Shown: positions 1 to 64,000 of the stretch, one piece after another
Layout of the letters: every line of letters starts with the position of its first letter
Position numbering within the stretch: position 1 is the first letter of the stretch
DNA from: Bacteriovorax sp. BSW11_IV
Lineage (GTDB): Bacteria > Bdellovibrionota > Bacteriovoracia > Bacteriovoracales > Bacteriovoracaceae
Direction: 5' to 3'
DNA length: 64,000 nucleotides
Assembly: GCF_000447755.1 (NCBI RefSeq)
Contig: NZ_AUNE01000010.1
Span: 1-64,000 of the forward strand
The notes under the pieces: generated by a model
Database searches by the model: none
What the model saw: only the letters and a program-made list of their open reading frames with translations
What the model was told of the DNA's origin: nothing
Program-made: the position numbers and the translations under genes

Positions 1-606
1 GTGCTCAATTGGCAGAACTGATGATGAATGAATTCTCTTTCCCATTTCACATGAATCTAATGACTCGTATGAAGATTTAAAACAATCCTTGAAGTATTCT
101 TTGCGCGAATTTTCATCAAAAATGAGCTTTCCGAGATCAGGGGCCACTTTCTTAACGAAGATATTATTGTCTGTTAACTGAAGATCAATCATTTCTAAAT
201 CATAGAGTTCATAAGCAATGGCATCTACAATATCTTTATTTCCTTCGTAGTAACTAAGATCATTCAAAGCGCTGTAGTCACTCGTAATAGATGAGAGAAG
301 TGCCAAGTGTTTGGCCGAAACATTAATATGATTTCCAATTTCAATAAGCTTTAAATCCGCAACTCCACGGCGCTTCTTATCTTCTTGCTCACTCAGGTGC
401 TGACGTAATTCGTCGCTAAAAGATAATTTGTCGGCAAGAATTTGTAATGTCTTCTCAGAGACGGCAGATTCCTTATTTAAGATGTCACATAAGCGACCAC
501 TACTAAGATCTAGATCACGTGCAAAAGAGCGCAGAGAATAGGCCTTGTTGCGCCCATATCGTGCTTCGTATTCAGATCGTAATGTTGTGGCCAGTGTTGT
601 TTGCAT
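1..606 (-). CDS. TIGR02147-type regulator, 3' end cut off by window
   Basis: Open frame of 202 codons read from an ATG at 606 down to the window edge with no stop, so the C-terminus is missing. Residues about 20-60 (SLRSFARDLDLSSGRLCDIL, then a short K/E stretch) resemble the N-terminal helix-turn-helix of the TIGR02147 family, common in Fibrobacteres and Bdellovibrionota; the following part has the family's helical DUF4423-like character. Probable role: cytoplasmic DNA-binding regulator, target unknown. It lies 32 bases after a histidine kinase gene on the same strand, so it is probably the last gene of that transcription unit. The family call is from motif resemblance only. Confidence 0.7.
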   Translation of the reverse strand, partial: MQTTLATTLRSEYEARYGRNKAYSLRSFARDLDLSSGRLCDILNKESAVSEKTLQILADKLSFSDELRQHLSEQEDKKRRGVADLKLIEIGNHINVSAKHLALLSSITSDYSALNDLSYYEGNKDIVDAIAYELYDLEMIDLQLTDNNIFVKKVAPDLGKLIFDENSRKEYFKDCFKSSYESLDSCEMGKRIHSSSVLPIEH

Positions 607-638
607 GGCCACATCTATATAATAAGTTGAGTTTGATT

Positions 639-1979
639 TCAAGCTGCTTCAAAAACCAGTGTAAAACTAGTACCTGTTGGGCCATTAAGAACATCAGTAT
701 TGGTTTTTATATCAAGATTAATTTTGAATTCGTCTACAAATAGCTTCATAATTGGCATCCCAAAACCTGTCCCGAGCTCACCAGAAGTCCCTAAGCGAGA
801 AGTCGAAACATCTAGCTTGAAGAGATTATGAAGGATTTCATCAGGAATTCCACTGCCATTATCAGTAATTTTAAGTGCTGTTTGACCATTTTCTTTATAC
901 ATCTCAACCGATATGACTCCAGCGCGTGGTGAGAACTTCAGGGCATTTGAGAGGATATTACAAATAATACTGCTCTTAAGGGAAGACTTCTCAGCAAGAA
1001 CCATTTTGTTGGCCGATTCATCCACAGTGAAATCAAATTTTACACCTTTTGTCCTGGCCATTTCATCGAACATTTTTATGGACTCACGAGTGGTTTCGTC
1101 TAAATCAACAGGAAATCTTTCAAGATTGAGCTTACCAAGTTCAAAGGCCTGCAAAGAGCGGATATTATCAATAATATGTTCCATCGTTGCGGCAGTAAGA
1201 TCAATTTTCGTAGAAATCTCTTTTAGATCATTACCCGATTCTGAAATATTTCCCTTTAAAAGTTTTCTTGTCAGGATTTTGATTACAAATAGGGGATTGG
1301 CCAAGTCATGTGAAAGAACCGAGACCAGTGATTTATTTCTCTCGTTTAAGAAGTAAAGTTTTTCACGCTGTTCATCGACAGTTTCAATGGCATTATTTTT
1401 TTGGCGCAAAAAGATGCGGATCACGATGTAATAAAAAGCAAATGACGTAAAAACAGTGACAGAATTGAAAACGAGAACATCTGTGTCAGTGAAATTATCA
1501 GGTTTAATCTCGATAAACTTTGGTAAAAGATAGCCTATTCCCATAGTAAAACCGGTAATAGCACAAACTATAAGCCCGCGTTTTTCTCCCAAGAGCATTA
1601 CGGCAAAGATCGCCACGAGAGGCATATATACGAAATTAGTAAAGAACGTAATAGGAGCGTGGGCCTGTAGATAGGAGAGTAACTGGCCCATGGTCATAAC
1701 AAATATAGTTGCCGTAGTTAGGTAGTTTCCAGTTTTCTTATAAAATATAAGAGCAAAACTATTCACGAAGACACAGCAGAAAATGAACACGGCCGTTTTG
1801 TGATTGTTGGCATTAATGTTCATAAGGCCAAAAAAACCCAAAGTAATAATTGTAACGATGAGAGTTCCGACCAAGATGCGATAGTTTGAGCGCTCAATGA
1901 TATTTGAAGAAGTCTCAGACTTTTCATTAATAAAGTATGAAACAAGTTTCCAAAAAAAGATTTTCTGTTGGTCTATCAT
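639..1979 (-). CDS. membrane sensor histidine kinase
   Basis: 446 residues. Residues about 33-190 hold six hydrophobic segments, an integral-membrane sensor with no large periplasmic loop. A short linker leads to a HisKA helix with H-box SVLSHDLANPL (phospho-accepting His at residue 224), then a HATPase_c domain with N-box (SNALKF near 346), G1 box DNGSGIPDE and a GTGFGMP glycine lid. All catalytic boxes are present, so it should autophosphorylate. Its start codon overlaps the stop of the upstream kinase gene (ATGA), so the two are translationally coupled. No response regulator follows, so the partner is encoded elsewhere. The signal sensed is unknown. Confidence 0.9.
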   Translation of the reverse strand: MIDQQKIFFWKLVSYFINEKSETSSNIIERSNYRILVGTLIVTIITLGFFGLMNINANNHKTAVFIFCCVFVNSFALIFYKKTGNYLTTATIFVMTMGQLLSYLQAHAPITFFTNFVYMPLVAIFAVMLLGEKRGLIVCAITGFTMGIGYLLPKFIEIKPDNFTDTDVLVFNSVTVFTSFAFYYIVIRIFLRQKNNAIETVDEQREKLYFLNERNKSLVSVLSHDLANPLFVIKILTRKLLKGNISESGNDLKEISTKIDLTAATMEHIIDNIRSLQAFELGKLNLERFPVDLDETTRESIKMFDEMARTKGVKFDFTVDESANKMVLAEKSSLKSSIICNILSNALKFSPRAGVISVEMYKENGQTALKITDNGSGIPDEILHNLFKLDVSTSRLGTSGELGTGFGMPIMKLFVDEFKINLDIKTNTDVLNGPTGTSFTLVFEAA

Positions 1980-3292
1980 AAATTTATGCTTTCAGCTTTT
2001 TTAAAATTTAATATAAAAATTGAACCCTGTCCGTTATTTGATTCTGATGTAAAACTCTCCACATCAATTTTGCCTTTGAGAAGTTCAACGGAATTCTTCA
2101 CTATTGGCATACCAAATCCTGTTCCGTGTTCACCGCCAGTTCCTTCACGATTTGTTTTGGCGAAGGGATCAAAAAGATTGTTCAAAATATAAGAGGGGAT
2201 TCCAATACCGTGATCCCTTACCTTCAAACAAATATCTTTTGCATTGATCTCCACAACAACTTCAACATTGCCACCTTGTTCTGAATATTTCACAGCATTT
2301 GATAATAAGTTGGCAATAATTTGGTTCTCAACAATACTTTCTATCCCCATTATCCATGCATCGCTGGGAATGTCCTTAATTAATTTAACCTTTTTAATAT
2401 CAATTAATGATTGTAAGTTAACTTCTGCATTTTCCACACAGTTTTTAAGGTTAACTGGTACAAAATTAAGCTCTTTTTTGCCTGATTCATAGGCCTCAAT
2501 ATCACGTATGGACTCGATACTGGCCGTTATTGATTTTACACATTTTTCGATAGTATCTGATTTTTTCTGAAGCTTTTCTGGAAGTTCTGCTCTTTTAAAG
2601 GAAAAAGCGGCTGAACTGATAACTGTTAGGGGATTGGTGATATCATGGGCAATAATTCTTAGAAGATTTTGCTTTGATAAGGCCCTCTTACCCATTTCTT
2701 CCGTAGATCTTTTGGCCAATTCCAACAGAAATAACGTAAAACAGCTATTTAATAAAATCATGCCAAAAACCACTTGAAATTGAGCGATTATCCGACCATT
2801 TTGATTGAAATAATTGGGCAAAGGCCCCATCAGAATATCACCGACAAAAACGGTTATTATGGATATTGTTGCAAATAAGGCCCAAATAATTGTGTGTCTT
2901 TTACTGGTCAAAATTCCCGCGATTAAGGGCAAAATTCCAACCCACATTATTGTCGATGTAAAAAATCCACCCGTAAGCCATGAAAAATGAACTTGAAAAA
3001 GGCCACCGGGAATTAACATCGTATAGACACCGGCCGTGAGTGATTTTGTATAACGGTACATAAATGGCGCTAATAAATGGATAAATGCATAGGCAAAACC
3101 CGTATATCTAATCGTATGATGATCGATGAAATTATAGGCCAAAAATCCATAGGCCCACATTAGGATTCCTGTGAGAAAGGCCACGGCCAAAAACAGATGA
3201 ACCTTTAACGAACGAACATGAGAATAATGGTCGTCGACATTAACGATGAACCGAAAGAATCGTAGATAAAGGTTTTTAAGCAATAACATCAT
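1976..3292 (-). CDS. membrane sensor histidine kinase, paralogue of its neighbour
   Basis: 438 residues with the same architecture as the downstream kinase: hydrophobic segments from about 32 to 190, H-box RIIAHDITNPL (His at 216), N-box NLLSNAVKYS, G1 box DHGIGIPSY and lid GTGFGMPIV. Shared layout and near-identical lid wording point to tandem duplication. It is first in a three-gene minus-strand unit (kinase, kinase, TIGR02147 regulator). No clear Shine-Dalgarno precedes the ATG at 3292; the second codon is also ATG and could serve. The upstream region carries a strong palindrome at 3382-3411. Confidence 0.88.
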   Translation of the reverse strand: MMLLLKNLYLRFFRFIVNVDDHYSHVRSLKVHLFLAVAFLTGILMWAYGFLAYNFIDHHTIRYTGFAYAFIHLLAPFMYRYTKSLTAGVYTMLIPGGLFQVHFSWLTGGFFTSTIMWVGILPLIAGILTSKRHTIIWALFATISIITVFVGDILMGPLPNYFNQNGRIIAQFQVVFGMILLNSCFTLFLLELAKRSTEEMGKRALSKQNLLRIIAHDITNPLTVISSAAFSFKRAELPEKLQKKSDTIEKCVKSITASIESIRDIEAYESGKKELNFVPVNLKNCVENAEVNLQSLIDIKKVKLIKDIPSDAWIMGIESIVENQIIANLLSNAVKYSEQGGNVEVVVEINAKDICLKVRDHGIGIPSYILNNLFDPFAKTNREGTGGEHGTGFGMPIVKNSVELLKGKIDVESFTSESNNGQGSIFILNFKKAESINL

Positions 3293-3381
3293 AAATCAAT
3301 AGTAATTGTTGTCGGCAGAATTGACCACTTATTAAAAGTTCAATATTTTCATGATACTATAGATTATGGGATATACCAATT

Positions 3382-3411
3382 TACCCCACATAATTAACAT
3401 TATATGGGGTA
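3382..3411. promoter_or_regulatory. 13-base inverted repeat between divergent genes (operator candidate)
   Basis: Arms TACCCCACATAAT (3382-3394) and ATTATATGGGGTA (3399-3411) pair over 13 positions with one mismatch around a TAAC spacer. No T-run follows on either strand and no gene ends here, so a terminator is unlikely. It sits 90 bases upstream of the kinase operon and about 125 bases upstream of the divergent secreted-protein gene, where an operator or 5'-leader structure would be expected. The regulator is unknown. Confidence 0.5.
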
Positions 3412-3537
3412 GTAAAATTTGCCCTTAGGGACGCCCTTTTAGCGTTTGGCCTCTAAAAAAACCTATAAGTTTTTCAAAAACACACCAAAAAATCATGGCC
3501 CCATTAAGATCACCCACCACAAACTTTGGATGGGCCC

Positions 3538-4239
3538 ATGAAATTTTTCAATTTAAAGAAACATCTGGTTAGAAAAATCATCGTATCTATGCTGTTAAAT
3601 GTGAACGCTATAAGCGTTCATGCCTACACTGATAATATTATCTATGAAATGAAAGTCCAGCTTACACAGATGATTGCTTCATTAATTGAACTTCATGCTA
3701 CGGCAGATGAAGATGAGTTTGATGGAAACAAGGCCTGTGTTCAGGTTGAAAATTTTCAAAAAAGATCTGAAATAGTTCTTTCGGAGAGTGTTTATATAAG
3801 ACACCTTCCCTATAATCTCGATATCGATGAATCTGTTCGTAAAAATCTCATTACATTGAGTGAGCTTTGTGCAAGTGATTTGGTCAATCGCGAAGTGGTT
3901 CAAAGACTTTCGTCTATTGCGCGCGAAACAGGCAATAGACTTGGTCAAACAACACTAAGATTCCTGGAAAATCAGGCCATCTTTGAAAAAGAGGCTACAA
4001 GAGAAATATATAAAAGCTCACAAAAAACGCTTCAATATGCAAGAACATACACAGGCCTTGATAAATTAAAGCTTGATTTCATCCAATATGGCTGTGATTA
4101 CAATGTAGCACTCTCCTATTTTACAGACGGACTCTCTGTTGAATTAAACAATAATTCAAAAAGAGAGATCATCGGTAAAATTAGTCATGATGAGGCAAAA
4201 GTTGTATTTGATGAAATTAAAGCGACTCATTGTCATTAA
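3538..4239 (+). CDS. exported protein of unknown function
   Basis: 233 residues from the ATG at 3538; a TTG four codons upstream at 3526 is also in frame, but the ATG puts the basic signal peptide directly at the N-terminus. Signal peptide: lysine/arginine-rich start, hydrophobic core IIVSMLLNVNAI, likely cleavage after SVHA, so the mature protein is periplasmic or secreted. The rest is mostly helical, with scattered cysteines (CVQV, LCAS, YGCD, THCH). I recognise no domain. Its 3' end overlaps the convergent DTW gene by 23 bases. Confidence 0.75.
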   Translation: MKFFNLKKHLVRKIIVSMLLNVNAISVHAYTDNIIYEMKVQLTQMIASLIELHATADEDEFDGNKACVQVENFQKRSEIVLSESVYIRHLPYNLDIDESVRKNLITLSELCASDLVNREVVQRLSSIARETGNRLGQTTLRFLENQAIFEKEATREIYKSSQKTLQYARTYTGLDKLKLDFIQYGCDYNVALSYFTDGLSVELNNNSKREIIGKISHDEAKVVFDEIKATHCH

Positions 4240-4846
4240 TTTTTGTACCATAGCGGGCGCTTAAAAAGCGCTCGACCATAATTCTAAAAATTCTTTCCAT
4301 GTGTTCCTGTACTGGTTTTTTATCTATTACACCTAAAGCGCGAGCGATGGCCTCATAAGTACAAACAGCTTCAAGATAGGGAGATTTTCTCATCTTATAT
4401 TCAGATGGGCCCATAAAAGGGATTTTCACTGAGGGCATATTCTGAAGAACAGCTTCTCTTTGTTTAAATTTTCTCGCTTGGCGCCAGCTTCCATCTGGCA
4501 CAACGATGGCCACTGGTTTATCAAAACTTTCAATATACTCAGAAGAAAGCTCAATTGCTTCTTCATCAGGATATAAAAAGAGATATTGGTATGAATCATC
4601 AAAAAGACCTTCGAGCTCTAATTCGTGATCCTTTAATCCCCTAATATGTATTTTACAATCCGATAACGTATGAACGGCCAGTGTTGCGGTATTGCTTGGC
4701 AGCTTTCTTTCGCGGGCATGCATGATGATATGAACAGGCACTTTGTTTTCAATTGTCGAAATTTCATGACAAAAACAAATGCTCTTATTTACCTTACATT
4801 TTGGACAGCGATCGACACTTGTTTGGCGCCTAGTTCTTTTGGTCAT
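4217..4846 (-). CDS. tapT: DTW-domain tRNA-uridine aminocarboxypropyltransferase (TapT/YfiP-like)
   Basis: DTW-domain enzymes transfer the 3-amino-3-carboxypropyl group of S-adenosylmethionine to a tRNA uridine (acp3U47 in E. coli TapT). Visible here: an N-terminal zinc-binding-like CPKCKVNKSICFC, the family motif PDGSW (usually DGTW) followed by RQARK, and a downstream RKSPYLEAVCTYEA segment matching the conserved R-K/S-E-A region. The start at 4846 (MTKRTRR) is preferred over an ATG at 4885 because a purine-rich AAGAAAG lies before it, while the upstream ATG has none. About 209 residues, normal for the family. Cytoplasmic. Confidence 0.85.
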   Translation of the reverse strand: MTKRTRRQTSVDRCPKCKVNKSICFCHEISTIENKVPVHIIMHARERKLPSNTATLAVHTLSDCKIHIRGLKDHELELEGLFDDSYQYLFLYPDEEAIELSSEYIESFDKPVAIVVPDGSWRQARKFKQREAVLQNMPSVKIPFMGPSEYKMRKSPYLEAVCTYEAIARALGVIDKKPVQEHMERIFRIMVERFLSARYGTKINDNESL

Positions 4847-4926
4847 ATTTTCTTTCTTTGCCACTTTTATTTTTTCCGTTATCATATTTTGTTAAGACAA
4901 CACTTTATAATGAAAAAGGATCCATT

Positions 4927-5310
4927 ATGGAAGCATTACAAAAGCATGGAATTAACATAGGGCTTTTCTTTCTTAGAGTTTCAGCATCTTTATCAATGAT
5001 TTTGGCCCATGGCTGGCCGAAACTTGCCAATTACTCTGTTTTGGCCCCAAAATTTGGCGATCCATTAGGTATTGGTGCTAGCGCCAGTTTGGTTTTAGCT
5101 ATTTTTGGTGAAGTTGTGTGCCCTATTTTTATCATCCTTGGTATCAAAACACGTTTTGCCGCTATTCCTGCTGCAGTAACAATGGCCGTTGCTGGGATTC
5201 TTGTTCACGGAGCCGATCCATGGCAAAGAAAAGAACTCGCATTCATGTATCTCTTCATTTTTGTTTCTCTCATCTTCACTGGTGGCGGAAAATTATCTAT
5301 TAAAGAATAA
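4927..5310 (+). CDS. DoxX family membrane protein
   Basis: 127 residues, four hydrophobic segments, with DoxX family features: LFFLRVSASLSMILAHGWPK in helix 1, an FGEVVCPIFIILG segment, and a short C-terminal GGGKLSI. Inner-membrane protein; DoxX-like proteins are linked to redox and thiol homeostasis, but the function is unproven for most. Start chosen at 4927 because AAAAAGGA ends six bases before it; an in-frame ATG at 4858 would add 23 residues without a ribosome site and overlap the divergent tapT promoter. Single-gene unit ending in a strong terminator. Confidence 0.85.
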   Translation: MEALQKHGINIGLFFLRVSASLSMILAHGWPKLANYSVLAPKFGDPLGIGASASLVLAIFGEVVCPIFIILGIKTRFAAIPAAVTMAVAGILVHGADPWQRKELAFMYLFIFVSLIFTGGGKLSIKE

Positions 5311-5314
5311 AACG

Positions 5315-5337
5315 AGGGCCTTTGGGGCCCTTTTTTT
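5315..5337 (+). terminator. rho-independent terminator after doxX
   Basis: AGGGCC and GGCCCT arms around a TTTGG loop, followed directly by a run of T. Starts 5 bases after the DoxX stop codon. Confidence 0.85.
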
Positions 5338-5384
5338 ATAATTACACTAAAACAACGCACTGCAAGTTTCATATTTACACACTA

Positions 5385-5409
5385 GTTCACATTTATTGTG
5401 AACGTGAAC
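5385..5409. promoter_or_regulatory. GTTCACA-N5-TGTGAAC palindrome with extra half-site
   Basis: Perfect 7-base inverted repeat (5385-5391 and 5397-5403), followed immediately by a further GTGAAC (5404-5409). It lies 64-88 bases before the start codon of the 425-residue secreted protein, a typical operator position. The regulator is unknown; the half-site is compatible with many helix-turn-helix families. Confidence 0.45.
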
Positions 5410-5472
5410 ATATTTCATTGACGATTCCCGCCTGAAACGAGAGTTTTCCTGTAATCACAAGGAGAACACCAT

Positions 5473-6750
5473 ATGAAGAAATTTCTAAGCGCACTATTAT
5501 TTGTAGGCCTTAGTTCTCACGCGGCCGTTTGGCAGTCCACAAATGAATGGGACATGCAATGGGAACAAAAATATGCTGATTGGATGAAATCAGACAACGT
5601 TTACGCCACCATGTTTGTTAATAAAAACTCGGCCTATAATGGTGGAAGTTTTGACTGTGCCGATGCGGCCTATGCTTTAAGAGCAATCTTTTCTTTTGAA
5701 AACTCACTTCCATTTGCCATCAAAAACCCAACAGGCTCAAATGGTAAATTCAGTCTGTTCACAAATAGCATTAATAAATTTGATTATGTCCAAGCGGGAC
5801 CAAAAAGAGTTATCGCTTTTTTAAATTATATTGCTGATATGGTCGGTTCAGAAAACCTTACTCGTCATGATACTTATCCTATTGCCCTTGATTCAATTAA
5901 GGCCGGAAACGTTTTCTCATATAAAATTAAGGCACGTTTCGGTAAGTGGATTCGTCACGTTTACAATATCAAAAACGTAAATGACACGGGAACATTTGAT
6001 CTTATCTATTCAACTCAGGCCATTAGAAAAGCTGGCGTTCCTTTGAATTACAGAAAGGAAAAACCAATCGTTGAAAAGCCTCATGATGTATGGGGATTTA
6101 AGGCATTCATTTGGCCAAATCTTCACGGAGTAAGCTACTCTCAATACCCGAGTGAAATGCGCTATTCTACTGAACAATTTGAACTTGCGAGTAAAATGGA
6201 TACGGGCAGCTTTTTCAAGCTTGTTAAAAATAAGCTCAAAATTGTTGATGAAACTGATGAAGCTGTTTTAATTAAAGCATTCAATAACGTGTGCTCTGAA
6301 TCGCAAGCTCGTATTCAATATGTTAATGAAGCTGCTGATCGTCTGGCGCAAACAGGTGGCAAGTGTATGGACTATGCTGACTATGATGCCTATTCAACAC
6401 CAGCGAGAGATAAGGCCCTTAAAGACGCTTTTGAAACCCTTTGGATTTCATTCAAAGAAATCGTTGAAAAAGGAACTGTGTCTCCAAATAGCAACGCCTA
6501 TAAGCTTGCAAATGCTGTTTTCTGGCACCGAAGTACGAATCAACCTCACTTATACGAACCAAATAGTGCGGAAAAAGATCTTCTTTTTGAAACATGTCCG
6601 ATCAACTATAAAGCAAATAAGTCGATCGATCTTGCAGAGCTCTTTATTAGAATTAGAACTCATGCTCTATCGTCACATCCGAATGATATTCTAGAAAATC
6701 GTTGGGGTGAAAATATTGGAAGACGTACAAAATGTAAGGCCTGGTATTAA
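5473..6750 (+). CDS. exported protein, possible papain-fold/transglutaminase-like
   Basis: 425 residues after a strong site (AAGGAGAACACCAT). Signal peptide MKKFLSALLFVGLSSHA, cleavage likely after SHA. Near residues 55-75, GGSFDCADAAYALRAIF places a cysteine at a helix start, as in papain-like and transglutaminase-like folds, and a histidine follows in GKWIRHVYNIK. This suggests, but does not prove, a Cys-His hydrolase fold. The C-terminal half is helical with further cysteines (NNVCSES, GGKCMDY, FETCPIN, RRTKCKAWY) that could form disulphides. No named family recognised. Monocistronic; the convergent neighbour ends 13 bases away. Confidence 0.8.
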   Translation: MKKFLSALLFVGLSSHAAVWQSTNEWDMQWEQKYADWMKSDNVYATMFVNKNSAYNGGSFDCADAAYALRAIFSFENSLPFAIKNPTGSNGKFSLFTNSINKFDYVQAGPKRVIAFLNYIADMVGSENLTRHDTYPIALDSIKAGNVFSYKIKARFGKWIRHVYNIKNVNDTGTFDLIYSTQAIRKAGVPLNYRKEKPIVEKPHDVWGFKAFIWPNLHGVSYSQYPSEMRYSTEQFELASKMDTGSFFKLVKNKLKIVDETDEAVLIKAFNNVCSESQARIQYVNEAADRLAQTGGKCMDYADYDAYSTPARDKALKDAFETLWISFKEIVEKGTVSPNSNAYKLANAVFWHRSTNQPHLYEPNSAEKDLLFETCPINYKANKSIDLAELFIRIRTHALSSHPNDILENRWGENIGRRTKCKAWY

Positions 6751-6762
6751 TCAGGCCCTAAT

Positions 6763-8532
6763 TTATTGATTATTTTCTTCTTCTTTTTGTCTGAGTTCTT
6801 CTTCAACAGTGTAGTCGTTAACTAGACTGTTGATTTCTTCGACTTGAATAATCTTATTGGCCGTATTTTCAGAGGGATTATGTTGAACCTTAATCCCAGC
6901 GGCCTCAAGTTTTTCTTCTGCTTCTTCGGCATTAACAACGATGTTGTTATTGTTAAATGTATTAATAATCTCTCTCGCCTTTTCTGTTCCTTCTTCTGAG
7001 AAGGCCGAGTTGCTAAGCTCCTTAGAGATTGAATAAGTGTTGTTTTGCTTATCATTGGCCACATCGCGACCACCGTTTTGTCCGCTTGATTGAACATCTA
7101 GATAACCGGCCACAACGTTTGAGTAGTGAATTAGTTGGGCGTAGTTTTCAGTTTTTTGTGACAATTCATGTCCTATAGTCGTAAGGCGATTTAGCTTCTC
7201 TTGTTCTGCTTGCTCAGGACTAAGGTTAGTATTTTGATTGGTCGCGGCCGCCAACTTCTTTGACAAGGATTCGATCACTTGATTTTTTTGTAGTTCATAG
7301 CGACCAGTGATCTCAGCTTTAAGATTTTCAATATTTCCGGCCATCATTTCTTTAATTTTTTCGTCACTATAACCTTGGTCTTTAAGATACTTCTCAAGAT
7401 TACCATCATCTTTAAGATCTTCTTTTAGCTTTTCCGCAAGGGCCTTATTACGAAGCATCTGCTCCCCAATAAAGTCTTCATCTTGTTCTTCAAGAAACTG
7501 AGAACACTCCTCACCAAGATCTTTATTCTTAACACATTCTTCGATCTTTTCTTTATCTGCGACACTACCTTCATGGAACTTAGACTCAGCAACGAACTCT
7601 CCCGAAGTCACAGTAGTGAGATCATCTACTGTTTTTCCTTTTTCGTTACCAGAGAAATAACTTGGGTCATTTGTCTCAACCATATTCAGTTCGTCATAAC
7701 CTTTTTTAATCTTATCAATTGCAATGAGGTTTTGCTTTGCTGCCTTAATATAATTTACAACCTCACAGGCCCTCATCTTTGTGTAGCCATCTTTCATATT
7801 ATCGACACAAGTCTTTGTTGCAGGGTCTACAGTACAACTGCAATACGTCGGAGTTAACTTAATACACTCCATATAATTTTGCTTAGAACTACTTGAAAAA
7901 CTCGCGGCATCTTGCAAGTTCTTATCTCGAGCGGCCTTTCTTTTTGCGGAATCGCTATCAATAGAATATGAAATTGTTGTTTGAGGTTGACCATCTGGCC
8001 CAATAGTTGTTTTGGTATCATATTCAGCATCTAGACAGATTGATGAGAAGGCAGAAATTATATTTTTACCAACCTGAGTTTTAAAAAGGTCGTAAAAAAC
8101 TTCCTGGCCAGCGACTTTTTGTTGAATAAACTTTTTATCTCCAGAGACTTCTTGAAATAATACGGCCGAAAGTTTTTCATTCAGATACTTCTCTAAATTT
8201 TCAAAACCTTTTTTTTGTGAACCTTCTAGACCACCAGTACTTACTGATTCATAACGTGCATCAAGTTTTTTCCCATCTTTTGTTTGCTCTATAACTTGAA
8301 GAACTTGTTCTTTTTTACCATCATCCAAATTCTTCCAAAGACAATCACTCACATCTGAATTGCTACGCCCTGGTTGTTTACAGTTGGTATAAACTTCTTT
8401 TACTCCAGGTATTTCCATGGCCTTTGCAAGAGCGTCCATTGTTTTATTTTCAATGGCCTTTTGCTCCTCGGAAAAAGAATTTTGGAGAGTGGTTAACGAT
8501 ATAAATAAAATGAGCTTTTGAAGGTATTTCAT
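6763..8532 (-). CDS. exported coiled-coil-rich protein of unknown function
   Basis: 589 residues. N-terminal signal peptide (MKYLQKLILFISLTTLQNSFS). The mature part is very rich in E, K, Q and N, with long helical heptad-like stretches, especially residues 330-480. It has clustered cysteines near 200-260 (MECIKL, TYCSCTVD, KTCVDN, MRACEVV) and around 335-350, suggesting disulphides in the periplasm or outside the cell. No domain recognised. A FliA-like -10 box (GCCGATAA) ends seven bases before the ATG, so the transcript would be nearly leaderless; there is no Shine-Dalgarno. Confidence 0.8.
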   Translation of the reverse strand: MKYLQKLILFISLTTLQNSFSEEQKAIENKTMDALAKAMEIPGVKEVYTNCKQPGRSNSDVSDCLWKNLDDGKKEQVLQVIEQTKDGKKLDARYESVSTGGLEGSQKKGFENLEKYLNEKLSAVLFQEVSGDKKFIQQKVAGQEVFYDLFKTQVGKNIISAFSSICLDAEYDTKTTIGPDGQPQTTISYSIDSDSAKRKAARDKNLQDAASFSSSSKQNYMECIKLTPTYCSCTVDPATKTCVDNMKDGYTKMRACEVVNYIKAAKQNLIAIDKIKKGYDELNMVETNDPSYFSGNEKGKTVDDLTTVTSGEFVAESKFHEGSVADKEKIEECVKNKDLGEECSQFLEEQDEDFIGEQMLRNKALAEKLKEDLKDDGNLEKYLKDQGYSDEKIKEMMAGNIENLKAEITGRYELQKNQVIESLSKKLAAATNQNTNLSPEQAEQEKLNRLTTIGHELSQKTENYAQLIHYSNVVAGYLDVQSSGQNGGRDVANDKQNNTYSISKELSNSAFSEEGTEKAREIINTFNNNNIVVNAEEAEEKLEAAGIKVQHNPSENTANKIIQVEEINSLVNDYTVEEELRQKEEENNQ

Positions 8533-8539
8533 ACGTTAA

Positions 8540-8566
8540 TTATCGGCTATTTTCTCGAAAAATTAA
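8540..8566 (-). promoter_or_regulatory. FliA (sigma-28)-like promoter
   Basis: On the minus strand, TTAA (8566-8563), 15 bases, then GCCGATAA (8547-8540). The -10 box is identical to the FliA consensus; the -35 matches in part (TTAA, or TAAT at 14-base spacing, against TAAA). The start codon of the coiled-coil exported protein follows after seven bases. Confidence 0.55.
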
Positions 8567-8632
8567 AAAAATTCATATAATGGCCCTTATCACAATAATA
8601 GCGACAAAAATTATTGGCACTTTTACCCTCCC

Positions 8633-8650
8633 TGACCTTTCGGTCGGTCA
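8633..8650. promoter_or_regulatory. TGACC-N8-GGTCA operator-like palindrome before the acyl-CoA dehydrogenase
   Basis: Five-base inverted arms with a central CG pair, 80 bases upstream of the acyl-CoA dehydrogenase start and just upstream of a possible -10 (TATACA, 8664-8669). TetR-family repressors of fatty-acid degradation genes often bind palindromes of this size in this position. The assignment is inference. Confidence 0.4.
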
Positions 8651-8729
8651 AGTCATTCATCTGTATACAAAAAAAGATGGTGGCCCTAAAATAAAGGCAC
8701 AAATTAATTGAGGAAAAGGAAATATCTAA

Positions 8730-10493
8730 ATGAACTTCTTTGAAGACGAACAAGATTGGAAATGGCTCTTTAAAAATGGAATTGATTGGAAAACAATCCT
8801 TCCCCTTTACTATCAAAGCTACCCGACTGAGGAAGGTTTTGAGAAACCAGAAGACGTCATCTCTTTTATGGAAGAAATACTAAATAGTACTGGTGCATGG
8901 ACAGGCGGTGCCGTTAGCCAAAGAGCAGAAAAACTCGATCAAAATGGTGCAGGTCAAGTTGTCGATGGAAGAACTATTCCAGGTCCAGAACTATCTGCCC
9001 TGTACAAAGAAGCGGCAGAGCTTCAGGTGATTGGTTTGCCAATTCCTCCAGAGTTTGGTGGTCTAGGAATTCCAACAACGATCCTTATGTTCTTATTGGC
9101 CCAACTCTCTAGAGCATGTTTATCACAATCAACTCAACTTGCTTTTTTCACTTCTATTGCAGAAATGGTTCACCGCTTTTGCGATCATGAAACAGCACAA
9201 AGAATTATTCCAAAGATTATCGCTGGCGAGCTTAGTGGATCAATGAATTTAACTGAGCCTGGTTGTGGATCAGATCTTGGAATGATTAAAACGACTGCAA
9301 TAAAAAGAGAAGATGGAAAATACCTTCTAAATGGAAGCAAGATTTTCATCACTAACGGCGGTGGCGGTGTTGGATTTGTACTTGCTCGTATCAAAGGCGC
9401 GGCTGAGGGCCTTGCTGGAATTTCAATGTTCCTATGTGAGCAAGATATTCCAGAAAAAGATGGTCCTAACTATATTGTAGCTAAGAATGAACACAAAATG
9501 GGAATGCACGGATCATTTACGACTGAAGTTGTTTATGAAAATTCGGTTGCGTCCCTTGTTGGTGTAGAAGGCGAAGGTTTCAAATACATGCTTCACCTTA
9601 TGAACGAAGCAAGAATTGCTGTAGGCTTTCAGGCGCTAGGAACAATTGAAGGAGCAATTTCTTATGCTGTAAAATATGCAAATGAGCGCCAACAATTTGG
9701 AAAACCAATTGCAGAACTTCCCCTTATGAAAAGAAACCTCGAAGACTTTACAACTGAGCGCGATGCTCTTAGAGCTCTTCTAACAGACACCGTTTCTCAC
9801 TTTGACATCTTCCAAAAGCTAGATTTAAAGAAGAAAAAAACAAACGATCTCTCTAAAGAAGAACAAGTTCTTTTTAAAGAGGCCAGTCTATGGGTGAGAA
9901 AGAGAACTCCTCTAGTAAAGTACTACGCGTGTGAAGCAGCGACAAACCTATCTCAAAGAGCTATTCAGGTTCTTGGTGGTTATGGTTTTATGCATGAATA
10001 CCCAGTAGAAAGATTTCACCGTGATTCTTTCGGTCCACTTCTTTATGAAGGGACAAGTCAGATTCAGGCCCTGATGGCCCTTAAAGATATCATCAAATAC
10101 GCCATGAAAGACCCTAAGCGCTTCTTTAGCAACGTTTTTATTAAGCACCCAGGTATCAACCTTCTTGGTGGAAATTCTGCCTATGAAAAGAAATTGAAAA
10201 ATTCTCAATACCGCTTCAAAAAGAAGATGATTGGTCTGATTATTAAGACTCTTAAACCAGAGACTTCAAATAATCTTTTTAATGCTAAAGCATGGGCCAC
10301 GGAAGAAAATATTGATAAGCTCATGATTCACGCAGAAACTCTGTGCCAAGGTCTCTCTTACCTTGAAACGCTAAGGGTTCTAAGTGAGCATGCACAAAAA
10401 GATTCATCGCGCTCAGAGCTTTTCAACAGATACTATACTCTGATTACTCCGCGCCTTGAGGCCATCTATACAGATTGGGAAGTAAGAACTTAA
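8730..10493 (+). CDS. acyl-CoA dehydrogenase (about 600-residue FadE-type)
   Basis: FAD enzyme for the first step of fatty-acid beta-oxidation, making enoyl-CoA from acyl-CoA. 587 residues, longer than the classic 380-residue enzymes and typical of the large FadE/FadE5-like class with extensions at both ends. Visible motifs: GELSGSMNLTEPGCGSDLG (substrate/FAD loop), NGSKIFITNG, ERQQFGKPIAELPL, VLGGYGFMHEYPVERFHRD, and LYEGTSQIQ carrying the catalytic glutamate. AGGAAAAGGA lies before the ATG. Single-gene unit with its own terminator; an operator-like palindrome upstream suggests regulation by fatty-acid supply. Chain-length preference cannot be read from the sequence. Confidence 0.92.
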   Translation: MNFFEDEQDWKWLFKNGIDWKTILPLYYQSYPTEEGFEKPEDVISFMEEILNSTGAWTGGAVSQRAEKLDQNGAGQVVDGRTIPGPELSALYKEAAELQVIGLPIPPEFGGLGIPTTILMFLLAQLSRACLSQSTQLAFFTSIAEMVHRFCDHETAQRIIPKIIAGELSGSMNLTEPGCGSDLGMIKTTAIKREDGKYLLNGSKIFITNGGGGVGFVLARIKGAAEGLAGISMFLCEQDIPEKDGPNYIVAKNEHKMGMHGSFTTEVVYENSVASLVGVEGEGFKYMLHLMNEARIAVGFQALGTIEGAISYAVKYANERQQFGKPIAELPLMKRNLEDFTTERDALRALLTDTVSHFDIFQKLDLKKKKTNDLSKEEQVLFKEASLWVRKRTPLVKYYACEAATNLSQRAIQVLGGYGFMHEYPVERFHRDSFGPLLYEGTSQIQALMALKDIIKYAMKDPKRFFSNVFIKHPGINLLGGNSAYEKKLKNSQYRFKKKMIGLIIKTLKPETSNNLFNAKAWATEENIDKLMIHAETLCQGLSYLETLRVLSEHAQKDSSRSELFNRYYTLITPRLEAIYTDWEVRT

Positions 10494-10507
10494 TCTTTGA
10501 TTTTGTG

Positions 10508-10533
10508 GGGTCCCGAAAGGGGCCCTTTTTTTT
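10508..10533 (+). terminator. rho-independent terminator after the acyl-CoA dehydrogenase
   Basis: GGGTCCC and GGGGCCC arms (one G-T pair) closed by a GAAA tetraloop, then eight T. It also overlaps the stop codon region of the convergent lipoprotein gene. Confidence 0.9.
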
Positions 10534-11233
10534 AATTTGTTTCGCTTAGAACTGTTTGAATGAAGACACTGGACTGCTCTGGATATTCAGAACATTGAAC
10601 CTTTTTAACGATTTCTTTTACAACACCGGCCGTAAATTTATCAGACGAACTAATAACTTTTAATTCAACAATTTCTTTGGCCAAAATACTGCTACTTGCA
10701 TCACTTCTAGGGCCCTTGATTTTTCTTATGACATCAACTCCACCATATTCATTGGCAAAGAGAACCTGATACATTGTGCTATCATTGCCCTCATTTACAA
10801 CTTTCTTGGGTGTTCTATCGCTAAGAACATCATCACAAATTGTTTTAAGCTCACCATCGCGATCCGTTTGCATAATCGAGAAATATGAAATGGGAAGGCT
10901 ACCATCTAGATAAATAGGACCTGAAGATAAAAGCTGTTTAACTTCTAGGTCACCATTGTATTTCTTTACACCTTGCGGTTTCTCACAATCTTTATTATTA
11001 ATTTCTGTGCTAAATATTTTAGAACTTTGTAAACTTGTAAAGCTAACTCTCTTTGTTCTAAAAAGAGTACAGACCTTGTTAAGTGTTGTGACATCTTCAG
11101 ATGAAAAAGTACTAGAGATAAGATAATTTGTTCCGATGGCGCCACTTGAATAATTTGAGACGCGATTCTTATCACGGCCACAGCTCATAAGCGTAAGTAA
11201 AGTGAATGTAAGGACAATAAATAACCTTCTCAT
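10532..11233 (-). CDS. lipoprotein of unknown function
   Basis: 233 residues from the ATG at 11233 (MRRLFIVLTFTLLTLMSCGRDKN). The lipobox LMSC marks a signal peptidase II substrate; the residue after Cys is Gly, so outer-membrane sorting is plausible. An ATG ten codons upstream (11263) is in frame but falls inside the FliA-like promoter that ends eight bases before 11233, so the shorter start is preferred. Two cysteines (TICDDV, VQCSEYP) remain in the mature part. No domain recognised. Divergent from the methyltransferase gene. Confidence 0.8.
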   Translation of the reverse strand: MRRLFIVLTFTLLTLMSCGRDKNRVSNYSSGAIGTNYLISSTFSSEDVTTLNKVCTLFRTKRVSFTSLQSSKIFSTEINNKDCEKPQGVKKYNGDLEVKQLLSSGPIYLDGSLPISYFSIMQTDRDGELKTICDDVLSDRTPKKVVNEGNDSTMYQVLFANEYGGVDVIRKIKGPRSDASSSILAKEIVELKVISSSDKFTAGVVKEIVKKVQCSEYPEQSSVFIQTVLSETN

Positions 11234-11241
11234 TACGTATA

Positions 11242-11268
11242 TTATCGGAACCTTAAAAATCAACTTTA
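11242..11268 (-). promoter_or_regulatory. FliA (sigma-28)-like promoter, best match in the window
   Basis: On the minus strand TAAAGTTG (11268-11261) is followed by TCCGATAA (11249-11242), with exactly 15 bases between TAAA and the -10 box. Consensus is TAAA-N15-GCCGATAA, so only the first base of the -10 differs. The lipoprotein ATG is eight bases further on, which implies a leaderless or nearly leaderless mRNA. Confidence 0.7.
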
Positions 11269-11299
11269 ACTTTTTTCAATTTTGCGATATGAAGCAACC

Positions 11300-12064
11300 A
11301 TGGAAAAAACATTTCAAGGCAAGCTCGGCACATACATCGTAAGAGAAACTGAAGATAAAAGTCTCACCATTTGGTCAGGTTTTTTCGATGAAAACTGCCA
11401 TTCTTTGGCCGGTGCCATTAACGAAACCATCTATAATTACCTAGAAGGTGCAGAGGTTTTACCTAAACTCACAGAAGGAAGACCCTGCAGTGTTTTTGAA
11501 GTGGGTTTTGGCGCCGGAATAGGGCCAAAGTTAACTATAAACAAATGGCGTGAATTAGGCGCAAAGGCCCCCTTGTCATTTATAAGTACAGAACTAGACC
11601 CGGCCTTGGTAGAGTTTGTTCGCGACAATTCAGAAGAAGACTTTCTAAAAAATCTTGTACGCGATGAAAACGGACATTTTGTTTTTAAAGAGGGGCTTCT
11701 AACATTTAAAATCCTTATTGGTGATGCGCGCAAGACTATTAAAGAATTTCAAAAAGAGAATCATTTAATAGACTCTTTTTATCAAGATGCTTTTAGTCCC
11801 AAGAAAAATCCTGCACTTTGGACGGTGGAATGGTTTGAAGATTTGAAGATCATTGCAAAAGACCAAGCAGTGCTGTCAACTTACTCTTGTAGCAATGCCA
11901 TTCGAAAATCCCTTGTACAAGCAGGTTGGGCCGTTTTTAATCGCAAAGGTTTTGGGACAAAAAGACACGCTACCATCGCAAAGAGTCAAGGAGAGTCTAG
12001 TGATGAGATTCTTCTGTCTTTGTCACGCTCACCTGTTGTTGCATTAGTTGATCAAAATCTGTAA
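11300..12064 (+). CDS. MnmC-like (DUF752) SAM-dependent methyltransferase
   Basis: 254 residues. Matches the methyltransferase half of MnmC, which completes 5-methylaminomethyl-uridine at the tRNA wobble position: SAM-binding VFEVGFGAGIG, then FYQDAFSPKKNPALWT (the FLDGFxPxKNPxLW signature) and a C-terminal YSCSNAIRKSL...GWAVFNRKGFGTKRH segment. The FAD-dependent oxidase half of E. coli MnmC is absent, so this is the stand-alone MnmD-like form. Start placed at the ATG at 11300; an upstream TTG at 11282 is possible. No strong ribosome site. Cytoplasmic. Confidence 0.82.
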   Translation: MEKTFQGKLGTYIVRETEDKSLTIWSGFFDENCHSLAGAINETIYNYLEGAEVLPKLTEGRPCSVFEVGFGAGIGPKLTINKWRELGAKAPLSFISTELDPALVEFVRDNSEEDFLKNLVRDENGHFVFKEGLLTFKILIGDARKTIKEFQKENHLIDSFYQDAFSPKKNPALWTVEWFEDLKIIAKDQAVLSTYSCSNAIRKSLVQAGWAVFNRKGFGTKRHATIAKSQGESSDEILLSLSRSPVVALVDQNL

Positions 12065-12082
12065 GGATTTTTTATAATTTAC

Positions 12083-12109
12083 TAATATCTCGTTTCTTTT
12101 TTCCGATAA
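12083..12109 (+). promoter_or_regulatory. FliA (sigma-28)-like promoter
   Basis: TAAT (12083-12086), 15 bases, TCCGATAA (12102-12109). Lies 34 bases before the start codon of the receiver/HD-GYP-like gene, with an AAAAGGGTG ribosome site in between. One mismatch in each element against TAAA-N15-GCCGATAA. Confidence 0.5.
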
Positions 12110-12143
12110 TCAATGTGTTATAATAAAAAGAAAAGGGTGAAAC

Positions 12144-13499
12144 ATGGCGCAGGTAATAGTCGTTGAAGATAATCAAACAATGCTTGATCTTCTTACGTTA
12201 AATTTAAAAACCTTCGCAAGTGCAGATGTTATTCCTAGAGAGAACGCAGCGGAAGTTATAGACCTTCTCTCACTACTTCCTTCTGTAGACCTTATCATTG
12301 CAAAAAATTATATCAAAAATCAAAATGTCCCTCACGCAATTGTCGATTTTCTAATCGATAACAGACTCGATATACCTGTGATCATCGTTGGTGATGTGCA
12401 AGAAGACTATCCTGGAATTGAAGAAATCGCCACAACAGTGTCTGATACAAAAGATTGGGAAGAAATTGTAAAAACGGCCTGTAAGTCGTTAGGGGTTTCA
12501 GAAGAATCATTAACAAAGAAAATGAGTCCTGATTTTGTTCCTGTTCCCACTCGTTATTTTCTCTCACTTGAATCAACTTTTTGTGATGTCTATATTCGCA
12601 TTAAAAAGGGACCAGGTGATTATCAGTTTGTAAAACGTATCCATCAAGGTGAAAAGTATCCAATGGATGTTGTGAATAAGTATATAAACCAAGGCCTAAA
12701 GCACTTTTATATTGCCAAAGAATATGAAGAGAACTTTACAAACTTTGTTTCAAATCAACTTGTAGAAAAACTTAATGATAAAAGTATTAAGCTAGATGAG
12801 AAAATTGATATTATGGCCGAAGGTTATAGTATCGCTCTTCAAGAGATCTACAAAATGGGCTTTACAAGCGCAACAGTTCAGTTGGCCGAAAGTATCGTCC
12901 ACTCGATGATTGACACGTTTAAAGTTAATCCTGAGATGTCTCCCCTATTATTTAAAATTATTAACTCTAAAACGGGATACCTCTACCGTCACGCTCATAT
13001 GTGTTCAATTGTCTCTAGTGAGATTTTGAAAAACATGGGGCGTGATAAAAAAGAACTCCATGAAACCATGGCCTATGCCGCATTTTTTAAAGACATTGCG
13101 TTTGTTGAGAATGAAGAGCTTGCCAAAATTTCAACTTTCAATGCACTCGAAGAATCAGAATTAGATGAGTTTAGTTGGGACCTCGTGTTCAATCATGCCC
13201 AAGAGGCCGCAAATATTGTAAGAAAACTTGAAGATGCTCCTCTTGATGTTGATACAATTATCAAAAATCATCACGGTACAACTAATGGCCGTGGGTTTGC
13301 CACTGAAAATAACAAGACAGATTTTCCAAAATTATCCCTAATCTTTATTGTCGCTGTGGAGTTTACAAATGAGCTTTTGGCCTTTAAAGAACTTGGTCGC
13401 AAGCCACGTCCTATTGTCGATATCCTAAAAGAAAAGTATGATGTTTCTAAGATGAAAGATATTATTCATGCTTTAGAAAAGACAATTAAAAACTCTTAG
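12144..13499 (+). CDS. degenerate receiver plus HD-GYP-like protein
   Basis: 451 residues. Residues 1-110 have the receiver fold pattern (VIVVEDNQTML keeps the acidic pair), but the phospho-acceptor position reads IIAKNY (Ala53/Lys54), so it should not be phosphorylated. The C-terminal part resembles an HD-GYP domain: His in YRHAHM (about 283), FFKDIA in place of the HD pair (Lys316-Asp317), and NHHGTTNGRGF in place of HHERxDGxGYP. With the HD histidine and the GYP tyrosine and proline gone, c-di-GMP hydrolysis is unlikely; a binding or scaffold role is possible. AAAAGGGTG precedes the ATG. The next gene follows 18 bases after the stop. Confidence 0.8.
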   Translation: MAQVIVVEDNQTMLDLLTLNLKTFASADVIPRENAAEVIDLLSLLPSVDLIIAKNYIKNQNVPHAIVDFLIDNRLDIPVIIVGDVQEDYPGIEEIATTVSDTKDWEEIVKTACKSLGVSEESLTKKMSPDFVPVPTRYFLSLESTFCDVYIRIKKGPGDYQFVKRIHQGEKYPMDVVNKYINQGLKHFYIAKEYEENFTNFVSNQLVEKLNDKSIKLDEKIDIMAEGYSIALQEIYKMGFTSATVQLAESIVHSMIDTFKVNPEMSPLLFKIINSKTGYLYRHAHMCSIVSSEILKNMGRDKKELHETMAYAAFFKDIAFVENEELAKISTFNALEESELDEFSWDLVFNHAQEAANIVRKLEDAPLDVDTIIKNHHGTTNGRGFATENNKTDFPKLSLIFIVAVEFTNELLAFKELGRKPRPIVDILKEKYDVSKMKDIIHALEKTIKNS

Positions 13500-13517
13500 G
13501 AATAATTAGGATTTATC

Positions 13518-14471
13518 ATGACAAGATCTCCGTTTCCAAAAAGTCCAATTACGGATTTATTTGGTATTCAATATCCTATCATCCAGGCCGGAATGGTCTG
13601 GGTCTCTGGAGCAAAATTGGCCGCCGCCGCAAGTAATGCTGGATGCTTGGGACTCATCGGTGCCGGTTCAATGAAGCCCGACCTATTGAGATCACAAATA
13701 CAAAAAGCAAAGAAGCTAACATCAAAACCATTTGGGGTAAATATTCCTCTTTTGTACCATCTTGTGGAAGAGCAAATTAATGTTTGCTTAGAAGAAGGTG
13801 TAAAAATCTTTTTTACAAGTGCCGGTTCTCCAAAAAAATGGACGCAATACTTAAAAGATCATGGCGCCATTGTCGTTCATGTGACATCCACGCCAGAACT
13901 TGCAAAAAAATGCGAAGAGGCCGGATGTGACGCTGTCGTTGTTGAGGGATTTGAGGCCGGAGGTCATAATGGGCGTGATGAAATAACCACGATGTGCCTT
14001 ATTCCTCAAGTGGTCGATTCTTTAAAAATTCCGGTTATTGCGGCCGGTGGTATTGGTGATGGAAGAGCGATTCTTGCTAGCTTTGCACTAGGGGCCGATG
14101 CTGTTCAACTAGGAACGCGCTTTGCTCTTACTATTGAATCAAGTGCTCACGACAATTTTAAAAAGGCCATACAAAATGCAAAAAGTGGCGATACAAAACT
14201 CGTAATGAAACAGCTTGTGCCCGTTCGTTTGTTGAAAAATAAGTTCTACGACCAAGTCATTGAGCTAGAAAACAGATGTGCGACAAACGATGAGATGAAT
14301 GAACTTCTTGGAAAAGGCCGTGCCAAGGCCGGAATGCTAGAAGGCAATATGGATATGGGAGAGTTAGAAATTGGCCAAGTAAGTGCACTTCTAAAAGATA
14401 TACCTACATGCGAACAGTTGGTCCAAGATCTAATTTCTGAATATCACAAGGCCCTTACAAGGGTTTCATAA
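13518..14471 (+). CDS. FMN-dependent nitronate monooxygenase / FabK-like oxidoreductase
   Basis: 317 residues, TIM barrel of the 2-nitropropane dioxygenase/FabK superfamily: YPIIQAGMVWVSG at the N-terminus, GVNIPLL, the active-site segment VEGFEAGGHNG with its conserved His, the FMN phosphate loop PVIAAGGIGDGRAI and ALGADAVQLGTRFA. These enzymes either oxidise alkyl nitronates or, as FabK, reduce enoyl-ACP with NAD(P)H. Length and the C-terminal IGQVSALLKDI stretch fit FabK as well as nitronate monooxygenase, and sequence reading alone does not separate them. It overlaps the convergent giant gene by 17 bases. Confidence 0.85.
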   Translation: MTRSPFPKSPITDLFGIQYPIIQAGMVWVSGAKLAAAASNAGCLGLIGAGSMKPDLLRSQIQKAKKLTSKPFGVNIPLLYHLVEEQINVCLEEGVKIFFTSAGSPKKWTQYLKDHGAIVVHVTSTPELAKKCEEAGCDAVVVEGFEAGGHNGRDEITTMCLIPQVVDSLKIPVIAAGGIGDGRAILASFALGADAVQLGTRFALTIESSAHDNFKKAIQNAKSGDTKLVMKQLVPVRLLKNKFYDQVIELENRCATNDEMNELLGKGRAKAGMLEGNMDMGELEIGQVSALLKDIPTCEQLVQDLISEYHKALTRVS

Positions 14472-17400
14472 AGGCCTCTAAATAAGACATACATGTTTTG
14501 GCAGTTGTGGCATCAAGCATTTTCTCAAACCACTTTCTGCCAAAAGATGTCTGAATCTTCATCTTTACTTTATTTTTATCATTTAAAAATTGAGCAGACC
14601 CTGAATCAATAATGACCCAATCATCACTCACATCATTCCAGATGAGATTCGCTGGCCTTAAGTCACCAAAGTAAACTTCATTTTGAATCATTTTCTTTAC
14701 AATAGAAAAGAGCTTTTGCATTTTATAATCCTGCATATTCGCCCCTTGATTCAGCCAGTTTTTAATATAGTCCTCACCACTTTCACCTTCAATAAGTCTT
14801 CTGACAGAAAAGTTTTTTGAGCCAATGTAATATTCGGCATGAGTTAAACCAATCTTTTCATAGGCCTCAACACGCTTTTTCTCTTTACTGAGATCTTTCT
14901 CAAGAATACGTCCAACTTTAACAACGTAATCCATTCCTGCTTTATCTTGAAAGTGATAAACAAGAATCTTCGAATTCTCATGAACGCTTCCTAAATAATT
15001 CAAAATCCCCAGTTCTTTAGTCTCGATGATAAGTCCAGATTCGGGAGATTTAGTGAGAACATATTTCGCAAAACTATCGAGATCAATATTTTTAGCAGAG
15101 CTTTTTTCCAAGGCCTTTGCGCGTGGTTTAGTCTGTGGATTTGTTTGTTCACTTGAATGCGCGTAAGAGGCCAAGTATTGAGACTCAAGATTGTTCAATT
15201 TAGGACCTAAAATTGGAGCTAGACTACGAATTCTATTGGCAATTTTCGCATTCAACATTTTGGCTTCACTGCCATCAGCGATTAATTTTAGTAAATGACC
15301 ATAATAAGTAACAGAGATGGCCTTACCCTTGTATTTATTTTCCGTCATTTCAATAAAGCGAAAAATGAATGATTCATAAAGTTTTCCAGACATTAATTCT
15401 GGACTAACAAGATAATTTGATATCGTTTCAAAGATTTTCCCATTCAAATTCTTTTCATTCATTCCAAGAAAACCAATAATAAACTTTTCAGCAATATCTT
15501 TTGATTTGGTTCCTGAAATAGAACCTACTTCACGATATAAAAAAGTACTTAAGTCAGATGGCCTATCTGTATGATTAAGAATTTTTGTTATGCTCTCACT
15601 ATAACTCGAGCTTTCTTGCAACTTACGAGAGATGCGCAGAGATTCCACAATATTTTTAGGATAGTTTTCTAAATGAGGAATAATAACCTCTGAAACTAAA
15701 CGTTCACGTAGAACACTCGTTTTGTTCAAAATGCCCAGTACAAGTTCAGAAATACTTTTAGATTTCCCATTCTCGTAACAATACTCAATAAATTGATCTA
15801 AGTCTTTATCCGTAAACTGAGAAATGACATCAACAAGTTTATTTCTAAAATTTGTATTTTTAACCAATGCACTGTTTTTCTCTAAAATTGCTAGAAAAAT
15901 TTCTAGATGATCAAAGCTCTTTGATTGACCTAGTATAGTAAGAAAATATTTATTTTGAATCGTTTCTGGAGTAAGAAATTTATCTAGAATGTAATCAGAG
16001 GTCTTACTATCTAAGGTTACATTTAAATTTTCTAGAACATCGACTAGCGAATTAAAGACTATACCTTTGTCTTTAATTGAAGCAGCTTCGAGTCCCTTTA
16101 ACATCGAAAGAAATGTACTTTGATCAAAATTGTTGAGTGAAAATTTTTGTAAATGCCCTTTGATGGCCTGACCGGGTAATGCATTAGTGACATTGAGTGC
16201 ATCACTCAGGACACTTGAGAATTCAAAAAAAGCACTAAATGTTTTTACATCATACTTCTTTGCTTCCTTAGTTAATTCTAGATACTCAAACGGATACATT
16301 GGGTATTTAACAAGAAATAATTTCTGGGCCTCACTCAACTTTTTTAAGGCCTTAGTTGCGTCATCATAGATAGCATCTGCATCAATATTTAGTTCACTTA
16401 AAACGTGAGGAGCAATAATTTGGTTTCCAAAGACGACAGATGAAGCTAAGAGATTATCGTAAACAAGGTCTTTTATTCCTGTAATATTTAAAAACGATGC
16501 TAGCTTTTCATTATTATATGAAATGATTTTTTTAAAGAATAAATTATTATCAGCATCTTTGCCCATAGAGATGAGATTATCTAATTTAAGGAGTTTTTCA
16601 TATTCTTGGAGATGGGACTTTGAAATCTCGATTTTTCCAGGAAGAATAGAATTCAACATAAAAGGAAGATAGAGAGTCTTCTCTATACTACTTAAGGAGC
16701 CAGTCTTGTTGTATGAATTTAACACTGACTCAATAAAATAGTCGTAATTGGCCTTCGATTTAACAACTCTCATATAATCGTTTTCAAAATTCACAAAGTT
16801 TGAACTATCTCTAGCTATGGTCATAAAAAGATCAATCTTTTCTTTTGGACTTAACAGGTCAAGACGTCTTTTGACCTCTTTTGATGAAAGAGATGAGTTG
16901 AAATAATGATCATAAACGACACTTTTATCACTGTCGTTTTGTTTCTCTGAAGCATCTATATAAAGCAGAACTCTACGAAAAGTACTGTAGGCCAAATGTT
17001 CATCGTCACCACTTAATCTATTAAGAATATATGACGAACTAAGACTTTTCTTATGAAAATTTATAGATCTTCCTGAGCGAATATCGTTTATTCCCGCCTT
17101 AATGATTAGTCTATTCAATTTACTTTTTAGCTGCGTATTAAATTTCACTTTCAAAAGTAGCTCTTCAATAGCATTTTGATCCGAAATTTTTTCAATATCT
17201 CCGATTTGAAACATGGCATCTAAAATTTCTGTCAACTGTTTCTCGTTATCTGCGAGATTAGCAAAAAATGGCCAATTCGATTTGAGCAAAGTCCCTTCAT
17301 CCTCTTTGAAGAGTTTTGACCAAGTACTGTATTTAATCGAACTTACAAATTTTTTAGTTTTCTGATCATTTGACTGTAGAAATGATGAGGCCATGGCCCT

Positions 17401-20049
17401 TAGTAATTCAATTTGATTCTCATGGAGTTCGTCATCTTTTAGGGCCTCCATTAAAAGGACGAAATCTTCAAGATGAAAAAAGACTCTTACATCTGCATGA
17501 CTCAATTCTTGAATTGTTATGACAACTTCTTTAGTAAATAATTCAGAAGCACTATAATTGGGAAAAATCTTCATCAGTGAAGTTAGCAATGAGACATTTT
17601 TCGCTCCATGAGTCTGCGCGTGTTCGATAATACTCTTTGCAACAAACGCCGGAGTATACTTTGGTTTCATTTTAAGAAATTCAACAAGATCAGAATATGA
17701 ACCATTTCGAACAAGATCTTCTATGAGAACTTTATAAGTTAGCGCTTCTTCCTCTGCAGGAGAAACTGTTTTAAGCTCTGCAATTCTATAATTGTTATGA
17801 GAAAGATTTAAGGTTCCGTATGATGATAGAACATGAAAAAATGATTGATTGAAATTCTTTACATCATTTGTGAAAGTGAAATTTTCTAAATAGCTCTCAT
17901 TCAACGCCCTTGTCAAATTATGCTCAAATTCTAATTCGAGTTTTTGAAATCTGGCGTTCGTGGATGTTAGACTAGAATCAAATTTTGCACCATTTAGAAA
18001 AACAGCATCACTTTTTTGATCCACTTCATTTGGTTTAAGTTCATTTCTTAGATATGATAAAAGCTCAGAATTTTTTATATTAAAAACAACTGGTCTGCCG
18101 CTTTGTAAATAATCCTTAAGCGCATCGGACAAAAAGAAGTATTTTCCCCCAACCTTTATAGCTTGTTCACTTAAATTAGGAATCTCTGTAAAAGTAGCGT
18201 CAGTGATTAATAAGGGACGGCTTTTAAAATCAAAATCGATGGCCCTGTTATTCCATTTTGGCTGATGTTCTAAAACGCTCACTCTAAAACTTGCCGACCC
18301 ACCACCATTTACAATCTGTTCGACATTAATTCCCTTTTTACGGGCATACATCTCAAAGGCATTGTTATTCCATTTTTCAATATAACTTGGTGCAGTTTCA
18401 CTCTTCCAAATAAACTTCCACTTTACTTTATCCGCAATAGCAAGCCCCTCAAGTGACTGTGACAATTTATCGGGAATTGTTCCTTGATAACCTAGATCAA
18501 GAAGGATGAGCTCACCTTTTTCGTTTATTTTATTTTCATCTATCCTCAAAATGGCCATTTTATCTTTATCGGAAATTTGCCCCTGAACAAGCTTTGCGGC
18601 CACATCGCGAGAGATATTTACAGGAAGCACTCGTTTCAATAGTTCTTTTTTTACGGCAAATGAATTTGTTAAAGTAAAATCATCTTCTGAGAGAAATTGT
18701 ACTAAACGATAATAGATATCATCCATATCACGTGCAAATAAACGAATTTCATCCTCTGGGTTCTCGAGAAGATAAGTGATTATTTCAAAGGCCTGAAAAC
18801 TCAAAAACTTATCATAAAGATCATAAACTTGCTCTGCCGAAGCCCCAGTACTTGTCATAAAAGCGCGGGCCTGAATACTCTCCTGCAAAGTTGATTTCAC
18901 CGCCCGAACAATATCTTCTTGTTCAGTCTCAGGTCTCGATTTAATATACTCAATCATCTCTTCAGGCAAAGGTGGAAATTTATTTTTTGCAAAATGCTCT
19001 ATAGAACTTATTGCACTTTTTGTTTGTGATTTCTTCTTGTCAATTCCATTGATCAAAAATTTATTGTAATCATAACCAAGATTATTTGCTTCTTCGATAA
19101 CCGTTTTTTTGACATCAAATTCTTCGGTAAATTCATAGATGGTCTTCATTATTGAGAGAACTTTCTTTTTAGTCTCTAGTGAGCTTTGTGGGCCAGAATT
19201 AGATAAAAGGCTCCCATTCTCTCTGTGTGTAAGACCACTAAAAGACCCGTGCCACTCGGGAAGATTGTAACTTATTGCACTGCCAATATCTTCAATGGCG
19301 GCCATGGGAAATAGCCCCGTAAAGACTTCAGGACCAGCGCTATCATCGACATTCATGAGGGCCCTTGCGACTTTGTCTTTAACTTCTTCTATTTTATCAA
19401 GATTTGCTCCGTCTGATCCTCCATTGGCAAAACCTATAAAACCAATTTTTTCTGAAAATATTTTCGCATCACCATTTTTCTTATAATAATCATTCCATAA
19501 AGCACTCATGAGCATTCGTGGTTGATTGCCACCATGAATACTTGAAACAACATCGATGAAAACAACAGGTCTTTTCATACTTAGAAAGTCTGTGGATATA
19601 CCAAAGGCCTTTTGAAATTCGACTAATTGCGATCCTGAGGCGTGATTGAAAGTTGCCGTACTGGCATCAATTCTCACAACTCGATCAGAGTTACCCCACT
19701 TGTCGAGAATGGCCTCAAATATATCGGCCTCATACGCAATATCTCTGCCCACAAACGCCAAAGTTGCCCCTGGATAATGCTTATCAATAAGGGCGATCAT
19801 CTTGGGTATTTTTTCTTTAACTTTTAATTCTATTGAATTTCTGATGGATTCATCTTCGATTTCTTCTATTCCATCAAGGGATTGCAAAATCTTTTTAATC
19901 GTAGGGCGCTTTTCACTATTGGCAATTTTAACTTGCTCAACACTTGCAATTTTTCGACCTGAGTCAATGTGATGTAGCGGTCCTTGTACTTTAACAACGA
20001 CAGCAAAGAAGAGAAGAAGGCCTAAAATTTTAAGATGTTTGTACAGCAT
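14455..20049 (-). CDS. giant exported protein with C-terminal kinase-like domain
   Basis: 1864 residues. A hydrophobic N-terminus (residues 8-22) is a signal peptide or anchor. Residues 85-260 contain FVGRDIAYEADIF (99-111) and RPVVFIDVVSSIHGG (160-174), reminiscent of phosphoribosyltransferase-like folds. Residues 430-550 contain LFARDMDDIYYRL and LLDLGYQGTIPDKL, resembling the HAD-like ARDG...DIGWxGSI modules seen beside glycosyltransferases. About 750-1640 is all-helical, probably solenoid. Residues 1707-1864 look like a phosphotransferase of the APH/RIO/Kdo-kinase type: VVKV (Lys1711), an acidic helix, hinge VRRLIEGESG, catalytic loop FGDLRPANL (Asp1796, Asn1801), metal loop IIDSG (Asp1815). 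All catalytic positions are kept. No named family recognised; domain names other than the kinase-like end are tentative. Confidence 0.85.
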   Translation of the reverse strand: MLYKHLKILGLLLFFAVVVKVQGPLHHIDSGRKIASVEQVKIANSEKRPTIKKILQSLDGIEEIEDESIRNSIELKVKEKIPKMIALIDKHYPGATLAFVGRDIAYEADIFEAILDKWGNSDRVVRIDASTATFNHASGSQLVEFQKAFGISTDFLSMKRPVVFIDVVSSIHGGNQPRMLMSALWNDYYKKNGDAKIFSEKIGFIGFANGGSDGANLDKIEEVKDKVARALMNVDDSAGPEVFTGLFPMAAIEDIGSAISYNLPEWHGSFSGLTHRENGSLLSNSGPQSSLETKKKVLSIMKTIYEFTEEFDVKKTVIEEANNLGYDYNKFLINGIDKKKSQTKSAISSIEHFAKNKFPPLPEEMIEYIKSRPETEQEDIVRAVKSTLQESIQARAFMTSTGASAEQVYDLYDKFLSFQAFEIITYLLENPEDEIRLFARDMDDIYYRLVQFLSEDDFTLTNSFAVKKELLKRVLPVNISRDVAAKLVQGQISDKDKMAILRIDENKINEKGELILLDLGYQGTIPDKLSQSLEGLAIADKVKWKFIWKSETAPSYIEKWNNNAFEMYARKKGINVEQIVNGGGSASFRVSVLEHQPKWNNRAIDFDFKSRPLLITDATFTEIPNLSEQAIKVGGKYFFLSDALKDYLQSGRPVVFNIKNSELLSYLRNELKPNEVDQKSDAVFLNGAKFDSSLTSTNARFQKLELEFEHNLTRALNESYLENFTFTNDVKNFNQSFFHVLSSYGTLNLSHNNYRIAELKTVSPAEEEALTYKVLIEDLVRNGSYSDLVEFLKMKPKYTPAFVAKSIIEHAQTHGAKNVSLLTSLMKIFPNYSASELFTKEVVITIQELSHADVRVFFHLEDFVLLMEALKDDELHENQIELLRAMASSFLQSNDQKTKKFVSSIKYSTWSKLFKEDEGTLLKSNWPFFANLADNEKQLTEILDAMFQIGDIEKISDQNAIEELLLKVKFNTQLKSKLNRLIIKAGINDIRSGRSINFHKKSLSSSYILNRLSGDDEHLAYSTFRRVLLYIDASEKQNDSDKSVVYDHYFNSSLSSKEVKRRLDLLSPKEKIDLFMTIARDSSNFVNFENDYMRVVKSKANYDYFIESVLNSYNKTGSLSSIEKTLYLPFMLNSILPGKIEISKSHLQEYEKLLKLDNLISMGKDADNNLFFKKIISYNNEKLASFLNITGIKDLVYDNLLASSVVFGNQIIAPHVLSELNIDADAIYDDATKALKKLSEAQKLFLVKYPMYPFEYLELTKEAKKYDVKTFSAFFEFSSVLSDALNVTNALPGQAIKGHLQKFSLNNFDQSTFLSMLKGLEAASIKDKGIVFNSLVDVLENLNVTLDSKTSDYILDKFLTPETIQNKYFLTILGQSKSFDHLEIFLAILEKNSALVKNTNFRNKLVDVISQFTDKDLDQFIEYCYENGKSKSISELVLGILNKTSVLRERLVSEVIIPHLENYPKNIVESLRISRKLQESSSYSESITKILNHTDRPSDLSTFLYREVGSISGTKSKDIAEKFIIGFLGMNEKNLNGKIFETISNYLVSPELMSGKLYESFIFRFIEMTENKYKGKAISVTYYGHLLKLIADGSEAKMLNAKIANRIRSLAPILGPKLNNLESQYLASYAHSSEQTNPQTKPRAKALEKSSAKNIDLDSFAKYVLTKSPESGLIIETKELGILNYLGSVHENSKILVYHFQDKAGMDYVVKVGRILEKDLSKEKKRVEAYEKIGLTHAEYYIGSKNFSVRRLIEGESGEDYIKNWLNQGANMQDYKMQKLFSIVKKMIQNEVYFGDLRPANLIWNDVSDDWVIIDSGSAQFLNDKNKVKMKIQTSFGRKWFEKMLDATTAKTCMSYLEAFMKPL

Positions 20050-20051
20050 AT

Positions 20052-20100
20052 CCGACTTATCGGATCAGATAAGTTCGGGCCTAAAATTACTAGACCCGAA
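20052..20100 (-). promoter_or_regulatory. two overlapping hairpins and a FliA-like -10 upstream of the giant gene
   Basis: Hairpin A: arms 20074-20083 and 20091-20100 (TTCGGGCCTA / TAGACCCGAA), ten pairs with one G-T. Hairpin B: CCGACTTATC (20052-20061) against GATAAG-T-TCGG (20068-20078), ten pairs with one bulge, ending two bases before the start codon. They share bases 20074-20078, so both cannot form fully together. The strand read by the giant gene also contains TCCGATAA (20064-20057) seven bases before the ATG, like the FliA-like sites elsewhere here, although its -35 (TAGG) is poor. Either a leader switch or a promoter/operator is possible. Confidence 0.45.
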
Positions 20101-20118
20101 CCTTGTAAAATCGAATAA

Positions 20119-21006
20119 TTAGCGACTTGTTCTAAGAGCTTGAATACGCTTATCAAGCGTTGGGTGGGTTGAGAACATTTCAGCAAAGTTCACCTTGCCT
20201 GAAATCTTCATTGTGGCCATATTGTCGGCCCCACTTAAGATACGGTCCTGTTGGCCTTTTAAAGACTCAAGAGCACGAATCATTTTATCCTTACCAACAT
20301 AAGAGGCTCCACCGCTATCAGCTCTATACTCTCTAAAGCGAGAGAACCACATTACGATTGGCATCGCAAGAAGGCCAAGAACGATATCGAGCACCATAAC
20401 GATCATATAATTAATCATCGGCGACGGCCCACGATCTTCATCGTCGTTACTTCTAAGGGCATTAGAAATAGCGAAGGCGGCAATTCTTGATATGAACATA
20501 ACAAAGGCGTTCACTACCCCTTGTACAAGAGCTAAGGTGACCATATCTCCGTTGGCAGCATGGGCCACCTCGTGAGCAAGAACACCTTCCACTTCATCTT
20601 CGTTCATTTCGCGCAAAAGTCCTGTCGATACAGCAATTAAAGAACTGTTAGCACTTGGCCCTGTCGCAAAAGCGTTAACTTCAGGTGAGTCATAAACACC
20701 AACTTCTGGCATTTTTGTAATTCCAGCGCGTCTGGCAATTACGTGAACTTTACGCACTAAATCTCCATAAGGACCATTTTCATTTTGAATCTGGACACCC
20801 ATTGTCATTTTGACCATGAACTTTGAGAGCATAAGTGAGATAAATGAACCCCCCATACCCCAAACAAGACAGATGATCAGAAGCGATTGGTAATTGATCC
20901 CCTGGGCCGTTAAATAACCGTTAACCCCAAGAAGGTTTAAAACAATACCAATTGTTGCCACCATCAGAATATTTGTTAATAAAAAGAGTCCAATTCTTTT
21001 AAACAT
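20119..21006 (-). CDS. htpX: HtpX membrane-bound zinc metalloprotease
   Basis: 295 residues. HtpX degrades misfolded inner-membrane proteins together with FtsH. Two N-terminal transmembrane helices (6-26 and 38-60), the zinc motif HEVAH (145-149), two more hydrophobic segments (LALVQGVVNAFVMFIS, MINYMIVMVLDIVLG), the third ligand region SRFREYRADSGGA, and the C-terminal FSTHPTLDKRIQAL typical of the family. Start chosen at 21006 because GGAG lies ten bases before it and the length then matches HtpX; an in-frame ATG at 21126 would add 40 unlikely residues. Divergent from tldD. Confidence 0.96.
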   Translation of the reverse strand: MFKRIGLFLLTNILMVATIGIVLNLLGVNGYLTAQGINYQSLLIICLVWGMGGSFISLMLSKFMVKMTMGVQIQNENGPYGDLVRKVHVIARRAGITKMPEVGVYDSPEVNAFATGPSANSSLIAVSTGLLREMNEDEVEGVLAHEVAHAANGDMVTLALVQGVVNAFVMFISRIAAFAISNALRSNDDEDRGPSPMINYMIVMVLDIVLGLLAMPIVMWFSRFREYRADSGGASYVGKDKMIRALESLKGQQDRILSGADNMATMKISGKVNFAEMFSTHPTLDKRIQALRTSR

Positions 21007-21157
21007 ACGTTTTTTCTCCATTAAATCAGTTACCCATATTTTGATATGTCCTAGGAAATAGTCAATATTTGGCCGTCCGATTTGACACAAAATTGACCTT
21101 AATTTCTGGTAAATATGGGAGTTCACTACTAAAATAAAAAATCTCGAGAGGTGAATA

Positions 21158-22546
21158 ATGCTAAATAATCAAATTGCTAAGAATGTCATTGACTATGCGA
21201 TGTTTCACGGGGCTGATTTTTGCGAGCTCTTTGTGGAAAAAAGTAAGTTTCAAATTATCAACGTCCTTGATTCGAAAGTTAATTCGATCAATAGTGGGAT
21301 TGACTCAGGAATTGGAGTCAGAATTTTATATGGCACCAAAGCACTCTATGGATATACAAATTCTTTTCAAGAAAAAGATCTTATCGACGTTGTAAAAAAA
21401 CTTGTGGCCAATGATACGAAGAAACAAATCTTAACGGCCTTACCACTTCATGCCTTTGAAGTTCAAAATATTCACCCTACACTTCTAAGTTTGAGTTCAA
21501 ATTCTGTGGAGACAGAAGAAAAAATTAGATTTTTGATGACAATCGATGAAGCTGCTAGAAAAGTCAGTTCAAAAATTTCTCAAGTTAATGGTCTAACAAA
21601 TTTAAAAGAACAAAAAATTGAAATATTCAATTCAGAAGGACTATATGCAACAGATACACGTCACTACACAAGACTCGTGGCCAGTGTCTACGCAAAAGAT
21701 GGCAACAATCAGCAGTCATCATACGATGGGCCAGGTGCTCTTATGGGATGGGACTTCGCAGCTGGAATTGATCCTGAAAAAATGGCCATTAACGTTGCAA
21801 AAAGAGCTGTAGAGAAATTAAGTGCTGCCGATTGTCCAAGTGGTAAAATGCCCGTCATTATAGATAATGGTTTTGGTGGTGTTATTTTCCATGAGGCCTG
21901 TGGCCACTTACTTGAGACGACATCTGTAGCAAAAAAATCATCTGTCTTTCACGATAAGATGGGAGAACAAATCGCTCATAGTGCAGTAAGTGCTGTTGAT
22001 GATGGCCTCATTCAAAACGCTTGGGGTTCTATTAATATTGACGATGAAGGAATGCCTACTCAAAGAACACAACTTATCAAAGATGGAATACTCACGAGCT
22101 TTATGGTTGATAAAGTAGGGGCCATGAAAACAGGATTTGAAAGAACGGGTTCAGGACGTCGCCAAAGTTACAAATTCGCACCAACTTCTCGTATGAGAAA
22201 TACTTATATTGAGGCCGGTCCCCATAAATTAGAAGACCTCATTGCTACTGTTGATCATGGAATCTACTGTAAAAAAATGGGTGGTGGTTCTGTCGATCCT
22301 GGTACGGGTGAATTTAACTTTAGCGCAGATGAAAGTTACTTAATTGAAAATGGCAAAGTGACAAAGCTCTTAAAGGCCGCCACTTTAATTGGAACAGGAC
22401 CACAAACACTTTCAAAAATATCAATGGTTGCAAACAACCTCGATCTTGCCACGGGAATGTGTGGGAGTAGTAGTGGATCAGTACCTGTTACCGTTGGTCA
22501 GGCCGCTCTGAAAGTTGATGAGATTTTAGTTGGAGGGCAAAAGTAA
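21158..22546 (+). CDS. tldD: TldD, metalloprotease subunit
   Basis: 462 residues. TldD carries the active site of the cytoplasmic TldD/TldE heterodimer, which digests unfolded peptides and matures microcin B17 and CcdA in E. coli. The zinc motif HEACGH is at residues 245-250, within the conserved GFGGVIFHEACGHLLE. Other signatures: SRMRNTYIEAG and a C-terminal CGSSSGSVPVTVGQAALK. A GAGAGGTG ribosome site precedes the ATG. The stop codon overlaps the tldE start by one base, so the subunits are translationally coupled. Confidence 0.96.
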   Translation: MLNNQIAKNVIDYAMFHGADFCELFVEKSKFQIINVLDSKVNSINSGIDSGIGVRILYGTKALYGYTNSFQEKDLIDVVKKLVANDTKKQILTALPLHAFEVQNIHPTLLSLSSNSVETEEKIRFLMTIDEAARKVSSKISQVNGLTNLKEQKIEIFNSEGLYATDTRHYTRLVASVYAKDGNNQQSSYDGPGALMGWDFAAGIDPEKMAINVAKRAVEKLSAADCPSGKMPVIIDNGFGGVIFHEACGHLLETTSVAKKSSVFHDKMGEQIAHSAVSAVDDGLIQNAWGSINIDDEGMPTQRTQLIKDGILTSFMVDKVGAMKTGFERTGSGRRQSYKFAPTSRMRNTYIEAGPHKLEDLIATVDHGIYCKKMGGGSVDPGTGEFNFSADESYLIENGKVTKLLKAATLIGTGPQTLSKISMVANNLDLATGMCGSSSGSVPVTVGQAALKVDEILVGGQK

Positions 22547-23883
22547 TGCAAAATTCAAATGAAAGAAAAGTACTAGAAAAAGTCATTACTCTTATTCAAA
22601 AAAGCAAGGCCCAAGGAGACGTGATTTTTACTCGCGCTAATTCATTTAGCCTAAAGGCCCATCAAGGTGAGCTTGATAAGTACGAAGTGAATAATGGGGC
22701 CACTATTGGTGTAAGAGTTATCAAGGACAACAGAGTTGGTCAGGCCTTTTCAGAGGCCCTTGATGATGACTCTTTGCAATTTATGGTCAATGAAGCTCTT
22801 ACAAATGCGAAATACTCAAAAGAAAATCTTTTTGAAAAGATTTCAGCGCCAAAAAAAGAAGTGATCAATAATGATGTCTTACAAGCAACAGATGCTGATC
22901 CAAAAAAGATGATTGAGCTTTGTCTTGAAAATGAAAATTATATGTTGGCGCTCGATAAAAGAATTAAAAACTCTCCCTACAATGGTGTTGCCGAAATTTA
23001 TAATCAATTTCTCTATTTGAATACCAACGGCACTTATTGTGAGAGACAAGATAAGTACTATCGCATCGTGTGCTCGGCCCTCATTGATGACGGTCACAAT
23101 AATTCTTCCGTCTATGATTATACGACGACTAAAAAATTCACAGATCTTGAATTTAAAAAGATGTGTGAAGCCTGTGCGACAGAAGGTCTAGAACTATTAA
23201 ATGGGAAAGAAATCCCTACAGGACGCTACAATATTGTCTTTAATAATGAATCATTAAGTTCAATATTGTCTCCATTTTTAGGAATGTTCTCTGGAGAAAA
23301 GGCCGTTCGTGGATTAAATCCAATGAAGGAAAAATTAGGAGAACAGATCGCATCAGATTTAATCACAATTGTTGATGATCCAAAATTTGAAGAGGCCTAT
23401 TACAAGTATGACTTTGACCATGAAGGAAATACTACACAAAAAGTTACATTGCTTAACGCTGGTGTCTTTCAAGAACTTCTTCACAATAGTGCAACCGCCA
23501 GTGAGTTAGAAATGAAAAACAATGGACGTGCAAATCGTTCTCCGAAATCAGCTCTAGGTGTTACAACTACAAACCTCATAATTGAAAGTGGGAAAACGAG
23601 CGAAGATATCCTTCAAGAGGAAGAATATTTAGAGATTGTCGACATCCAAGGAACGCACTCTGGAACAGATTTTTTCAGTGGAAATTTCTCGTGTCCTGTT
23701 AAAGGTCATATTTGGAAAAATGGGCAAAAGACAGGGCAATTTAAGAATGTCACACTGACTGGAAACTTCTATGATATGATCAAAAACGTTAAAATGGTCG
23801 GAGATAAACTCTACCCGAACCCATCAAATACATTTTTTGCTCCGAAAATCATCTTCAGTGATCTAAATATTTCAGGTAGTTAG
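22546..23883 (+). CDS. pmbA: TldE/PmbA, partner subunit of TldD
   Basis: 445 residues of the PmbA/TldE family: LSSILSPFLGMFSGEKAVRG, ANRSPKSALGVTTTNL and the C-terminal GTHSGTDFFSGNFSCPVKGHIW are typical. It lacks a metal-binding HExxxH motif, as expected for the non-catalytic partner that completes the cavity. Starts on the last base of the tldD stop (TAATG). The two-gene operon ends in a strong terminator five bases downstream. Confidence 0.95.
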   Translation: MQNSNERKVLEKVITLIQKSKAQGDVIFTRANSFSLKAHQGELDKYEVNNGATIGVRVIKDNRVGQAFSEALDDDSLQFMVNEALTNAKYSKENLFEKISAPKKEVINNDVLQATDADPKKMIELCLENENYMLALDKRIKNSPYNGVAEIYNQFLYLNTNGTYCERQDKYYRIVCSALIDDGHNNSSVYDYTTTKKFTDLEFKKMCEACATEGLELLNGKEIPTGRYNIVFNNESLSSILSPFLGMFSGEKAVRGLNPMKEKLGEQIASDLITIVDDPKFEEAYYKYDFDHEGNTTQKVTLLNAGVFQELLHNSATASELEMKNNGRANRSPKSALGVTTTNLIIESGKTSEDILQEEEYLEIVDIQGTHSGTDFFSGNFSCPVKGHIWKNGQKTGQFKNVTLTGNFYDMIKNVKMVGDKLYPNPSNTFFAPKIIFSDLNISGS

Positions 23884-23887
23884 ACTA

Positions 23888-23926
23888 TTATCAACGGATC
23901 TTCTTAGGTCCGTTGATAACTTTTTT
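23888..23926 (+). terminator. rho-independent terminator after tldD-tldE
   Basis: Perfect 11-base arms TTATCAACGGA (23888-23898) and TCCGTTGATAA (23909-23919), extendable by two inner pairs, then AC and six T. Confidence 0.92.
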
Positions 23927-23936
23927 ACATTGTGTC

Positions 23937-23965
23937 TTGTCATAATAAATTCTGTTTCATAATCT
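23937..23965 (+). promoter_or_regulatory. housekeeping-type promoter for the 102-residue secreted protein
   Basis: TTGTCA (23937-23942), 17-base spacer, TAATCT (23960-23965). Four of six and five of six matches to the sigma-70 consensus at ideal spacing, 29 bases before the start codon. Confidence 0.55.
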
Positions 23966-23994
23966 CTTCACATAACTTGTGAAGGGGAAAATTA

Positions 23995-24303
23995 ATGAAA
24001 AAGCTTATTTTAGCTCTAACGATTGCTTTGGCATCACTTCAAACATTTGCATGGTGGCCAACTCAAGCATACGTTACTTATAACCGCACACTTGTTTCAG
24101 CTTCGGTTTACAACCATTATGGACGTCCTATCATTTGTAACGCCAATGTATACGGTAGAACAATGTATGGAAACGTTTTCAATGGAGCTATGTGGAACCA
24201 AGTCATTTGGCCAGGACAGTATGCTTACGCCTATGTTTATTCTGGTTATGCTGATCCATTTATTGGTGGTTGGGCAAACGCACATTGTACTTGGTACTAC
24301 TAA
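23995..24303 (+). CDS. small secreted aromatic-rich protein
   Basis: 102 residues. Signal peptide MKKLILALTIALASLQTFA, then an 83-residue mature protein rich in Tyr, Trp, Asn and Gly (WWPTQAYVTYN, YGRTMYGNVFNG, YAYAYVYSGYADP), with two cysteines (IICNAN, AHCTWYY) that probably pair. Composition suggests a small beta-sheet surface or matrix protein; no family recognised. Strong GAAGGGGAAAATTA ribosome site, a good promoter and a strong terminator, so it may be well expressed. It follows tldE but is separated by a terminator, so a functional link is not implied. Confidence 0.8.
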   Translation: MKKLILALTIALASLQTFAWWPTQAYVTYNRTLVSASVYNHYGRPIICNANVYGRTMYGNVFNGAMWNQVIWPGQYAYAYVYSGYADPFIGGWANAHCTWYY

Positions 24304-24337
24304 TCCCCCCAATTTTAGTAGTATCTGAGAAATAAGA

Positions 24338-24365
24338 AAGGGACCTTTATAAGGTCCCTTTTTTT
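24338..24365 (+). terminator. rho-independent terminator (probably bidirectional)
   Basis: AAGGGACCTT and AAGGTCCCTT arms with a TAT loop, then T-rich sequence. On the other strand the stem is followed by TTTCTTATTTC, so it may also serve the convergent aminomutase gene, whose stop is at 24368. Confidence 0.9.
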
Positions 24366-24367
24366 AT

Positions 24368-25702
24368 TTAAAATCCAGCTTTTTTCTTTGCTTCAGCGAC
24401 CATGGCCTCTCGCGTTTTTGGATCACTCCAGCGCTTTCTCGCATCTTCTTTAAGCTTATGAATTGGATCGTAGTAAGTGAAGCACTGACCCGGTTTTACA
24501 TAAGGAGCAGTCCATACAGAGATCCCATTTTCTTCATCGTAATATTCATAACTCGAAACGTTTCTCTTTCCTCCCCCACCAGGAAGGTCACAAACAAAAG
24601 TTGGAGTATTAAAGCCAGCAGTCGTTCCACGCACGGCCTTTTCAATCTCCTCGCCTTCGCGCAGAGTTGTTCTTAAATGCTCACAACCAGGGACCATGTC
24701 ATGCATATAAACGTAGTATGGTTGAATATTCATATAACCAACCTGACGTGTGAGTTTAACCATTGTTTCAACATCATCATTTACGCCGGCCTGAAGCACG
24801 GCCTGATTTCTAACAATAATCCCTTCGGAAAAAATTCTATCCATGGCCATTTGTGACCACTTTGTAATTTCGTTTGGAGATGAAAAGTGCGTGTGGATAA
24901 CAACTTGCTTACCAAAAGCACGTCCAAGCTTAACGACATCACATACAGCATTGAACCAATCATCATCAGTAAGAACTTTCATAGGGAAAATTGCGATACC
25001 TTTTGTGGCCAGACGAATTCTTCTAATATGAGGAATCTTTAATAGGTTCTCACCGATATAACGAATTTGAGCGGCCGTTAGCATATAGGCATCACCACCA
25101 GAAACAACGACGTCCTCTACTTGAGGAGTACGTGTCAGGTATTCAAAAACAGCATCCCATTTTTTCTGATTTGCTCCATATGTTTCTTTTTCAACAGCTT
25201 CAGTTGAACCACCAATGATTCTTGAACGTGTACAATATGAACAGTAAACTGGACAAATTGTTGTTGGTAAAAATAGTACTTTATCAGGATATCTATGTGT
25301 CAACATCGGAACAGGCATATCTGCATCTTCGTGCAAAGAATCGGCCTCGTGAAATGGATGGTCTTCAAGAAGTTGACTTTTAACAGGAAGAAATTGTTTT
25401 CTAAGAGGACAATTATAAGGATCTTTCCAATTCATTAGTGCGAAAATATAAGGTGTAATTCTGATATTCATTGGCACAACATGCATGGCCGCAACAATAT
25501 CAAGATAGAAACTTTCATCAATTCTATCACCTAAAACTTTTTTTACTTGCTCTACTTTTCGAATAGAATTTTTTTGTTGCCACAATTGATCTGCGAATTC
25601 GCCACGAGTGACACTTTCCCAAGCGGGAATCTCTTTCCAGAAATCGTCGTTTCTAAAATTTCTGTGCTCAAGAGAAATTAACTTATTGTCTTTAATCGTC
25701 AT
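24368..25702 (-). CDS. kamA: lysine 2,3-aminomutase family radical SAM enzyme
   Basis: 444 residues from the ATG at 25702, which follows AAGGAAGTGT; an ATG at 25741 without a ribosome site is in frame. Radical SAM cluster motif CPVYCSYC in TTICPVYCSYCTRSR, SAM/glycine region VVVSGGDAYML, and the PLP-binding PGGGGK near the C-terminus. These define the KamA family, which moves an alpha-amino group to the beta position with [4Fe-4S], SAM and PLP. It is longer than the EpmB-type enzymes that act on elongation factor P, so a metabolic lysine or glutamate 2,3-aminomutase is more likely; substrate not decidable here. Cytoplasmic, monocistronic. Confidence 0.88.
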   Translation of the reverse strand: MTIKDNKLISLEHRNFRNDDFWKEIPAWESVTRGEFADQLWQQKNSIRKVEQVKKVLGDRIDESFYLDIVAAMHVVPMNIRITPYIFALMNWKDPYNCPLRKQFLPVKSQLLEDHPFHEADSLHEDADMPVPMLTHRYPDKVLFLPTTICPVYCSYCTRSRIIGGSTEAVEKETYGANQKKWDAVFEYLTRTPQVEDVVVSGGDAYMLTAAQIRYIGENLLKIPHIRRIRLATKGIAIFPMKVLTDDDWFNAVCDVVKLGRAFGKQVVIHTHFSSPNEITKWSQMAMDRIFSEGIIVRNQAVLQAGVNDDVETMVKLTRQVGYMNIQPYYVYMHDMVPGCEHLRTTLREGEEIEKAVRGTTAGFNTPTFVCDLPGGGGKRNVSSYEYYDEENGISVWTAPYVKPGQCFTYYDPIHKLKEDARKRWSDPKTREAMVAEAKKKAGF

Positions 25703-25822
25703 ACACTTCCTTTTTTCAAATGAAGATGAACATTTGCTCATATGAGTTCTATATGTTTGGAATATATTTTCTTATCGGTAATTAAACAAAAAACTAAACT
25801 ACAATACTAAGGAATTCATGTC

Positions 25823-25848
25823 AAAAAAAAGGGCCGCGAAGGCCCTTT
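25823..25848 (-). terminator. rho-independent terminator after the YiiX-like lipoprotein gene
   Basis: On the minus strand AAAGGGCC, a TTCGC loop, GGCCCTTT, then a continuing T-run (25830-25823). Starts five bases after the stop codon. Confidence 0.9.
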
Positions 25849-25852
25849 GCTA

Positions 25853-27421
25853 TTATTTTTTTGGATGAAAACGACGATGAAACTTAGGTTCAGCAATTCT
25901 TTGTCCAATTCTGTCGCGTGGTGGAACATATCTTTGAGCTCGCCATTTCTGCCACAGAGCATGGTCTTCAATCTTAAGCTTATCTAAATGATCGAACATT
26001 TCTTTGAGCCCGAGAGGTCTCTTCTTTTCTTTTTCAAGCTTATCAAGTTCTCCATAAAAATACTCACCCACTTCATCTAGCACAAGAAAAAGACTCATCT
26101 GTTTGGCCGACATATTGAGTGGAAATTGATGCTCAAGATCCTTTTTAGCAAACTTTTTTAGCAGTGACATCATGATGTCACTTCTTCTTGCCATATATGA
26201 GAAACGTGACAAGATTCCAGTAGTAGTACTTGGGTCGAAGTTATAACCTTCGTTTTCCATCCAAATAAAGAGCTTGGTAAGAATTGCATCTTTGAAGCGC
26301 GAATCCCTTAGTTTAACAGGGTTTCTCCACTCCGCTACAATATCAAAGCGTGAATCAAATTGAATATCACCAGGACCAAATGTCCTAAATGTTTCAATAT
26401 TCTTTTCGTCGACTTTAATTCCAAGTGTCTGCAAGAATTTCAACAGTCCCTTATGAAAGGCCGTTTTATATTCAGGAATTTCAATTCCGGCCAATCCAAG
26501 CCTTTTAGCGGCCTCTTTATAACCAAGATAGACAACTTCAGAACAAAATAGTCGATCTGCATTTTTATAATCCATTCCAAAATCGTATTCGATATTTTTC
26601 CCTTTATCTTGCTGAGTCTTTACTAGCTTATACATATAAGCACCGGCCTCATCGGCAAGCCTTTCGTTATCAGTTCTAAATACAACTGTTCTTGCATTTT
26701 TTTGATCGAGGTGAACTGATATTGGGGCCACGACGTTTCCAATTTCAATATGGGCCTCTGAGGTGTGAAGCTGATCTTTTTTGTCTTTATAGACAAGACT
26801 CATATGAGAAAATTGCGTATCAGTGAGACCTATCCTTGCAATAGCTGCAGAAGAAAAAGCATTTCCTCTGGAGAGAAGAGCATCTCCAGACTTTAAATCT
26901 TTCCAACTTTCAAAATCACTAAATTTTGGATTAACTAAAAAGTGTCCACCCTTACCAGTTAAAGTAATATAGTCTTTATCATCTTTGTCTGGACTCGATT
27001 TTGTGTAGCGATACTCTATGAGATAATCTTCAACATAGCGAAGGGCCGTGAATGCTCTTTTTATTGAACGAAGACAATTTTGATCGTCCTCGGTTTCATT
27101 TTTAAGCTCTTTCAAGCGCTCTTTAATCCCAAGTCGGATATAGAATGAGGATTTAATATAGTCATTTAATTCTTCATCAGACAATTGATCAAGAGAGGCC
27201 ACATCAACATCAATCTCGTAAAGTTTTTGCCAATAGTATTCAATGGTCTTGTGACATGATTTAGCACTTTGATTTTTCCCAAGAGATATTTGAATATCTT
27301 CTAAGATTTCAAATAGCTTGTGCTTGTGTACACTGGCAGGGCCACGCCATTCAAAATTACTTGTATTCGAACAAGACGCCAAAGTTGAAGCAACAAGTAA
27401 TGGCATAATGATTTTTTTCAT
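25853..27421 (-). CDS. lipoprotein with YiiX-like (DUF830) permuted papain fold
   Basis: 522 residues. Signal MKKIIMPLLVASTLASC with lipobox LASC. Central domain (about 165-320) matches YiiX/YebB-like permuted NlpC/P60 enzymes: SGDALLSRG, the His in TQFSHMSLVY, a glutamate in SEAHIEIG, and the Cys in RLFCSEVVYLGY. In the permuted fold His precedes Cys, as here, so the catalytic pair is intact; likely activity is hydrolysis of an amide or ester in the envelope, substrate unknown. The N-terminal 150 and C-terminal 200 residues are helical additions not usual for small YiiX proteins. AGGAGCGCTCTT precedes the ATG. Confidence 0.8.
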   Translation of the reverse strand: MKKIIMPLLVASTLASCSNTSNFEWRGPASVHKHKLFEILEDIQISLGKNQSAKSCHKTIEYYWQKLYEIDVDVASLDQLSDEELNDYIKSSFYIRLGIKERLKELKNETEDDQNCLRSIKRAFTALRYVEDYLIEYRYTKSSPDKDDKDYITLTGKGGHFLVNPKFSDFESWKDLKSGDALLSRGNAFSSAAIARIGLTDTQFSHMSLVYKDKKDQLHTSEAHIEIGNVVAPISVHLDQKNARTVVFRTDNERLADEAGAYMYKLVKTQQDKGKNIEYDFGMDYKNADRLFCSEVVYLGYKEAAKRLGLAGIEIPEYKTAFHKGLLKFLQTLGIKVDEKNIETFRTFGPGDIQFDSRFDIVAEWRNPVKLRDSRFKDAILTKLFIWMENEGYNFDPSTTTGILSRFSYMARRSDIMMSLLKKFAKKDLEHQFPLNMSAKQMSLFLVLDEVGEYFYGELDKLEKEKKRPLGLKEMFDHLDKLKIEDHALWQKWRAQRYVPPRDRIGQRIAEPKFHRRFHPKK

Positions 27422-27488
27422 AAGAGCGCTCCTTTACCCATCTCTTATCGTCAGACTTTATTCTTTTACTTACTTAAAAAGTAGAAAA

Positions 27489-27507
27489 TGCCCTGATATT
27501 CAGGACA
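27489..27507 (-). repeat. small inverted repeat in the leader of the YiiX-like gene
   Basis: TGCCCTGA (27489-27496) and TCAGGACA (27500-27507) pair over eight positions with one mismatch around TAT. Just downstream, on the minus strand, of the pilin-operon terminator; possibly a second stem of that terminator or a leader structure. Confidence 0.35.
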
Positions 27508-27509
27508 TA

Positions 27510-27534
27510 AAAAAGGCCCCTGAGTATGGGGCCC
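27510..27534 (-). terminator. rho-independent terminator of the minor-pilin operon
   Basis: On the minus strand GGGCCCC and GGGGCCT around a seven-base loop, then a T-run. Starts 24 bases after the stop of the last gene of the operon. Confidence 0.85.
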
Positions 27535-27558
27535 TTTGTATTAACAATATTATTAATC

Positions 27559-29022
27559 TTAGAATTGAACTGGTGAGAACCATACGTCGTGAACAATACC
27601 TTTTTTCTTCTTACCTTTCATTACGTAAGTGAAGTCACCTGATTGCTTAATCTCTGCTCTACCTTGGAACTGAAGATTGTTTCCTTTGTAGTAAAGATTA
27701 ATTGCAGAAATACCTTTTGAAGACAGAGAGATTAGCTCTTCTTTCTCTGAGATTCCGTTACCATTTAAATCTCTCCATAGTACTAACTTAGAGAAGATTG
27801 GATCTTTGGAATCAATGACAAAGTCAGTATTTTCATCATGAAGCTTAAGCGCCTCAAAACCATTATCAATTCTATCACCATTACCAAAAAGCTCTTTATT
27901 AGAAGTGATTTTTCCATCACCATCTTCATCGTAAGCGAGGAAGTATCCTTTTGATTGTGGCTCTACCCAATTTGTTACAGTTGTATCTTTATGAAGTGGG
28001 AATGAACTCACTCCTCTAAAGTTAGGTAGATCATCGTCAAAGAAGAACATTAGTGGCGAATAATAACTTCCGCAAAATTGGTTAGTTCCTAAGAATGCAG
28101 GTTTAACGTTAAGACACTGCTCAAACTCATGGAGACTGACTTCTTGCTTAACAGAAAGCGGCTTCCAAGTACCATTTGCTTGAAGCTGAGAGAAGCTAAC
28201 TTTAACAGAACTTGCTTTACCAGAACTTTGATATTCACCTGTAGTTAGATTTCTAAATACACTTCTCTTATTAAGATTAAGATCATCTAATTCAACAACA
28301 ACTTCCCCTCTCTTACCTCTTTTAGAGACAACAGTAGAGCTTGAACCACCAGTTGGAGTTACTCCAACCATTGGTCCCATATCTTGAGCTTCCATTAGAC
28401 CACAATTTGCAATCCCTGGTTGCTTCTTATATGAAGCCGTTGCTGCGTATCCAGTACCTTTCCAGTTGTAGAAGAAAAGACAACTAATCTTCTGATTCAA
28501 GGTACCCTGTGATGCGATGTCAGAATTTCTAGTACACTCAAGAGTATCATTTAAAAACCAGCTCGCATTGTTGTAATCACATGTATAAGGAACATCTTGA
28601 TAAGCATTCGTTACTAAATTTAAAACTCGACATGATACTTTGTGACCCGATGTTGAGTCCCAAGTACAACTTTGACCATAATTATCTGGCCATGTAACTT
28701 TTGGCGGGAAGACGATATCAGAGGAATAAGTCCCACCGTTGTTTGTAATTGTTAATTGCATTTTTACATTTTGTCCCGTCGGGTTAATCGTACTCCCACC
28801 ACCACGCAGGTTCGCACCATAACAAGAAGGGTAAATAGCAACCTTTAAATAATTGGGATCATCACCTTCACAGCCTTTGCGTGTGGCCTGATTACCAATT
28901 TGTTTAATGGCGGCCCCTGATAGGGCGTTTTTAGGGATAACCGAAAACTCTTGGGCGCTAACATGTAGACTTCCCAGTAGAGTTAAGCTTGACAGATAAA
29001 CGTACATCTTTTTCATAAGCAT
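27559..29022 (-). CDS. exported EF-hand protein of the minor-pilin operon
   Basis: 487 residues. Signal peptide (MKKMYVYLSSLTLLGSLHVSA); a start at 29022 (MLMKK) or two codons later are both possible. The N-terminal 200 residues contain about eight cysteines (KGCEGDD, YPSCYGA, SCTWDS, VSCRVL, YTCDYN, LECTRN, ISCLFF, ANCGLM), probably disulphide-bonded. Two calcium-type loops follow: DEDGDGKITSNKELFG (about 363-380) and DLNGNGISEKEEL (about 415-430), with DENTDFVIDSKD between. It overlaps the upstream pilin gene by 10 bases. Position last in a minor-pilin operon and calcium loops suggest a pilus-tip or secreted partner, comparable in role, not in sequence, to PilY1; that role is inference. Confidence 0.82.
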   Translation of the reverse strand: MLMKKMYVYLSSLTLLGSLHVSAQEFSVIPKNALSGAAIKQIGNQATRKGCEGDDPNYLKVAIYPSCYGANLRGGGSTINPTGQNVKMQLTITNNGGTYSSDIVFPPKVTWPDNYGQSCTWDSTSGHKVSCRVLNLVTNAYQDVPYTCDYNNASWFLNDTLECTRNSDIASQGTLNQKISCLFFYNWKGTGYAATASYKKQPGIANCGLMEAQDMGPMVGVTPTGGSSSTVVSKRGKRGEVVVELDDLNLNKRSVFRNLTTGEYQSSGKASSVKVSFSQLQANGTWKPLSVKQEVSLHEFEQCLNVKPAFLGTNQFCGSYYSPLMFFFDDDLPNFRGVSSFPLHKDTTVTNWVEPQSKGYFLAYDEDGDGKITSNKELFGNGDRIDNGFEALKLHDENTDFVIDSKDPIFSKLVLWRDLNGNGISEKEELISLSSKGISAINLYYKGNNLQFQGRAEIKQSGDFTYVMKGKKKKGIVHDVWFSPVQF

Positions 29023-30029
29023 AACCTCTTTTCCTCTAGTTCTTTTTTATCACAACTCTGAAGATTTATTGTAATTTGTGGAGTCGAAATATTACTTCTT
29101 TGAAATTTCAGAAGCTTAACCTTATCAGCGATGGCAATTTCGCGATAATCACCGCCAACATTTTTTGTCCCTCTTAAAACTTTACCGTAAAGGATTCCTT
29201 TTTCTTTTATCGTTTGCACTCTAAAGCGAACGATTTTTACACGTGACAAATACACTTCTGTTGGAAGACCTTCAAGATAAGGAATATTTCTGAAGAACTT
29301 GTCCTCAGTATTTGTCGAAATGTCTGTACCAGGAACTGGCTTTGTTCCTCTAAAATAATAAATCGCTTCCTTATCATCTTTTATTGGTTCATATTTAAGA
29401 GACTTGTTATTCACATCAATTAACCAACCAAGATAAGAAACAAGTTTTGGTGGTTCTAGATCATACTTTGTACTATCGTCTCTTACAGCATATTTAGAAT
29501 ATAAAAGCATTAAGCTTCCAGCATCCCATGGAGACGGAGTTAGAAGACCCAGGATATTATTTCTATTGATTGAATCAAATGTTAAACCTGAACTGCTGTA
29601 GGCTTCCTTTGGATCATAAACAAGCTCTTTCTTAAAAAGATTGTCTGTGATCATCATGTAGAATGATTTCGAATAAGCACCTTCTGTTGCAGGCATCTCT
29701 AGTGTAACTTCTCTTGTACAGTCAGCAGCAGCACATGGAGCATCGAAGAAATAATCAAAAAAGTTTTGATCCTTGTCATCTGGATAATCCATAGTACCGA
29801 ATGAGGGTTTTGCAGCACTCAGGTCATATCTAATAATTTGCTCAAATTGCAATTTATTGAGTGACTTCAAAAGTCTATCTTTTGATTTCTCACTATCCTT
29901 ATTAACGATAGTAAAAAATTGAGTCGCAAAGAGAAAAACCACCCCAGCAAGTCCGGCCGCAACCATGACCTCCGCTAGAGAGAAACCTTGTTCATTTATT
30001 CTCGTTCTTTTCATCTTCGTTTCCCGCAC
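29013..30029 (-). CDS. type IV prepilin-like protein (PilW-like)
   Basis: 338 residues. Class III signal: short basic leader ending in EQG followed by FSLAEVMVAAG, with the prepilin peptidase site after Gly and the conserved Glu at mature position 5, then a hydrophobic helix to about residue 40. Size and a cysteine pair near the middle (PCAAADCTREV) fit PilW-type minor pilins. Shares one base with the preceding gene and overlaps the next by ten, so translation is coupled. Inner membrane, then pilus. Confidence 0.88.
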   Translation of the reverse strand: MRETKMKRTRINEQGFSLAEVMVAAGLAGVVFLFATQFFTIVNKDSEKSKDRLLKSLNKLQFEQIIRYDLSAAKPSFGTMDYPDDKDQNFFDYFFDAPCAAADCTREVTLEMPATEGAYSKSFYMMITDNLFKKELVYDPKEAYSSSGLTFDSINRNNILGLLTPSPWDAGSLMLLYSKYAVRDDSTKYDLEPPKLVSYLGWLIDVNNKSLKYEPIKDDKEAIYYFRGTKPVPGTDISTNTEDKFFRNIPYLEGLPTEVYLSRVKIVRFRVQTIKEKGILYGKVLRGTKNVGGDYREIAIADKVKLLKFQRSNISTPQITINLQSCDKKELEEKRLCL

Positions 30030-30523
30030 TATATACCGTTAATAATAAACTCGTAGTCCTCAAAGTTCTCAATCAAGTCTTTATGGACAACTCTAATCGT
30101 TAATTTATAAACACCACGAAATTTAGGGTTTGGATGGGGTTCAACGATAAATCCCATTCTTCCTTTATAGTGATCACAATTACCACTAGCGGCCTTTTGC
30201 TCACAGTAGCTTGCATCAATTATCCCATCTTCATTCCATGCTAATGGAAGCTCTTTCATCAAAGTATCTTTCGAAGTCATTTGCTTGAAAATGGTTGGAT
30301 CTGTGGTTACCTGAAATGTCGCCCCCGTTGAGCGGATACTTTCATAGAGATCCAAAACCCCACGGCGAATAACGATATCATTTTCAGTCTTCTTAACACT
30401 TCTATCGATATAGCGACTCGATCCAGTGAAAGAATAAATAATCGCCCCTAAAACTGCCGTGGCCACCATAATTTCAACAAGAGTAAAACCTTGTTGGGCC
30501 TTTTTATTTTTTAAGAACTTCAT
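30029..30523 (-). CDS. type IV prepilin-like protein (PilV/GspI-like)
   Basis: 164 residues. Leader MKFLKNKKAQQG then FTLVEIMVATAVLGAI, a canonical prepilin peptidase site with Glu5 and hydrophobic helix. A small globular domain with two cysteines (YCEQ, NCDHY) follows. Size fits a PilV/GspI-like minor pilin. Starts on the last base of the stop codon of the 991-residue gene and ends on the first base of the next. Confidence 0.9.
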   Translation of the reverse strand: MKFLKNKKAQQGFTLVEIMVATAVLGAIIYSFTGSSRYIDRSVKKTENDIVIRRGVLDLYESIRSTGATFQVTTDPTIFKQMTSKDTLMKELPLAWNEDGIIDASYCEQKAASGNCDHYKGRMGFIVEPHPNPKFRGVYKLTIRVVHKDLIENFEDYEFIINGI

Positions 30524-33498
30524 TATTCAACCCCCGTTTCAATCCACATCGTAGAGGTTACAAATCGTCTATAACGTCCAGGGATTTTTGACTGTGTCGT
30601 TACACTTGAACCAGATGATGGAATACCAATCTCTGGGTCAACGGTTGTCCAGTTAAAATTATTCGCCCCTTGAATAACAAATTTCATTGGTGAACAATTT
30701 AAAAATTCTTTCTGTTCGTCTTCACTCAAAAATGGTGACCAACCAGGTACATTAAATTTACAGTTGTTAGAGCTATTGAAAGCATCTGTTGATTTTTTCA
30801 AGTCACCACGAATTCTTAAAAACTCTGTGGCCAATGGGTGCCAGACACTGAAAAAATCAATACCATATTTTTTCGCACTATTATCAATTTTGATATTTTT
30901 CGTAATAATCGTTCCGATAAATCTAAGGGCCTTACCTCTTGATTGAATCGTCAATGTTTCACAAACATAGAATCCAAACACAAGCTCGACATTCGATTTA
31001 ACAATACAATCTTTTACAATCGATATTGTTGGAATACCTTTATAGTTTTTCGGGTCCATATCATACTCTAAAAATTCGTGTGAAGGCTTAGGTGTAACAG
31101 CTGATGGATCATCAATAGTTACCCCAGAGTGTTGAACACTATAAAGCCATGAGAATTGAGTATTATCTGTGAATGAAATATCCCACTCTGCCGCTGAAGC
31201 ATCAGATACCCCACTACAATCAGTATCGTATCTTTTAGCATCAGCAATCGTCATCCCGTCTTCTGGTAAATAAACTACCCATCCACTATCTTTGTCCCAG
31301 TACTTAGGAGGATCATCAGGTTGCCATCCTGGATAATTATCTTCTTTTAAAAGCATCCATCCATCATTGGCAGAATTTGTATCAGTTAAAACGTCATTAT
31401 CACCATTAGTAAAAGTTACTTTTCTAAAACCTCTACTTCCAAAATATCTTTCAATATTTAAGTTGATGTAGTTTCTATAAGTATTTCCATCTTGAGGGTC
31501 GTTTGGTCCTGGCAAGTGGTTCCAGTCAGTTCTTTTACCAGTAACTGCATTATTAGATCCCTCAACACCAAAATCAAAGGCATCAACTGTCAGACGAACC
31601 TTATCAATATCTTTAACAAGGGGATTACTAAGTTTGTCTTCATTAGTAATTGATATTTCCACATCCTGCTTATTAGAAATAAGAGGCGTCATTTTTATAT
31701 TGATCTCTGGTGGAGTATCTTGAAGCTCGTCAACATAACCTTGAATCAAATCTCTGGCCGTTTCAAAATCTAATTCTTTTGCTGTGACTTGGGCCACGAT
31801 GGCCTCACAATTAGGCTTATCTGAAGGACTTTGATCGTCACAAGTTTTATCTTTACTTGGATCATTGAATTCATTTCTTACCTTTTTACAGGCATCACTT
31901 CCAACATCTGGAAAGTCATTTCTTAGGTCACGACAAACACTTCTTAAATCGCTATGCTTTTGTTTGAGACCTTCTAAGTCTTTATATTTATCAAGGAGGT
32001 CATCATTGCGATCAAGATACTTAGTTTTATCCAGTAGATCTGTTTCAAGTTTTGTTAAAAAGTCTGGATCCATAATTGCGACTTTTCCTTCAGAGTCTCT
32101 TCCTAGAACGAAACTTCCTGCATCACTTGATGGATCATCATCACTACTTTCACGGATAACTGAATTTGAATCACTTGTTGTATAAACGCGAGAACCAAAC
32201 TTCATTATCGGAAATTCAGAGGCCCCTGTATTGGTGACAACTGCTTTCAGATATTCACGTCCGTAATCTTCGAAATTTGATTTATAGCTTGTGTTATCCC
32301 AAGCAAAAACCTCGTGTGGTTTTGTGAAAGCGTATGGATAAGAGTACTCTCTAAATTCATTATCCTGAGAAAGGGCAAAAACATATTTACCATCTTTTCC
32401 CTTAACCCATAGACGAGAGTTTTTTGTTCTACTTGGATTATCTTTTAGGGCCGCTCTTTCAATACAAACTGATAAAAGAGTATTGGCCGGATAGGTAAAT
32501 GAAGAACCAAAAAGTGGAGAGAGACCAGTATCGACTTTATTCTCTAGCGTAATACCACCTTTGATGGCCATGACATGAGGGAATTGATCATAAATTCTCT
32601 CATCACTACGTCCAAAAGATTTTGGGTTAAATAGATCCATATTCAAACGAATATTTCCCCCACCAACCCTTACAGCATCATAGAATCCAACTCTATATGT
32701 CCCAGTGTTACGAAGGATGAAATCATTTTCAACATAAACACCACTATGAAAACGAACACCTCTATCAGAAGCAAGACCTTTAAAATCTTCAACATCAAGA
32801 TTACCGCTCTTTATAAGAGCAAACTGATTAAGTGTTCTTGGGTAGAAGGCAACAGTCGACTTTAAATACAGATTTCCCGGAATTGATTCACAGTTTTTTG
32901 CATCTGATTTAATTCCACGAATATTAATAGTAATAACCTTCTCATCTCCTACTGGCTGATTTGAAGGGTTTGTCGAACGATTGAGTTTGATCTCTACTTC
33001 AGATAGACATCTTTTAATAGGATCACTTAACGACAAATTTAAAGGGTGACTTAGTTCAAGTTCAGATAGCGATGAAATTGGCACCTTAACGCTAATTTCA
33101 TTCATGGCCGGATTTTCAGGAATCGCAGCACTATAAGTCGTTTGATAAAGTTGCTTAATAGCATTATTGGCCGTCTGTGACCAAAGTAGTCTTTCAAGGT
33201 TCAGCTTATTGAGAACTTGATCCTTCATGGCCGTACCACCACAAGTCTCGTCTTGCCCCCAACTACTATCCATACACCAACGCTCTTTAACAGCATAAAC
33301 TGTGTAGTTTAAGACACCGTGCAAGAATTTTTCAATCTCATAACTTTTACGCTGACTCTTCTTAACGCCAGAAAGCATATCAGAGATCGAATTGATGTTG
33401 GCGAGAAAAAATACTGAGGCCGCTGCAGCTGTGAACATAAAGAAAATGGCCGCAGAACCTTTTTGATTTTTCTTTCGAATGTCTCTTATTTTTTTCAT
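30523..33498 (-). CDS. very large PilX/GspK-like minor pilin component
   Basis: 991 residues, first gene of a four-gene coupled operon. Leader MKKIRDIRKKNQKG then SAAIFFMFTAAAASVFFLA: basic leader, Gly cleavage site and hydrophobic helix, but no Glu at position 5, as in PilX/GspK proteins. PilX is usually about 200 residues and GspK about 300, so this carries some 650 extra residues, including an acidic D/K-rich helical stretch (about 470-590) and beta-rich parts with many Asp and Asn. Multiple cysteines suggest disulphides. Likely role: initiation or tip subunit of a type IV pilus; the extra mass could be an adhesive domain. Family assignment rests on the N-terminus and context. Confidence 0.78.
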   Translation of the reverse strand: MKKIRDIRKKNQKGSAAIFFMFTAAAASVFFLANINSISDMLSGVKKSQRKSYEIEKFLHGVLNYTVYAVKERWCMDSSWGQDETCGGTAMKDQVLNKLNLERLLWSQTANNAIKQLYQTTYSAAIPENPAMNEISVKVPISSLSELELSHPLNLSLSDPIKRCLSEVEIKLNRSTNPSNQPVGDEKVITINIRGIKSDAKNCESIPGNLYLKSTVAFYPRTLNQFALIKSGNLDVEDFKGLASDRGVRFHSGVYVENDFILRNTGTYRVGFYDAVRVGGGNIRLNMDLFNPKSFGRSDERIYDQFPHVMAIKGGITLENKVDTGLSPLFGSSFTYPANTLLSVCIERAALKDNPSRTKNSRLWVKGKDGKYVFALSQDNEFREYSYPYAFTKPHEVFAWDNTSYKSNFEDYGREYLKAVVTNTGASEFPIMKFGSRVYTTSDSNSVIRESSDDDPSSDAGSFVLGRDSEGKVAIMDPDFLTKLETDLLDKTKYLDRNDDLLDKYKDLEGLKQKHSDLRSVCRDLRNDFPDVGSDACKKVRNEFNDPSKDKTCDDQSPSDKPNCEAIVAQVTAKELDFETARDLIQGYVDELQDTPPEINIKMTPLISNKQDVEISITNEDKLSNPLVKDIDKVRLTVDAFDFGVEGSNNAVTGKRTDWNHLPGPNDPQDGNTYRNYINLNIERYFGSRGFRKVTFTNGDNDVLTDTNSANDGWMLLKEDNYPGWQPDDPPKYWDKDSGWVVYLPEDGMTIADAKRYDTDCSGVSDASAAEWDISFTDNTQFSWLYSVQHSGVTIDDPSAVTPKPSHEFLEYDMDPKNYKGIPTISIVKDCIVKSNVELVFGFYVCETLTIQSRGKALRFIGTIITKNIKIDNSAKKYGIDFFSVWHPLATEFLRIRGDLKKSTDAFNSSNNCKFNVPGWSPFLSEDEQKEFLNCSPMKFVIQGANNFNWTTVDPEIGIPSSGSSVTTQSKIPGRYRRFVTSTMWIETGVE

Positions 33499-33897
33499 AA
33501 CTAATTTCCTGATTTTTAAAGAAATTATAAGCTTTATTTATAATCTGAAGTACTTCTTCTTGGGCGCCGTGCGCAAATTGTTAAAATTATTCAATTATTC
33601 TTAGCTCAATATAAATAATTAATTTGTGCCTACTCATAGGAATTTGCCCTAATAATATGGCAAAGAGCGCAATAAAAAAATTAACTCCTACCATTAACCC
33701 TAGTGTTACCCTTCATTTCTTAAAAAAGTGCCTTAAAATCGATTTTAGAGCTTTTTTAATTAAATCAATAGTTTACAAGTCATTAATTTCCTATAATATT
33801 AATTATAGGAAACAATTTTAAATAAAATGCATGGTCGTATTAAGTTTCCTAAAAATATAAAGACTTATCGTAATCTAAACCAAAAAAGTTAATAAAA
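33499..33897. other. AT-rich non-coding region between pilin operon and recombinase
   Basis: About 400 bases with no convincing gene. A 54-65 codon frame around 33624-33821 has no ribosome site and low-complexity basic composition. The region contains five copies of the half-site TTTCCT(A) or its complement: 33505-33510, 33636-33642 (reverse), 33787-33794, 33805-33812 (reverse) and 33845-33851. Two of these form the palindrome annotated separately. The promoters of both flanking transcription units must lie here. Confidence 0.6.
33786..33813. repeat. 11-4-11 perfect palindrome, operator or dif-like site
   Basis: Arms TTTCCTATAAT (33787-33797) and ATTATAGGAAA (33802-33812) are perfect complements around ATTA. 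Read as 11-6-11 (33786-33796, 33797-33802, 33803-33813) it has the layout of a Xer recombination site, with inner ends ATAA and TTAT as in E. coli dif; the outer arms match dif poorly. It lies 85 bases before a Xer-type recombinase gene. Repressor operator is the main alternative. Confidence 0.45.
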
Positions 33898-34914
33898 ATG
33901 ATTCGAGAAAATGAACACTTAGTGGATACATACCTTCACTCTTTAAAAACAACCAACCACTCACCTCGCACAATTGAAAATTATCATTGCGACTTAAAAA
34001 AATTCATCAATTGGTATGAAAAAACTCAGACGCTCAATTTAGCGAGGGCCAATACAAAAACCATCGAAAATTATCAGCATTATTTGATGACTGGAGACAT
34101 TCTTTATAAAAAAGCAGGATTTTTTGAGAAAATTGCTCTTATTTTCATCCAAATTCTTAAATTTCGTATGGGTCGCAAGAAGTATGGTGTTCTAAAAGCA
34201 GGAATTCTTCCAAATAATGCTCTGGCCATCGGCTCAAGAAAGCGCCACTTAAGCGCCATTAAAAATTTTTTTACATTTTTGCAGGAAATTCATGCTGATA
34301 AAGGCGGGAAGTTTAAAGTCAATCCAGTGAAGTCCAAAATTCACGTCATAAAGCTGAAAGATGCAGATATTGAGCACACAAAAATGCTGGGGGCCGAAGA
34401 TTGGATGAAATTGAAAGAGGCCTGCTGGCGTACACAAGAGCGCTTGACCGTTAATCTCCTCTATTTTGGAGGTCTTCGCTTGAGCGAAATCACCCATCTC
34501 AAATTCAGTGACTTTAATGAACATAAAAGATCGGTCACATTCATTAGAAAAGGAGGCTCGCGCCATGAACTATTTTTGCAGAATTTTGAATTGATCTATA
34601 AGGATGTTCAATTTATGCAAAGAAAAGCTCCCTCAGAGTATCTTTTTGCCAATAAAAATGGACTGCCCGTCACGTCGCGAACCATGTCCAATCGAATCAT
34701 GTCTCTTTTGAAGAAGGCCAATACTAGTGATGGGCTAAGTCCCCACAGTTTTAGAAAGGCCTGTGCGACAAATCTATATCGTAAAACAAAAGACCTGCTT
34801 CTTGTGCGTGATTATCTTAATCATAGCGATGCAAAAGTGACACAGACCTATATAGACAAGGCCCTTTTCCAGCGTGAAATGTTTTTACTTGGCACATCCG
34901 AGAAACCTTCCTAG
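33898..34914 (+). CDS. XerC/D-type tyrosine recombinase
   Basis: 338 residues. The full catalytic set is present: Arg194 (GGLRLSE), Lys218 (FIRKGGS), His283 and Arg286 (SPHSFRKACA), His309 (LNHSD) and nucleophile Tyr318 (VTQTYID). The N-terminal core-binding domain (1-130) has the SAM-like start SPRTIENYHCDLKKF but contains about 45 extra residues (65-112, rich in K, F and I) compared with typical 290-300-residue XerC/XerD. Role: site-specific strand exchange, possibly chromosome dimer resolution, or mobility of an element not seen here. No strong ribosome site precedes the ATG. plsC follows 37 bases after the stop. Confidence 0.88.
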   Translation: MIRENEHLVDTYLHSLKTTNHSPRTIENYHCDLKKFINWYEKTQTLNLARANTKTIENYQHYLMTGDILYKKAGFFEKIALIFIQILKFRMGRKKYGVLKAGILPNNALAIGSRKRHLSAIKNFFTFLQEIHADKGGKFKVNPVKSKIHVIKLKDADIEHTKMLGAEDWMKLKEACWRTQERLTVNLLYFGGLRLSEITHLKFSDFNEHKRSVTFIRKGGSRHELFLQNFELIYKDVQFMQRKAPSEYLFANKNGLPVTSRTMSNRIMSLLKKANTSDGLSPHSFRKACATNLYRKTKDLLLVRDYLNHSDAKVTQTYIDKALFQREMFLLGTSEKPS

Positions 34915-34951
34915 GATATTGGACGAATTAAACGCCAAAATAAAGGTTCTT

Positions 34952-35677
34952 ATGATATTTGCGATTCGTGCCTTACTTTTAATCATTTTAACGATCATGT
35001 TCGGAGTTTTCGGACTGATTTATTGCTTATTTCGCCCAACTAATCCCAGCAACACACTGGGGATAGCGCGCTTTTATTCGTTAGGATTAAATATTCTAAA
35101 TATTGATTTTAAAATCTTTAACAAAGAGCGATTGAGCGTTGATGGTACAGCCGTCTTTATTTCTAACCATCAACACAATTTGGACGTTTTTCCCATGGGA
35201 CGAATTGTTCCCAAAAGATGTGTAAGCATGGGAAAAAAACAAATTCTTTGGATTCCATTTTTTGGCCTAACGTATTGGCTCTCAGGAAATATTCTTATTA
35301 ATAGAACTAATAAAAGAAAGGCCTGGGCCACAATGGATGGCGCAATCAGGGCACTAACAAAAGAGAATACTTCTGTTTGGATCATGCCAGAGGGCACACG
35401 CAGCAAAGGTCGAGGTGTTCAAAGATTTAAAAAAGGCGCATTCTACGCGGCCATTAAGGCACAAGTACCAATTGTACCAGTTGCCGTAAGCTCATATGAC
35501 AAGCACCTCAATCTTCATAAATGGAATTCGGGAAAAATCAGAGTGAGTGTCCTAGAGGCCATTGATACAACGGGCATGGGTGAAGACGATATGCTCACTC
35601 TGATGGAAAGATGTCATAAACTCATCAGCGATGAAGTTGCGCGTCTCGACACTGATCTTCTCGCAGAAAAACTTTAA
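34952..35677 (+). CDS. plsC: 1-acyl-sn-glycerol-3-phosphate acyltransferase
   Basis: 241 residues. PlsC adds the second acyl chain to lysophosphatidic acid at the inner membrane. Motifs: NHQHNLD (HX4D catalytic pair), GNILINR, PEGTRSKGRG and VPIVPVAV; an N-terminal hydrophobic helix (FAIRALLLIILTIMFGVFGL). Start at 34952 after AAAGG; the longer frame from 34874 would overlap the recombinase gene and has no ribosome site. Convergent with the next gene, four bases apart. Other lysophospholipid acyltransferases of the family cannot be excluded. Confidence 0.92.
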   Translation: MIFAIRALLLIILTIMFGVFGLIYCLFRPTNPSNTLGIARFYSLGLNILNIDFKIFNKERLSVDGTAVFISNHQHNLDVFPMGRIVPKRCVSMGKKQILWIPFFGLTYWLSGNILINRTNKRKAWATMDGAIRALTKENTSVWIMPEGTRSKGRGVQRFKKGAFYAAIKAQVPIVPVAVSSYDKHLNLHKWNSGKIRVSVLEAIDTTGMGEDDMLTLMERCHKLISDEVARLDTDLLAEKL

Positions 35678-35681
35678 TCAA

Positions 35682-36413
35682 TCATAAAAAAAATGAATCA
35701 TTTATTGCGCGTCTTAAAAAGTCGCGCACGAATGGTTTATATATATAGCCAGTGAATCCATCTTTTTCATGACACTGCTCCAAAGTTTCATGGTTGCTCA
35801 CGGCCGTTAGAGCAAAAATTGGTGTTTTTTGTAAATTACAAACTTGTTCATATTTTCTAATATCACGACAAGCATTAAGGCCTGCTCCAGGCATTTCCAA
35901 ATCCAGTAGTACCAAATTTATTTTTCGATGGGCCTTATCAATGAGCTTAAAATCATCCACCACATCAGTGGCATTATAAGAATGAATGATATTAGGTTTG
36001 GTATCTCTTAATAAACGCTCTAAAAGTAAATGCTCATCATCGTCATCATCAGCAAAAAGCACAGTAGGGCCTTTGAAATTTCCACTTTCACTGAGAATTA
36101 AACTATTCAAATACCCGTCAATCCCTTGCAAATTCATAATAGGATGAAAATGGACATGATTATTTTTGTCGATGAAATAAACTGTATAAGTAATCTCTTT
36201 TTGTTTTTGCTGTAACAAATGAGCAAAATCAAAACAAAGCATATATGGAGGTTCTCGAGGAGAATAAATTTCGTGATAGGGGCCATTTTCGATTAAAAAA
36301 AGCGCCTCATCCGTGTCGTCTGCCCATTGAATATCTGTAAAAGGGTCATCAATTTTCATGGCCAAAACTTCACGAGCAAAAAGATCCGGCTCTATGATTA
36401 ATAAATGTCGCAT
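35682..36413 (-). CDS. response regulator with two receiver-like domains, the first degenerate
   Basis: 243 residues. Residues about 115-243 form a complete receiver: acidic cluster FADDDDDE, phospho-acceptor in LVLLDLEMPG, Thr in ALTAVS and Lys in YKPF. The first 110 residues begin like a receiver (LLIIEPDLFAREVL) but lack the acidic pocket and the acceptor Asp. There is no output domain, so it should act through protein contacts. No kinase is adjacent; the orphan kinases at the left end of the window are one candidate source of phosphate. Confidence 0.85.
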   Translation of the reverse strand: MRHLLIIEPDLFAREVLAMKIDDPFTDIQWADDTDEALFLIENGPYHEIYSPREPPYMLCFDFAHLLQQKQKEITYTVYFIDKNNHVHFHPIMNLQGIDGYLNSLILSESGNFKGPTVLFADDDDDEHLLLERLLRDTKPNIIHSYNATDVVDDFKLIDKAHRKINLVLLDLEMPGAGLNACRDIRKYEQVCNLQKTPIFALTAVSNHETLEQCHEKDGFTGYIYKPFVRDFLRRAINDSFFL

Positions 36414-36528
36414 AATCCCTCCCAGAACTATTAATATCTCTATTTTGCCCTAGAAAAGATGACATAAGATCAATCAAGATTTAAAATTTATTGATACTCA
36501 CGTAAATGATAGTAATGGATATAAAGTT

Positions 36529-38724
36529 ATGAAACTTAAAATTGGAATCAATAAGTTAAAATATAAAAATGAAGATATCACCATCACACGACAAGAAAAT
36601 GGTGCGATCTCAGTCGAGGCGAAAACCGATATTGGACTTGCTTTTGCACAAGGAATAATCCATGCCACAGATCGCCTCATGCAAATGATCCTTGTGAGAA
36701 CAATTGCTGGGGGTCGTCTTTGTGAATTATTACAAGATAATGATGAGACATTTGCCATTGACAAATTTATGAGGGAAATGGCCCTTTATCATGAGGCAAA
36801 AAAAGAAATCGTCAATTTGAGTGAAGATGACTTTAATTTTTGTAAGGCCTATGCCTTTGGTGTCAATACTATTTTAAAAAGTTGTTCAAGACCTTTTGAG
36901 TTCAAGCTTGTAGGTCTCCATCCCGAAGAATGGAAAATTGAAGACTCACTTGTGACAATCAAAATCATGTCGTACGTTGGGCTTGCTCAAACGCAAGGTG
37001 ACATTGAAAAGCTCATTATTCAAATGATGAAAAGTGATACTCCTATACAAAAATTGAAGGAGCTTTTTTCGCCACATCTTGATGGCGTTGATGAAAAACT
37101 TATCTCGACACTGAAAAAAACACATCTCAAAGACCCTTTAGTCCCTAAAGAGATTAAACAACTCTCGGCCCTTCCAAAGATTGTTGCCAGTAACAACTGG
37201 GTTATAAGTGGAAAGAAAACAAAATCAGGCGGGGCCATTCAGTGTAATGATCCCCATTTGGAATGCAATAGATTACCGGCCATTTGGTACGAACTCAAAG
37301 CGACTACACCAAATAATACTTTCTTTGGTATTACCATGCCAGGACTCCCTGGTTTTATCATGGGTCGAAGCAAGTATATCAGCTTTGGTTTTACTTACGG
37401 TTTCATGGATATGATCGATTATTTTATAGAAGAGGCCAAGGGTGGAAAAATAAGAAGTGAAGATCAATTCACTGCCATCATGACTCGTAAAGAAATCATT
37501 AAAAGGAAAAAACACCATCCAGAAGAAGTCTATATCAGGGAGACTAGCAATGGCGTGATTGAATTTGATATTTCAAAACAATTACTACCAGATGGTTTAT
37601 ATCTTTCTCGTGCATGGTCCAATCATAAAGACGGAAGTGCAAAGTCCATAGAGGCCATTCGTGAATTATTGAATTGTAAATCAGCAAAAGAATTTCAATT
37701 ATGCGCAAGGAAAGTGACGATCTCATGCAACTGGCTTGTCAGCGACATTGATGGCAATATTGCTTACCAACAATCTGGTCGTTTGCCTAAAAGATCACAT
37801 TCAGGTCTCTACCCTAGATTTGGTTACATTAAAGAACAACAATGGCAAGGAATCCACGAAGATACTCAACTCGCTCATTTTGAAAACCCTGATTGTGGTT
37901 TTATCACTACGGCAAACAACGATATGAACCAAGAAGGAAAACCTCTTTCTATCAATATGCCTATGGGATCATACCGTAAGGATCGCATCAGTGAACTATT
38001 GCAAAACGAGAATAATTTCACAGCTGAACGTATGAGAGAAATTCAGTGCGATCTCGTTAGCATTCAAGCACGACAATACCTAGAGTTAATAAGAGATGAA
38101 ATCACAAATTATAGTGAACTGAAAGAACTTTCTGAATGGGACCTGCGCTATAACAAAGAATCAATTCAGGCGAATAAATTTGAAATCTTTTATCACAACT
38201 TACTAGAAGAAATTTTCACTGAAGAGTTTTTAGATCAAAAGGCCTACTCTCACCTAAAGACCGAGACAAATCTTCTTGTCGACTATTATGGCAACTTTGA
38301 CAGAATCATTTTTTCAAATAATGAAATATGGTTTGCAAAAACAAGTCGTGAGCAATTTTTAAAAAGGGCCCTAACAAAAACAAATAACTTCCTAAAAGAA
38401 AATAAAATTCCATCATGGGGCGAAAAACAAACGGCCTTTATGACAAATATTTTCTTCGATGGAAAACTTCCAAAATTTCTTGGATTTGACTATGGCCCAA
38501 TCCAAATAGAAGGAAATAGAGCGACCATTGTTCAAGGGGCCTTATATCGCGCCCATGGCAGACTCTCAAGTTTTTGCCCTTCATGGCGCTATATCACTGA
38601 TATGGGCAATGATAAAACCTACTCGATTCTAGCAGGTGGTATTAGTGATCGCCGCTTCTCGAAATGGTATACAACCGATATCGAGAAGTGGCTTAATTTC
38701 GAATACAAAGAAATATCTCTTTAA
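36529..38724 (+). CDS. penicillin acylase family Ntn hydrolase without signal peptide
   Basis: 731 residues. Family features: an N-terminal alpha-chain segment (GLAFAQGIIHATDRLMQM, RLCELL), then the autoprocessing site before Ser221 in VASNNWVISGKKTKSGGAI, where Ser becomes the N-terminal nucleophile, followed by NDPHLECNRLPAIWYE, GLPGFIMGRS and a late ITTANNDM. Substrates of relatives are penicillins, acyl-homoserine lactones and other N-acyl amides. Most homologues are exported; this one starts MKLKIGINKLKYKNED with no hydrophobic signal, so it appears cytoplasmic or exported by another route. GGAT precedes the ATG; no plausible longer start was seen upstream. Stop abuts the convergent methyltransferase stop. 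Confidence 0.87.
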   Translation: MKLKIGINKLKYKNEDITITRQENGAISVEAKTDIGLAFAQGIIHATDRLMQMILVRTIAGGRLCELLQDNDETFAIDKFMREMALYHEAKKEIVNLSEDDFNFCKAYAFGVNTILKSCSRPFEFKLVGLHPEEWKIEDSLVTIKIMSYVGLAQTQGDIEKLIIQMMKSDTPIQKLKELFSPHLDGVDEKLISTLKKTHLKDPLVPKEIKQLSALPKIVASNNWVISGKKTKSGGAIQCNDPHLECNRLPAIWYELKATTPNNTFFGITMPGLPGFIMGRSKYISFGFTYGFMDMIDYFIEEAKGGKIRSEDQFTAIMTRKEIIKRKKHHPEEVYIRETSNGVIEFDISKQLLPDGLYLSRAWSNHKDGSAKSIEAIRELLNCKSAKEFQLCARKVTISCNWLVSDIDGNIAYQQSGRLPKRSHSGLYPRFGYIKEQQWQGIHEDTQLAHFENPDCGFITTANNDMNQEGKPLSINMPMGSYRKDRISELLQNENNFTAERMREIQCDLVSIQARQYLELIRDEITNYSELKELSEWDLRYNKESIQANKFEIFYHNLLEEIFTEEFLDQKAYSHLKTETNLLVDYYGNFDRIIFSNNEIWFAKTSREQFLKRALTKTNNFLKENKIPSWGEKQTAFMTNIFFDGKLPKFLGFDYGPIQIEGNRATIVQGALYRAHGRLSSFCPSWRYITDMGNDKTYSILAGGISDRRFSKWYTTDIEKWLNFEYKEISL

Positions 38725-39549
38725 TTAAATAACTTTGGCCTTGGCCTGAATGAATGAATAATAAAAAACAGCATTCGGGTCTCGGGCCACTTGCTTAAGT
38801 TCTGCGCGTGCTTTATCTACAGTTTCTTGATCAACATAGTTGTTGGAAACGAGTTGTTCTTCCGCAGATAAAAGTAACTCATGCCAAAAGTCGATATACT
38901 CCTTTCGCTTGCCGGGTCTTCTATTGTCTAAGTGCCATGTCTTTGTTTCAACTTTGATATCGCGAAAGCCTTGTTGTAATAACAAGTTTCCAAGCTTTGC
39001 TCCCACAAAAGGATCCCCTTTCATGTCGTATTGATAATCATTGAAGGCCATCCAATATTTCCAAACATTGGGAGAATAAGGTTCAAGAAAAAAGGATGAA
39101 TTCAAAACTTCTGTAATGTAAACAGGTGAACCAGGAGAGAGCACTCTTCTCACTTCACTTAAAACCTTACTAGGATTTGGAATATGCTCAAGCACCCAAC
39201 ATAAAAAGGCACCATCAAATTGATTTTCATTAAACTCCATGTCTGTTGCATCCATTTCCATAAGAGTAAAACGATCTTTAGCATAGGCGATTTGGTCTAA
39301 ACTTTCTCGGGCCGCTTCCAATTGTTTTTCACTTCGATCAATTCCTGTAAGTTTCAAATCAGGAAAGCGACGAAGCAAGATCTCCGATTGAGCACCGACG
39401 CCACAGCCAACTTCTAATAAATTTTTCACGCTTGATAAATTAATGTCTTTATACACAGTGTGTTCTGTAAAGCGGCTTTGTTTTCTAAGGCGCTCTTGTT
39501 CTGTGAGATTGAAGCCGTGAAGGTAAGGAAAATCTGTTTTTTCAGTCAT
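38725..39549 (-). CDS. class I SAM-dependent methyltransferase
   Basis: 274 residues. Rossmann-fold motif I LLEVGCGVGAQSE, acidic residue after beta 2 (LTGIDRSEKQL), motif II DGAFLCWVLEHIPNPSKVL and post-motif VLSPGSPVYITE. The Methyltransf_11/25 type acts on small molecules or lipids; the substrate cannot be read. The C-terminal 100 residues are helical and aromatic (PYSPNVWKYWMAFNDY). Monocistronic; cytoplasmic. Confidence 0.85.
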   Translation of the reverse strand: MTEKTDFPYLHGFNLTEQERLRKQSRFTEHTVYKDINLSSVKNLLEVGCGVGAQSEILLRRFPDLKLTGIDRSEKQLEAARESLDQIAYAKDRFTLMEMDATDMEFNENQFDGAFLCWVLEHIPNPSKVLSEVRRVLSPGSPVYITEVLNSSFFLEPYSPNVWKYWMAFNDYQYDMKGDPFVGAKLGNLLLQQGFRDIKVETKTWHLDNRRPGKRKEYIDFWHELLLSAEEQLVSNNYVDQETVDKARAELKQVARDPNAVFYYSFIQAKAKVI

Positions 39550-39665
39550 ATATACCCCTAGGTAATCAGATCTTCTCTATTTTGCCACCCTCTGACGTTG
39601 ACTGAAAGTAAAAAAAGAATCATAAACATAAGTTTATAACCTAGTTGATTTAGAGGAGATTCTAA

Positions 39666-40244
39666 GTGAGTAAAATTATTCTCGGTAGCTCATCAGCATT
39701 TCGTAAGGCCCAATTGACAACGCTTGGAGTAGAATTTGAGTGTTACTCTCCAGATATTGATGAGGACGCAGTAAAAGAGATGGGTCTAACTCCCCTAGAA
39801 GTATCTAAACACCTGTCAAAAGAAAAGGCCCTGGCCGTAAAGAAAAAATACCCTACAGATATCATCATCAGTGGTGATCAAGTTCTAGAATTTGAAGGTG
39901 AAATTTTTAATAAGCCACTGACAAATGAAAAGGCGATGGAAACCCTGTCACGTCTACAAGGAAAATCACACCAATTGATCACAAGTATTTGTATCATAAA
40001 AGGTGAAGAGATTTTTGAACATACAGTTATCGCAAAAATGAAAATGAGAGAATTAACAAAATCTCAAATTGAAAATTATGTTTTGAAAGATGAACCTCTG
40101 TGGAGCTGTGGTGCTTACAAGCTAGAAACTTTAGGGATTGCCCTTTTTGAGGAAATCGAATGCAAAGATCACTCTTCAATTATCGGACTTCCTCTTCTAA
40201 GTGTTGCAAGCACTCTTATGAAACTTGGAGTTAATATCCTCTAG
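39666..40244 (+). CDS. maf: Maf family nucleotide pyrophosphatase
   Basis: 192 residues. Maf proteins hydrolyse non-canonical or modified nucleoside triphosphates. Visible: N-terminal ILGSSSAFRKAQL (S-S-x-x-R-x-x-x-L signature), catalytic IISGDQVLEFEGEIFNKP, LSRLQGKSHQLITSI, and CGAYKLE...GIALFE near the end. The DQVLEFEGEIFNKP wording is closer to the YceF (m7GTP) branch than to YhdE, but this is only suggestive. GTG start with GAGGAGATTCTAA before it. Convergent with folA, four bases shared. Confidence 0.9.
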   Translation: MSKIILGSSSAFRKAQLTTLGVEFECYSPDIDEDAVKEMGLTPLEVSKHLSKEKALAVKKKYPTDIIISGDQVLEFEGEIFNKPLTNEKAMETLSRLQGKSHQLITSICIIKGEEIFEHTVIAKMKMRELTKSQIENYVLKDEPLWSCGAYKLETLGIALFEEIECKDHSSIIGLPLLSVASTLMKLGVNIL

Positions 40245-40744
40245 TCAAGACTAGAGGTTCTCTCTAATATTTTTCTCGTCCAAGAGTATTCATTCTTATC
40301 ATCTTTTGGATGAGAAAGTTCTTCAGACAACTCCCATTCACTTGGATCAAGCTCTGGAAAAAAAGCATCGCCTGTCACTTGTGCATCAACTTCAGTTAAA
40401 TACAATCGATCAATAATATCTAATGTATGCTCATAAATTTTTGCTCCACCAATAATAAAGACTTCTTCATCTTCATTATCGTGAGCAAATGTTAGAGCAT
40501 CGTGAATATCAGAAAATGTGTGAACTCGCTCACCTTCAAAAATTTCAGTGCGCGACAAAACCAAAGTGGTGCGCCCTGGAAGAGCGCGTCCGATGGATTT
40601 AAAAGTATTGCTTCCCATAATGAGATGGTGACCCATCGTTGTTTCCTTAAACAACTTTAAATCACCACTCAACTTCCACGGCAGATCATTATTGATACCA
40701 ATACATCTATTTTTGGCCTGGGCCACAATCATCGAAATAATCAT
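40241..40744 (-). CDS. folA: dihydrofolate reductase
   Basis: 167 residues. Reduces dihydrofolate to tetrahydrofolate with [23 protein letters not shown] matches the DHFR N-terminus, the active-site acid lies in [29 protein letters not shown] gives the NADPH/folate region and [10 protein letters not shown] the second glycine motif. Overlaps the thyA stop by four bases (ATGA), so it is translated with thyA, the enzyme whose product it recycles. Confidence 0.96.
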
Positions 40745-41580
40745 ATAGCAATCGGCGCCTTAATCGCTGGATGAGATTCATAGCCAACGATTTCAAAATC
40801 TTCAAATTCATAGTCAAAAATACTGTCAGGTTTTCTTTTGATGACTAGTTTTGGTAAGGCCATTGGTTCACGTTTTAATTGCTCGTAAACGATATCATCA
40901 GTTAAGTGATTCTTATACAGGTGAAGATCCCCAAATGTATGAACAAAGTCTCCAACTTCAAGATCACATTGCTGGGCAATCATATGAGTCAGAAGAGCGT
41001 ATGAAGCAATATTAAAAGGAACACCTAAGAACAGATCGGCACTTCTTTGATAGAGCTGACAAGACAACTTCCCATTTTCCACAAAGAATTGAAAAAGACA
41101 GTGACATGGGGCCAGGGCCATTTTTCCAATGTGAACATTTTCCTGTGGAGAAATACTCTCATCAGGAAGTTCTGAAGGGTTCCATGCCGTAATGATAAGT
41201 CTTCTTGAATTCGGTTTTGTTTTAATCATAGTGATAAGATCACTAATCTGATCAATCGTCGCCCCACCCGGAGTCTGCCAAGAGCGCCACTGCTTTCCAT
41301 AAATGGGACCTAGATCCCCTGATTCTGTGGCCCACTCATTCCAGATAGAAACCTTTCTCTCTTTCAACCAATTATTGTCTGTGCTTCCTTTTAAAAACCA
41401 AAGGAGCTCATAAATGATACTTTTTAAGTGAAGTTTTTTTGTCGTTACTAAAGGAAACCCTTTAGAAAGATCAAATCTAATTTGACGACCAAACACACTT
41501 CTCGTGCCCACGCCCGTACGATCAGAACGATCAGTTCCATTTTCACTAACATCTTTTAAAAGATCTAAATATGCTTGCAT
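40741..41580 (-). CDS. thyA: thymidylate synthase
   Basis: 279 residues from the ATG at 41580, preceded by GGAGGAGAAGAC; an ATG ten codons upstream is in frame but has no ribosome site. Methylates dUMP using methylene-tetrahydrofolate. Typical: [25 protein letters not shown], nucleophile Cys in [32 protein letters not shown]. Operon thyA-folA. Confidence 0.97.
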
Positions 41581-41684
41581 GTCTTCTCCTCCGTGTGTGT
41601 GACTCCTCATTCTCTCTTTTTTTACAAGAGAGGTCTATATTCACTTCGTTAGAATATAAGGCAAAAGCACAGGAATCTCGGAAG

Positions 41685-42077
41685 CTAATCTTGAATCAAA
41701 TTCATAATAAAGGCAAGGAGTTCTTTTTTAGTAAAAGGCTTTTCAAGAAATGCTGTGACGCAAAGTTTATCATTGCAAAGGACTTCATTTTTAAGATGGG
41801 CGTGACCCGAACAAAACGACCAATTGATATCTACCCCCTTATCACGTAAATGACTAAGAAGAGCAAGACCATCTTTAAAATCTTCACCTTCATCTAGGCC
41901 GATATCACAAACAACAAGATCAATATTCTGATGGTTACTCATAATATAATCATGGGCCTCTGTTAATGTCGTTAGTCCCGTAAGTTTTAAATGAGAAATA
42001 TTTTTTAGATACACCTCGACTAGCTCAATAATGCTAGGCTCATCATCAATAAAAACGAGATGTACATTTTTTTCCAT
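41685..42077 (-). CDS. single-domain response regulator
   Basis: 130 residues, receiver only. Acidic pair in VFIDDEPSI, acceptor Asp in VVCDIGLDEG, Ser in FCSGHA and Lys in EKPFTKKEL, so it should be phosphorylatable. No output domain, like CheY or Spo0F. AAAGGAATTCC precedes the ATG. Neighbouring genes give no hint of the partner. Confidence 0.9.
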   Translation of the reverse strand: MEKNVHLVFIDDEPSIIELVEVYLKNISHLKLTGLTTLTEAHDYIMSNHQNIDLVVCDIGLDEGEDFKDGLALLSHLRDKGVDINWSFCSGHAHLKNEVLCNDKLCVTAFLEKPFTKKELLAFIMNLIQD

Positions 42078-42193
42078 GGAATTCCTTTTTATCCCAATAG
42101 TCTAATCCTCTGATAAGTTACGGTCAATTAAATGGACGAATAAAATTATTAACGATAACATATATTTAAAAAACTAAGGATGGTTTAAAACAT

Positions 42194-43381
42194 ATGAAAG
42201 CAATACAAACCGGGCTTGAGCGCCTGATTAATGACAAAAATATTCAAGATCGCATTACAGGAAATATCGCCTATCTTTGTCACAGTGCTTCTGTCGACCC
42301 GAACCTTGAAATCGGAATCACACCCCTACAAAGAATCTTCGGAACTCGCTTAAAAAAAGTCTTCGGACCTCAGCATGGACTCGTAAGTGATGTTCAAGAC
42401 AATATGGTAGAAACGGATCATTATCTTCATCCTTTTTTTCAAATCCCCGTTTACTCACTATACTCAGAAACAAGAATCCCCACGGATAAAATGTTGGAAG
42501 GAATTGATACATTCTTAGTTGATCTGCAAGATGTGGGAACGAGGGTCTATACCTATATTTCGACTATGTCTCTATTAATGGAGGCCTGTGCAAAAAATGA
42601 TATCAAAGTTGTCATCCTTGATCGCCCTAATCCGGCCGGTGGAGAAATCATTGAAGGATGCCTCCTTGAAAAGGGTTTCGAATCTTTTGTTGGGCGCCAC
42701 CCCATCCCTCAACGCCATGGTATGACCATGGGGGAAATGGCCCTGTACGCAAACAAATACCACAATATCAACTGCGAGCTAGAAGTTGTGCAAATGAGTG
42801 GCTGGAGCAGATCACACTTTTGGAACGATTGCCATTTACCATGGGTAAATCCATCTCCAAACTTATCAACACCAGAAAGTGCTATTACTTTCTGTGGCAC
42901 AGTACTTTATGAAGGCACTAATATTTCAGAAGGGCGCGGGACTACAAGGGCCCTTGAAGTTGTGGGACATCCAGAGATTGAGGCCTATAGTTTTTACGAA
43001 GGAATCAAGGAAGAACTTCACGCGGCAAGTGAGGGGTTTGTTGCGCGCCCAGTGGTCTTCATGCCAACATTTCAAAAGCATGTGGGCAAGGCCTGTGGCG
43101 GATTACATCTTCATCCAACAAAACCTGAATCGTTTTACTCTTGGCGAGTCGGACAAATTCTTTTGCGTGAATTTATCAACAAGCTTGGAACTTCGTTTGC
43201 TTGGAACGATAAACCTTATGAATATGAGAGCAACCGTCTGGCCATAGACTATATCAACGGCAATGAAACTTTGCGCCATTGGGCCGAAAACAACGGATCA
43301 TTGTCTGAGCTTTTAGCTCTCGAAAAGAAAGGAATGGACCAGTATATGGGACACCGAGAGGACTGTTTACTGTATCGATGA
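42194..43381 (+). CDS. DUF1343 / NamZ-like exo-N-acetylmuramidase
   Basis: 395 residues matching DUF1343 (GH171), the family of B. subtilis NamZ/YbbC, which removes terminal MurNAc residues from peptidoglycan fragments. Recognisable: VFGPQHGL, PVYSLYSETRIPT, DTFLVDLQDVGTRVYTYIST, LDRPNPAGGEIIEG, and LYEGTNISEGRGTTRALEV. No signal peptide (MKAIQTGLERLIN), so it would act on imported muropeptides in the cytoplasm, or the true location is unusual. AAGGATGG precedes the ATG. It lies 67 bases before livK on the same strand. Confidence 0.87.
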   Translation: MKAIQTGLERLINDKNIQDRITGNIAYLCHSASVDPNLEIGITPLQRIFGTRLKKVFGPQHGLVSDVQDNMVETDHYLHPFFQIPVYSLYSETRIPTDKMLEGIDTFLVDLQDVGTRVYTYISTMSLLMEACAKNDIKVVILDRPNPAGGEIIEGCLLEKGFESFVGRHPIPQRHGMTMGEMALYANKYHNINCELEVVQMSGWSRSHFWNDCHLPWVNPSPNLSTPESAITFCGTVLYEGTNISEGRGTTRALEVVGHPEIEAYSFYEGIKEELHAASEGFVARPVVFMPTFQKHVGKACGGLHLHPTKPESFYSWRVGQILLREFINKLGTSFAWNDKPYEYESNRLAIDYINGNETLRHWAENNGSLSELLALEKKGMDQYMGHREDCLLYR

Positions 43382-43448
43382 ATATTCTTTACAAAAGCGA
43401 TACACTTCCCTAAACTTTTAATATTGAACATTTTTAGGGAGAGAGAAA

Positions 43449-44564
43449 ATGAAAAAACTTTTTGCTAGTATTCTTCTAGTGGCCACGCTTGCCAGCGCAA
43501 ACGCCCAAGAAGAGATTAAAATCGGTACAGTTTTTGCGATGACAGGTCCTATTGCAACTTATGGTCAAGAAAGTGTGAATGGTATTCGCCTTGCCCTTGA
43601 AGATATCAATAAGACAGGTGTTAACGGCAAGAAAATTAAAATTATCGTAGAAGACAACCGCTCAGAACCAAGTGATGCGGCCTCTGCCACGAAAAAACTT
43701 ATTGAAGTTGATAAAGTTGCTGCCGTTATTGGTTCAGTTGCTTCAACAAATACACTAGCTGGAGCTCCAATTGCTCAGGCCGCGAAGGTTCCTCTCTTAA
43801 CACCTGCTTCAACAAATGAAAAAGTAACTCAGGTTGGTAACTTCATTAGTAGAACTTGTTTCACAGATGAGTTCCAGGGTGTTGTAATGGCCAAATTTGC
43901 TTTTGAAAATCTTAAAAAGAAAAAAGCTGCAATCGTTATCGACACATCTTCAGACTACTCAAAAGGTCTTGCAAAAGTTTTCAAAAGAGAATTCGTAAAA
44001 ATGGGTGGAGAAGTTATCGACACTGAATTTTCTTATATTCAAAAAGATACAGACTTTAGAAGTTTGTTAAGAAAAGTTAAAAGAACAAATCCAGATGTTA
44101 TCTTTCTTCCTGGATACTACCAAGAAGTTGGTCTAATTCTTAAGCAGGCCAGACAAAGTGGAATCGATCTTCCATTCCTAGGTGGAGACGGTTGGGATTC
44201 ACCAACTCTCCAAGAGCTTGCAGGTGAAGCTGTAAAAGGAAACTATATTAGCTCTCACTTTTCTTCAGATGACAAAGATCCAATGGTACAAAAATTTGTT
44301 CAAAGCTATAAAGCAACTTACAAATCAAACCCAGGGGCCATGGCCGCACTTGGATATGATGCCATCCTTGTAATGGCCGACGCTATCAAAAGAGCGGGAT
44401 CAACAGATCACGAAGCTCTTAATAAGGCCATCCTTGCAACTAAAAATTTCCAAGGAGTAACAGGAATGATCACTATCGATAGCAATAGAAATGCTAAGAA
44501 AAGTGCCGTTGTTCTTGAAACAACACCTGCTGGAAACGTATTTAAAACTAAAGTTAATCCATAA
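43449..44564 (+). CDS. livK: branched-chain amino acid ABC transporter, substrate-binding protein
   Basis: 371 residues. Signal peptide MKKLFASILLVATLASANA, then the periplasmic binding protein fold of the Leu/Ile/Val type: IKIGTVFAMTGPIATYGQES, AAVIGSVASTNTLAGAPIAQ, VPLLTPASTNE, VIFLPGYYQEV and GYDAILVMADAIKRAG. No lipobox, so it is a free periplasmic protein. First gene of livKHMGF. AGGGAGAGAGAAA precedes the ATG. A stem-loop after the stop probably sets binding protein above permease levels. Confidence 0.93.
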   Translation: MKKLFASILLVATLASANAQEEIKIGTVFAMTGPIATYGQESVNGIRLALEDINKTGVNGKKIKIIVEDNRSEPSDAASATKKLIEVDKVAAVIGSVASTNTLAGAPIAQAAKVPLLTPASTNEKVTQVGNFISRTCFTDEFQGVVMAKFAFENLKKKKAAIVIDTSSDYSKGLAKVFKREFVKMGGEVIDTEFSYIQKDTDFRSLLRKVKRTNPDVIFLPGYYQEVGLILKQARQSGIDLPFLGGDGWDSPTLQELAGEAVKGNYISSHFSSDDKDPMVQKFVQSYKATYKSNPGAMAALGYDAILVMADAIKRAGSTDHEALNKAILATKNFQGVTGMITIDSNRNAKKSAVVLETTPAGNVFKTKVNP

Positions 44565-44572
44565 CATTTCTA

Positions 44573-44603
44573 AGGCGCTACTTATGATGAGTAGTGCCTT
44601 TTA
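44573..44603 (+). terminator. intercistronic stem-loop between livK and livH
   Basis: AAGGCGCTACT and AGTAGTGCCTT (one G-T pair), seven-base loop, then TTTACATTTC. The T-run is short, so it is more likely a partial terminator or mRNA stabiliser than a complete stop. Confidence 0.6.
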
Positions 44604-44637
44604 CATTTCATGAATCTTGAATAGTTAGGGAGTGACG

Positions 44638-45564
44638 GTGCAAGATATTCAATTCTTTTTTTATGATCTTCTACAATTTCTTGTAAACGGATTGTCTCAA
44701 GGAAGCATTTACGCTCTCGTGGCCCTGGGTTACACCATGGTTTACGGGATCATTAAACTCATCAATTTCGCCCACGGTGAGTTTTATATGATTGGCGCCT
44801 TCATTGGACTTTATGTTTGCGAATACTTTTTAAAAATAAACTTATCACCCACAACAGCTCTACTTCTTGGCCTGCCAGTGGCCATGATAGGATCAGGAGT
44901 TGTGGCCGTGATTGTTGAAAAGCTTGTCTACAGGCCCATTAGAGGACACGGCAGAATTTCTGCACTTATTACTGCACTAGGGGCCTCATTATTTTTCCAA
45001 TATCTCGGACAAGGAACAGTTGGAGCAGAACCAAAGGCCTTTCCTACACTAATCTCAGGAGATGGGATTGAATTTTTCGACGGCAATGTCTTTATTTCAA
45101 ATATCCAAATGATCATTATGGCGATCACCGTGTCCCTTATGATTTTTCTTTGGTGGCTTGTTAACAAAACAAGAATTGGTAAGGCCATGCGTGCCACTAG
45201 CTTCAATAAAAATGCAGCTGAACTCATGGGAATAAACACTGACCGAATTATTAGTTTTACTTTCTTTTTAGGCGCCTCACTTGCAGGTGCGGCCGGAGTT
45301 TTGGTTGGAATGTACTACAACACGGCCGAGCCAATGATGGGGCTCATCCCTGGCCTTAAGGCCTTTATTGCGGCCGTACTCGGTGGAATTGGAATTATTC
45401 CAGGGGCCTTCTTAGGTGGGATCACTTTAGGGATTGCTGAAAATCTTGTTGTTGGTTTTTGGATTTCTACTTACAGAGATGCCGTGGCCTTTGCCATTCT
45501 TATTATTATTCTTCTTGTGAAGCCCGCAGGCCTTCTTGGAAAGAACGTTAAAGAAAAAGTTTAA
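44638..45564 (+). CDS. livH: branched-chain amino acid ABC transporter, permease LivH
   Basis: 308 residues, about eight membrane helices. Family marks: NGLSQGSIYALVALGYTMVYGIIKLINFAHGEFYM at the N-terminus (residues 15-50), ATSFNKNAAELMGIN (the EAA-like loop contacting the ATPases) and AAVLGGIGIIPGAFLGG. Two GTG codons are in frame; the second, at 44638, has AGGGAG at the right distance and is preferred over 44632. Forms the inner-membrane channel with LivM. Confidence 0.93.
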   Translation: MQDIQFFFYDLLQFLVNGLSQGSIYALVALGYTMVYGIIKLINFAHGEFYMIGAFIGLYVCEYFLKINLSPTTALLLGLPVAMIGSGVVAVIVEKLVYRPIRGHGRISALITALGASLFFQYLGQGTVGAEPKAFPTLISGDGIEFFDGNVFISNIQMIIMAITVSLMIFLWWLVNKTRIGKAMRATSFNKNAAELMGINTDRIISFTFFLGASLAGAAGVLVGMYYNTAEPMMGLIPGLKAFIAAVLGGIGIIPGAFLGGITLGIAENLVVGFWISTYRDAVAFAILIIILLVKPAGLLGKNVKEKV

Positions 45565-45578
45565 AAGGAATTGCTTCA

Positions 45579-46460
45579 ATGAATATAGAGTATTTTTCTC
45601 ACTTAATGATTATGTCGGGAATTTTTATCATACTTGCCGTGAGCTTAAATCTCATTAACGGTATTTGTGGAGAACTCTCCCTTGGACACGCTGGTTTTTG
45701 GGCCATAGGTGCCTATGTGGGTGGGTCTTATGGAGTTTTCTACGCTCTTCCCCTACCGAACTTTTTAAACCTTGCCATCAGTTGTGGGCTTGGTTTCGTT
45801 GCCGCAAGTCTTGCTGGACTTATCATTGGTGTTCCTTGTTTACGTTTACGGGGAGACTATCTGGCCATTGCAACCCTAGGATTTGGTGAAATCATTCGTA
45901 TCATTATCATGAATATGGACGTTGTTGGTGGACCTAGAGGCCTTACGGGAATTCCTAAATGGTCAAATCTTCCTCTCATCTACTTCTTTGTTGTGATCAC
46001 TATCATATTCATGGCCAATCTCGTGCGTGGAACCCATGGTCGAGCCATTATTAGTATACGAGAAGATGAAATTGCGGCCGACTGTATGGGTATTTACACT
46101 TTTAAGTACAAAACACTGGCCTTCGTCTTAGGTGCAGGTTTTGCGGGAATAGCTGGAGCACTTTATGCTCATTATCAAGAATTTATTTCACCCAATAGCT
46201 TTTCATTTATGTGGTCAGTAATCATTCTCATTATGGTTATTCTCGGAGGACTTGGCTCAATAACTGGATCAATTGTAGGCGCAGTTATTCTAACTATTCT
46301 CCCAGAGCTTCTGCGCTTTATGGGTGAGACTATTTCAGAGTGGCGCATGCTTATTTACTCTGTGCTTCTTATTGTTCTTATGCTTCTTAGACCATCGGGA
46401 ATATTTGGCAAAAAAGAATTTAATGTACTTGCCCTATTCTCTAAGAAGGAGGCACAGTAA
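45579..46460 (+). CDS. livM: branched-chain amino acid ABC transporter, permease LivM
   Basis: 293 residues, eight or so hydrophobic helices. NLINGICGELSLGHAGFWAIGAYVG, LRLRGDYLAIATLGFGEIIRI and SIREDEIAADCMGI are the LivM signatures; the last is the ATPase-contact loop. Fourteen bases after livH; its stop overlaps the livG start by one base. GGCC is unusually dense in livH and livM, about one per 80-90 bases. Confidence 0.93.
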   Translation: MNIEYFSHLMIMSGIFIILAVSLNLINGICGELSLGHAGFWAIGAYVGGSYGVFYALPLPNFLNLAISCGLGFVAASLAGLIIGVPCLRLRGDYLAIATLGFGEIIRIIIMNMDVVGGPRGLTGIPKWSNLPLIYFFVVITIIFMANLVRGTHGRAIISIREDEIAADCMGIYTFKYKTLAFVLGAGFAGIAGALYAHYQEFISPNSFSFMWSVIILIMVILGGLGSITGSIVGAVILTILPELLRFMGETISEWRMLIYSVLLIVLMLLRPSGIFGKKEFNVLALFSKKEAQ

Positions 46461-47251
46461 TGACAGTAGATAAAAAAATTATCATGCAAACAAAAGATCT
46501 GACCATTCGCTTTGGTGGACTTGTTGCTGTTAATAACTTCAATATGAAAATTGAAGAAGGTGAACTCATTGGTATTATCGGGCCAAACGGAGCAGGAAAG
46601 ACGACAATTTTCAATATGATCACAGGTGTCTATGTGCCAACTTCAGGCTCTGTTGATCTGGAAGGAAAATCGATTGTAGGACAGCACGTCTCACACATCA
46701 CTCAAAAAGGAATTGCGAGAACATTCCAAAATATTCGTCTTTTTAAAGATCTTAGTGTCATAGACAATATTAAATTGGCGGCCCACTACCGTACAAACTA
46801 CTCACTATTCGATTCTATTATTCGTAATAAAAAATTTAAAAATGAAGAAGAGCGTATTTATAATGAGGCCATGGAAATTCTAAAAATCTTTGGCCTTGAG
46901 AAAAAATCAACTTTGCTTGCAAAAAATCTTCCTTACGGTGAACAAAGACGACTCGAAATTGCTCGCGCACTGGCGACAAGACCAAAACTTCTTCTCTTAG
47001 ATGAACCTGCTGCAGGGATGAATCCAAAAGAAACTAATGATCTCACAGAGCTTATTCGCTGGGTGCGCGATCATTTTAAAATTTCTATTCTTCTCATCGA
47101 ACACGATATGAAACTTGTCATGAACGTGTGTGAGCGCATCTATGTTGTTGATCACGGAGAAGAAATTGCGATGGGTCTTCCAAAGGAGATTCAAAACAAC
47201 AAAAAAGTCATTGAGGCCTATTTAGGAACAAGTGATGAGGAGGCCCTGTGA
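46460..47251 (+). CDS. livG: branched-chain amino acid ABC transporter, ATPase LivG
   Basis: 263 residues. Walker A GPNGAGKTT, signature region NLPYGEQRRLEIARAL (LivG proteins carry this in place of LSGGQ), Walker B LLLLDEPAAGMNPKE and switch His in LIEHDM. Powers uptake of Leu/Ile/Val with LivF on the cytoplasmic face. AGAAGGAGG precedes the start. Confidence 0.95.
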   Translation: MTVDKKIIMQTKDLTIRFGGLVAVNNFNMKIEEGELIGIIGPNGAGKTTIFNMITGVYVPTSGSVDLEGKSIVGQHVSHITQKGIARTFQNIRLFKDLSVIDNIKLAAHYRTNYSLFDSIIRNKKFKNEEERIYNEAMEILKIFGLEKKSTLLAKNLPYGEQRRLEIARALATRPKLLLLDEPAAGMNPKETNDLTELIRWVRDHFKISILLIEHDMKLVMNVCERIYVVDHGEEIAMGLPKEIQNNKKVIEAYLGTSDEEAL

Positions 47252-47970
47252 GTGGTGAAAAAATTCTAGAAATTAACAATATGCACGTACACTATGGATC
47301 TATTCACGCCATTCACGGTATAAACCTTCATATAAATCGTGGTGAAATTGTAACGATTCTAGGATCAAACGGAGCAGGAAAAACGACCACTCTTCATACG
47401 ATTTCAGGATTACTGCAACCAAGTGAGGGAGAGATTTCGTTTAAAGGTCAATCCATCAAAAACCTTGAGGCCCATAAAATTGTTGCCCAAGGAATGGCCC
47501 ATTCTCCAGAAGGAAGAATGGTCTTTCCAGATCTCACTGTAAAAGAAAATCTTGAAATGGGCGCTTATCTTAGAAACGACAAAGATCAGATCGCCAAAGA
47601 CTTTCGTTATATGTTTGATCTCTTCCCAAGACTTGAAGAAAGAAAATCTCAACTTGCGGGTACCCTATCAGGTGGTGAGCAACAAATGCTGGCCATTGCA
47701 AGGGCGTATATGAGTAAACCTGAACTGCTCTTATTGGATGAGCCAAGTCTTGGAATTGCGCCCATACTTGTTCAGGCCATTTTTTCGGCCATTAAAGAAA
47801 TCAATGAAAAGCAAAAAATGACAATACTTCTTGTTGAACAAAATGCATACGCTGCACTCAAAATTGCTCACCGTGGATATGTTCTCACCACGGGAGAAAT
47901 TTCTATGCAAGGGGCCGCAAAAGATTTAATATCCAATGAAGAAATTAGAAAGGCCTACTTAGGACACTAA
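47248..47970 (+). CDS. livF: branched-chain amino acid ABC transporter, ATPase LivF
   Basis: 240 residues from a GTG that overlaps the livG stop by four bases; GAGGAGG precedes it. Walker A GSNGAGKTT, signature TLSGGEQQMLAIARA, Walker B LLLLDEPSLGIAP, then LLVEQNAYAAL, the standard LivF ending. Second ATPase of the transporter. Confidence 0.95.
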   Translation: MSGEKILEINNMHVHYGSIHAIHGINLHINRGEIVTILGSNGAGKTTTLHTISGLLQPSEGEISFKGQSIKNLEAHKIVAQGMAHSPEGRMVFPDLTVKENLEMGAYLRNDKDQIAKDFRYMFDLFPRLEERKSQLAGTLSGGEQQMLAIARAYMSKPELLLLDEPSLGIAPILVQAIFSAIKEINEKQKMTILLVEQNAYAALKIAHRGYVLTTGEISMQGAAKDLISNEEIRKAYLGH

Positions 47971-48006
47971 GGGGCCGCATTTATTGCGCGAGAAAAGGAG
48001 TATAGC

Positions 48007-48219
48007 GTGGAGACACTGGCGACTTTTGATGAGGCCGTTGAGCTTTTAAAAAATGCTGTTAAGTATTCAACAATCGAAAACCAAAAGCACCTTGATCTTT
48101 CTGTGATCAATGCCCCTGATAGACTTGAGTATCAAAAGGCCCTAATGGTTGTGCAATCGGCCGTTAAAAGAGGTGAAATAACTCAGGACGAACTTAAGCA
48201 AAGACTCGGCCTTATTTAA
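48007..48219 (+). CDS. small helical protein of unknown function downstream of livF
   Basis: 70 residues from a GTG with AAAAGGAG seven bases before it. Composition is soluble and helical (DEAVELLKNAVKYS, LEYQKALMVVQSAVKRG), with a C-terminal EITQDELKQRLGLI. No family recognised. It starts 36 bases after livF without a clear terminator between, so co-transcription is likely. Its end overlaps the convergent 61-residue gene by eight bases. Confidence 0.65.
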   Translation: METLATFDEAVELLKNAVKYSTIENQKHLDLSVINAPDRLEYQKALMVVQSAVKRGEITQDELKQRLGLI

Positions 48220-48397
48220 TCACTCGATATTCGGCCTCAAATGTTTGACCATCACTAGAACTTGGTTGAGCAGAAGGGGCCCTTCTTGCATTTTGTTTTG
48301 CCCTGTTCGCATTCTCTTTCCCACTCGAAATCAAAGATTTAATTACGACAAATGCTAAATAAAAAAAGGCAAATTTAATTAATCCAGAAACTAACAT
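48212..48397 (-). CDS. small single-pass membrane protein
   Basis: 61 residues. One hydrophobic helix (LIKFAFFYLAFVVIKSLI), then a basic linker (NRAKQNARRAP) and a conserved-looking tail DGQTFEAEYRVIK. GCGAGGTC lies before the ATG, which supports translation. Topology by the positive-inside rule: tail in the cytoplasm. Function unknown. Confidence 0.6.
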   Translation of the reverse strand: MLVSGLIKFAFFYLAFVVIKSLISSGKENANRAKQNARRAPSAQPSSSDGQTFEAEYRVIK

Positions 48398-48531
48398 AGC
48401 GACCTCGCTTATTGTGGTTTTAAAATAATGAAGCTTTGTTTCAAAGTCAAATTTCTCAATAACAACTCTGTACCATTTTAGGCACTTATGTTATAAATAG
48501 GCCTTCTATTAACGAAAAAAAGAGAGATCTT

Positions 48532-50121
48532 ATGAGTGACAACCAAAATACGCCAAAACTTATTCACTGGGCCGACATGACAGCTGACCGCATCATAAAG
48601 CAGAAGGGTGATAAGGAAGGTTACGTTTTGGCCAGTGGTATTACTCCTTCTGGTGTTGTTCACTTTGGAAATTTTAGAGAAGTTATCACTGTAGACCTAG
48701 TGGCACGTGCCCTTCGTGAACGTGGTAAAAAAGTTCGCTTTATTTTCAGCTGGGATGATTACGATACTTTTAGAAAAGTTCCCCTAAATCTTCCAAAACA
48801 AGAAGAGCTTAAAAAATATATGTATCAACCAATCGTTGATACTCCAGATCCATTCGGTGAACACGAGTCTTATGCAGCTCACCACGAAAAGGCCTTCGAA
48901 GCTCAATTAGCAAAAATGGGAATTGAAGTAGAGCCAATTTACCAAGCAAAAAAATACCGTGCAGGTGATTACAAAGAAGATATCAAACTTGCTTTAAATA
49001 AAAGAAAAGAAATTCGCGATATCTTAAATCAATACCGCTCTGAACCTTATGGTGATGAATACTTCCCTATCAGTGTATATTGTGAAGAACATAAAACAGA
49101 TAAAACAACTGTTACAGGTTGGGATGGTGAGAGCAAAATTACTTATAAGCACAACGAAACAGGTTATGAAGGTGTTATTGATTTAAACACAACTTCACTT
49201 GTTAAACTTCCTTGGCGTGTTGACTGGCCAATGAGATGGGCGTTTGAAAAAGTAGACTTCGAACCAGGTGGGAAAGATCACTCTTCACAAGGGGGATCTT
49301 ATACTACGGCAAAAGATATTGTTAAAATCTTTGGTTGGGATACTCCAGTTTATCTTCAATACGATTTCGTATCGATCAAAGGTCTTGGCGGAAAAATGAG
49401 TTCGTCAAAAGGAAACCTCGTTACAGTAAACGACGTTTTAAAAGTATATGAACCAGAAATGATTCGTTGGATTTTTGCAAGCTACAAATCAAACGTAGAT
49501 TTTGCAGTAAGCTTCGACTTAGACGTAGTAAAAACTTATGAAGACTTCGACAGACAAGAAAGACTTGCTTACGGTGTTGAAGCTGGGGCTGAGAAAAAAG
49601 TAGAAATGGCAAAAAGAGTTCTTGAGCTTTCTCAAATTGGAGAGATGCCAAAAGAGTGTCCTTTTCAACCGTCATTTAGACACCTTTGTAACCTTCTTCA
49701 AATTAACGATGGTGATATTGCAAAGACACGTTCTGAATATGCAAACGATATTAAAAATGCTCGTGATGAAAGACGCTTTGTTGAAAGATCAACATGTGCT
49801 CTTTATTGGCTCGAAAATCATGCTCCAGAAGAATTTAAATTCAAGGTAAATGAGCAAAAACCAGCACAAGACTTAAGTGCAGGGGCCACAAACTTCTTAA
49901 GCTCTTTGGCCTCATATATGGAATCAAGTGCATTTGATGCAATTACAGAAGATAAAGAGTTACACGAAAAAATCTATGAACTCATTCATGCCAGTGAAAT
50001 TGAACCCGCAGAGGCGTTTAAGGCCCTTTATGGCGCCCTCATTTCAAAAGAGCGTGGTCCGAAACTTGCCGGTTTTATTCTAACAATCGGCAAAGAACGT
50101 GTTCTAAAACTCATCAAATAA
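48532..50121 (+). CDS. lysK: class I lysyl-tRNA synthetase
   Basis: 529 residues. Charges tRNA-Lys with lysine. It is a class I enzyme: ATP-binding signature HFGN (residue 44 onward, in SGVVHFGNFREV) and KMSSSK (288-293, in GLGGKMSSSKGN), with PPGGKD-like FEPGGKDHSSQGGS between. Most bacteria use the unrelated class II LysS; the class I form is found in archaea, spirochaetes and some proteobacteria. AGAGAGATCTT precedes the ATG. Whether a class II copy also exists elsewhere cannot be seen here. Confidence 0.95.
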   Translation: MSDNQNTPKLIHWADMTADRIIKQKGDKEGYVLASGITPSGVVHFGNFREVITVDLVARALRERGKKVRFIFSWDDYDTFRKVPLNLPKQEELKKYMYQPIVDTPDPFGEHESYAAHHEKAFEAQLAKMGIEVEPIYQAKKYRAGDYKEDIKLALNKRKEIRDILNQYRSEPYGDEYFPISVYCEEHKTDKTTVTGWDGESKITYKHNETGYEGVIDLNTTSLVKLPWRVDWPMRWAFEKVDFEPGGKDHSSQGGSYTTAKDIVKIFGWDTPVYLQYDFVSIKGLGGKMSSSKGNLVTVNDVLKVYEPEMIRWIFASYKSNVDFAVSFDLDVVKTYEDFDRQERLAYGVEAGAEKKVEMAKRVLELSQIGEMPKECPFQPSFRHLCNLLQINDGDIAKTRSEYANDIKNARDERRFVERSTCALYWLENHAPEEFKFKVNEQKPAQDLSAGATNFLSSLASYMESSAFDAITEDKELHEKIYELIHASEIEPAEAFKALYGALISKERGPKLAGFILTIGKERVLKLIK

Positions 50122-50130
50122 CAAGATATT

Positions 50131-50151
50131 GGCCCCTTTTATTAAGGGGCC
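50131..50151 (+). terminator. stem-loop after lysK
   Basis: GGCCCCTT and AAGGGGCC, perfect eight-base arms with a TTATT loop. It is followed by CATTCATTCTT, not a pure T-run, so termination may be partial. Confidence 0.65.
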
Positions 50152-50248
50152 CATTCATTCTTAACTATTTCTTAAAGTTACCAACTCCATTTTTCATTAA
50201 AATAGTCGATAAGACTTTAATTAAAGCTCGCATAAAAGAGAGGAAAAA

Positions 50249-50644
50249 GTGGAATTGAATATTCTTATTGCCGAAGATGAACAACTACTCACCGATTTTT
50301 ACGTAGAATTTATCAATGAATTTTTTGACGATAAGAAAATTAAATTCACAGTGAAAGATAATGGTCTAAGCGCCTTAGAAGAAACTTTGAATAAGAAATT
50401 TGATCTCATCATCAGTGATATTAATATGCCTCATATGGATGGACTTGGCCTTACTAAGAAAATTCATGATCGCGATAACCCGAACCATAAAACTCCTATT
50501 ATTATCATTTCAGGAACTCCTCATTCACTGAACTTTTCTCAAGACAACCTTTACTATTTGATGGCCAAACCAGTTGCTCCAGAGCGTTTTGAAAGAGTTC
50601 TGCGTCTAATAATAGAAGGGAATTTATTACAAAAATCGGCATAA
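50249..50644 (+). CDS. single-domain response regulator
   Basis: 131 residues from a GTG preceded by GAGAGGAAAAA. Receiver only: acidic pair in LIAEDEQLL, acceptor Asp in LIISDINMPHMDG, Thr/Ser region IIISGTP and Lys in MAKPVAP. Should be phosphorylatable and act by protein contact. No kinase nearby. Confidence 0.9.
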   Translation: MELNILIAEDEQLLTDFYVEFINEFFDDKKIKFTVKDNGLSALEETLNKKFDLIISDINMPHMDGLGLTKKIHDRDNPNHKTPIIIISGTPHSLNFSQDNLYYLMAKPVAPERFERVLRLIIEGNLLQKSA

Positions 50645-50709
50645 AAGGGGTCAATCTGCCTCCTTGGCCGACTAAATGACTTTAATTTTTCCAACATAAT
50701 ATTACATTT

Positions 50710-50734
50710 GGGCCTTTTTAGGGCCCTTTTTTTT
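50710..50734 (+). terminator. rho-independent terminator after the response regulator
   Basis: GGGCC and GGCCC arms around TTTTTAG, then eight T. Lies about 65 bases after the stop codon. Confidence 0.8.
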
Positions 50735-50818
50735 GCTGGCCATAGGCAAGCCCACTCAAAATTCATAGATTGGCCTTATAAGAGTTAAAACTCAGAAACA
50801 AAAAAGGAGAGGGCCTAT

Positions 50819-51472
50819 ATGAAGAAATTACTTTTTGCAGTTGTTGCACTTTGTTCTACTGCTGCACTAGCAGACACATGTACAAGCTATATGAGAACTA
50901 GAACTGGTGGGACTCTCGACTCATTCACTGGTTGGGGTTACACAAGAGGAGAAGCTTGTAGAGAAGCTCAACAAACATGTAATAGAGAATTAGCAAGGCG
51001 CAGAAGTCACGGAAATAGCTTCTCGGCATTCTGTGAAACTGACGGTGACTATAGAGATCCAGGCAGAGGAAGAGATCCAAGAGTTGAAAGATGTACATAT
51101 GACCTTAAAAGAGGAAATGGTACACTGCTAGAGTCTTTCACTGAAGAGGCCTACTCAGAATACTCTGCATGTATTGATGCTCAATCAAAATGTGAAAGCG
51201 AACTACGCTATAGAAGATCATCTGGTAGAAACCCAAGAGCTTACTGTGAAAAAAGAGGTTCTTACAATCCTTACCCAGGCCCAAGACCAGATCCAACTGT
51301 TACAAGATCATGTACTGTAGTAAAAGTTGATCGCTGGGGAACAAGACTTGATCGTTTCACTTCGACATTAGAAGGTCGTCAAGGAACTGGTGTTCAAGAA
51401 AGAGCTTGTCAAGAAGCTGAAAGAGAATGTCGTCGCAACACTTGGGGTGACCAAAGATGTATCCGTCTTTAA
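50819..51472 (+). CDS. secreted protein with three cysteine-patterned repeats
   Basis: 217 residues. Signal peptide MKKLLFAVVALCSTAALA. The mature protein is three tandem units starting at Cys21, Cys92 and Cys165. Units 1 and 2 have identical cysteine spacing (26, 7, 18 residues: Cys21-47-54-72 and 92-118-125-143); unit 3 keeps the middle 7-residue pair but has spacings 32 and 10. Each has the pattern CT..., G-T-x-L-x-S/R-FT, then AC-x-x-A-x-x-x-C. Arg-rich, with linkers DPGRGRDPR and PYPGPRPDP. Two disulphides per unit are likely. Extracellular or periplasmic; function unknown. Strong AAGGAGAGGG site and own terminator. Confidence 0.82.
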   Translation: MKKLLFAVVALCSTAALADTCTSYMRTRTGGTLDSFTGWGYTRGEACREAQQTCNRELARRRSHGNSFSAFCETDGDYRDPGRGRDPRVERCTYDLKRGNGTLLESFTEEAYSEYSACIDAQSKCESELRYRRSSGRNPRAYCEKRGSYNPYPGPRPDPTVTRSCTVVKVDRWGTRLDRFTSTLEGRQGTGVQERACQEAERECRRNTWGDQRCIRL

Positions 51473-51522
51473 ATTAATTAAATAGATTTATTTAAAGCAT
51501 GAAATAACATTCAAAAGAAATC

Positions 51523-51548
51523 GGCCAACCTTGTGTTGGCCTTTTTTT
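51523..51548 (+). terminator. rho-independent terminator after the cysteine-repeat gene
   Basis: GGCCAAC and GTTGGCC, perfect seven-base arms with a CTTGT loop, then seven T. Confidence 0.9.
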
Positions 51549-51591
51549 CTGGTAAAATACTCCTAAAGCTATTGGCCTAATGGAGTTATAA

Positions 51592-52920
51592 ATGTTCCCA
51601 ACAAATTTCAAAGAAAGAAGAGAAAAACTTCTTAATACACTTACAGATGCAATTGCGATTATTCCTGGTGCAACCCATGTAACAAAATCACATGATACGG
51701 AATATCCATTTCGTCAAAACAGTAATTTTAAATATCTTACGGGTTTCAATGAACCGGATTCAATCTTAGTATTAACTTCATATCCAGATAAAAAATCAAT
51801 TCTCTTTGTAAGAGAAAAAGATCCTTTTATGGAAATGTGGTCAGGCAGAAGAATGGGACCAGATAAGGCCCTCGAAATTTTAGAAGTTGATGAAACATAT
51901 ACTGTTGAAAAATTTCCAGAAATGATTGAAAAGCTCCTTCTAGGTCACGAAAAACTCTATATGGATCTATTTGATGAGCCAAAAACGTTTGCGATGGTAA
52001 GAGATATTTGCAAAAAACTTTACCACAGAAAGAAAACTCGCGCGAGTTCACCTCCGAAAAACTTCTTTCATGTAAATCCCTTAATTGAAAAAATGAGATT
52101 AGTAAAAGATCAGAACGAAATTCAATTTATGAAAACCGCCATGATCGCAACAAACAAAGCTCACCGTGCGGCCATGGCACTGGCCGCTCCTGGAAGAAAT
52201 GAAAAAGAAATCAATGCTCTAATGCAATATCTTTTCACGAAGGATTTATCACAAGGCAATGCTTACGATAATATTATCGCTAGCGGAGATAATGCCAATA
52301 TCCTCCACTACATCGAAAATAATGCTGAATTAAAAGACGGCGACCTACTTCTTATCGATGCTGGAAGTGAATTAAATCTTTACGCAACAGATATTACAAG
52401 AACATTTCCTGTAAATGGCAAGTTCACTACCGTGCAAGCTGAAGTTTACGAAATTGTCCTTGAAGCTCAAAAAACGGCCATTTCACATGCGTGGATTGGG
52501 CGTACACTTAAAGAAGTTCATGAACATACATGTCGCGTACTCACTCAAGGTCTAATTGATTTAAAAGTTCTAAAAGGTTCAGTCGATGAAAATATCGAAA
52601 CAGCAGCGTTTAGAAAATATTATCCCCATGGAACTGGTCACTGGCTAGGTTTAGATGTTCACGATCAAAACCCATACCAGACAGACGAATACGAAGAAAC
52701 AAAATTTGAAGATGGAGTCATCTTCACAGTGGAGCCTGGTCTTTACTTTCCAAAAAGCGATGCCACTCTCCCTGAGCATTTAAGGGGAATTGGAATTCGT
52801 ATCGAAGACAATATTCTTATCACACAAAACGGCCACGAGAATCTTTCGGCAATGATTCCAAAAGAAATCAAAGAAATTGAAGAGGCCTGTGCTAAAGATT
52901 ATAAGGAATTCTTACTATGA
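51592..52920 (+). CDS. pepP: Xaa-Pro aminopeptidase
   Basis: 442 residues. N-terminal AMP_N domain (FRQNSNFKYLTGFNEPDS), then a pita-bread M24 metallopeptidase with its dinuclear metal ligands: LLIDAGSELNLYATDITRTF (two Asp), GTGHWLGLDVHD (His), FTVEPGLYF (Glu) and IRIEDNILIT (Glu). Releases N-terminal residues preceding proline; cytoplasmic. GGAGTTATAA precedes the ATG. The stop overlaps the start of the next gene (ATGA). Confidence 0.95.
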   Translation: MFPTNFKERREKLLNTLTDAIAIIPGATHVTKSHDTEYPFRQNSNFKYLTGFNEPDSILVLTSYPDKKSILFVREKDPFMEMWSGRRMGPDKALEILEVDETYTVEKFPEMIEKLLLGHEKLYMDLFDEPKTFAMVRDICKKLYHRKKTRASSPPKNFFHVNPLIEKMRLVKDQNEIQFMKTAMIATNKAHRAAMALAAPGRNEKEINALMQYLFTKDLSQGNAYDNIIASGDNANILHYIENNAELKDGDLLLIDAGSELNLYATDITRTFPVNGKFTTVQAEVYEIVLEAQKTAISHAWIGRTLKEVHEHTCRVLTQGLIDLKVLKGSVDENIETAAFRKYYPHGTGHWLGLDVHDQNPYQTDEYEETKFEDGVIFTVEPGLYFPKSDATLPEHLRGIGIRIEDNILITQNGHENLSAMIPKEIKEIEEACAKDYKEFLL

Positions 52921-53345
52921 AATTAATCGCGCTCATTCTACTTTTTACGACATCAACATATGCTCAATACAATAAGATAAAGCACAATACGTGCCGTTTA
53001 AAAATTGATCCAACGTCAAAAAGTAACAAAGAGCTTTACTCAAAACTGGAAGTTCTTCTAAGTGAGCGCGGTTATAATTTTGAACTCTTTAATTCTGCAA
53101 GAGAAATTGTTCCCCGCGACCTCTACCTGACAATGAATGTAGAAACATCGGGGAAGATGTACAAAGAATGTTATGTAGAAATAGAAATTAAACTCGCAAA
53201 AGAAAAAAAACCTACAGAAGACGATCAAATACTTTTTAAAGAACACTCTTTAAGAAAATTTCCTCGCCAAACTTTTGAAGGTAAGGAGCGCTGTAATATG
53301 GCCTTTAACGATATTTCATTTCGCGTTCCTACATGCATAAAATAG
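52917..53345 (+). CDS. small exported protein of unknown function
   Basis: 142 residues. Signal peptide MKLIALILLFTTSTYA, cleavage likely before QYNKIK. The mature protein has four cysteines (HNTCRLK, YKECYVE, KERCNMA, VPTCIK), consistent with two disulphides in the periplasm. No domain recognised. Translationally coupled to pepP through a four-base overlap; mgsA starts nine bases after its stop, so pepP, this gene and mgsA form an operon. Confidence 0.75.
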   Translation: MKLIALILLFTTSTYAQYNKIKHNTCRLKIDPTSKSNKELYSKLEVLLSERGYNFELFNSAREIVPRDLYLTMNVETSGKMYKECYVEIEIKLAKEKKPTEDDQILFKEHSLRKFPRQTFEGKERCNMAFNDISFRVPTCIK

Positions 53346-53353
53346 GTAAATAA

Positions 53354-53803
53354 ATGTCTACAATGAAAATCCAAAAAAAAATTGCCCTTGTCGCCCACGA
53401 TAAAAGAAAAGATGATCTCATCAAATGGATCGAAAAGCACAAAGATATCCTAAAGGAGCATCAGCTTTTTGCAACGGGCACAACTGGTGTAAAAATAGAA
53501 AATGCAACAGGTCTTAAAGTAAAAAGATACAAGAGTGGCCCAATTGGTGGTGACCAGCAAATTGGAGCTGCCATCGTGGATGAAGGTCTCGATGTGCTTG
53601 TCTTTTTTTGGGACCCTCTCACAAGTCAGGCCCATGATCCTGATGTCAAGGCCCTACTAAGGGTAGCGACTTTATGGAATGCTGTTCTTGCATGCAATAA
53701 GTCCACGGCCGACTTCATTATTAGAAGTCCTCTGTTGAATGAGGCCTACAAAAAAGATTTATCTCACGTCTTAGATTATACGGCAGACCGCCAAGTTATT
53801 TAG
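53354..53803 (+). CDS. mgsA: methylglyoxal synthase
   Basis: 149 residues. Converts dihydroxyacetone phosphate to methylglyoxal and phosphate, bypassing lower glycolysis under phosphate limitation. KIALVAHDKRKDDL, LFATGTTG (phosphate binding), SGPIGGDQQIGA with the catalytic Asp, and FFWDPLTSQAHDPDVKALLR are all diagnostic. GTAAATAA precedes the ATG (weak site). Convergent with the polyprenyl synthase, four bases shared. Confidence 0.95.
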   Translation: MSTMKIQKKIALVAHDKRKDDLIKWIEKHKDILKEHQLFATGTTGVKIENATGLKVKRYKSGPIGGDQQIGAAIVDEGLDVLVFFWDPLTSQAHDPDVKALLRVATLWNAVLACNKSTADFIIRSPLLNEAYKKDLSHVLDYTADRQVI

Positions 53804-54828
53804 AACTTGCGACCTGCGAGGTATTCAAGAATTTTAAAAACAGGAATTTTGGCCTTTTCAAAACGCTCTAGCTCTTCAGAGTTTAGGGCGCATTCCTTTT
53901 CAATAATAACAAGAAGCTCTCTTGCACTAGTTAGAAGATCAAGGGCACGTTTTTCAACGATTGCACAGGCCTCATCAATGCGATCACCATCAAAAAGATC
54001 AGCAACGTTTTCACCATTTTCAAAGCGTGCTTTGATTTCAGGGTGAAGAAGCAACCATTCATAAAGAACAGAATTTATAATGCCATTTTGAACGTCTAAT
54101 AGAGCGTCTTTTTTAGAGTCTTTAGAAAAATCAAGGGTATCATCCATCAATTGGAAGGCCACACCGATTTTCTCACCAAACTCCTTAGCATAGTTTTGGA
54201 TACTTTCATTTTTTCCGGCCACATAAGAACCGATCCAACAACACCATCCCATCACACTCGCCGTTTTTTTCATGGCCACTTTGGTAATAAGATCATGAGA
54301 GTAATTTCTCTCTTTAGAAGCGTCTAATTGAATCCACTCACCATCGGCAAGGGCCTGAATAACAAGGCTCATTTCACGGACAATTTTCAGATCACCTTTA
54401 TATGAAAGTGAATGAATAACATCGGCCAGAAGATAGTCCCCAGCAAGTACGGCCTTCTGATTTGAAGAAAGAGCATTAATAGAGGGCTCACCTCTTCGAG
54501 TGCTGGCATTATCAACAACATCATCGTGGGCCAAACTTGCAGCGTGAACAAGTTCAATAGCACGTGCAAATGGTATGAGTTTACTTGGTTCAACAAAGAA
54601 TAGATTACCGAAAATATACGTCAAAAGTGGACGTAGCCTCTTCCCTCCCACAAGAACTGTGCGAGTTAGCAGATCATTGATGGCCGTATTGCAGTCTTTC
54701 GATTCAATATTTAAATCGAGCTCGCCTACGGTCTCTAAAATCTCTTCAGGAATGGAACTTAAAAATTCGTGTAACATAAAATCAATTGAGTCGTTTATGA
54801 AGCTAATAATTTTGAAAAGTTGTAACAT
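53800..54828 (-). CDS. polyprenyl diphosphate synthase (trans type)
   Basis: 342 residues from the ATG at 54828, preceded by GAGGCGCC; an upstream frame to 54864 lacks a ribosome site. First Asp-rich motif HDDVVDNASTRRG, second motif LMDDTLDFSKD, and GGKRLRP for isopentenyl diphosphate binding. Chain length is set by residues before the first motif (AIELVHAASLAHDD, small residues), which allows a long product. Divergent from the menaquinone operon, so it likely makes the menaquinone side chain (heptaprenyl or octaprenyl); the exact length is inference. Confidence 0.9.
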   Translation of the reverse strand: MLQLFKIISFINDSIDFMLHEFLSSIPEEILETVGELDLNIESKDCNTAINDLLTRTVLVGGKRLRPLLTYIFGNLFFVEPSKLIPFARAIELVHAASLAHDDVVDNASTRRGEPSINALSSNQKAVLAGDYLLADVIHSLSYKGDLKIVREMSLVIQALADGEWIQLDASKERNYSHDLITKVAMKKTASVMGWCCWIGSYVAGKNESIQNYAKEFGEKIGVAFQLMDDTLDFSKDSKKDALLDVQNGIINSVLYEWLLLHPEIKARFENGENVADLFDGDRIDEACAIVEKRALDLLTSARELLVIIEKECALNSEELERFEKAKIPVFKILEYLAGRKF

Positions 54829-54976
54829 TAGGGCGCCTCTTTTGTAAATCACTAATTGCCCCAAACCCAGATTTTATATACTCGGTGCATAGTATAAAAC
54901 TTTGCTTGAAAGCTCACCTATTTAGGGGTAAAAAGCATTGATAATTAAAGACTTGGAAAGATTAGAGGATAGCGCA

Positions 54977-55705
54977 ATGACACAATCATTAGAGACAAAG
55001 GCCCTTGATAATAGAAAAAAAGAATCTTACAAAATTTTCGATGAAATCGCGGGAACATATGATTTTTTAAATCGCCTTCTTTCTTTTGGCATTGACGTCT
55101 ATTGGCGCACTAAATTTCTAAAAAATCTTCCAAATAAAAAAGAAATTCATGCCCTTGATCTTGCAACAGGTACAGGTGATGTTCCTGTCGTTCTTGTTAA
55201 AGATAAAAGAGTTACTAAAGTTACGGGTCTCGATCTTTCTAAAGGAATGGTTGAACTTGGTAAAAAGAAAATTGCTCAGAAAAAACTTGATGATAAAGTT
55301 TCACTTCATATTGGGGATGGAGTAGAAATTCCTGCTGCAGACTCAACATTTGACCTTGTGACAATTTCATTTGGAATTAGAAATTTCCCTGATCCCCAAA
55401 GATCTCTAGTTAATATTGAAAGAGTTCTAACTACAGGTGGACGTTGTATGATCATGGAATTCTCTCTTCCAAAAAATCCATTTTTTAGAGCAATCTACTT
55501 CTTCTATTTTAGACACCTTCTTCCTTTTGTTGGAAATATTGTATCTAAACATAAAGATGCTTACAGCTACCTTAACGAATCAGTTGAAGATTTTCCTTAT
55601 GGGGATGCATTCGAAGATATGATGAGAAAAGCAAACCTTAAAAATGTTCATAGAAAAGAACTCACTTTTGGAATTGCGACTCTTTATATTGGAGACAAGC
55701 ACTAA
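54977..55705 (+). CDS. ubiE: demethylmenaquinone methyltransferase (UbiE/MenG)
   Basis: 242 residues from the ATG at 54977, preceded by GAGGATAG; a TTG at 54938 would add 13 residues. Final step of menaquinone synthesis. Signatures: YDFLNRLLSFGIDVYWR, SAM motif ALDLATGTGDV, GLDLSKGMVELGKKK, VTISFGIRNFPD and the UbiE-specific KHKDAYSYLNESVEDFP. First gene of the men operon; its stop overlaps the menF start (TAATG). Confidence 0.95.
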   Translation: MTQSLETKALDNRKKESYKIFDEIAGTYDFLNRLLSFGIDVYWRTKFLKNLPNKKEIHALDLATGTGDVPVVLVKDKRVTKVTGLDLSKGMVELGKKKIAQKKLDDKVSLHIGDGVEIPAADSTFDLVTISFGIRNFPDPQRSLVNIERVLTTGGRCMIMEFSLPKNPFFRAIYFFYFRHLLPFVGNIVSKHKDAYSYLNESVEDFPYGDAFEDMMRKANLKNVHRKELTFGIATLYIGDKH

Positions 55706-57093
55706 TGCTGGATTTTGTTGATATAAAAGCAACCATCTTAAAAAAGGTCAGCTCACTTTGTGAGGCCGACTTTGATGCGGAAGTCTTAAAAAAAATTAAG
55801 GCCAACGAATACATAAGCTTCGATTTGAAGATTATGGATTTAGAATTATCACAGCTAGTATCCTATGCGACAAGTGCACCACTAGGTTATTTTAAAGAGC
55901 GTACTTTTGATGCCCAACTAGACAAAGGGCCAAAAGAGCTGCTTTGCCTTGGCGAAAACGTACGTTTTGAAAGGAAAACTGATTACAATAAAATTTTAGA
56001 TATAACTGAGAAGTGGCCAGATATTCATATTTTTGGTGCTCAAAACTTTGATAATGAAAAAATCAATGAAAGCGAGTGGAAATTTCTTAGTGAATGTTTT
56101 TTCTTTGTCCCAAAAATTTGTTTTATAAAAAATAAACTTGAGACAATTGTCCGAATTCAATTGCCGAAAAAATGTCTTAAAGACCAAAGAGAAAAAGCAA
56201 AATTCTCATTTTCATTAGAGAAGTGTTTAAATTTCAAATCAATGACAAGAACACTTCCCCAAACATTTGAAAAAAATGAAACTCCTGAGCAAAATTCATG
56301 GGACAATATGATCAGAACTTGTGTTTCAAGTTTTGAGCACAATCAACTGAACAAAGTTGTTTTATCGCGCAAAAATATTATCCATTATAGCGACGATGTT
56401 GAACTGGCCCCAGTGTTCTCTTCCCTAGTTGAATCACAAAAACAGGCCTATATCATGGCCTTAAGATTTAGTGACAACTGCTCATTCATCTCTGTTACTC
56501 CAGAGAGACTATTCAAGATGAGTAACAATTGCTTAGAAATTGATTCATTAGCTGGAACAAGAAGACGCTCTACAAATGAAATTGAAGATAAGCTTCTTGA
56601 AAACGATTTAAAAAGTTCATTTAAAGAGATTCAAGAGCATCGTTTTGTGACAAATTCAATTTGTGAAAGACTCAACTCTCTTGGAATCAATCCAACATTT
56701 TTATTTAAAGAACAGGTTTTAAAACTTAAATTTGTTCAACATCTCCACACAAAACTATCTGCACCTCTTTCAAAAAAAGAGAACTTTGCAGTTTTGATTA
56801 ATACATTTCACCCTACTCCTGCTGTTGGTGGAGAGCCTAAGAAAGAGGCCATGGCCCTTATTAGAAAACTCGAGCCTTATAGCCGTGGGCTGTATGCTGG
56901 ACCAATGGGCTATATTAGTGGCGAGGCATCTGAATTTGCCGTGGCCATTCGTTCAGCACTACTTGAAGGAGAGCGCATTCATATCTATGGAGGCGCAGGA
57001 ATCGTTATGGGTTCTGATCCAAAAAGTGAATGGGAAGAAACGGGTGTTAAAATGGATAATTTCCTAACGATACTTGGAAATTCAAACGCATAA
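55705..57093 (+). CDS. menF: menaquinone-specific isochorismate synthase
   Basis: 462 residues. Converts chorismate to isochorismate. The chorismate-utilising domain is in the C-terminal 250 residues: VVLSRKN, SFISVTPERLF, SLAGTRRR, ELL..DLKSSFKEIQEHRFV, FHPTPAVGGEPKKEA, RGLYAGPMGYI, and IYGGAGIVMGSDPKSEWEET with metal-binding acidic residues. The N-terminal half is poorly conserved, normal for MenF. Coupled to ubiE by a one-base overlap; menD starts 20 bases after the stop. Confidence 0.93.
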   Translation: MLDFVDIKATILKKVSSLCEADFDAEVLKKIKANEYISFDLKIMDLELSQLVSYATSAPLGYFKERTFDAQLDKGPKELLCLGENVRFERKTDYNKILDITEKWPDIHIFGAQNFDNEKINESEWKFLSECFFFVPKICFIKNKLETIVRIQLPKKCLKDQREKAKFSFSLEKCLNFKSMTRTLPQTFEKNETPEQNSWDNMIRTCVSSFEHNQLNKVVLSRKNIIHYSDDVELAPVFSSLVESQKQAYIMALRFSDNCSFISVTPERLFKMSNNCLEIDSLAGTRRRSTNEIEDKLLENDLKSSFKEIQEHRFVTNSICERLNSLGINPTFLFKEQVLKLKFVQHLHTKLSAPLSKKENFAVLINTFHPTPAVGGEPKKEAMALIRKLEPYSRGLYAGPMGYISGEASEFAVAIRSALLEGERIHIYGGAGIVMGSDPKSEWEETGVKMDNFLTILGNSNA

Positions 57094-57113
57094 TAAGGCA
57101 TAGGAAGATTTAG

Positions 57114-58835
57114 ATGAGTGCTCTTTACGAAAACACATCAAGACTTTGGGCAAGTGTCATCATCACTGAATTAACTCGCAATGGAGTGACTCATTTTTAT
57201 GTGTCCCCAGGTATGAGAAACGCCCCTTTAACGGCCGCAATTACCTATAATGATAATGCCACTTTAATTGAAGGAATGGACGAGCGTGCTGCGAGCTATC
57301 GTGCTCTTGGAGCAGCAAAGGCCCTAGGAAAACCTGTCGCCCTAGTTTGTACCTCTGGTACGGCCATGGCCAATTATATGCCTGCTGTAATTGAAGCAAG
57401 AAGAAGCAATATCCCTCTAGTCATTATTAGTTCAGATAGACCTAAAGAGCTGGCAATTAGTGATGCGAATCAAACAATTAACCAAGAAAATCTCTATGGT
57501 GATTTTGTTACAGGTTCACTAAATCTAAATGCTCCAAATGAACACTTTGGACTTAAGTCGCTGGCAACAAGCATCAGTCATCTCTTGAAATCAACATGGT
57601 TTCCAGAAAAAGGACCAGTTCATATCAATGCTCCTTTTAGAGAACCCCTAGATAATAAAACGGCCCCTATTGCCGATAAAATGATCGAAGAGGCAAAAAG
57701 ATATTTTACGCAAAGAGGCCCAGCGACAAATTATAATAGTGTCGTTATTGCTCCAAGCACTGAGGTACTTGCTGATCTGGCCAATACTTTTAATAGCGCG
57801 AAACGACCATTTGTCGTCGTTGGCAAAACTCTCGAAAATGAAATTGATGCCATCACTGAATTCTTGCAATACACGAATGCATGGACATTTATAGATGTCT
57901 CTAGTTCTATCAAATACCATTTTCCCCTAAGACGTCAGGCCGTACCGAGTATGGATCACCCTGAAGTTTATGAATATTTCAAACAGAACCCACCAGATGT
58001 TATCTTCCATTTTGGTGGACGTCTCACAGGGAAACACTATTATAGATATCTAAGTGAAAACCCAGATATCGAAGTTATTTCAATTAACAGTGCACTAACA
58101 AAAGAAGATCCGGCCCACAGAGTTGGTCGCAGAGTTGAGTGTAATACGGAAGAATTTTGTAAAAAGATTTTACCCTTAATTGAAAAGCGTGATGAAAAAT
58201 CACAGAACGTTTGGGAAAACTTTATAGAGAAAAAAAGAAATCTCATTGAAAATCATGAGCTGTCTTATCCCTACATAAGTAAAAACATTATTGAACTTAC
58301 CCCAGAAAATGAAACCCTTTACATTGCAAACAGCACTGTCATTCGCTCTTTTGATAGCTATATGCATATTAGTGATTCTAAAGATCTTAAGATTCATTGT
58401 AATCGTGGCGTAAGTGGAATCGAAGGCCTACTAAGTAGCTCTCTTGGTGTGGCAGATATAACTAAAAAACCAGTGACTCTTATCATCGGTGACGTAAGTT
58501 TGTATCACGATCTCAATGCACTTTTTTATTTGAAAAAAGATAATCTTCCAGTGCAAGTTATTGTTGTAAACAATTACGGCGGCGGAATCTTCACTCTCCT
58601 GCCTGTTGCCGGAGAGAAAGAAATTTTGAAACATCTCGTAACCGCCCATGAAATGGATTTCTGTAAAATCAGCGAGGCCTTTGGCCTTGAACACAAAAGA
58701 GTTTACACGAAAGAAGACTTTAAAAAAGAATACACCGAGTTCTTTAGCAATCCGAGGGCACGTGTTTTAGAAGTTGTCATTTCAAATGATGAGAACATTA
58801 AAGTTTACGATCAATTAAAAACGGTAAAAATGTAG
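57114..58835 (+). CDS. menD: SEPHCHC synthase (thiamine-diphosphate enzyme)
   Basis: 573 residues. Joins isochorismate and 2-oxoglutarate with ThDP. MenD features: VSPGMRNAPLTAAI near the start (usually SPGSRSxPL; here Met-Arg-Asn), GMDERAASYRALGAAKA with the cofactor-activating Glu, CTSGTAMANYMPAVIEA, ISSDRPKEL, QTINQ, and the ThDP/Mg site IIGDVSLYHDLNAL...VIVVNNYGGGIF. Full length. menA starts directly after its stop codon. Confidence 0.95.
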   Translation: MSALYENTSRLWASVIITELTRNGVTHFYVSPGMRNAPLTAAITYNDNATLIEGMDERAASYRALGAAKALGKPVALVCTSGTAMANYMPAVIEARRSNIPLVIISSDRPKELAISDANQTINQENLYGDFVTGSLNLNAPNEHFGLKSLATSISHLLKSTWFPEKGPVHINAPFREPLDNKTAPIADKMIEEAKRYFTQRGPATNYNSVVIAPSTEVLADLANTFNSAKRPFVVVGKTLENEIDAITEFLQYTNAWTFIDVSSSIKYHFPLRRQAVPSMDHPEVYEYFKQNPPDVIFHFGGRLTGKHYYRYLSENPDIEVISINSALTKEDPAHRVGRRVECNTEEFCKKILPLIEKRDEKSQNVWENFIEKKRNLIENHELSYPYISKNIIELTPENETLYIANSTVIRSFDSYMHISDSKDLKIHCNRGVSGIEGLLSSSLGVADITKKPVTLIIGDVSLYHDLNALFYLKKDNLPVQVIVVNNYGGGIFTLLPVAGEKEILKHLVTAHEMDFCKISEAFGLEHKRVYTKEDFKKEYTEFFSNPRARVLEVVISNDENIKVYDQLKTVKM

Positions 58836-59708
58836 ATGAATCCATGGATATTGGCCGCAAGGCCAAAAACTTTATTTGCCAGTGCAGGTCCCGTTCTCCT
58901 TGGAACGGCCATTGCTTTTTACACAACAAAATCTCTCTCTGCTCTTGCTTTTATAACAACCTTATTATGTGCGGTTTTAATGCAAGTTATGTCAAACTTA
59001 GTCAACGACTACTATGATGGTATTCGTGGCCTTGATGATGAAAAGAGATTGGGCCCAACCCGAGTTACGAGCACAGGGCTTTTAACACCTGAAAAAGTAA
59101 AGAAGGGTTTTCTTCTTGTTGCGATTGTGGCCTTCATACTTGGTCTTTATCTAATGTATATTGGTGGCCTACCAATTATTATCATCGGTCTGCTGTCATT
59201 ATTTTTTGCCTGGGCCTACACTGGGGGTCCTTTTCCTCTAAGTCATTTCGCTCTAGGAGAAGTGGCCGCGTTTACTTTTTTCGGACCAGTCGCTGTATGG
59301 GGTACAACATTCCTCCAAACCGGAAGTTCTTCAAAACTTGCCCTTATAGCAGGAAGTGGAGTTGGTTTAATTTCTGCTACGATTATGGCGATCAATAATT
59401 TAAGAGATCGAAAAAGTGATAGTGAAAAAGGTAAAATAACAGTGGCCACACTTTTAAGTGAAAAAGGTGCTCGTGCTTTCACACTAACATTGTGTCTGCT
59501 TTCAACATTTATTCCTTTTATTGTGATGAATGAAACTCACAGCTCTTATGTTCTTGTTGCCCTTATTCCTTTTTATCTTATGGGAAAAACGTGGATACAT
59601 GTAGCACGTGCACCTATTGATGAAAGAATGAATATGATGTTGGCCAATACTGGAAAATATTTATTTTTATATTCTGTGGCCATGGGAATTGGATTGTATT
59701 TTTCATGA
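58836..59708 (+). CDS. menA: 1,4-dihydroxy-2-naphthoate polyprenyltransferase
   Basis: 290 residues, eight to nine membrane helices. Attaches the polyprenyl chain to 1,4-dihydroxy-2-naphthoate in the inner membrane. N-terminal AARPKTLFASAGPVLLGTA, first Asp-rich motif NLVNDYYDGIRGLDDEKRLGP, and second NNLRDRKSDSEKGKIT are characteristic of MenA. Overlaps menC by four bases. Confidence 0.94.
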   Translation: MNPWILAARPKTLFASAGPVLLGTAIAFYTTKSLSALAFITTLLCAVLMQVMSNLVNDYYDGIRGLDDEKRLGPTRVTSTGLLTPEKVKKGFLLVAIVAFILGLYLMYIGGLPIIIIGLLSLFFAWAYTGGPFPLSHFALGEVAAFTFFGPVAVWGTTFLQTGSSSKLALIAGSGVGLISATIMAINNLRDRKSDSEKGKITVATLLSEKGARAFTLTLCLLSTFIPFIVMNETHSSYVLVALIPFYLMGKTWIHVARAPIDERMNMMLANTGKYLFLYSVAMGIGLYFS

Positions 59709-60568
59709 TTGAATTTCATAAGCGCTATTCAATCCCTTTCACGTCACCCCTACAAATTGGCAACACTTTAGTCGCACACAAAGATGTTCTCCCTTTTTCT
59801 TTTTCTGAAAATAATAAAACATATTCATTTGAATTAAGTCCACTTCAGGGATTACACGAAGAAAGTCTCGATGATGCTCAAAAATCACTTACAGATTTTA
59901 TCGCTGGTCGAACGGATAATATGCTGCCAAGTGCTCGTTTTGCATATGAAGGCGCAAAATATATAGATAATATCCAAAGTATGAGTGTTTTAATAAATGC
60001 TCTTTATATTCCAAATAATGATAGCGATTTTCCCGAGAATAAAACATTAAAAATAAAAATCAATCGCACGAGTTTTGAAAAAGATATTGAATCAATCAAT
60101 CATTTAACTCAAAAAGGATACAAACTTCGCTTAGATGCAAATCGATCACTAAGTGAAGAACAACTATACCATTACTGGTACGCCATTAAAGATCATGCGG
60201 CCATTGAGTACTTTGAAGAACCCTTAGTTAATGGTGAGGCCCATCTATCTCTTAAAGAATTTATTCCCATTGCTTTTGACGAAAGTTCAGAAAATTTTAT
60301 CGACAAAAAACTTCCAGAAAATATAGTAAGTTTTGTCATCAAACCAAGCGTTATGTTTGGTATCGAAAGAACGAGGGAGCTCATGAAGACAAAATCCATC
60401 ATTGTGAGCTCTGCCTTTGAAACCCCTCTTCAATTGCTCGCATTAATAAAACTTAGTACCCTCCAAAAAGACACGGCCATGGGCCTTGATACTCTAAAGT
60501 ATTTTCCCTTAGAATTCATTCCAAACACTTTAAATTACAGAGATGGGCAAATAATTTTCAACGCTTAA
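59705..60568 (+). CDS. menC: o-succinylbenzoate synthase
   Basis: 287 residues, enolase superfamily. Dehydrates SHCHC to o-succinylbenzoate. Catalytic residues seen: first metal Asp in LRLDANRSLS, Glu in IEYFEEPL, Asp in PIAFDESSE and the base Lys in SFVIKPSVMFG; the N-terminal capping part carries SARFAYEGAKY. OSBS sequences are very diverse, so operon position supports the call. Last gene of the operon; menB, menE and menH are not in this window. Confidence 0.88.
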   Translation: MIEFHKRYSIPFTSPLQIGNTLVAHKDVLPFSFSENNKTYSFELSPLQGLHEESLDDAQKSLTDFIAGRTDNMLPSARFAYEGAKYIDNIQSMSVLINALYIPNNDSDFPENKTLKIKINRTSFEKDIESINHLTQKGYKLRLDANRSLSEEQLYHYWYAIKDHAAIEYFEEPLVNGEAHLSLKEFIPIAFDESSENFIDKKLPENIVSFVIKPSVMFGIERTRELMKTKSIIVSSAFETPLQLLALIKLSTLQKDTAMGLDTLKYFPLEFIPNTLNYRDGQIIFNA

Positions 60569-60616
60569 AATCAGTTTCTCCTGTATAATTTCTCAGAGAT
60601 CAATCAAGGAGAAACT

Positions 60617-60808
60617 ATGAAATTAGCAAATCTATTTTTGGCCCTAACATTAGTGTTAAGCGTTTCATGCGCACACCATAACCATGCTCACAAGGGACAG
60701 TGTCAACTGGGCTCGAAATGTGAAAAATGTGCTGAGGGGAAAAAAGACGGAAAACAGTGTAGTCTTAAAGATAAGAAGTCTTGCTGTGGACAATCGGCCG
60801 AGTCTTAG
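60617..60808 (+). CDS. small Cys/His-rich lipoprotein
   Basis: 63 residues. Lipobox SVSC ends the signal (MKLANLFLALTLVLSVSC); mature part HHNHAHKGQCQLGSKCEKC, then KQCSLKDKKSCCGQS: four His and six Cys after the lipid Cys in 45 residues, suggesting metal binding in the envelope. AAGGAGAAACT precedes the ATG, and a TATAAT (60594-60599) 17 bases upstream of the start could be its -10. No family recognised. Confidence 0.75.
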   Translation: MKLANLFLALTLVLSVSCAHHNHAHKGQCQLGSKCEKCAEGKKDGKQCSLKDKKSCCGQSAES

Positions 60809-60830
60809 TAATTCCAACACTATAGTAGAC

Positions 60831-60858
60831 TAAATTTATCAACGTAATATGCCGATAA
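60831..60858 (+). promoter_or_regulatory. FliA (sigma-28)-like promoter
   Basis: TAAA (60831-60834), 16 bases, GCCGATAA (60851-60858). The -10 is identical to the FliA consensus; the spacer is one base longer than the usual 15. It lies 28 bases before the start codon of the 52-residue lipoprotein. Confidence 0.55.
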
Positions 60859-60886
60859 GCCAGCAGGTAAATTAAAGGAGATAGCA

Positions 60887-61045
60887 ATGAAAAAAATAAT
60901 TTCTATTGTCGCCCTATCGATGCTTGCTCTGACATTGGCCTCTTGCGCAAGCTCAAATAGGAAACCGGCATCATCATGTGATGAATCGTACTTCCAAGAT
61001 CAGTATCGCTACTTTGATCACTACGAGCGCTGTAACAACTACTAA
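60887..61045 (+). CDS. very small lipoprotein (52 residues)
   Basis: Reading from the ATG at 60887, preceded by AAAGGAG: MKKIISIVALSMLALTLASC is a lipoprotein signal with lipobox LASC, followed by 32 residues with two further cysteines (SSCDES and ERCNNY) and many aromatic residues (YFQDQYRYFDHY). Good ribosome site, FliA-like promoter and its own strong terminator support it as a real gene despite its size. Function unknown. Confidence 0.75.
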   Translation: MKKIISIVALSMLALTLASCASSNRKPASSCDESYFQDQYRYFDHYERCNNY

Positions 61046-61050
61046 AGTAA

Positions 61051-61080
61051 AAAAGGGGTCAAAAAGGCCCCTTTTTTTTT
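61051..61080 (+). terminator. rho-independent terminator after the 52-residue lipoprotein gene
   Basis: GGGGTC and GGCCCC (one G-T pair) around AAAAA, then nine T; preceded by an A-run that could extend the stem with the T-run. Confidence 0.92.
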
Positions 61081-61204
61081 GTAAGAAAGCTATTTTTCCT
61101 AACAATATTCAGTCCTTATAAAACCCTAACAAAACTATTCATGGCCAAACTCAACTGCCTTTGGTAAATCGCAGTAACACGAATTCATATAAGGGAGAGA
61201 TTGA

Positions 61205-62398
61205 GTGAGAAATTTAGCAATCGTAGCTGCAATGCTATTAGGTAGCACAATGGTAAAGGCCGCTGACTTTGATGTTAAAGGTTTTATCGTTATTGATGCC
61301 CTAAGTTTTGAAAAGCAAAAAGAGAAGAACGAAGAAATCAATGCTGAAATCATCACATTAGATCTTAAATTCTATTTTCGTCACGAGAATTGGTCAGCAA
61401 AACTTAAACTCGACCTTGATGGTTCAATCGCTGAAGACAACCAAGAAATTTACGAAGAAGCAAACGTGACATACCGTCACTCAAACAATGTGCGCATCAC
61501 TGCTGGTAAGGGAAAAGTTCCTTTTCACCAAATGCACTTTGGTGCTGCTAGACCATCATTTATCGATGGTGGATCAATTCTTTTCTCATCTAACTCTTGG
61601 AGAGATCAAGACAACAAAATCCTTCTTGGAGTTCAACTAGGATCTTACCGCTCAGGTTGGATCAATGAATTCACATTTTGGGGTAATGCCAACAACCCAA
61701 AAGTTGATAGAGTAACTGAAGGCCCGTACTTCGGAAAATACAGCGATGGCACCATTGAATATGAAACAGGAAAAACTCTTGAAACAAAAAAACAAAGAGG
61801 TTTTGCTAACAAGTTCACTTATACTCCGGCCTACGGTGTAAAATATTCTGTTGCTGGGAACTACTACTGGCGCGATATCGATCCAAAGGCCGACTGGGCA
61901 CTAGATCTGGCCATGACAGATTCAAATGATGAAAGAGAATATTGGTTTGAATATATGTGGGGATTCACTTCTAAACACCCTAACGATAAGTACACTGCAA
62001 AGAAACAGTGGGAGCACTATATCCAAGCGGGTTATGAATACCGTCTAACTGAAACATTCTCACTTGCTCTTTCGGGTGAGGCCGTCCTTGTAAAAAAATT
62101 AAACCACGACAAGAACGACTATAACGGTGCAAATGAATCCGCTGACGGTGGTTATGGCCAAAGCAGATACAATAATGGTCAAGTTGCAAAGACTAACAAC
62201 TACATGCTTGAGACGGCAGCAAAATGGCGACTTGCTAAGAGTGTTGACTTCAAACTTGGTCTAACTTACGAGAGAAAGTATATTTGGGAAGCAAGAAACC
62301 CAAGCTCAAAGAACCAAACAGCATCAGACAAAGAATATTTGTACAAAGGATTCCAGTGGGCATATCAATTGGCCGCAGGAATTAGTTTCTGGTTCTAA
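61205..62398 (+). CDS. outer-membrane beta-barrel protein (porin-like)
   Basis: 397 residues from a GTG after AGGGAGAGATTGA. Signal peptide ending VKA, then alternating hydrophobic/polar strands rich in Tyr, Trp and Gly (LDLKFYFRHENWSAKLKLDLDG, VTYRHSNNVRITAGKGKVPF, KYSVAGNYYW) and a C-terminal phenylalanine (AAGISFWF), the barrel-assembly signal. The AGKGKVPFHQMHFGA and SFIDGGSILFSS segments resemble phosphate-selective porin O/P-type barrels, but that is tentative. Probably a 14-18-strand pore. Own terminator, monocistronic. Confidence 0.85.
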   Translation: MRNLAIVAAMLLGSTMVKAADFDVKGFIVIDALSFEKQKEKNEEINAEIITLDLKFYFRHENWSAKLKLDLDGSIAEDNQEIYEEANVTYRHSNNVRITAGKGKVPFHQMHFGAARPSFIDGGSILFSSNSWRDQDNKILLGVQLGSYRSGWINEFTFWGNANNPKVDRVTEGPYFGKYSDGTIEYETGKTLETKKQRGFANKFTYTPAYGVKYSVAGNYYWRDIDPKADWALDLAMTDSNDEREYWFEYMWGFTSKHPNDKYTAKKQWEHYIQAGYEYRLTETFSLALSGEAVLVKKLNHDKNDYNGANESADGGYGQSRYNNGQVAKTNNYMLETAAKWRLAKSVDFKLGLTYERKYIWEARNPSSKNQTASDKEYLYKGFQWAYQLAAGISFWF

Positions 62399-62428
62399 AG
62401 AAAACCAACTCACACAATCAACTATCTT

Positions 62429-62458
62429 AAGGCCACTTGAAAAAGTGGCCTTTTTTTT
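62429..62458 (+). terminator. rho-independent terminator after the porin-like gene
   Basis: AAGGCCACTT and AAGTGGCCTT, perfect ten-base arms with a GAAA tetraloop, then a T-run. Confidence 0.95.
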
Positions 62459-62541
62459 CTTAAATTATTGATTTAACACTTATCCGAATACCAAATCCAG
62501 ACGATAATAAATTAAATGTTTTTATTAAAAAGGATTTGTTC

Positions 62542-64000
62542 ATGGTCTTTGACAAGCGTTCATTGAAGTTTAAGCTTTTATTTTCTGTTATTGGAGGGAT
62601 CTTTATTCTCTCGGCCCTTATTATTGGAATAGGTGCAAAATACAATAGTGACCTTGCCTATGAAAAGGCCAATGCTGTTGCCGAAGGTAATGCAATTGAA
62701 AGTGCTCTTACCATCGAGAGACTTTTTAACGAGACCATGGGTAAAGTGACAACTGTTAGAGAAGTCATGGAAACGAGCTTTAATGGTGAAGAAAAAACAA
62801 AGTTTGAAAGATCAGAGATTTTTGCCATGTTACGCTATATCCTCGAGCGTGATCACAGCATGATTGGAAATTATGTTGGACTTGATGAAGGCTCTCTTCA
62901 CGATAGTGACTCTCTTCACAAGGGAAAACCTGGTCATAGTGATGCAGGAAGATTCATTCCGTATATGACTAAATCTGCAGATGGGACGATTGCTCTTGAA
63001 ACTCTTAGTGATTTTAGTGGTGATTGGTGGTTGCAACCCAAGAATACTTTGAAAGAAACATTTACAGAACCATTTGTCTATAAAGTACAAGGAGTAGATG
63101 TTCTTATGACTTCCCTCACGACTCCAATTCTTAAAGAGGGAAAATTCATTGGACTCTCAGGTGCAGACATTGCCCTTAATAGATTGCAAGAAATCACAGA
63201 TGCCATCAATATCTACGACAACAAAGGGAAAATGATCCTCATTTCGGCCAAAGGAATGATTGCGGGATATTCTGGTAAAAAAGACTTAGTTGGAAAAATG
63301 ATTGCTGAAGAAAATAAGTCGTTTGAAAAAACTCTCGCTGACATTGCGGCAAAGAATCAAAAAACATATTTTTTCAAAGATGAAAACAATCTTCAAGTTG
63401 TAGCAAAAATACATTTAGGTGAACACAACCCATCTTGGCTGGCCGTTGTTGAAATCCCCTTATCCGTCATTGATCAAGAAGTAAAAGAAAGTATCATCAA
63501 CCTAGTTCTCATAGGTGTTTTATCGGCCATAATCATTGTTGCTATTGTTTATTTCACTATCAATCAAAGTTACAAGAAACTTATCGCTGTTGAAAATGAA
63601 CTTGGTGAAGCTGTTAAAGTTACTAATAGAAACTCTAAAAAACTCCAAGAGTCTTCTGAACAAGTGGCCGAATCCGCTACCGAACAAGCAAGCTCTATTC
63701 AAGAAACAGTTTCGACACTAGATGAAATCAATGCAATGTCACAAAAAAGTGCGATTGTGGCGCGAGACTCAAGTTCGAGATCTGATGCCAATTTGAGAGT
63801 TGCAAGTGAAGGTAAAAAAGCTGTTGAAAATATGATTCGTGTGATTGAAGAAATCCGTGACAGTAACAATGCCGTAATGAATCAGGTCGAAAGATCTAAT
63901 AATGAATTTCAAAAAATTGTAACGATTATCAATGAGATTTCAAATAAAGCGATGGTTATTAATGAAATCGTATCTCAAACAAAACTTCTAAGTTTTAACG
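62542..64000 (+). CDS. methyl-accepting chemotaxis protein, 3' end cut off by window
   Basis: 486 codons to the window edge with no stop. The ATG at 62542 follows AAAAAGGATTTGTTC. Residues 12-33 are the first membrane helix (LLFSVIGGIFILSALIIGIG). A periplasmic double Cache domain of about 280 residues follows, with the typical GDWWLQPKNTLKETFTEPFVY and the second lobe ISAKGMIAGYSGKKDLVG. The second helix is near 316-340 (LVLIGVLSAIIIVAIVYF). The start of the coiled-coil signalling region (EQASSIQETVSTLDEINAMS) is visible. Cache lobes of this type usually bind amino acids or other small ligands; the ligand is unknown here. Confidence 0.93.
   Translation, partial: MVFDKRSLKFKLLFSVIGGIFILSALIIGIGAKYNSDLAYEKANAVAEGNAIESALTIERLFNETMGKVTTVREVMETSFNGEEKTKFERSEIFAMLRYILERDHSMIGNYVGLDEGSLHDSDSLHKGKPGHSDAGRFIPYMTKSADGTIALETLSDFSGDWWLQPKNTLKETFTEPFVYKVQGVDVLMTSLTTPILKEGKFIGLSGADIALNRLQEITDAINIYDNKGKMILISAKGMIAGYSGKKDLVGKMIAEENKSFEKTLADIAAKNQKTYFFKDENNLQVVAKIHLGEHNPSWLAVVEIPLSVIDQEVKESIINLVLIGVLSAIIIVAIVYFTINQSYKKLIAVENELGEAVKVTNRNSKKLQESSEQVAESATEQASSIQETVSTLDEINAMSQKSAIVARDSSSRSDANLRVASEGKKAVENMIRVIEEIRDSNNAVMNQVERSNNEFQKIVTIINEISNKAMVINEIVSQTKLLSFN

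Follow-up and report, generated by a model that had tools for sequence, protein, structure and literature searches.

FliA-type promoters abutting start codons in Bacteriovoracaceae: a class of predicted leaderless mRNAs rich in exported proteins

In a 64,000-nucleotide stretch of Bacteriovorax sp. BSW11_IV (contig NZ_AUNE01000010.1, positions 1 to 64,000; hereafter the window), the heptamer CCGATAA and a TAAA-like partner stand before several genes, and in some cases the heptamer ends only 7 or 8 nt from the ATG. Are these boxes promoters of the flagellar sigma factor FliA (sigma28), and do the genes they abut give mRNAs that lack a leader? An earlier note on this DNA had proposed both. All of the boxes that it placed are present in the sequence, and they and their genes are as follows.

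8540..8566, minus strand: FliA-type promoter TTAA-N16-CCGATAA, box end 7 nt before the ATG at 8532; predicted leaderless
6763..8532, minus strand: 589-aa exported protein, signal-like N terminus (MKYLQKLILFISLTTL...), coiled-coil-like
11242..11268, minus strand: FliA-type promoter TAAA-N16-CCGATAA, box end 8 nt before the ATG at 11233
10532..11233, minus strand: 233-aa predicted lipoprotein (MRRLFIVLTFTLLTLMSCGRD...)
12083..12109, plus strand: FliA-type promoter TAAT-N16-CCGATAA; leadered, 34 nt from box to ATG, Shine-Dalgarno-like AAGGGTG
12144..13499, plus strand: 451-aa receiver-like/HD-domain protein, the receiver domain called by eye
20057..20084, minus strand: FliA-like promoter TTAGG-N16-CCGATAA of a giant gene, -35 partial, box end 7 nt before the ATG at 20049
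14455..20049, minus strand: 1864-aa giant protein with a hydrophobic N terminus
60831..60858, plus strand: FliA-like promoter TAAA-N17-CCGATAA; leadered, 28 nt to ATG, Shine-Dalgarno AAAGGAG
60887..61045, plus strand: 52-aa predicted lipoprotein (MKKIISIVALSMLALTLASCASS...), read from the sequence

The -10 box, (N)CCGATAA, is present at all five sites (8540, 11242, 12083, 60831, and the giant gene). Its TAAA/TTAAG-like -35 partner lies at N16 at 8540, 11242, and 12083 and at N17 at 60831, a weaker site whose spacer is one base longer than that of the main class. For the giant gene, the earlier description of a -10 box only proved slightly too strict and was dropped: a partial -35, TTAGG at 20080-20084, sits N16 from the CCGATAA at 20057-20063 (minus strand), which is followed by GTCGGAT and the ATG. 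The 8540..8566 site reads TTAATTTTTCGAGAAAATAGCCGATAA, TTAACGT, and the ATG of the exported-protein gene; the 11242..11268 site reads TAAAGTTGATTTTTAAGGTTCCGATAA, TATACGTA, and the ATG of the lipoprotein gene. The claim that ATGs follow within eight bases held at 8532 (7 nt), 11233 (8 nt), and the giant gene (7 nt); the 8532 and 11233 genes have no Shine-Dalgarno sequence before their ATGs and no room for one between box and ATG.

A Pfam search assigned no family to the 589-aa protein, the 233-aa lipoprotein, or the 1864-aa giant protein, and the 451-aa protein matched HD_5 at an E value of 2e-4 and 21.6 bits, under the Pfam cutoff of 27.2. The N terminus of the giant protein resembles a signal peptide or membrane anchor, and its C-terminal part (residues ~1690-1830) contains a kinase-like stretch (YFGDLRPANLIW...DWVIIDSGS) with a match in G017 (L293).

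The window contains 15 copies of CCGATAA, compared with 5.9 ± 2.8 in shuffled sequence, and none of 100 shuffles reached 15; the fuller pattern TAAA-N14..16-NCCGATAA occurs twice, against 0.19 expected. Half or more of these CCGATAA words fall within open reading frames (ORFs), and these copies (18467, 18566, 30914, 32205, 40180, 57673, and others) are probably due to chance. The enrichment anticipated for the whole genome (3.65 Mb) was also found, with 56 matches to TWAW-N14..16-CCGATAA and 13 to the reversed pattern. By spacing, the 56 divide into 33 with N16, 6 with N15, and 17 with N14; the N16 matches are mostly intergenic and directly 5' of ORFs, and those with N14 or N15 lie mostly within coding sequence.

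A profile search confirmed the expected fliA gene (C17:11143-11817; 271.5 bits, above the NCBIfam cutoff). Its product matched FliA in named records from Bacteriovoracaceae, Halobacteriovorax, and Bacteriovorax, the best at 89% identity (UBA6166). In Bdellovibrio bacteriovorus HD100, TTAAG-N16-CCGATA is reported at 92 of 140 mapped attack-phase promoters, or about two-thirds (PMC3627812); B. bacteriovorus FliA is active on such promoters in Escherichia coli, and fliA could not be deleted in Bdellovibrio (PMC5430801). By sequence comparison, the window boxes match this published Bdellovibrio FliA promoter (PMC3627812). The further expectation of enrichment before flagellar and secreted genes found support on the secreted side. 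Many exported-protein genes are preceded by a box; no clear FliA box was found in the stretches around fliA and flgBC, and flagellin genes were not located in the genome.

We then asked how the box is placed relative to start codons in related genomes by tallying distances wherever the promoter pattern was followed by an ATG at 3 to 30 nt. The 300 matches from 19 family genomes peak at 7 nt, with 41 there and ~8 per position past 9 nt, in counts where the genomes are related to one another and a box with two downstream ATGs is counted twice. Each of the two separate genome sets that make up this total has the peak (23/150 and 18/150, with ~3 to 5 per position past 9 nt). Across 83 family genomes, an ATG stood 6 to 8 nt after the box in 374 cases and 10 to 12 nt after it in 115; in a second family (f6, 43 genomes) the corresponding counts were 138 and 42, and families f8 and f10 had smaller excesses at 6 to 8 nt, with 241 genomes of the phylum searched in all.

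The short-spaced ATGs mostly open genuine genes. Reading of most sites in the first 19 genomes covered 87 ATGs at 6 to 8 nt. An ORF of 60 or more codons begins at 67 of them, and in 63 of these cases there is no long frame upstream. Of these 63 real ORFs, 48 have a hydrophobic N terminus of the signal-peptide or lipoprotein type beginning at that very ATG, as called by a hydropathy rule rather than by SignalP. In the Bacteriovorax sp. BSW11_IV genome, the class includes the two window genes (8532 and 11233), L009 (DUF900 alpha/beta hydrolase), and L027, with GTG starts at L008 (metallophosphoesterase) and possibly L053. The products of three FliA-box genes of this genome (L005, L006, and L053) are related exported proteins that share a G/SYxGRLVxxxNG motif close to the N terminus, reminiscent of Bdellovibrio tail-fiber-like adhesins. 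Leaderless FliA genes in relatives also include products that look cytosolic by eye, globin-like (L114 and L135) and DHH-phosphoesterase-like (L123 and L134), and each pair is short-spaced in two genera.

The 589-aa protein has relatives in 53 of the 79 family genomes, with protein identities of roughly 26-44%. Among its best 30 loci (own included), the box lies exactly 7 nt before the ATG in 16 and at 5 to 8 nt in 20; one locus, L255, was left out of this count because its match belongs to the adjacent lipoprotein gene. The element shared by these relatives is approximately ACTCAAG-N16-NCGATAATANNNNT-ATG. Among relatives of the 233-aa lipoprotein, some dozen loci have a box, mostly 6 to 9 nt before the start and in some cases altered by a single base; the boxes in G003, G061, and G068 are the same sites as pattern-search matches. 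Two likely relatives of the 12144 gene, paired with it by eye and not by search, differ in layout: in L307 (G008) the FliA box is followed by a 21-nt stretch with a Shine-Dalgarno sequence before the ATG, and in L125 (G014) the box is only 6 nt from the ATG. As read from these sequences, box spacing at this receiver-like gene appears to have turned over. The giant gene has matches in 3 of 79 family genomes, own included, and in its G011 relative 4 nt separate a FliA box from an ATG. In G001, G003, G008, G061, and G068, relatives of the exported-protein gene and of the lipoprotein gene are found within ~2 to 5 kb of one another, as in the window at 6763-13499, and the G008 neighborhood also includes a relative of the receiver-like gene, which suggests that a FliA-driven gene neighborhood is conserved among these five genomes. 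The earlier reading of the mRNAs as leaderless or near-leaderless thus gains support, at the level of sequence, from the sharp family-wide spacing peak and its conservation in gene relatives.

Together, these results favor a reading to which we assign a probability of about 0.8: the boxes are FliA promoters, and a subset that abuts coding sequence gives leaderless mRNAs, mostly for exported or envelope proteins. The presence of fliA, the motif enrichment, the peak at 6 to 8 nt, the real ORFs with signal-like N termini, and the conserved spacing are all observed; FliA dependence, the exact transcript start, and leaderless translation are what we infer. FliA would recognize the boxes as promoters, and, where a promoter abuts a gene, RNA polymerase would start at the start codon or within a nucleotide or two of it. 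In Campylobacter jejuni, mapped transcript starts follow sigma28 boxes by 6 to 8 nt (PMC3847290). A box-to-ATG distance of 7 nt therefore predicts a start on the A of AUG or no more than two bases away. The resulting mRNA would have neither leader nor Shine-Dalgarno sequence and would therefore need direct ribosome loading at the 5' AUG. Because the subset mostly encodes signal-peptide or lipobox proteins, it may amount to an envelope and secretion program under a motility sigma factor, probably run in free-swimming cells. Attack-phase expression of these genes would follow by analogy with B. bacteriovorus (PMC3627812).

One alternative accepts the FliA promoters as real but has the short-spaced genes make most of their protein from upstream promoters on leadered mRNA. 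In its favor, the 12144 gene has a sigma70-like extended -10, TGTTATAAT, at 12116-12124 (plus strand) just downstream of its FliA box, so that this gene may have two promoters. However, selection has kept the 7-nt spacing in relatives with as little as about 26-44% protein identity, a constancy that an idle start would leave unexplained, and the lack of a Shine-Dalgarno sequence before the short-spaced ATGs argues against leadered translation from upstream; we consider this account improbable. That the box is read by another sigma70-family factor is a thought invited by three weaker FliA-model matches elsewhere in the genome, presumably other sigma factors. It is very unlikely, given that the -35, spacing, and -10 are those of the FliA consensus mapped in B. 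bacteriovorus (PMC3627812), and that such promoters can be driven by the B. bacteriovorus protein in E. coli (PMC5430801).

An origin of the motif and nearby ATGs by chance in an AT-rich genome is scarcely credible. Chance would allow the intra-ORF share of CCGATAA words noted above, but it would not account for the enrichment, the N16 preference, the spacing peak, signal peptides that start exactly at the ATG, or conservation in relatives. Enrichment and conservation rule it out for the promoter class; single sites such as 60831 (N17) are weaker. On the FliA reading, we also considered a functional switch in which attack-phase cells preferentially translate leaderless FliA mRNAs, with 70S ribosomes as one possible means. 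FliA would then govern the transcription as well as the translation mode of an envelope arsenal, an arrangement that much of Bdellovibrionota would share. We regard this as speculative and rather unlikely.

Leaderlessness itself is probably not specific to FliA. In the whole genomes G000 and G001, the sigma70-like extended -10 TGNTATAAT, a pattern that overall is no commoner than its reversed control, is followed by an ATG at 6 to 8 nt in 22 of 97 cases, a weaker excess that points to this conclusion; judged from such patterns, leaderless mRNAs may be more widely used in the clade, sigma70-type promoters included. A stricter sigma70 control, TTGAC-N18-TATAAT, had almost no matches in the family and was uninformative, and TGNTATAAT was used in its place; a local control on 565 kb (the fliA loci and the window) yielded too few events.

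FliA promoters of this form, leaderless mRNAs, and FliA control of such genes in Bdellovibrio are already known. What appears to be new is a family-wide class of leaderless genes that is linked to FliA, keeps its spacing among relatives, and encodes many exported proteins. No report of such a class was found in the literature searched, a scope outside which most subscription journals fall, and none joined Bdellovibrio, FliA, and leaderless mRNAs; papers on Bdellovibrio and leaderless mRNAs concern other matters by title and abstract. FliA is known in Bdellovibrio as a global regulator of predation-related genes, and its promoter now extends to Bacteriovoracaceae. A large leaderless gene class would be predictable from sequence and tied to one alternative sigma factor. 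Such a class would pin down where translation begins in many exported proteins that lack annotation, and would open to testing whether swimming cells that do not grow differ in how they translate leaderless messages.

Three known systems invite comparison. FliA (sigma28) class 3 promoters of E. coli have the form TAAA-N15-GCCGATAA. The promoters described here share their hexamers and register; unlike them, they do not fix the first -10 base to G, a subset abuts the start codon, and the located targets are mostly non-flagellar. The closer parallel is the B. bacteriovorus HD100 regulon, with the same TTAAG-N16-CCGATA promoter, a fliA gene, and many non-flagellar surface or exported genes among the FliA targets, as reported in PMC5430801 and PMC3627812. 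It differs in belonging to another family of the phylum, and here a defined subset abuts the start codon. Leaderless mRNAs are known in C. jejuni and Leptospira interrogans, likewise with a -10 ~6 to 8 nt before the start codon, no room for a Shine-Dalgarno sequence, and turnover between leadered and leaderless forms among relatives (PMC3847290, PMC5243855). In C. jejuni these mRNAs come after sigma70 boxes and show little conservation from species to species (PMC3847290), whereas here a sigma28 box stands at fixed spacing in the relatives of one gene across a family.
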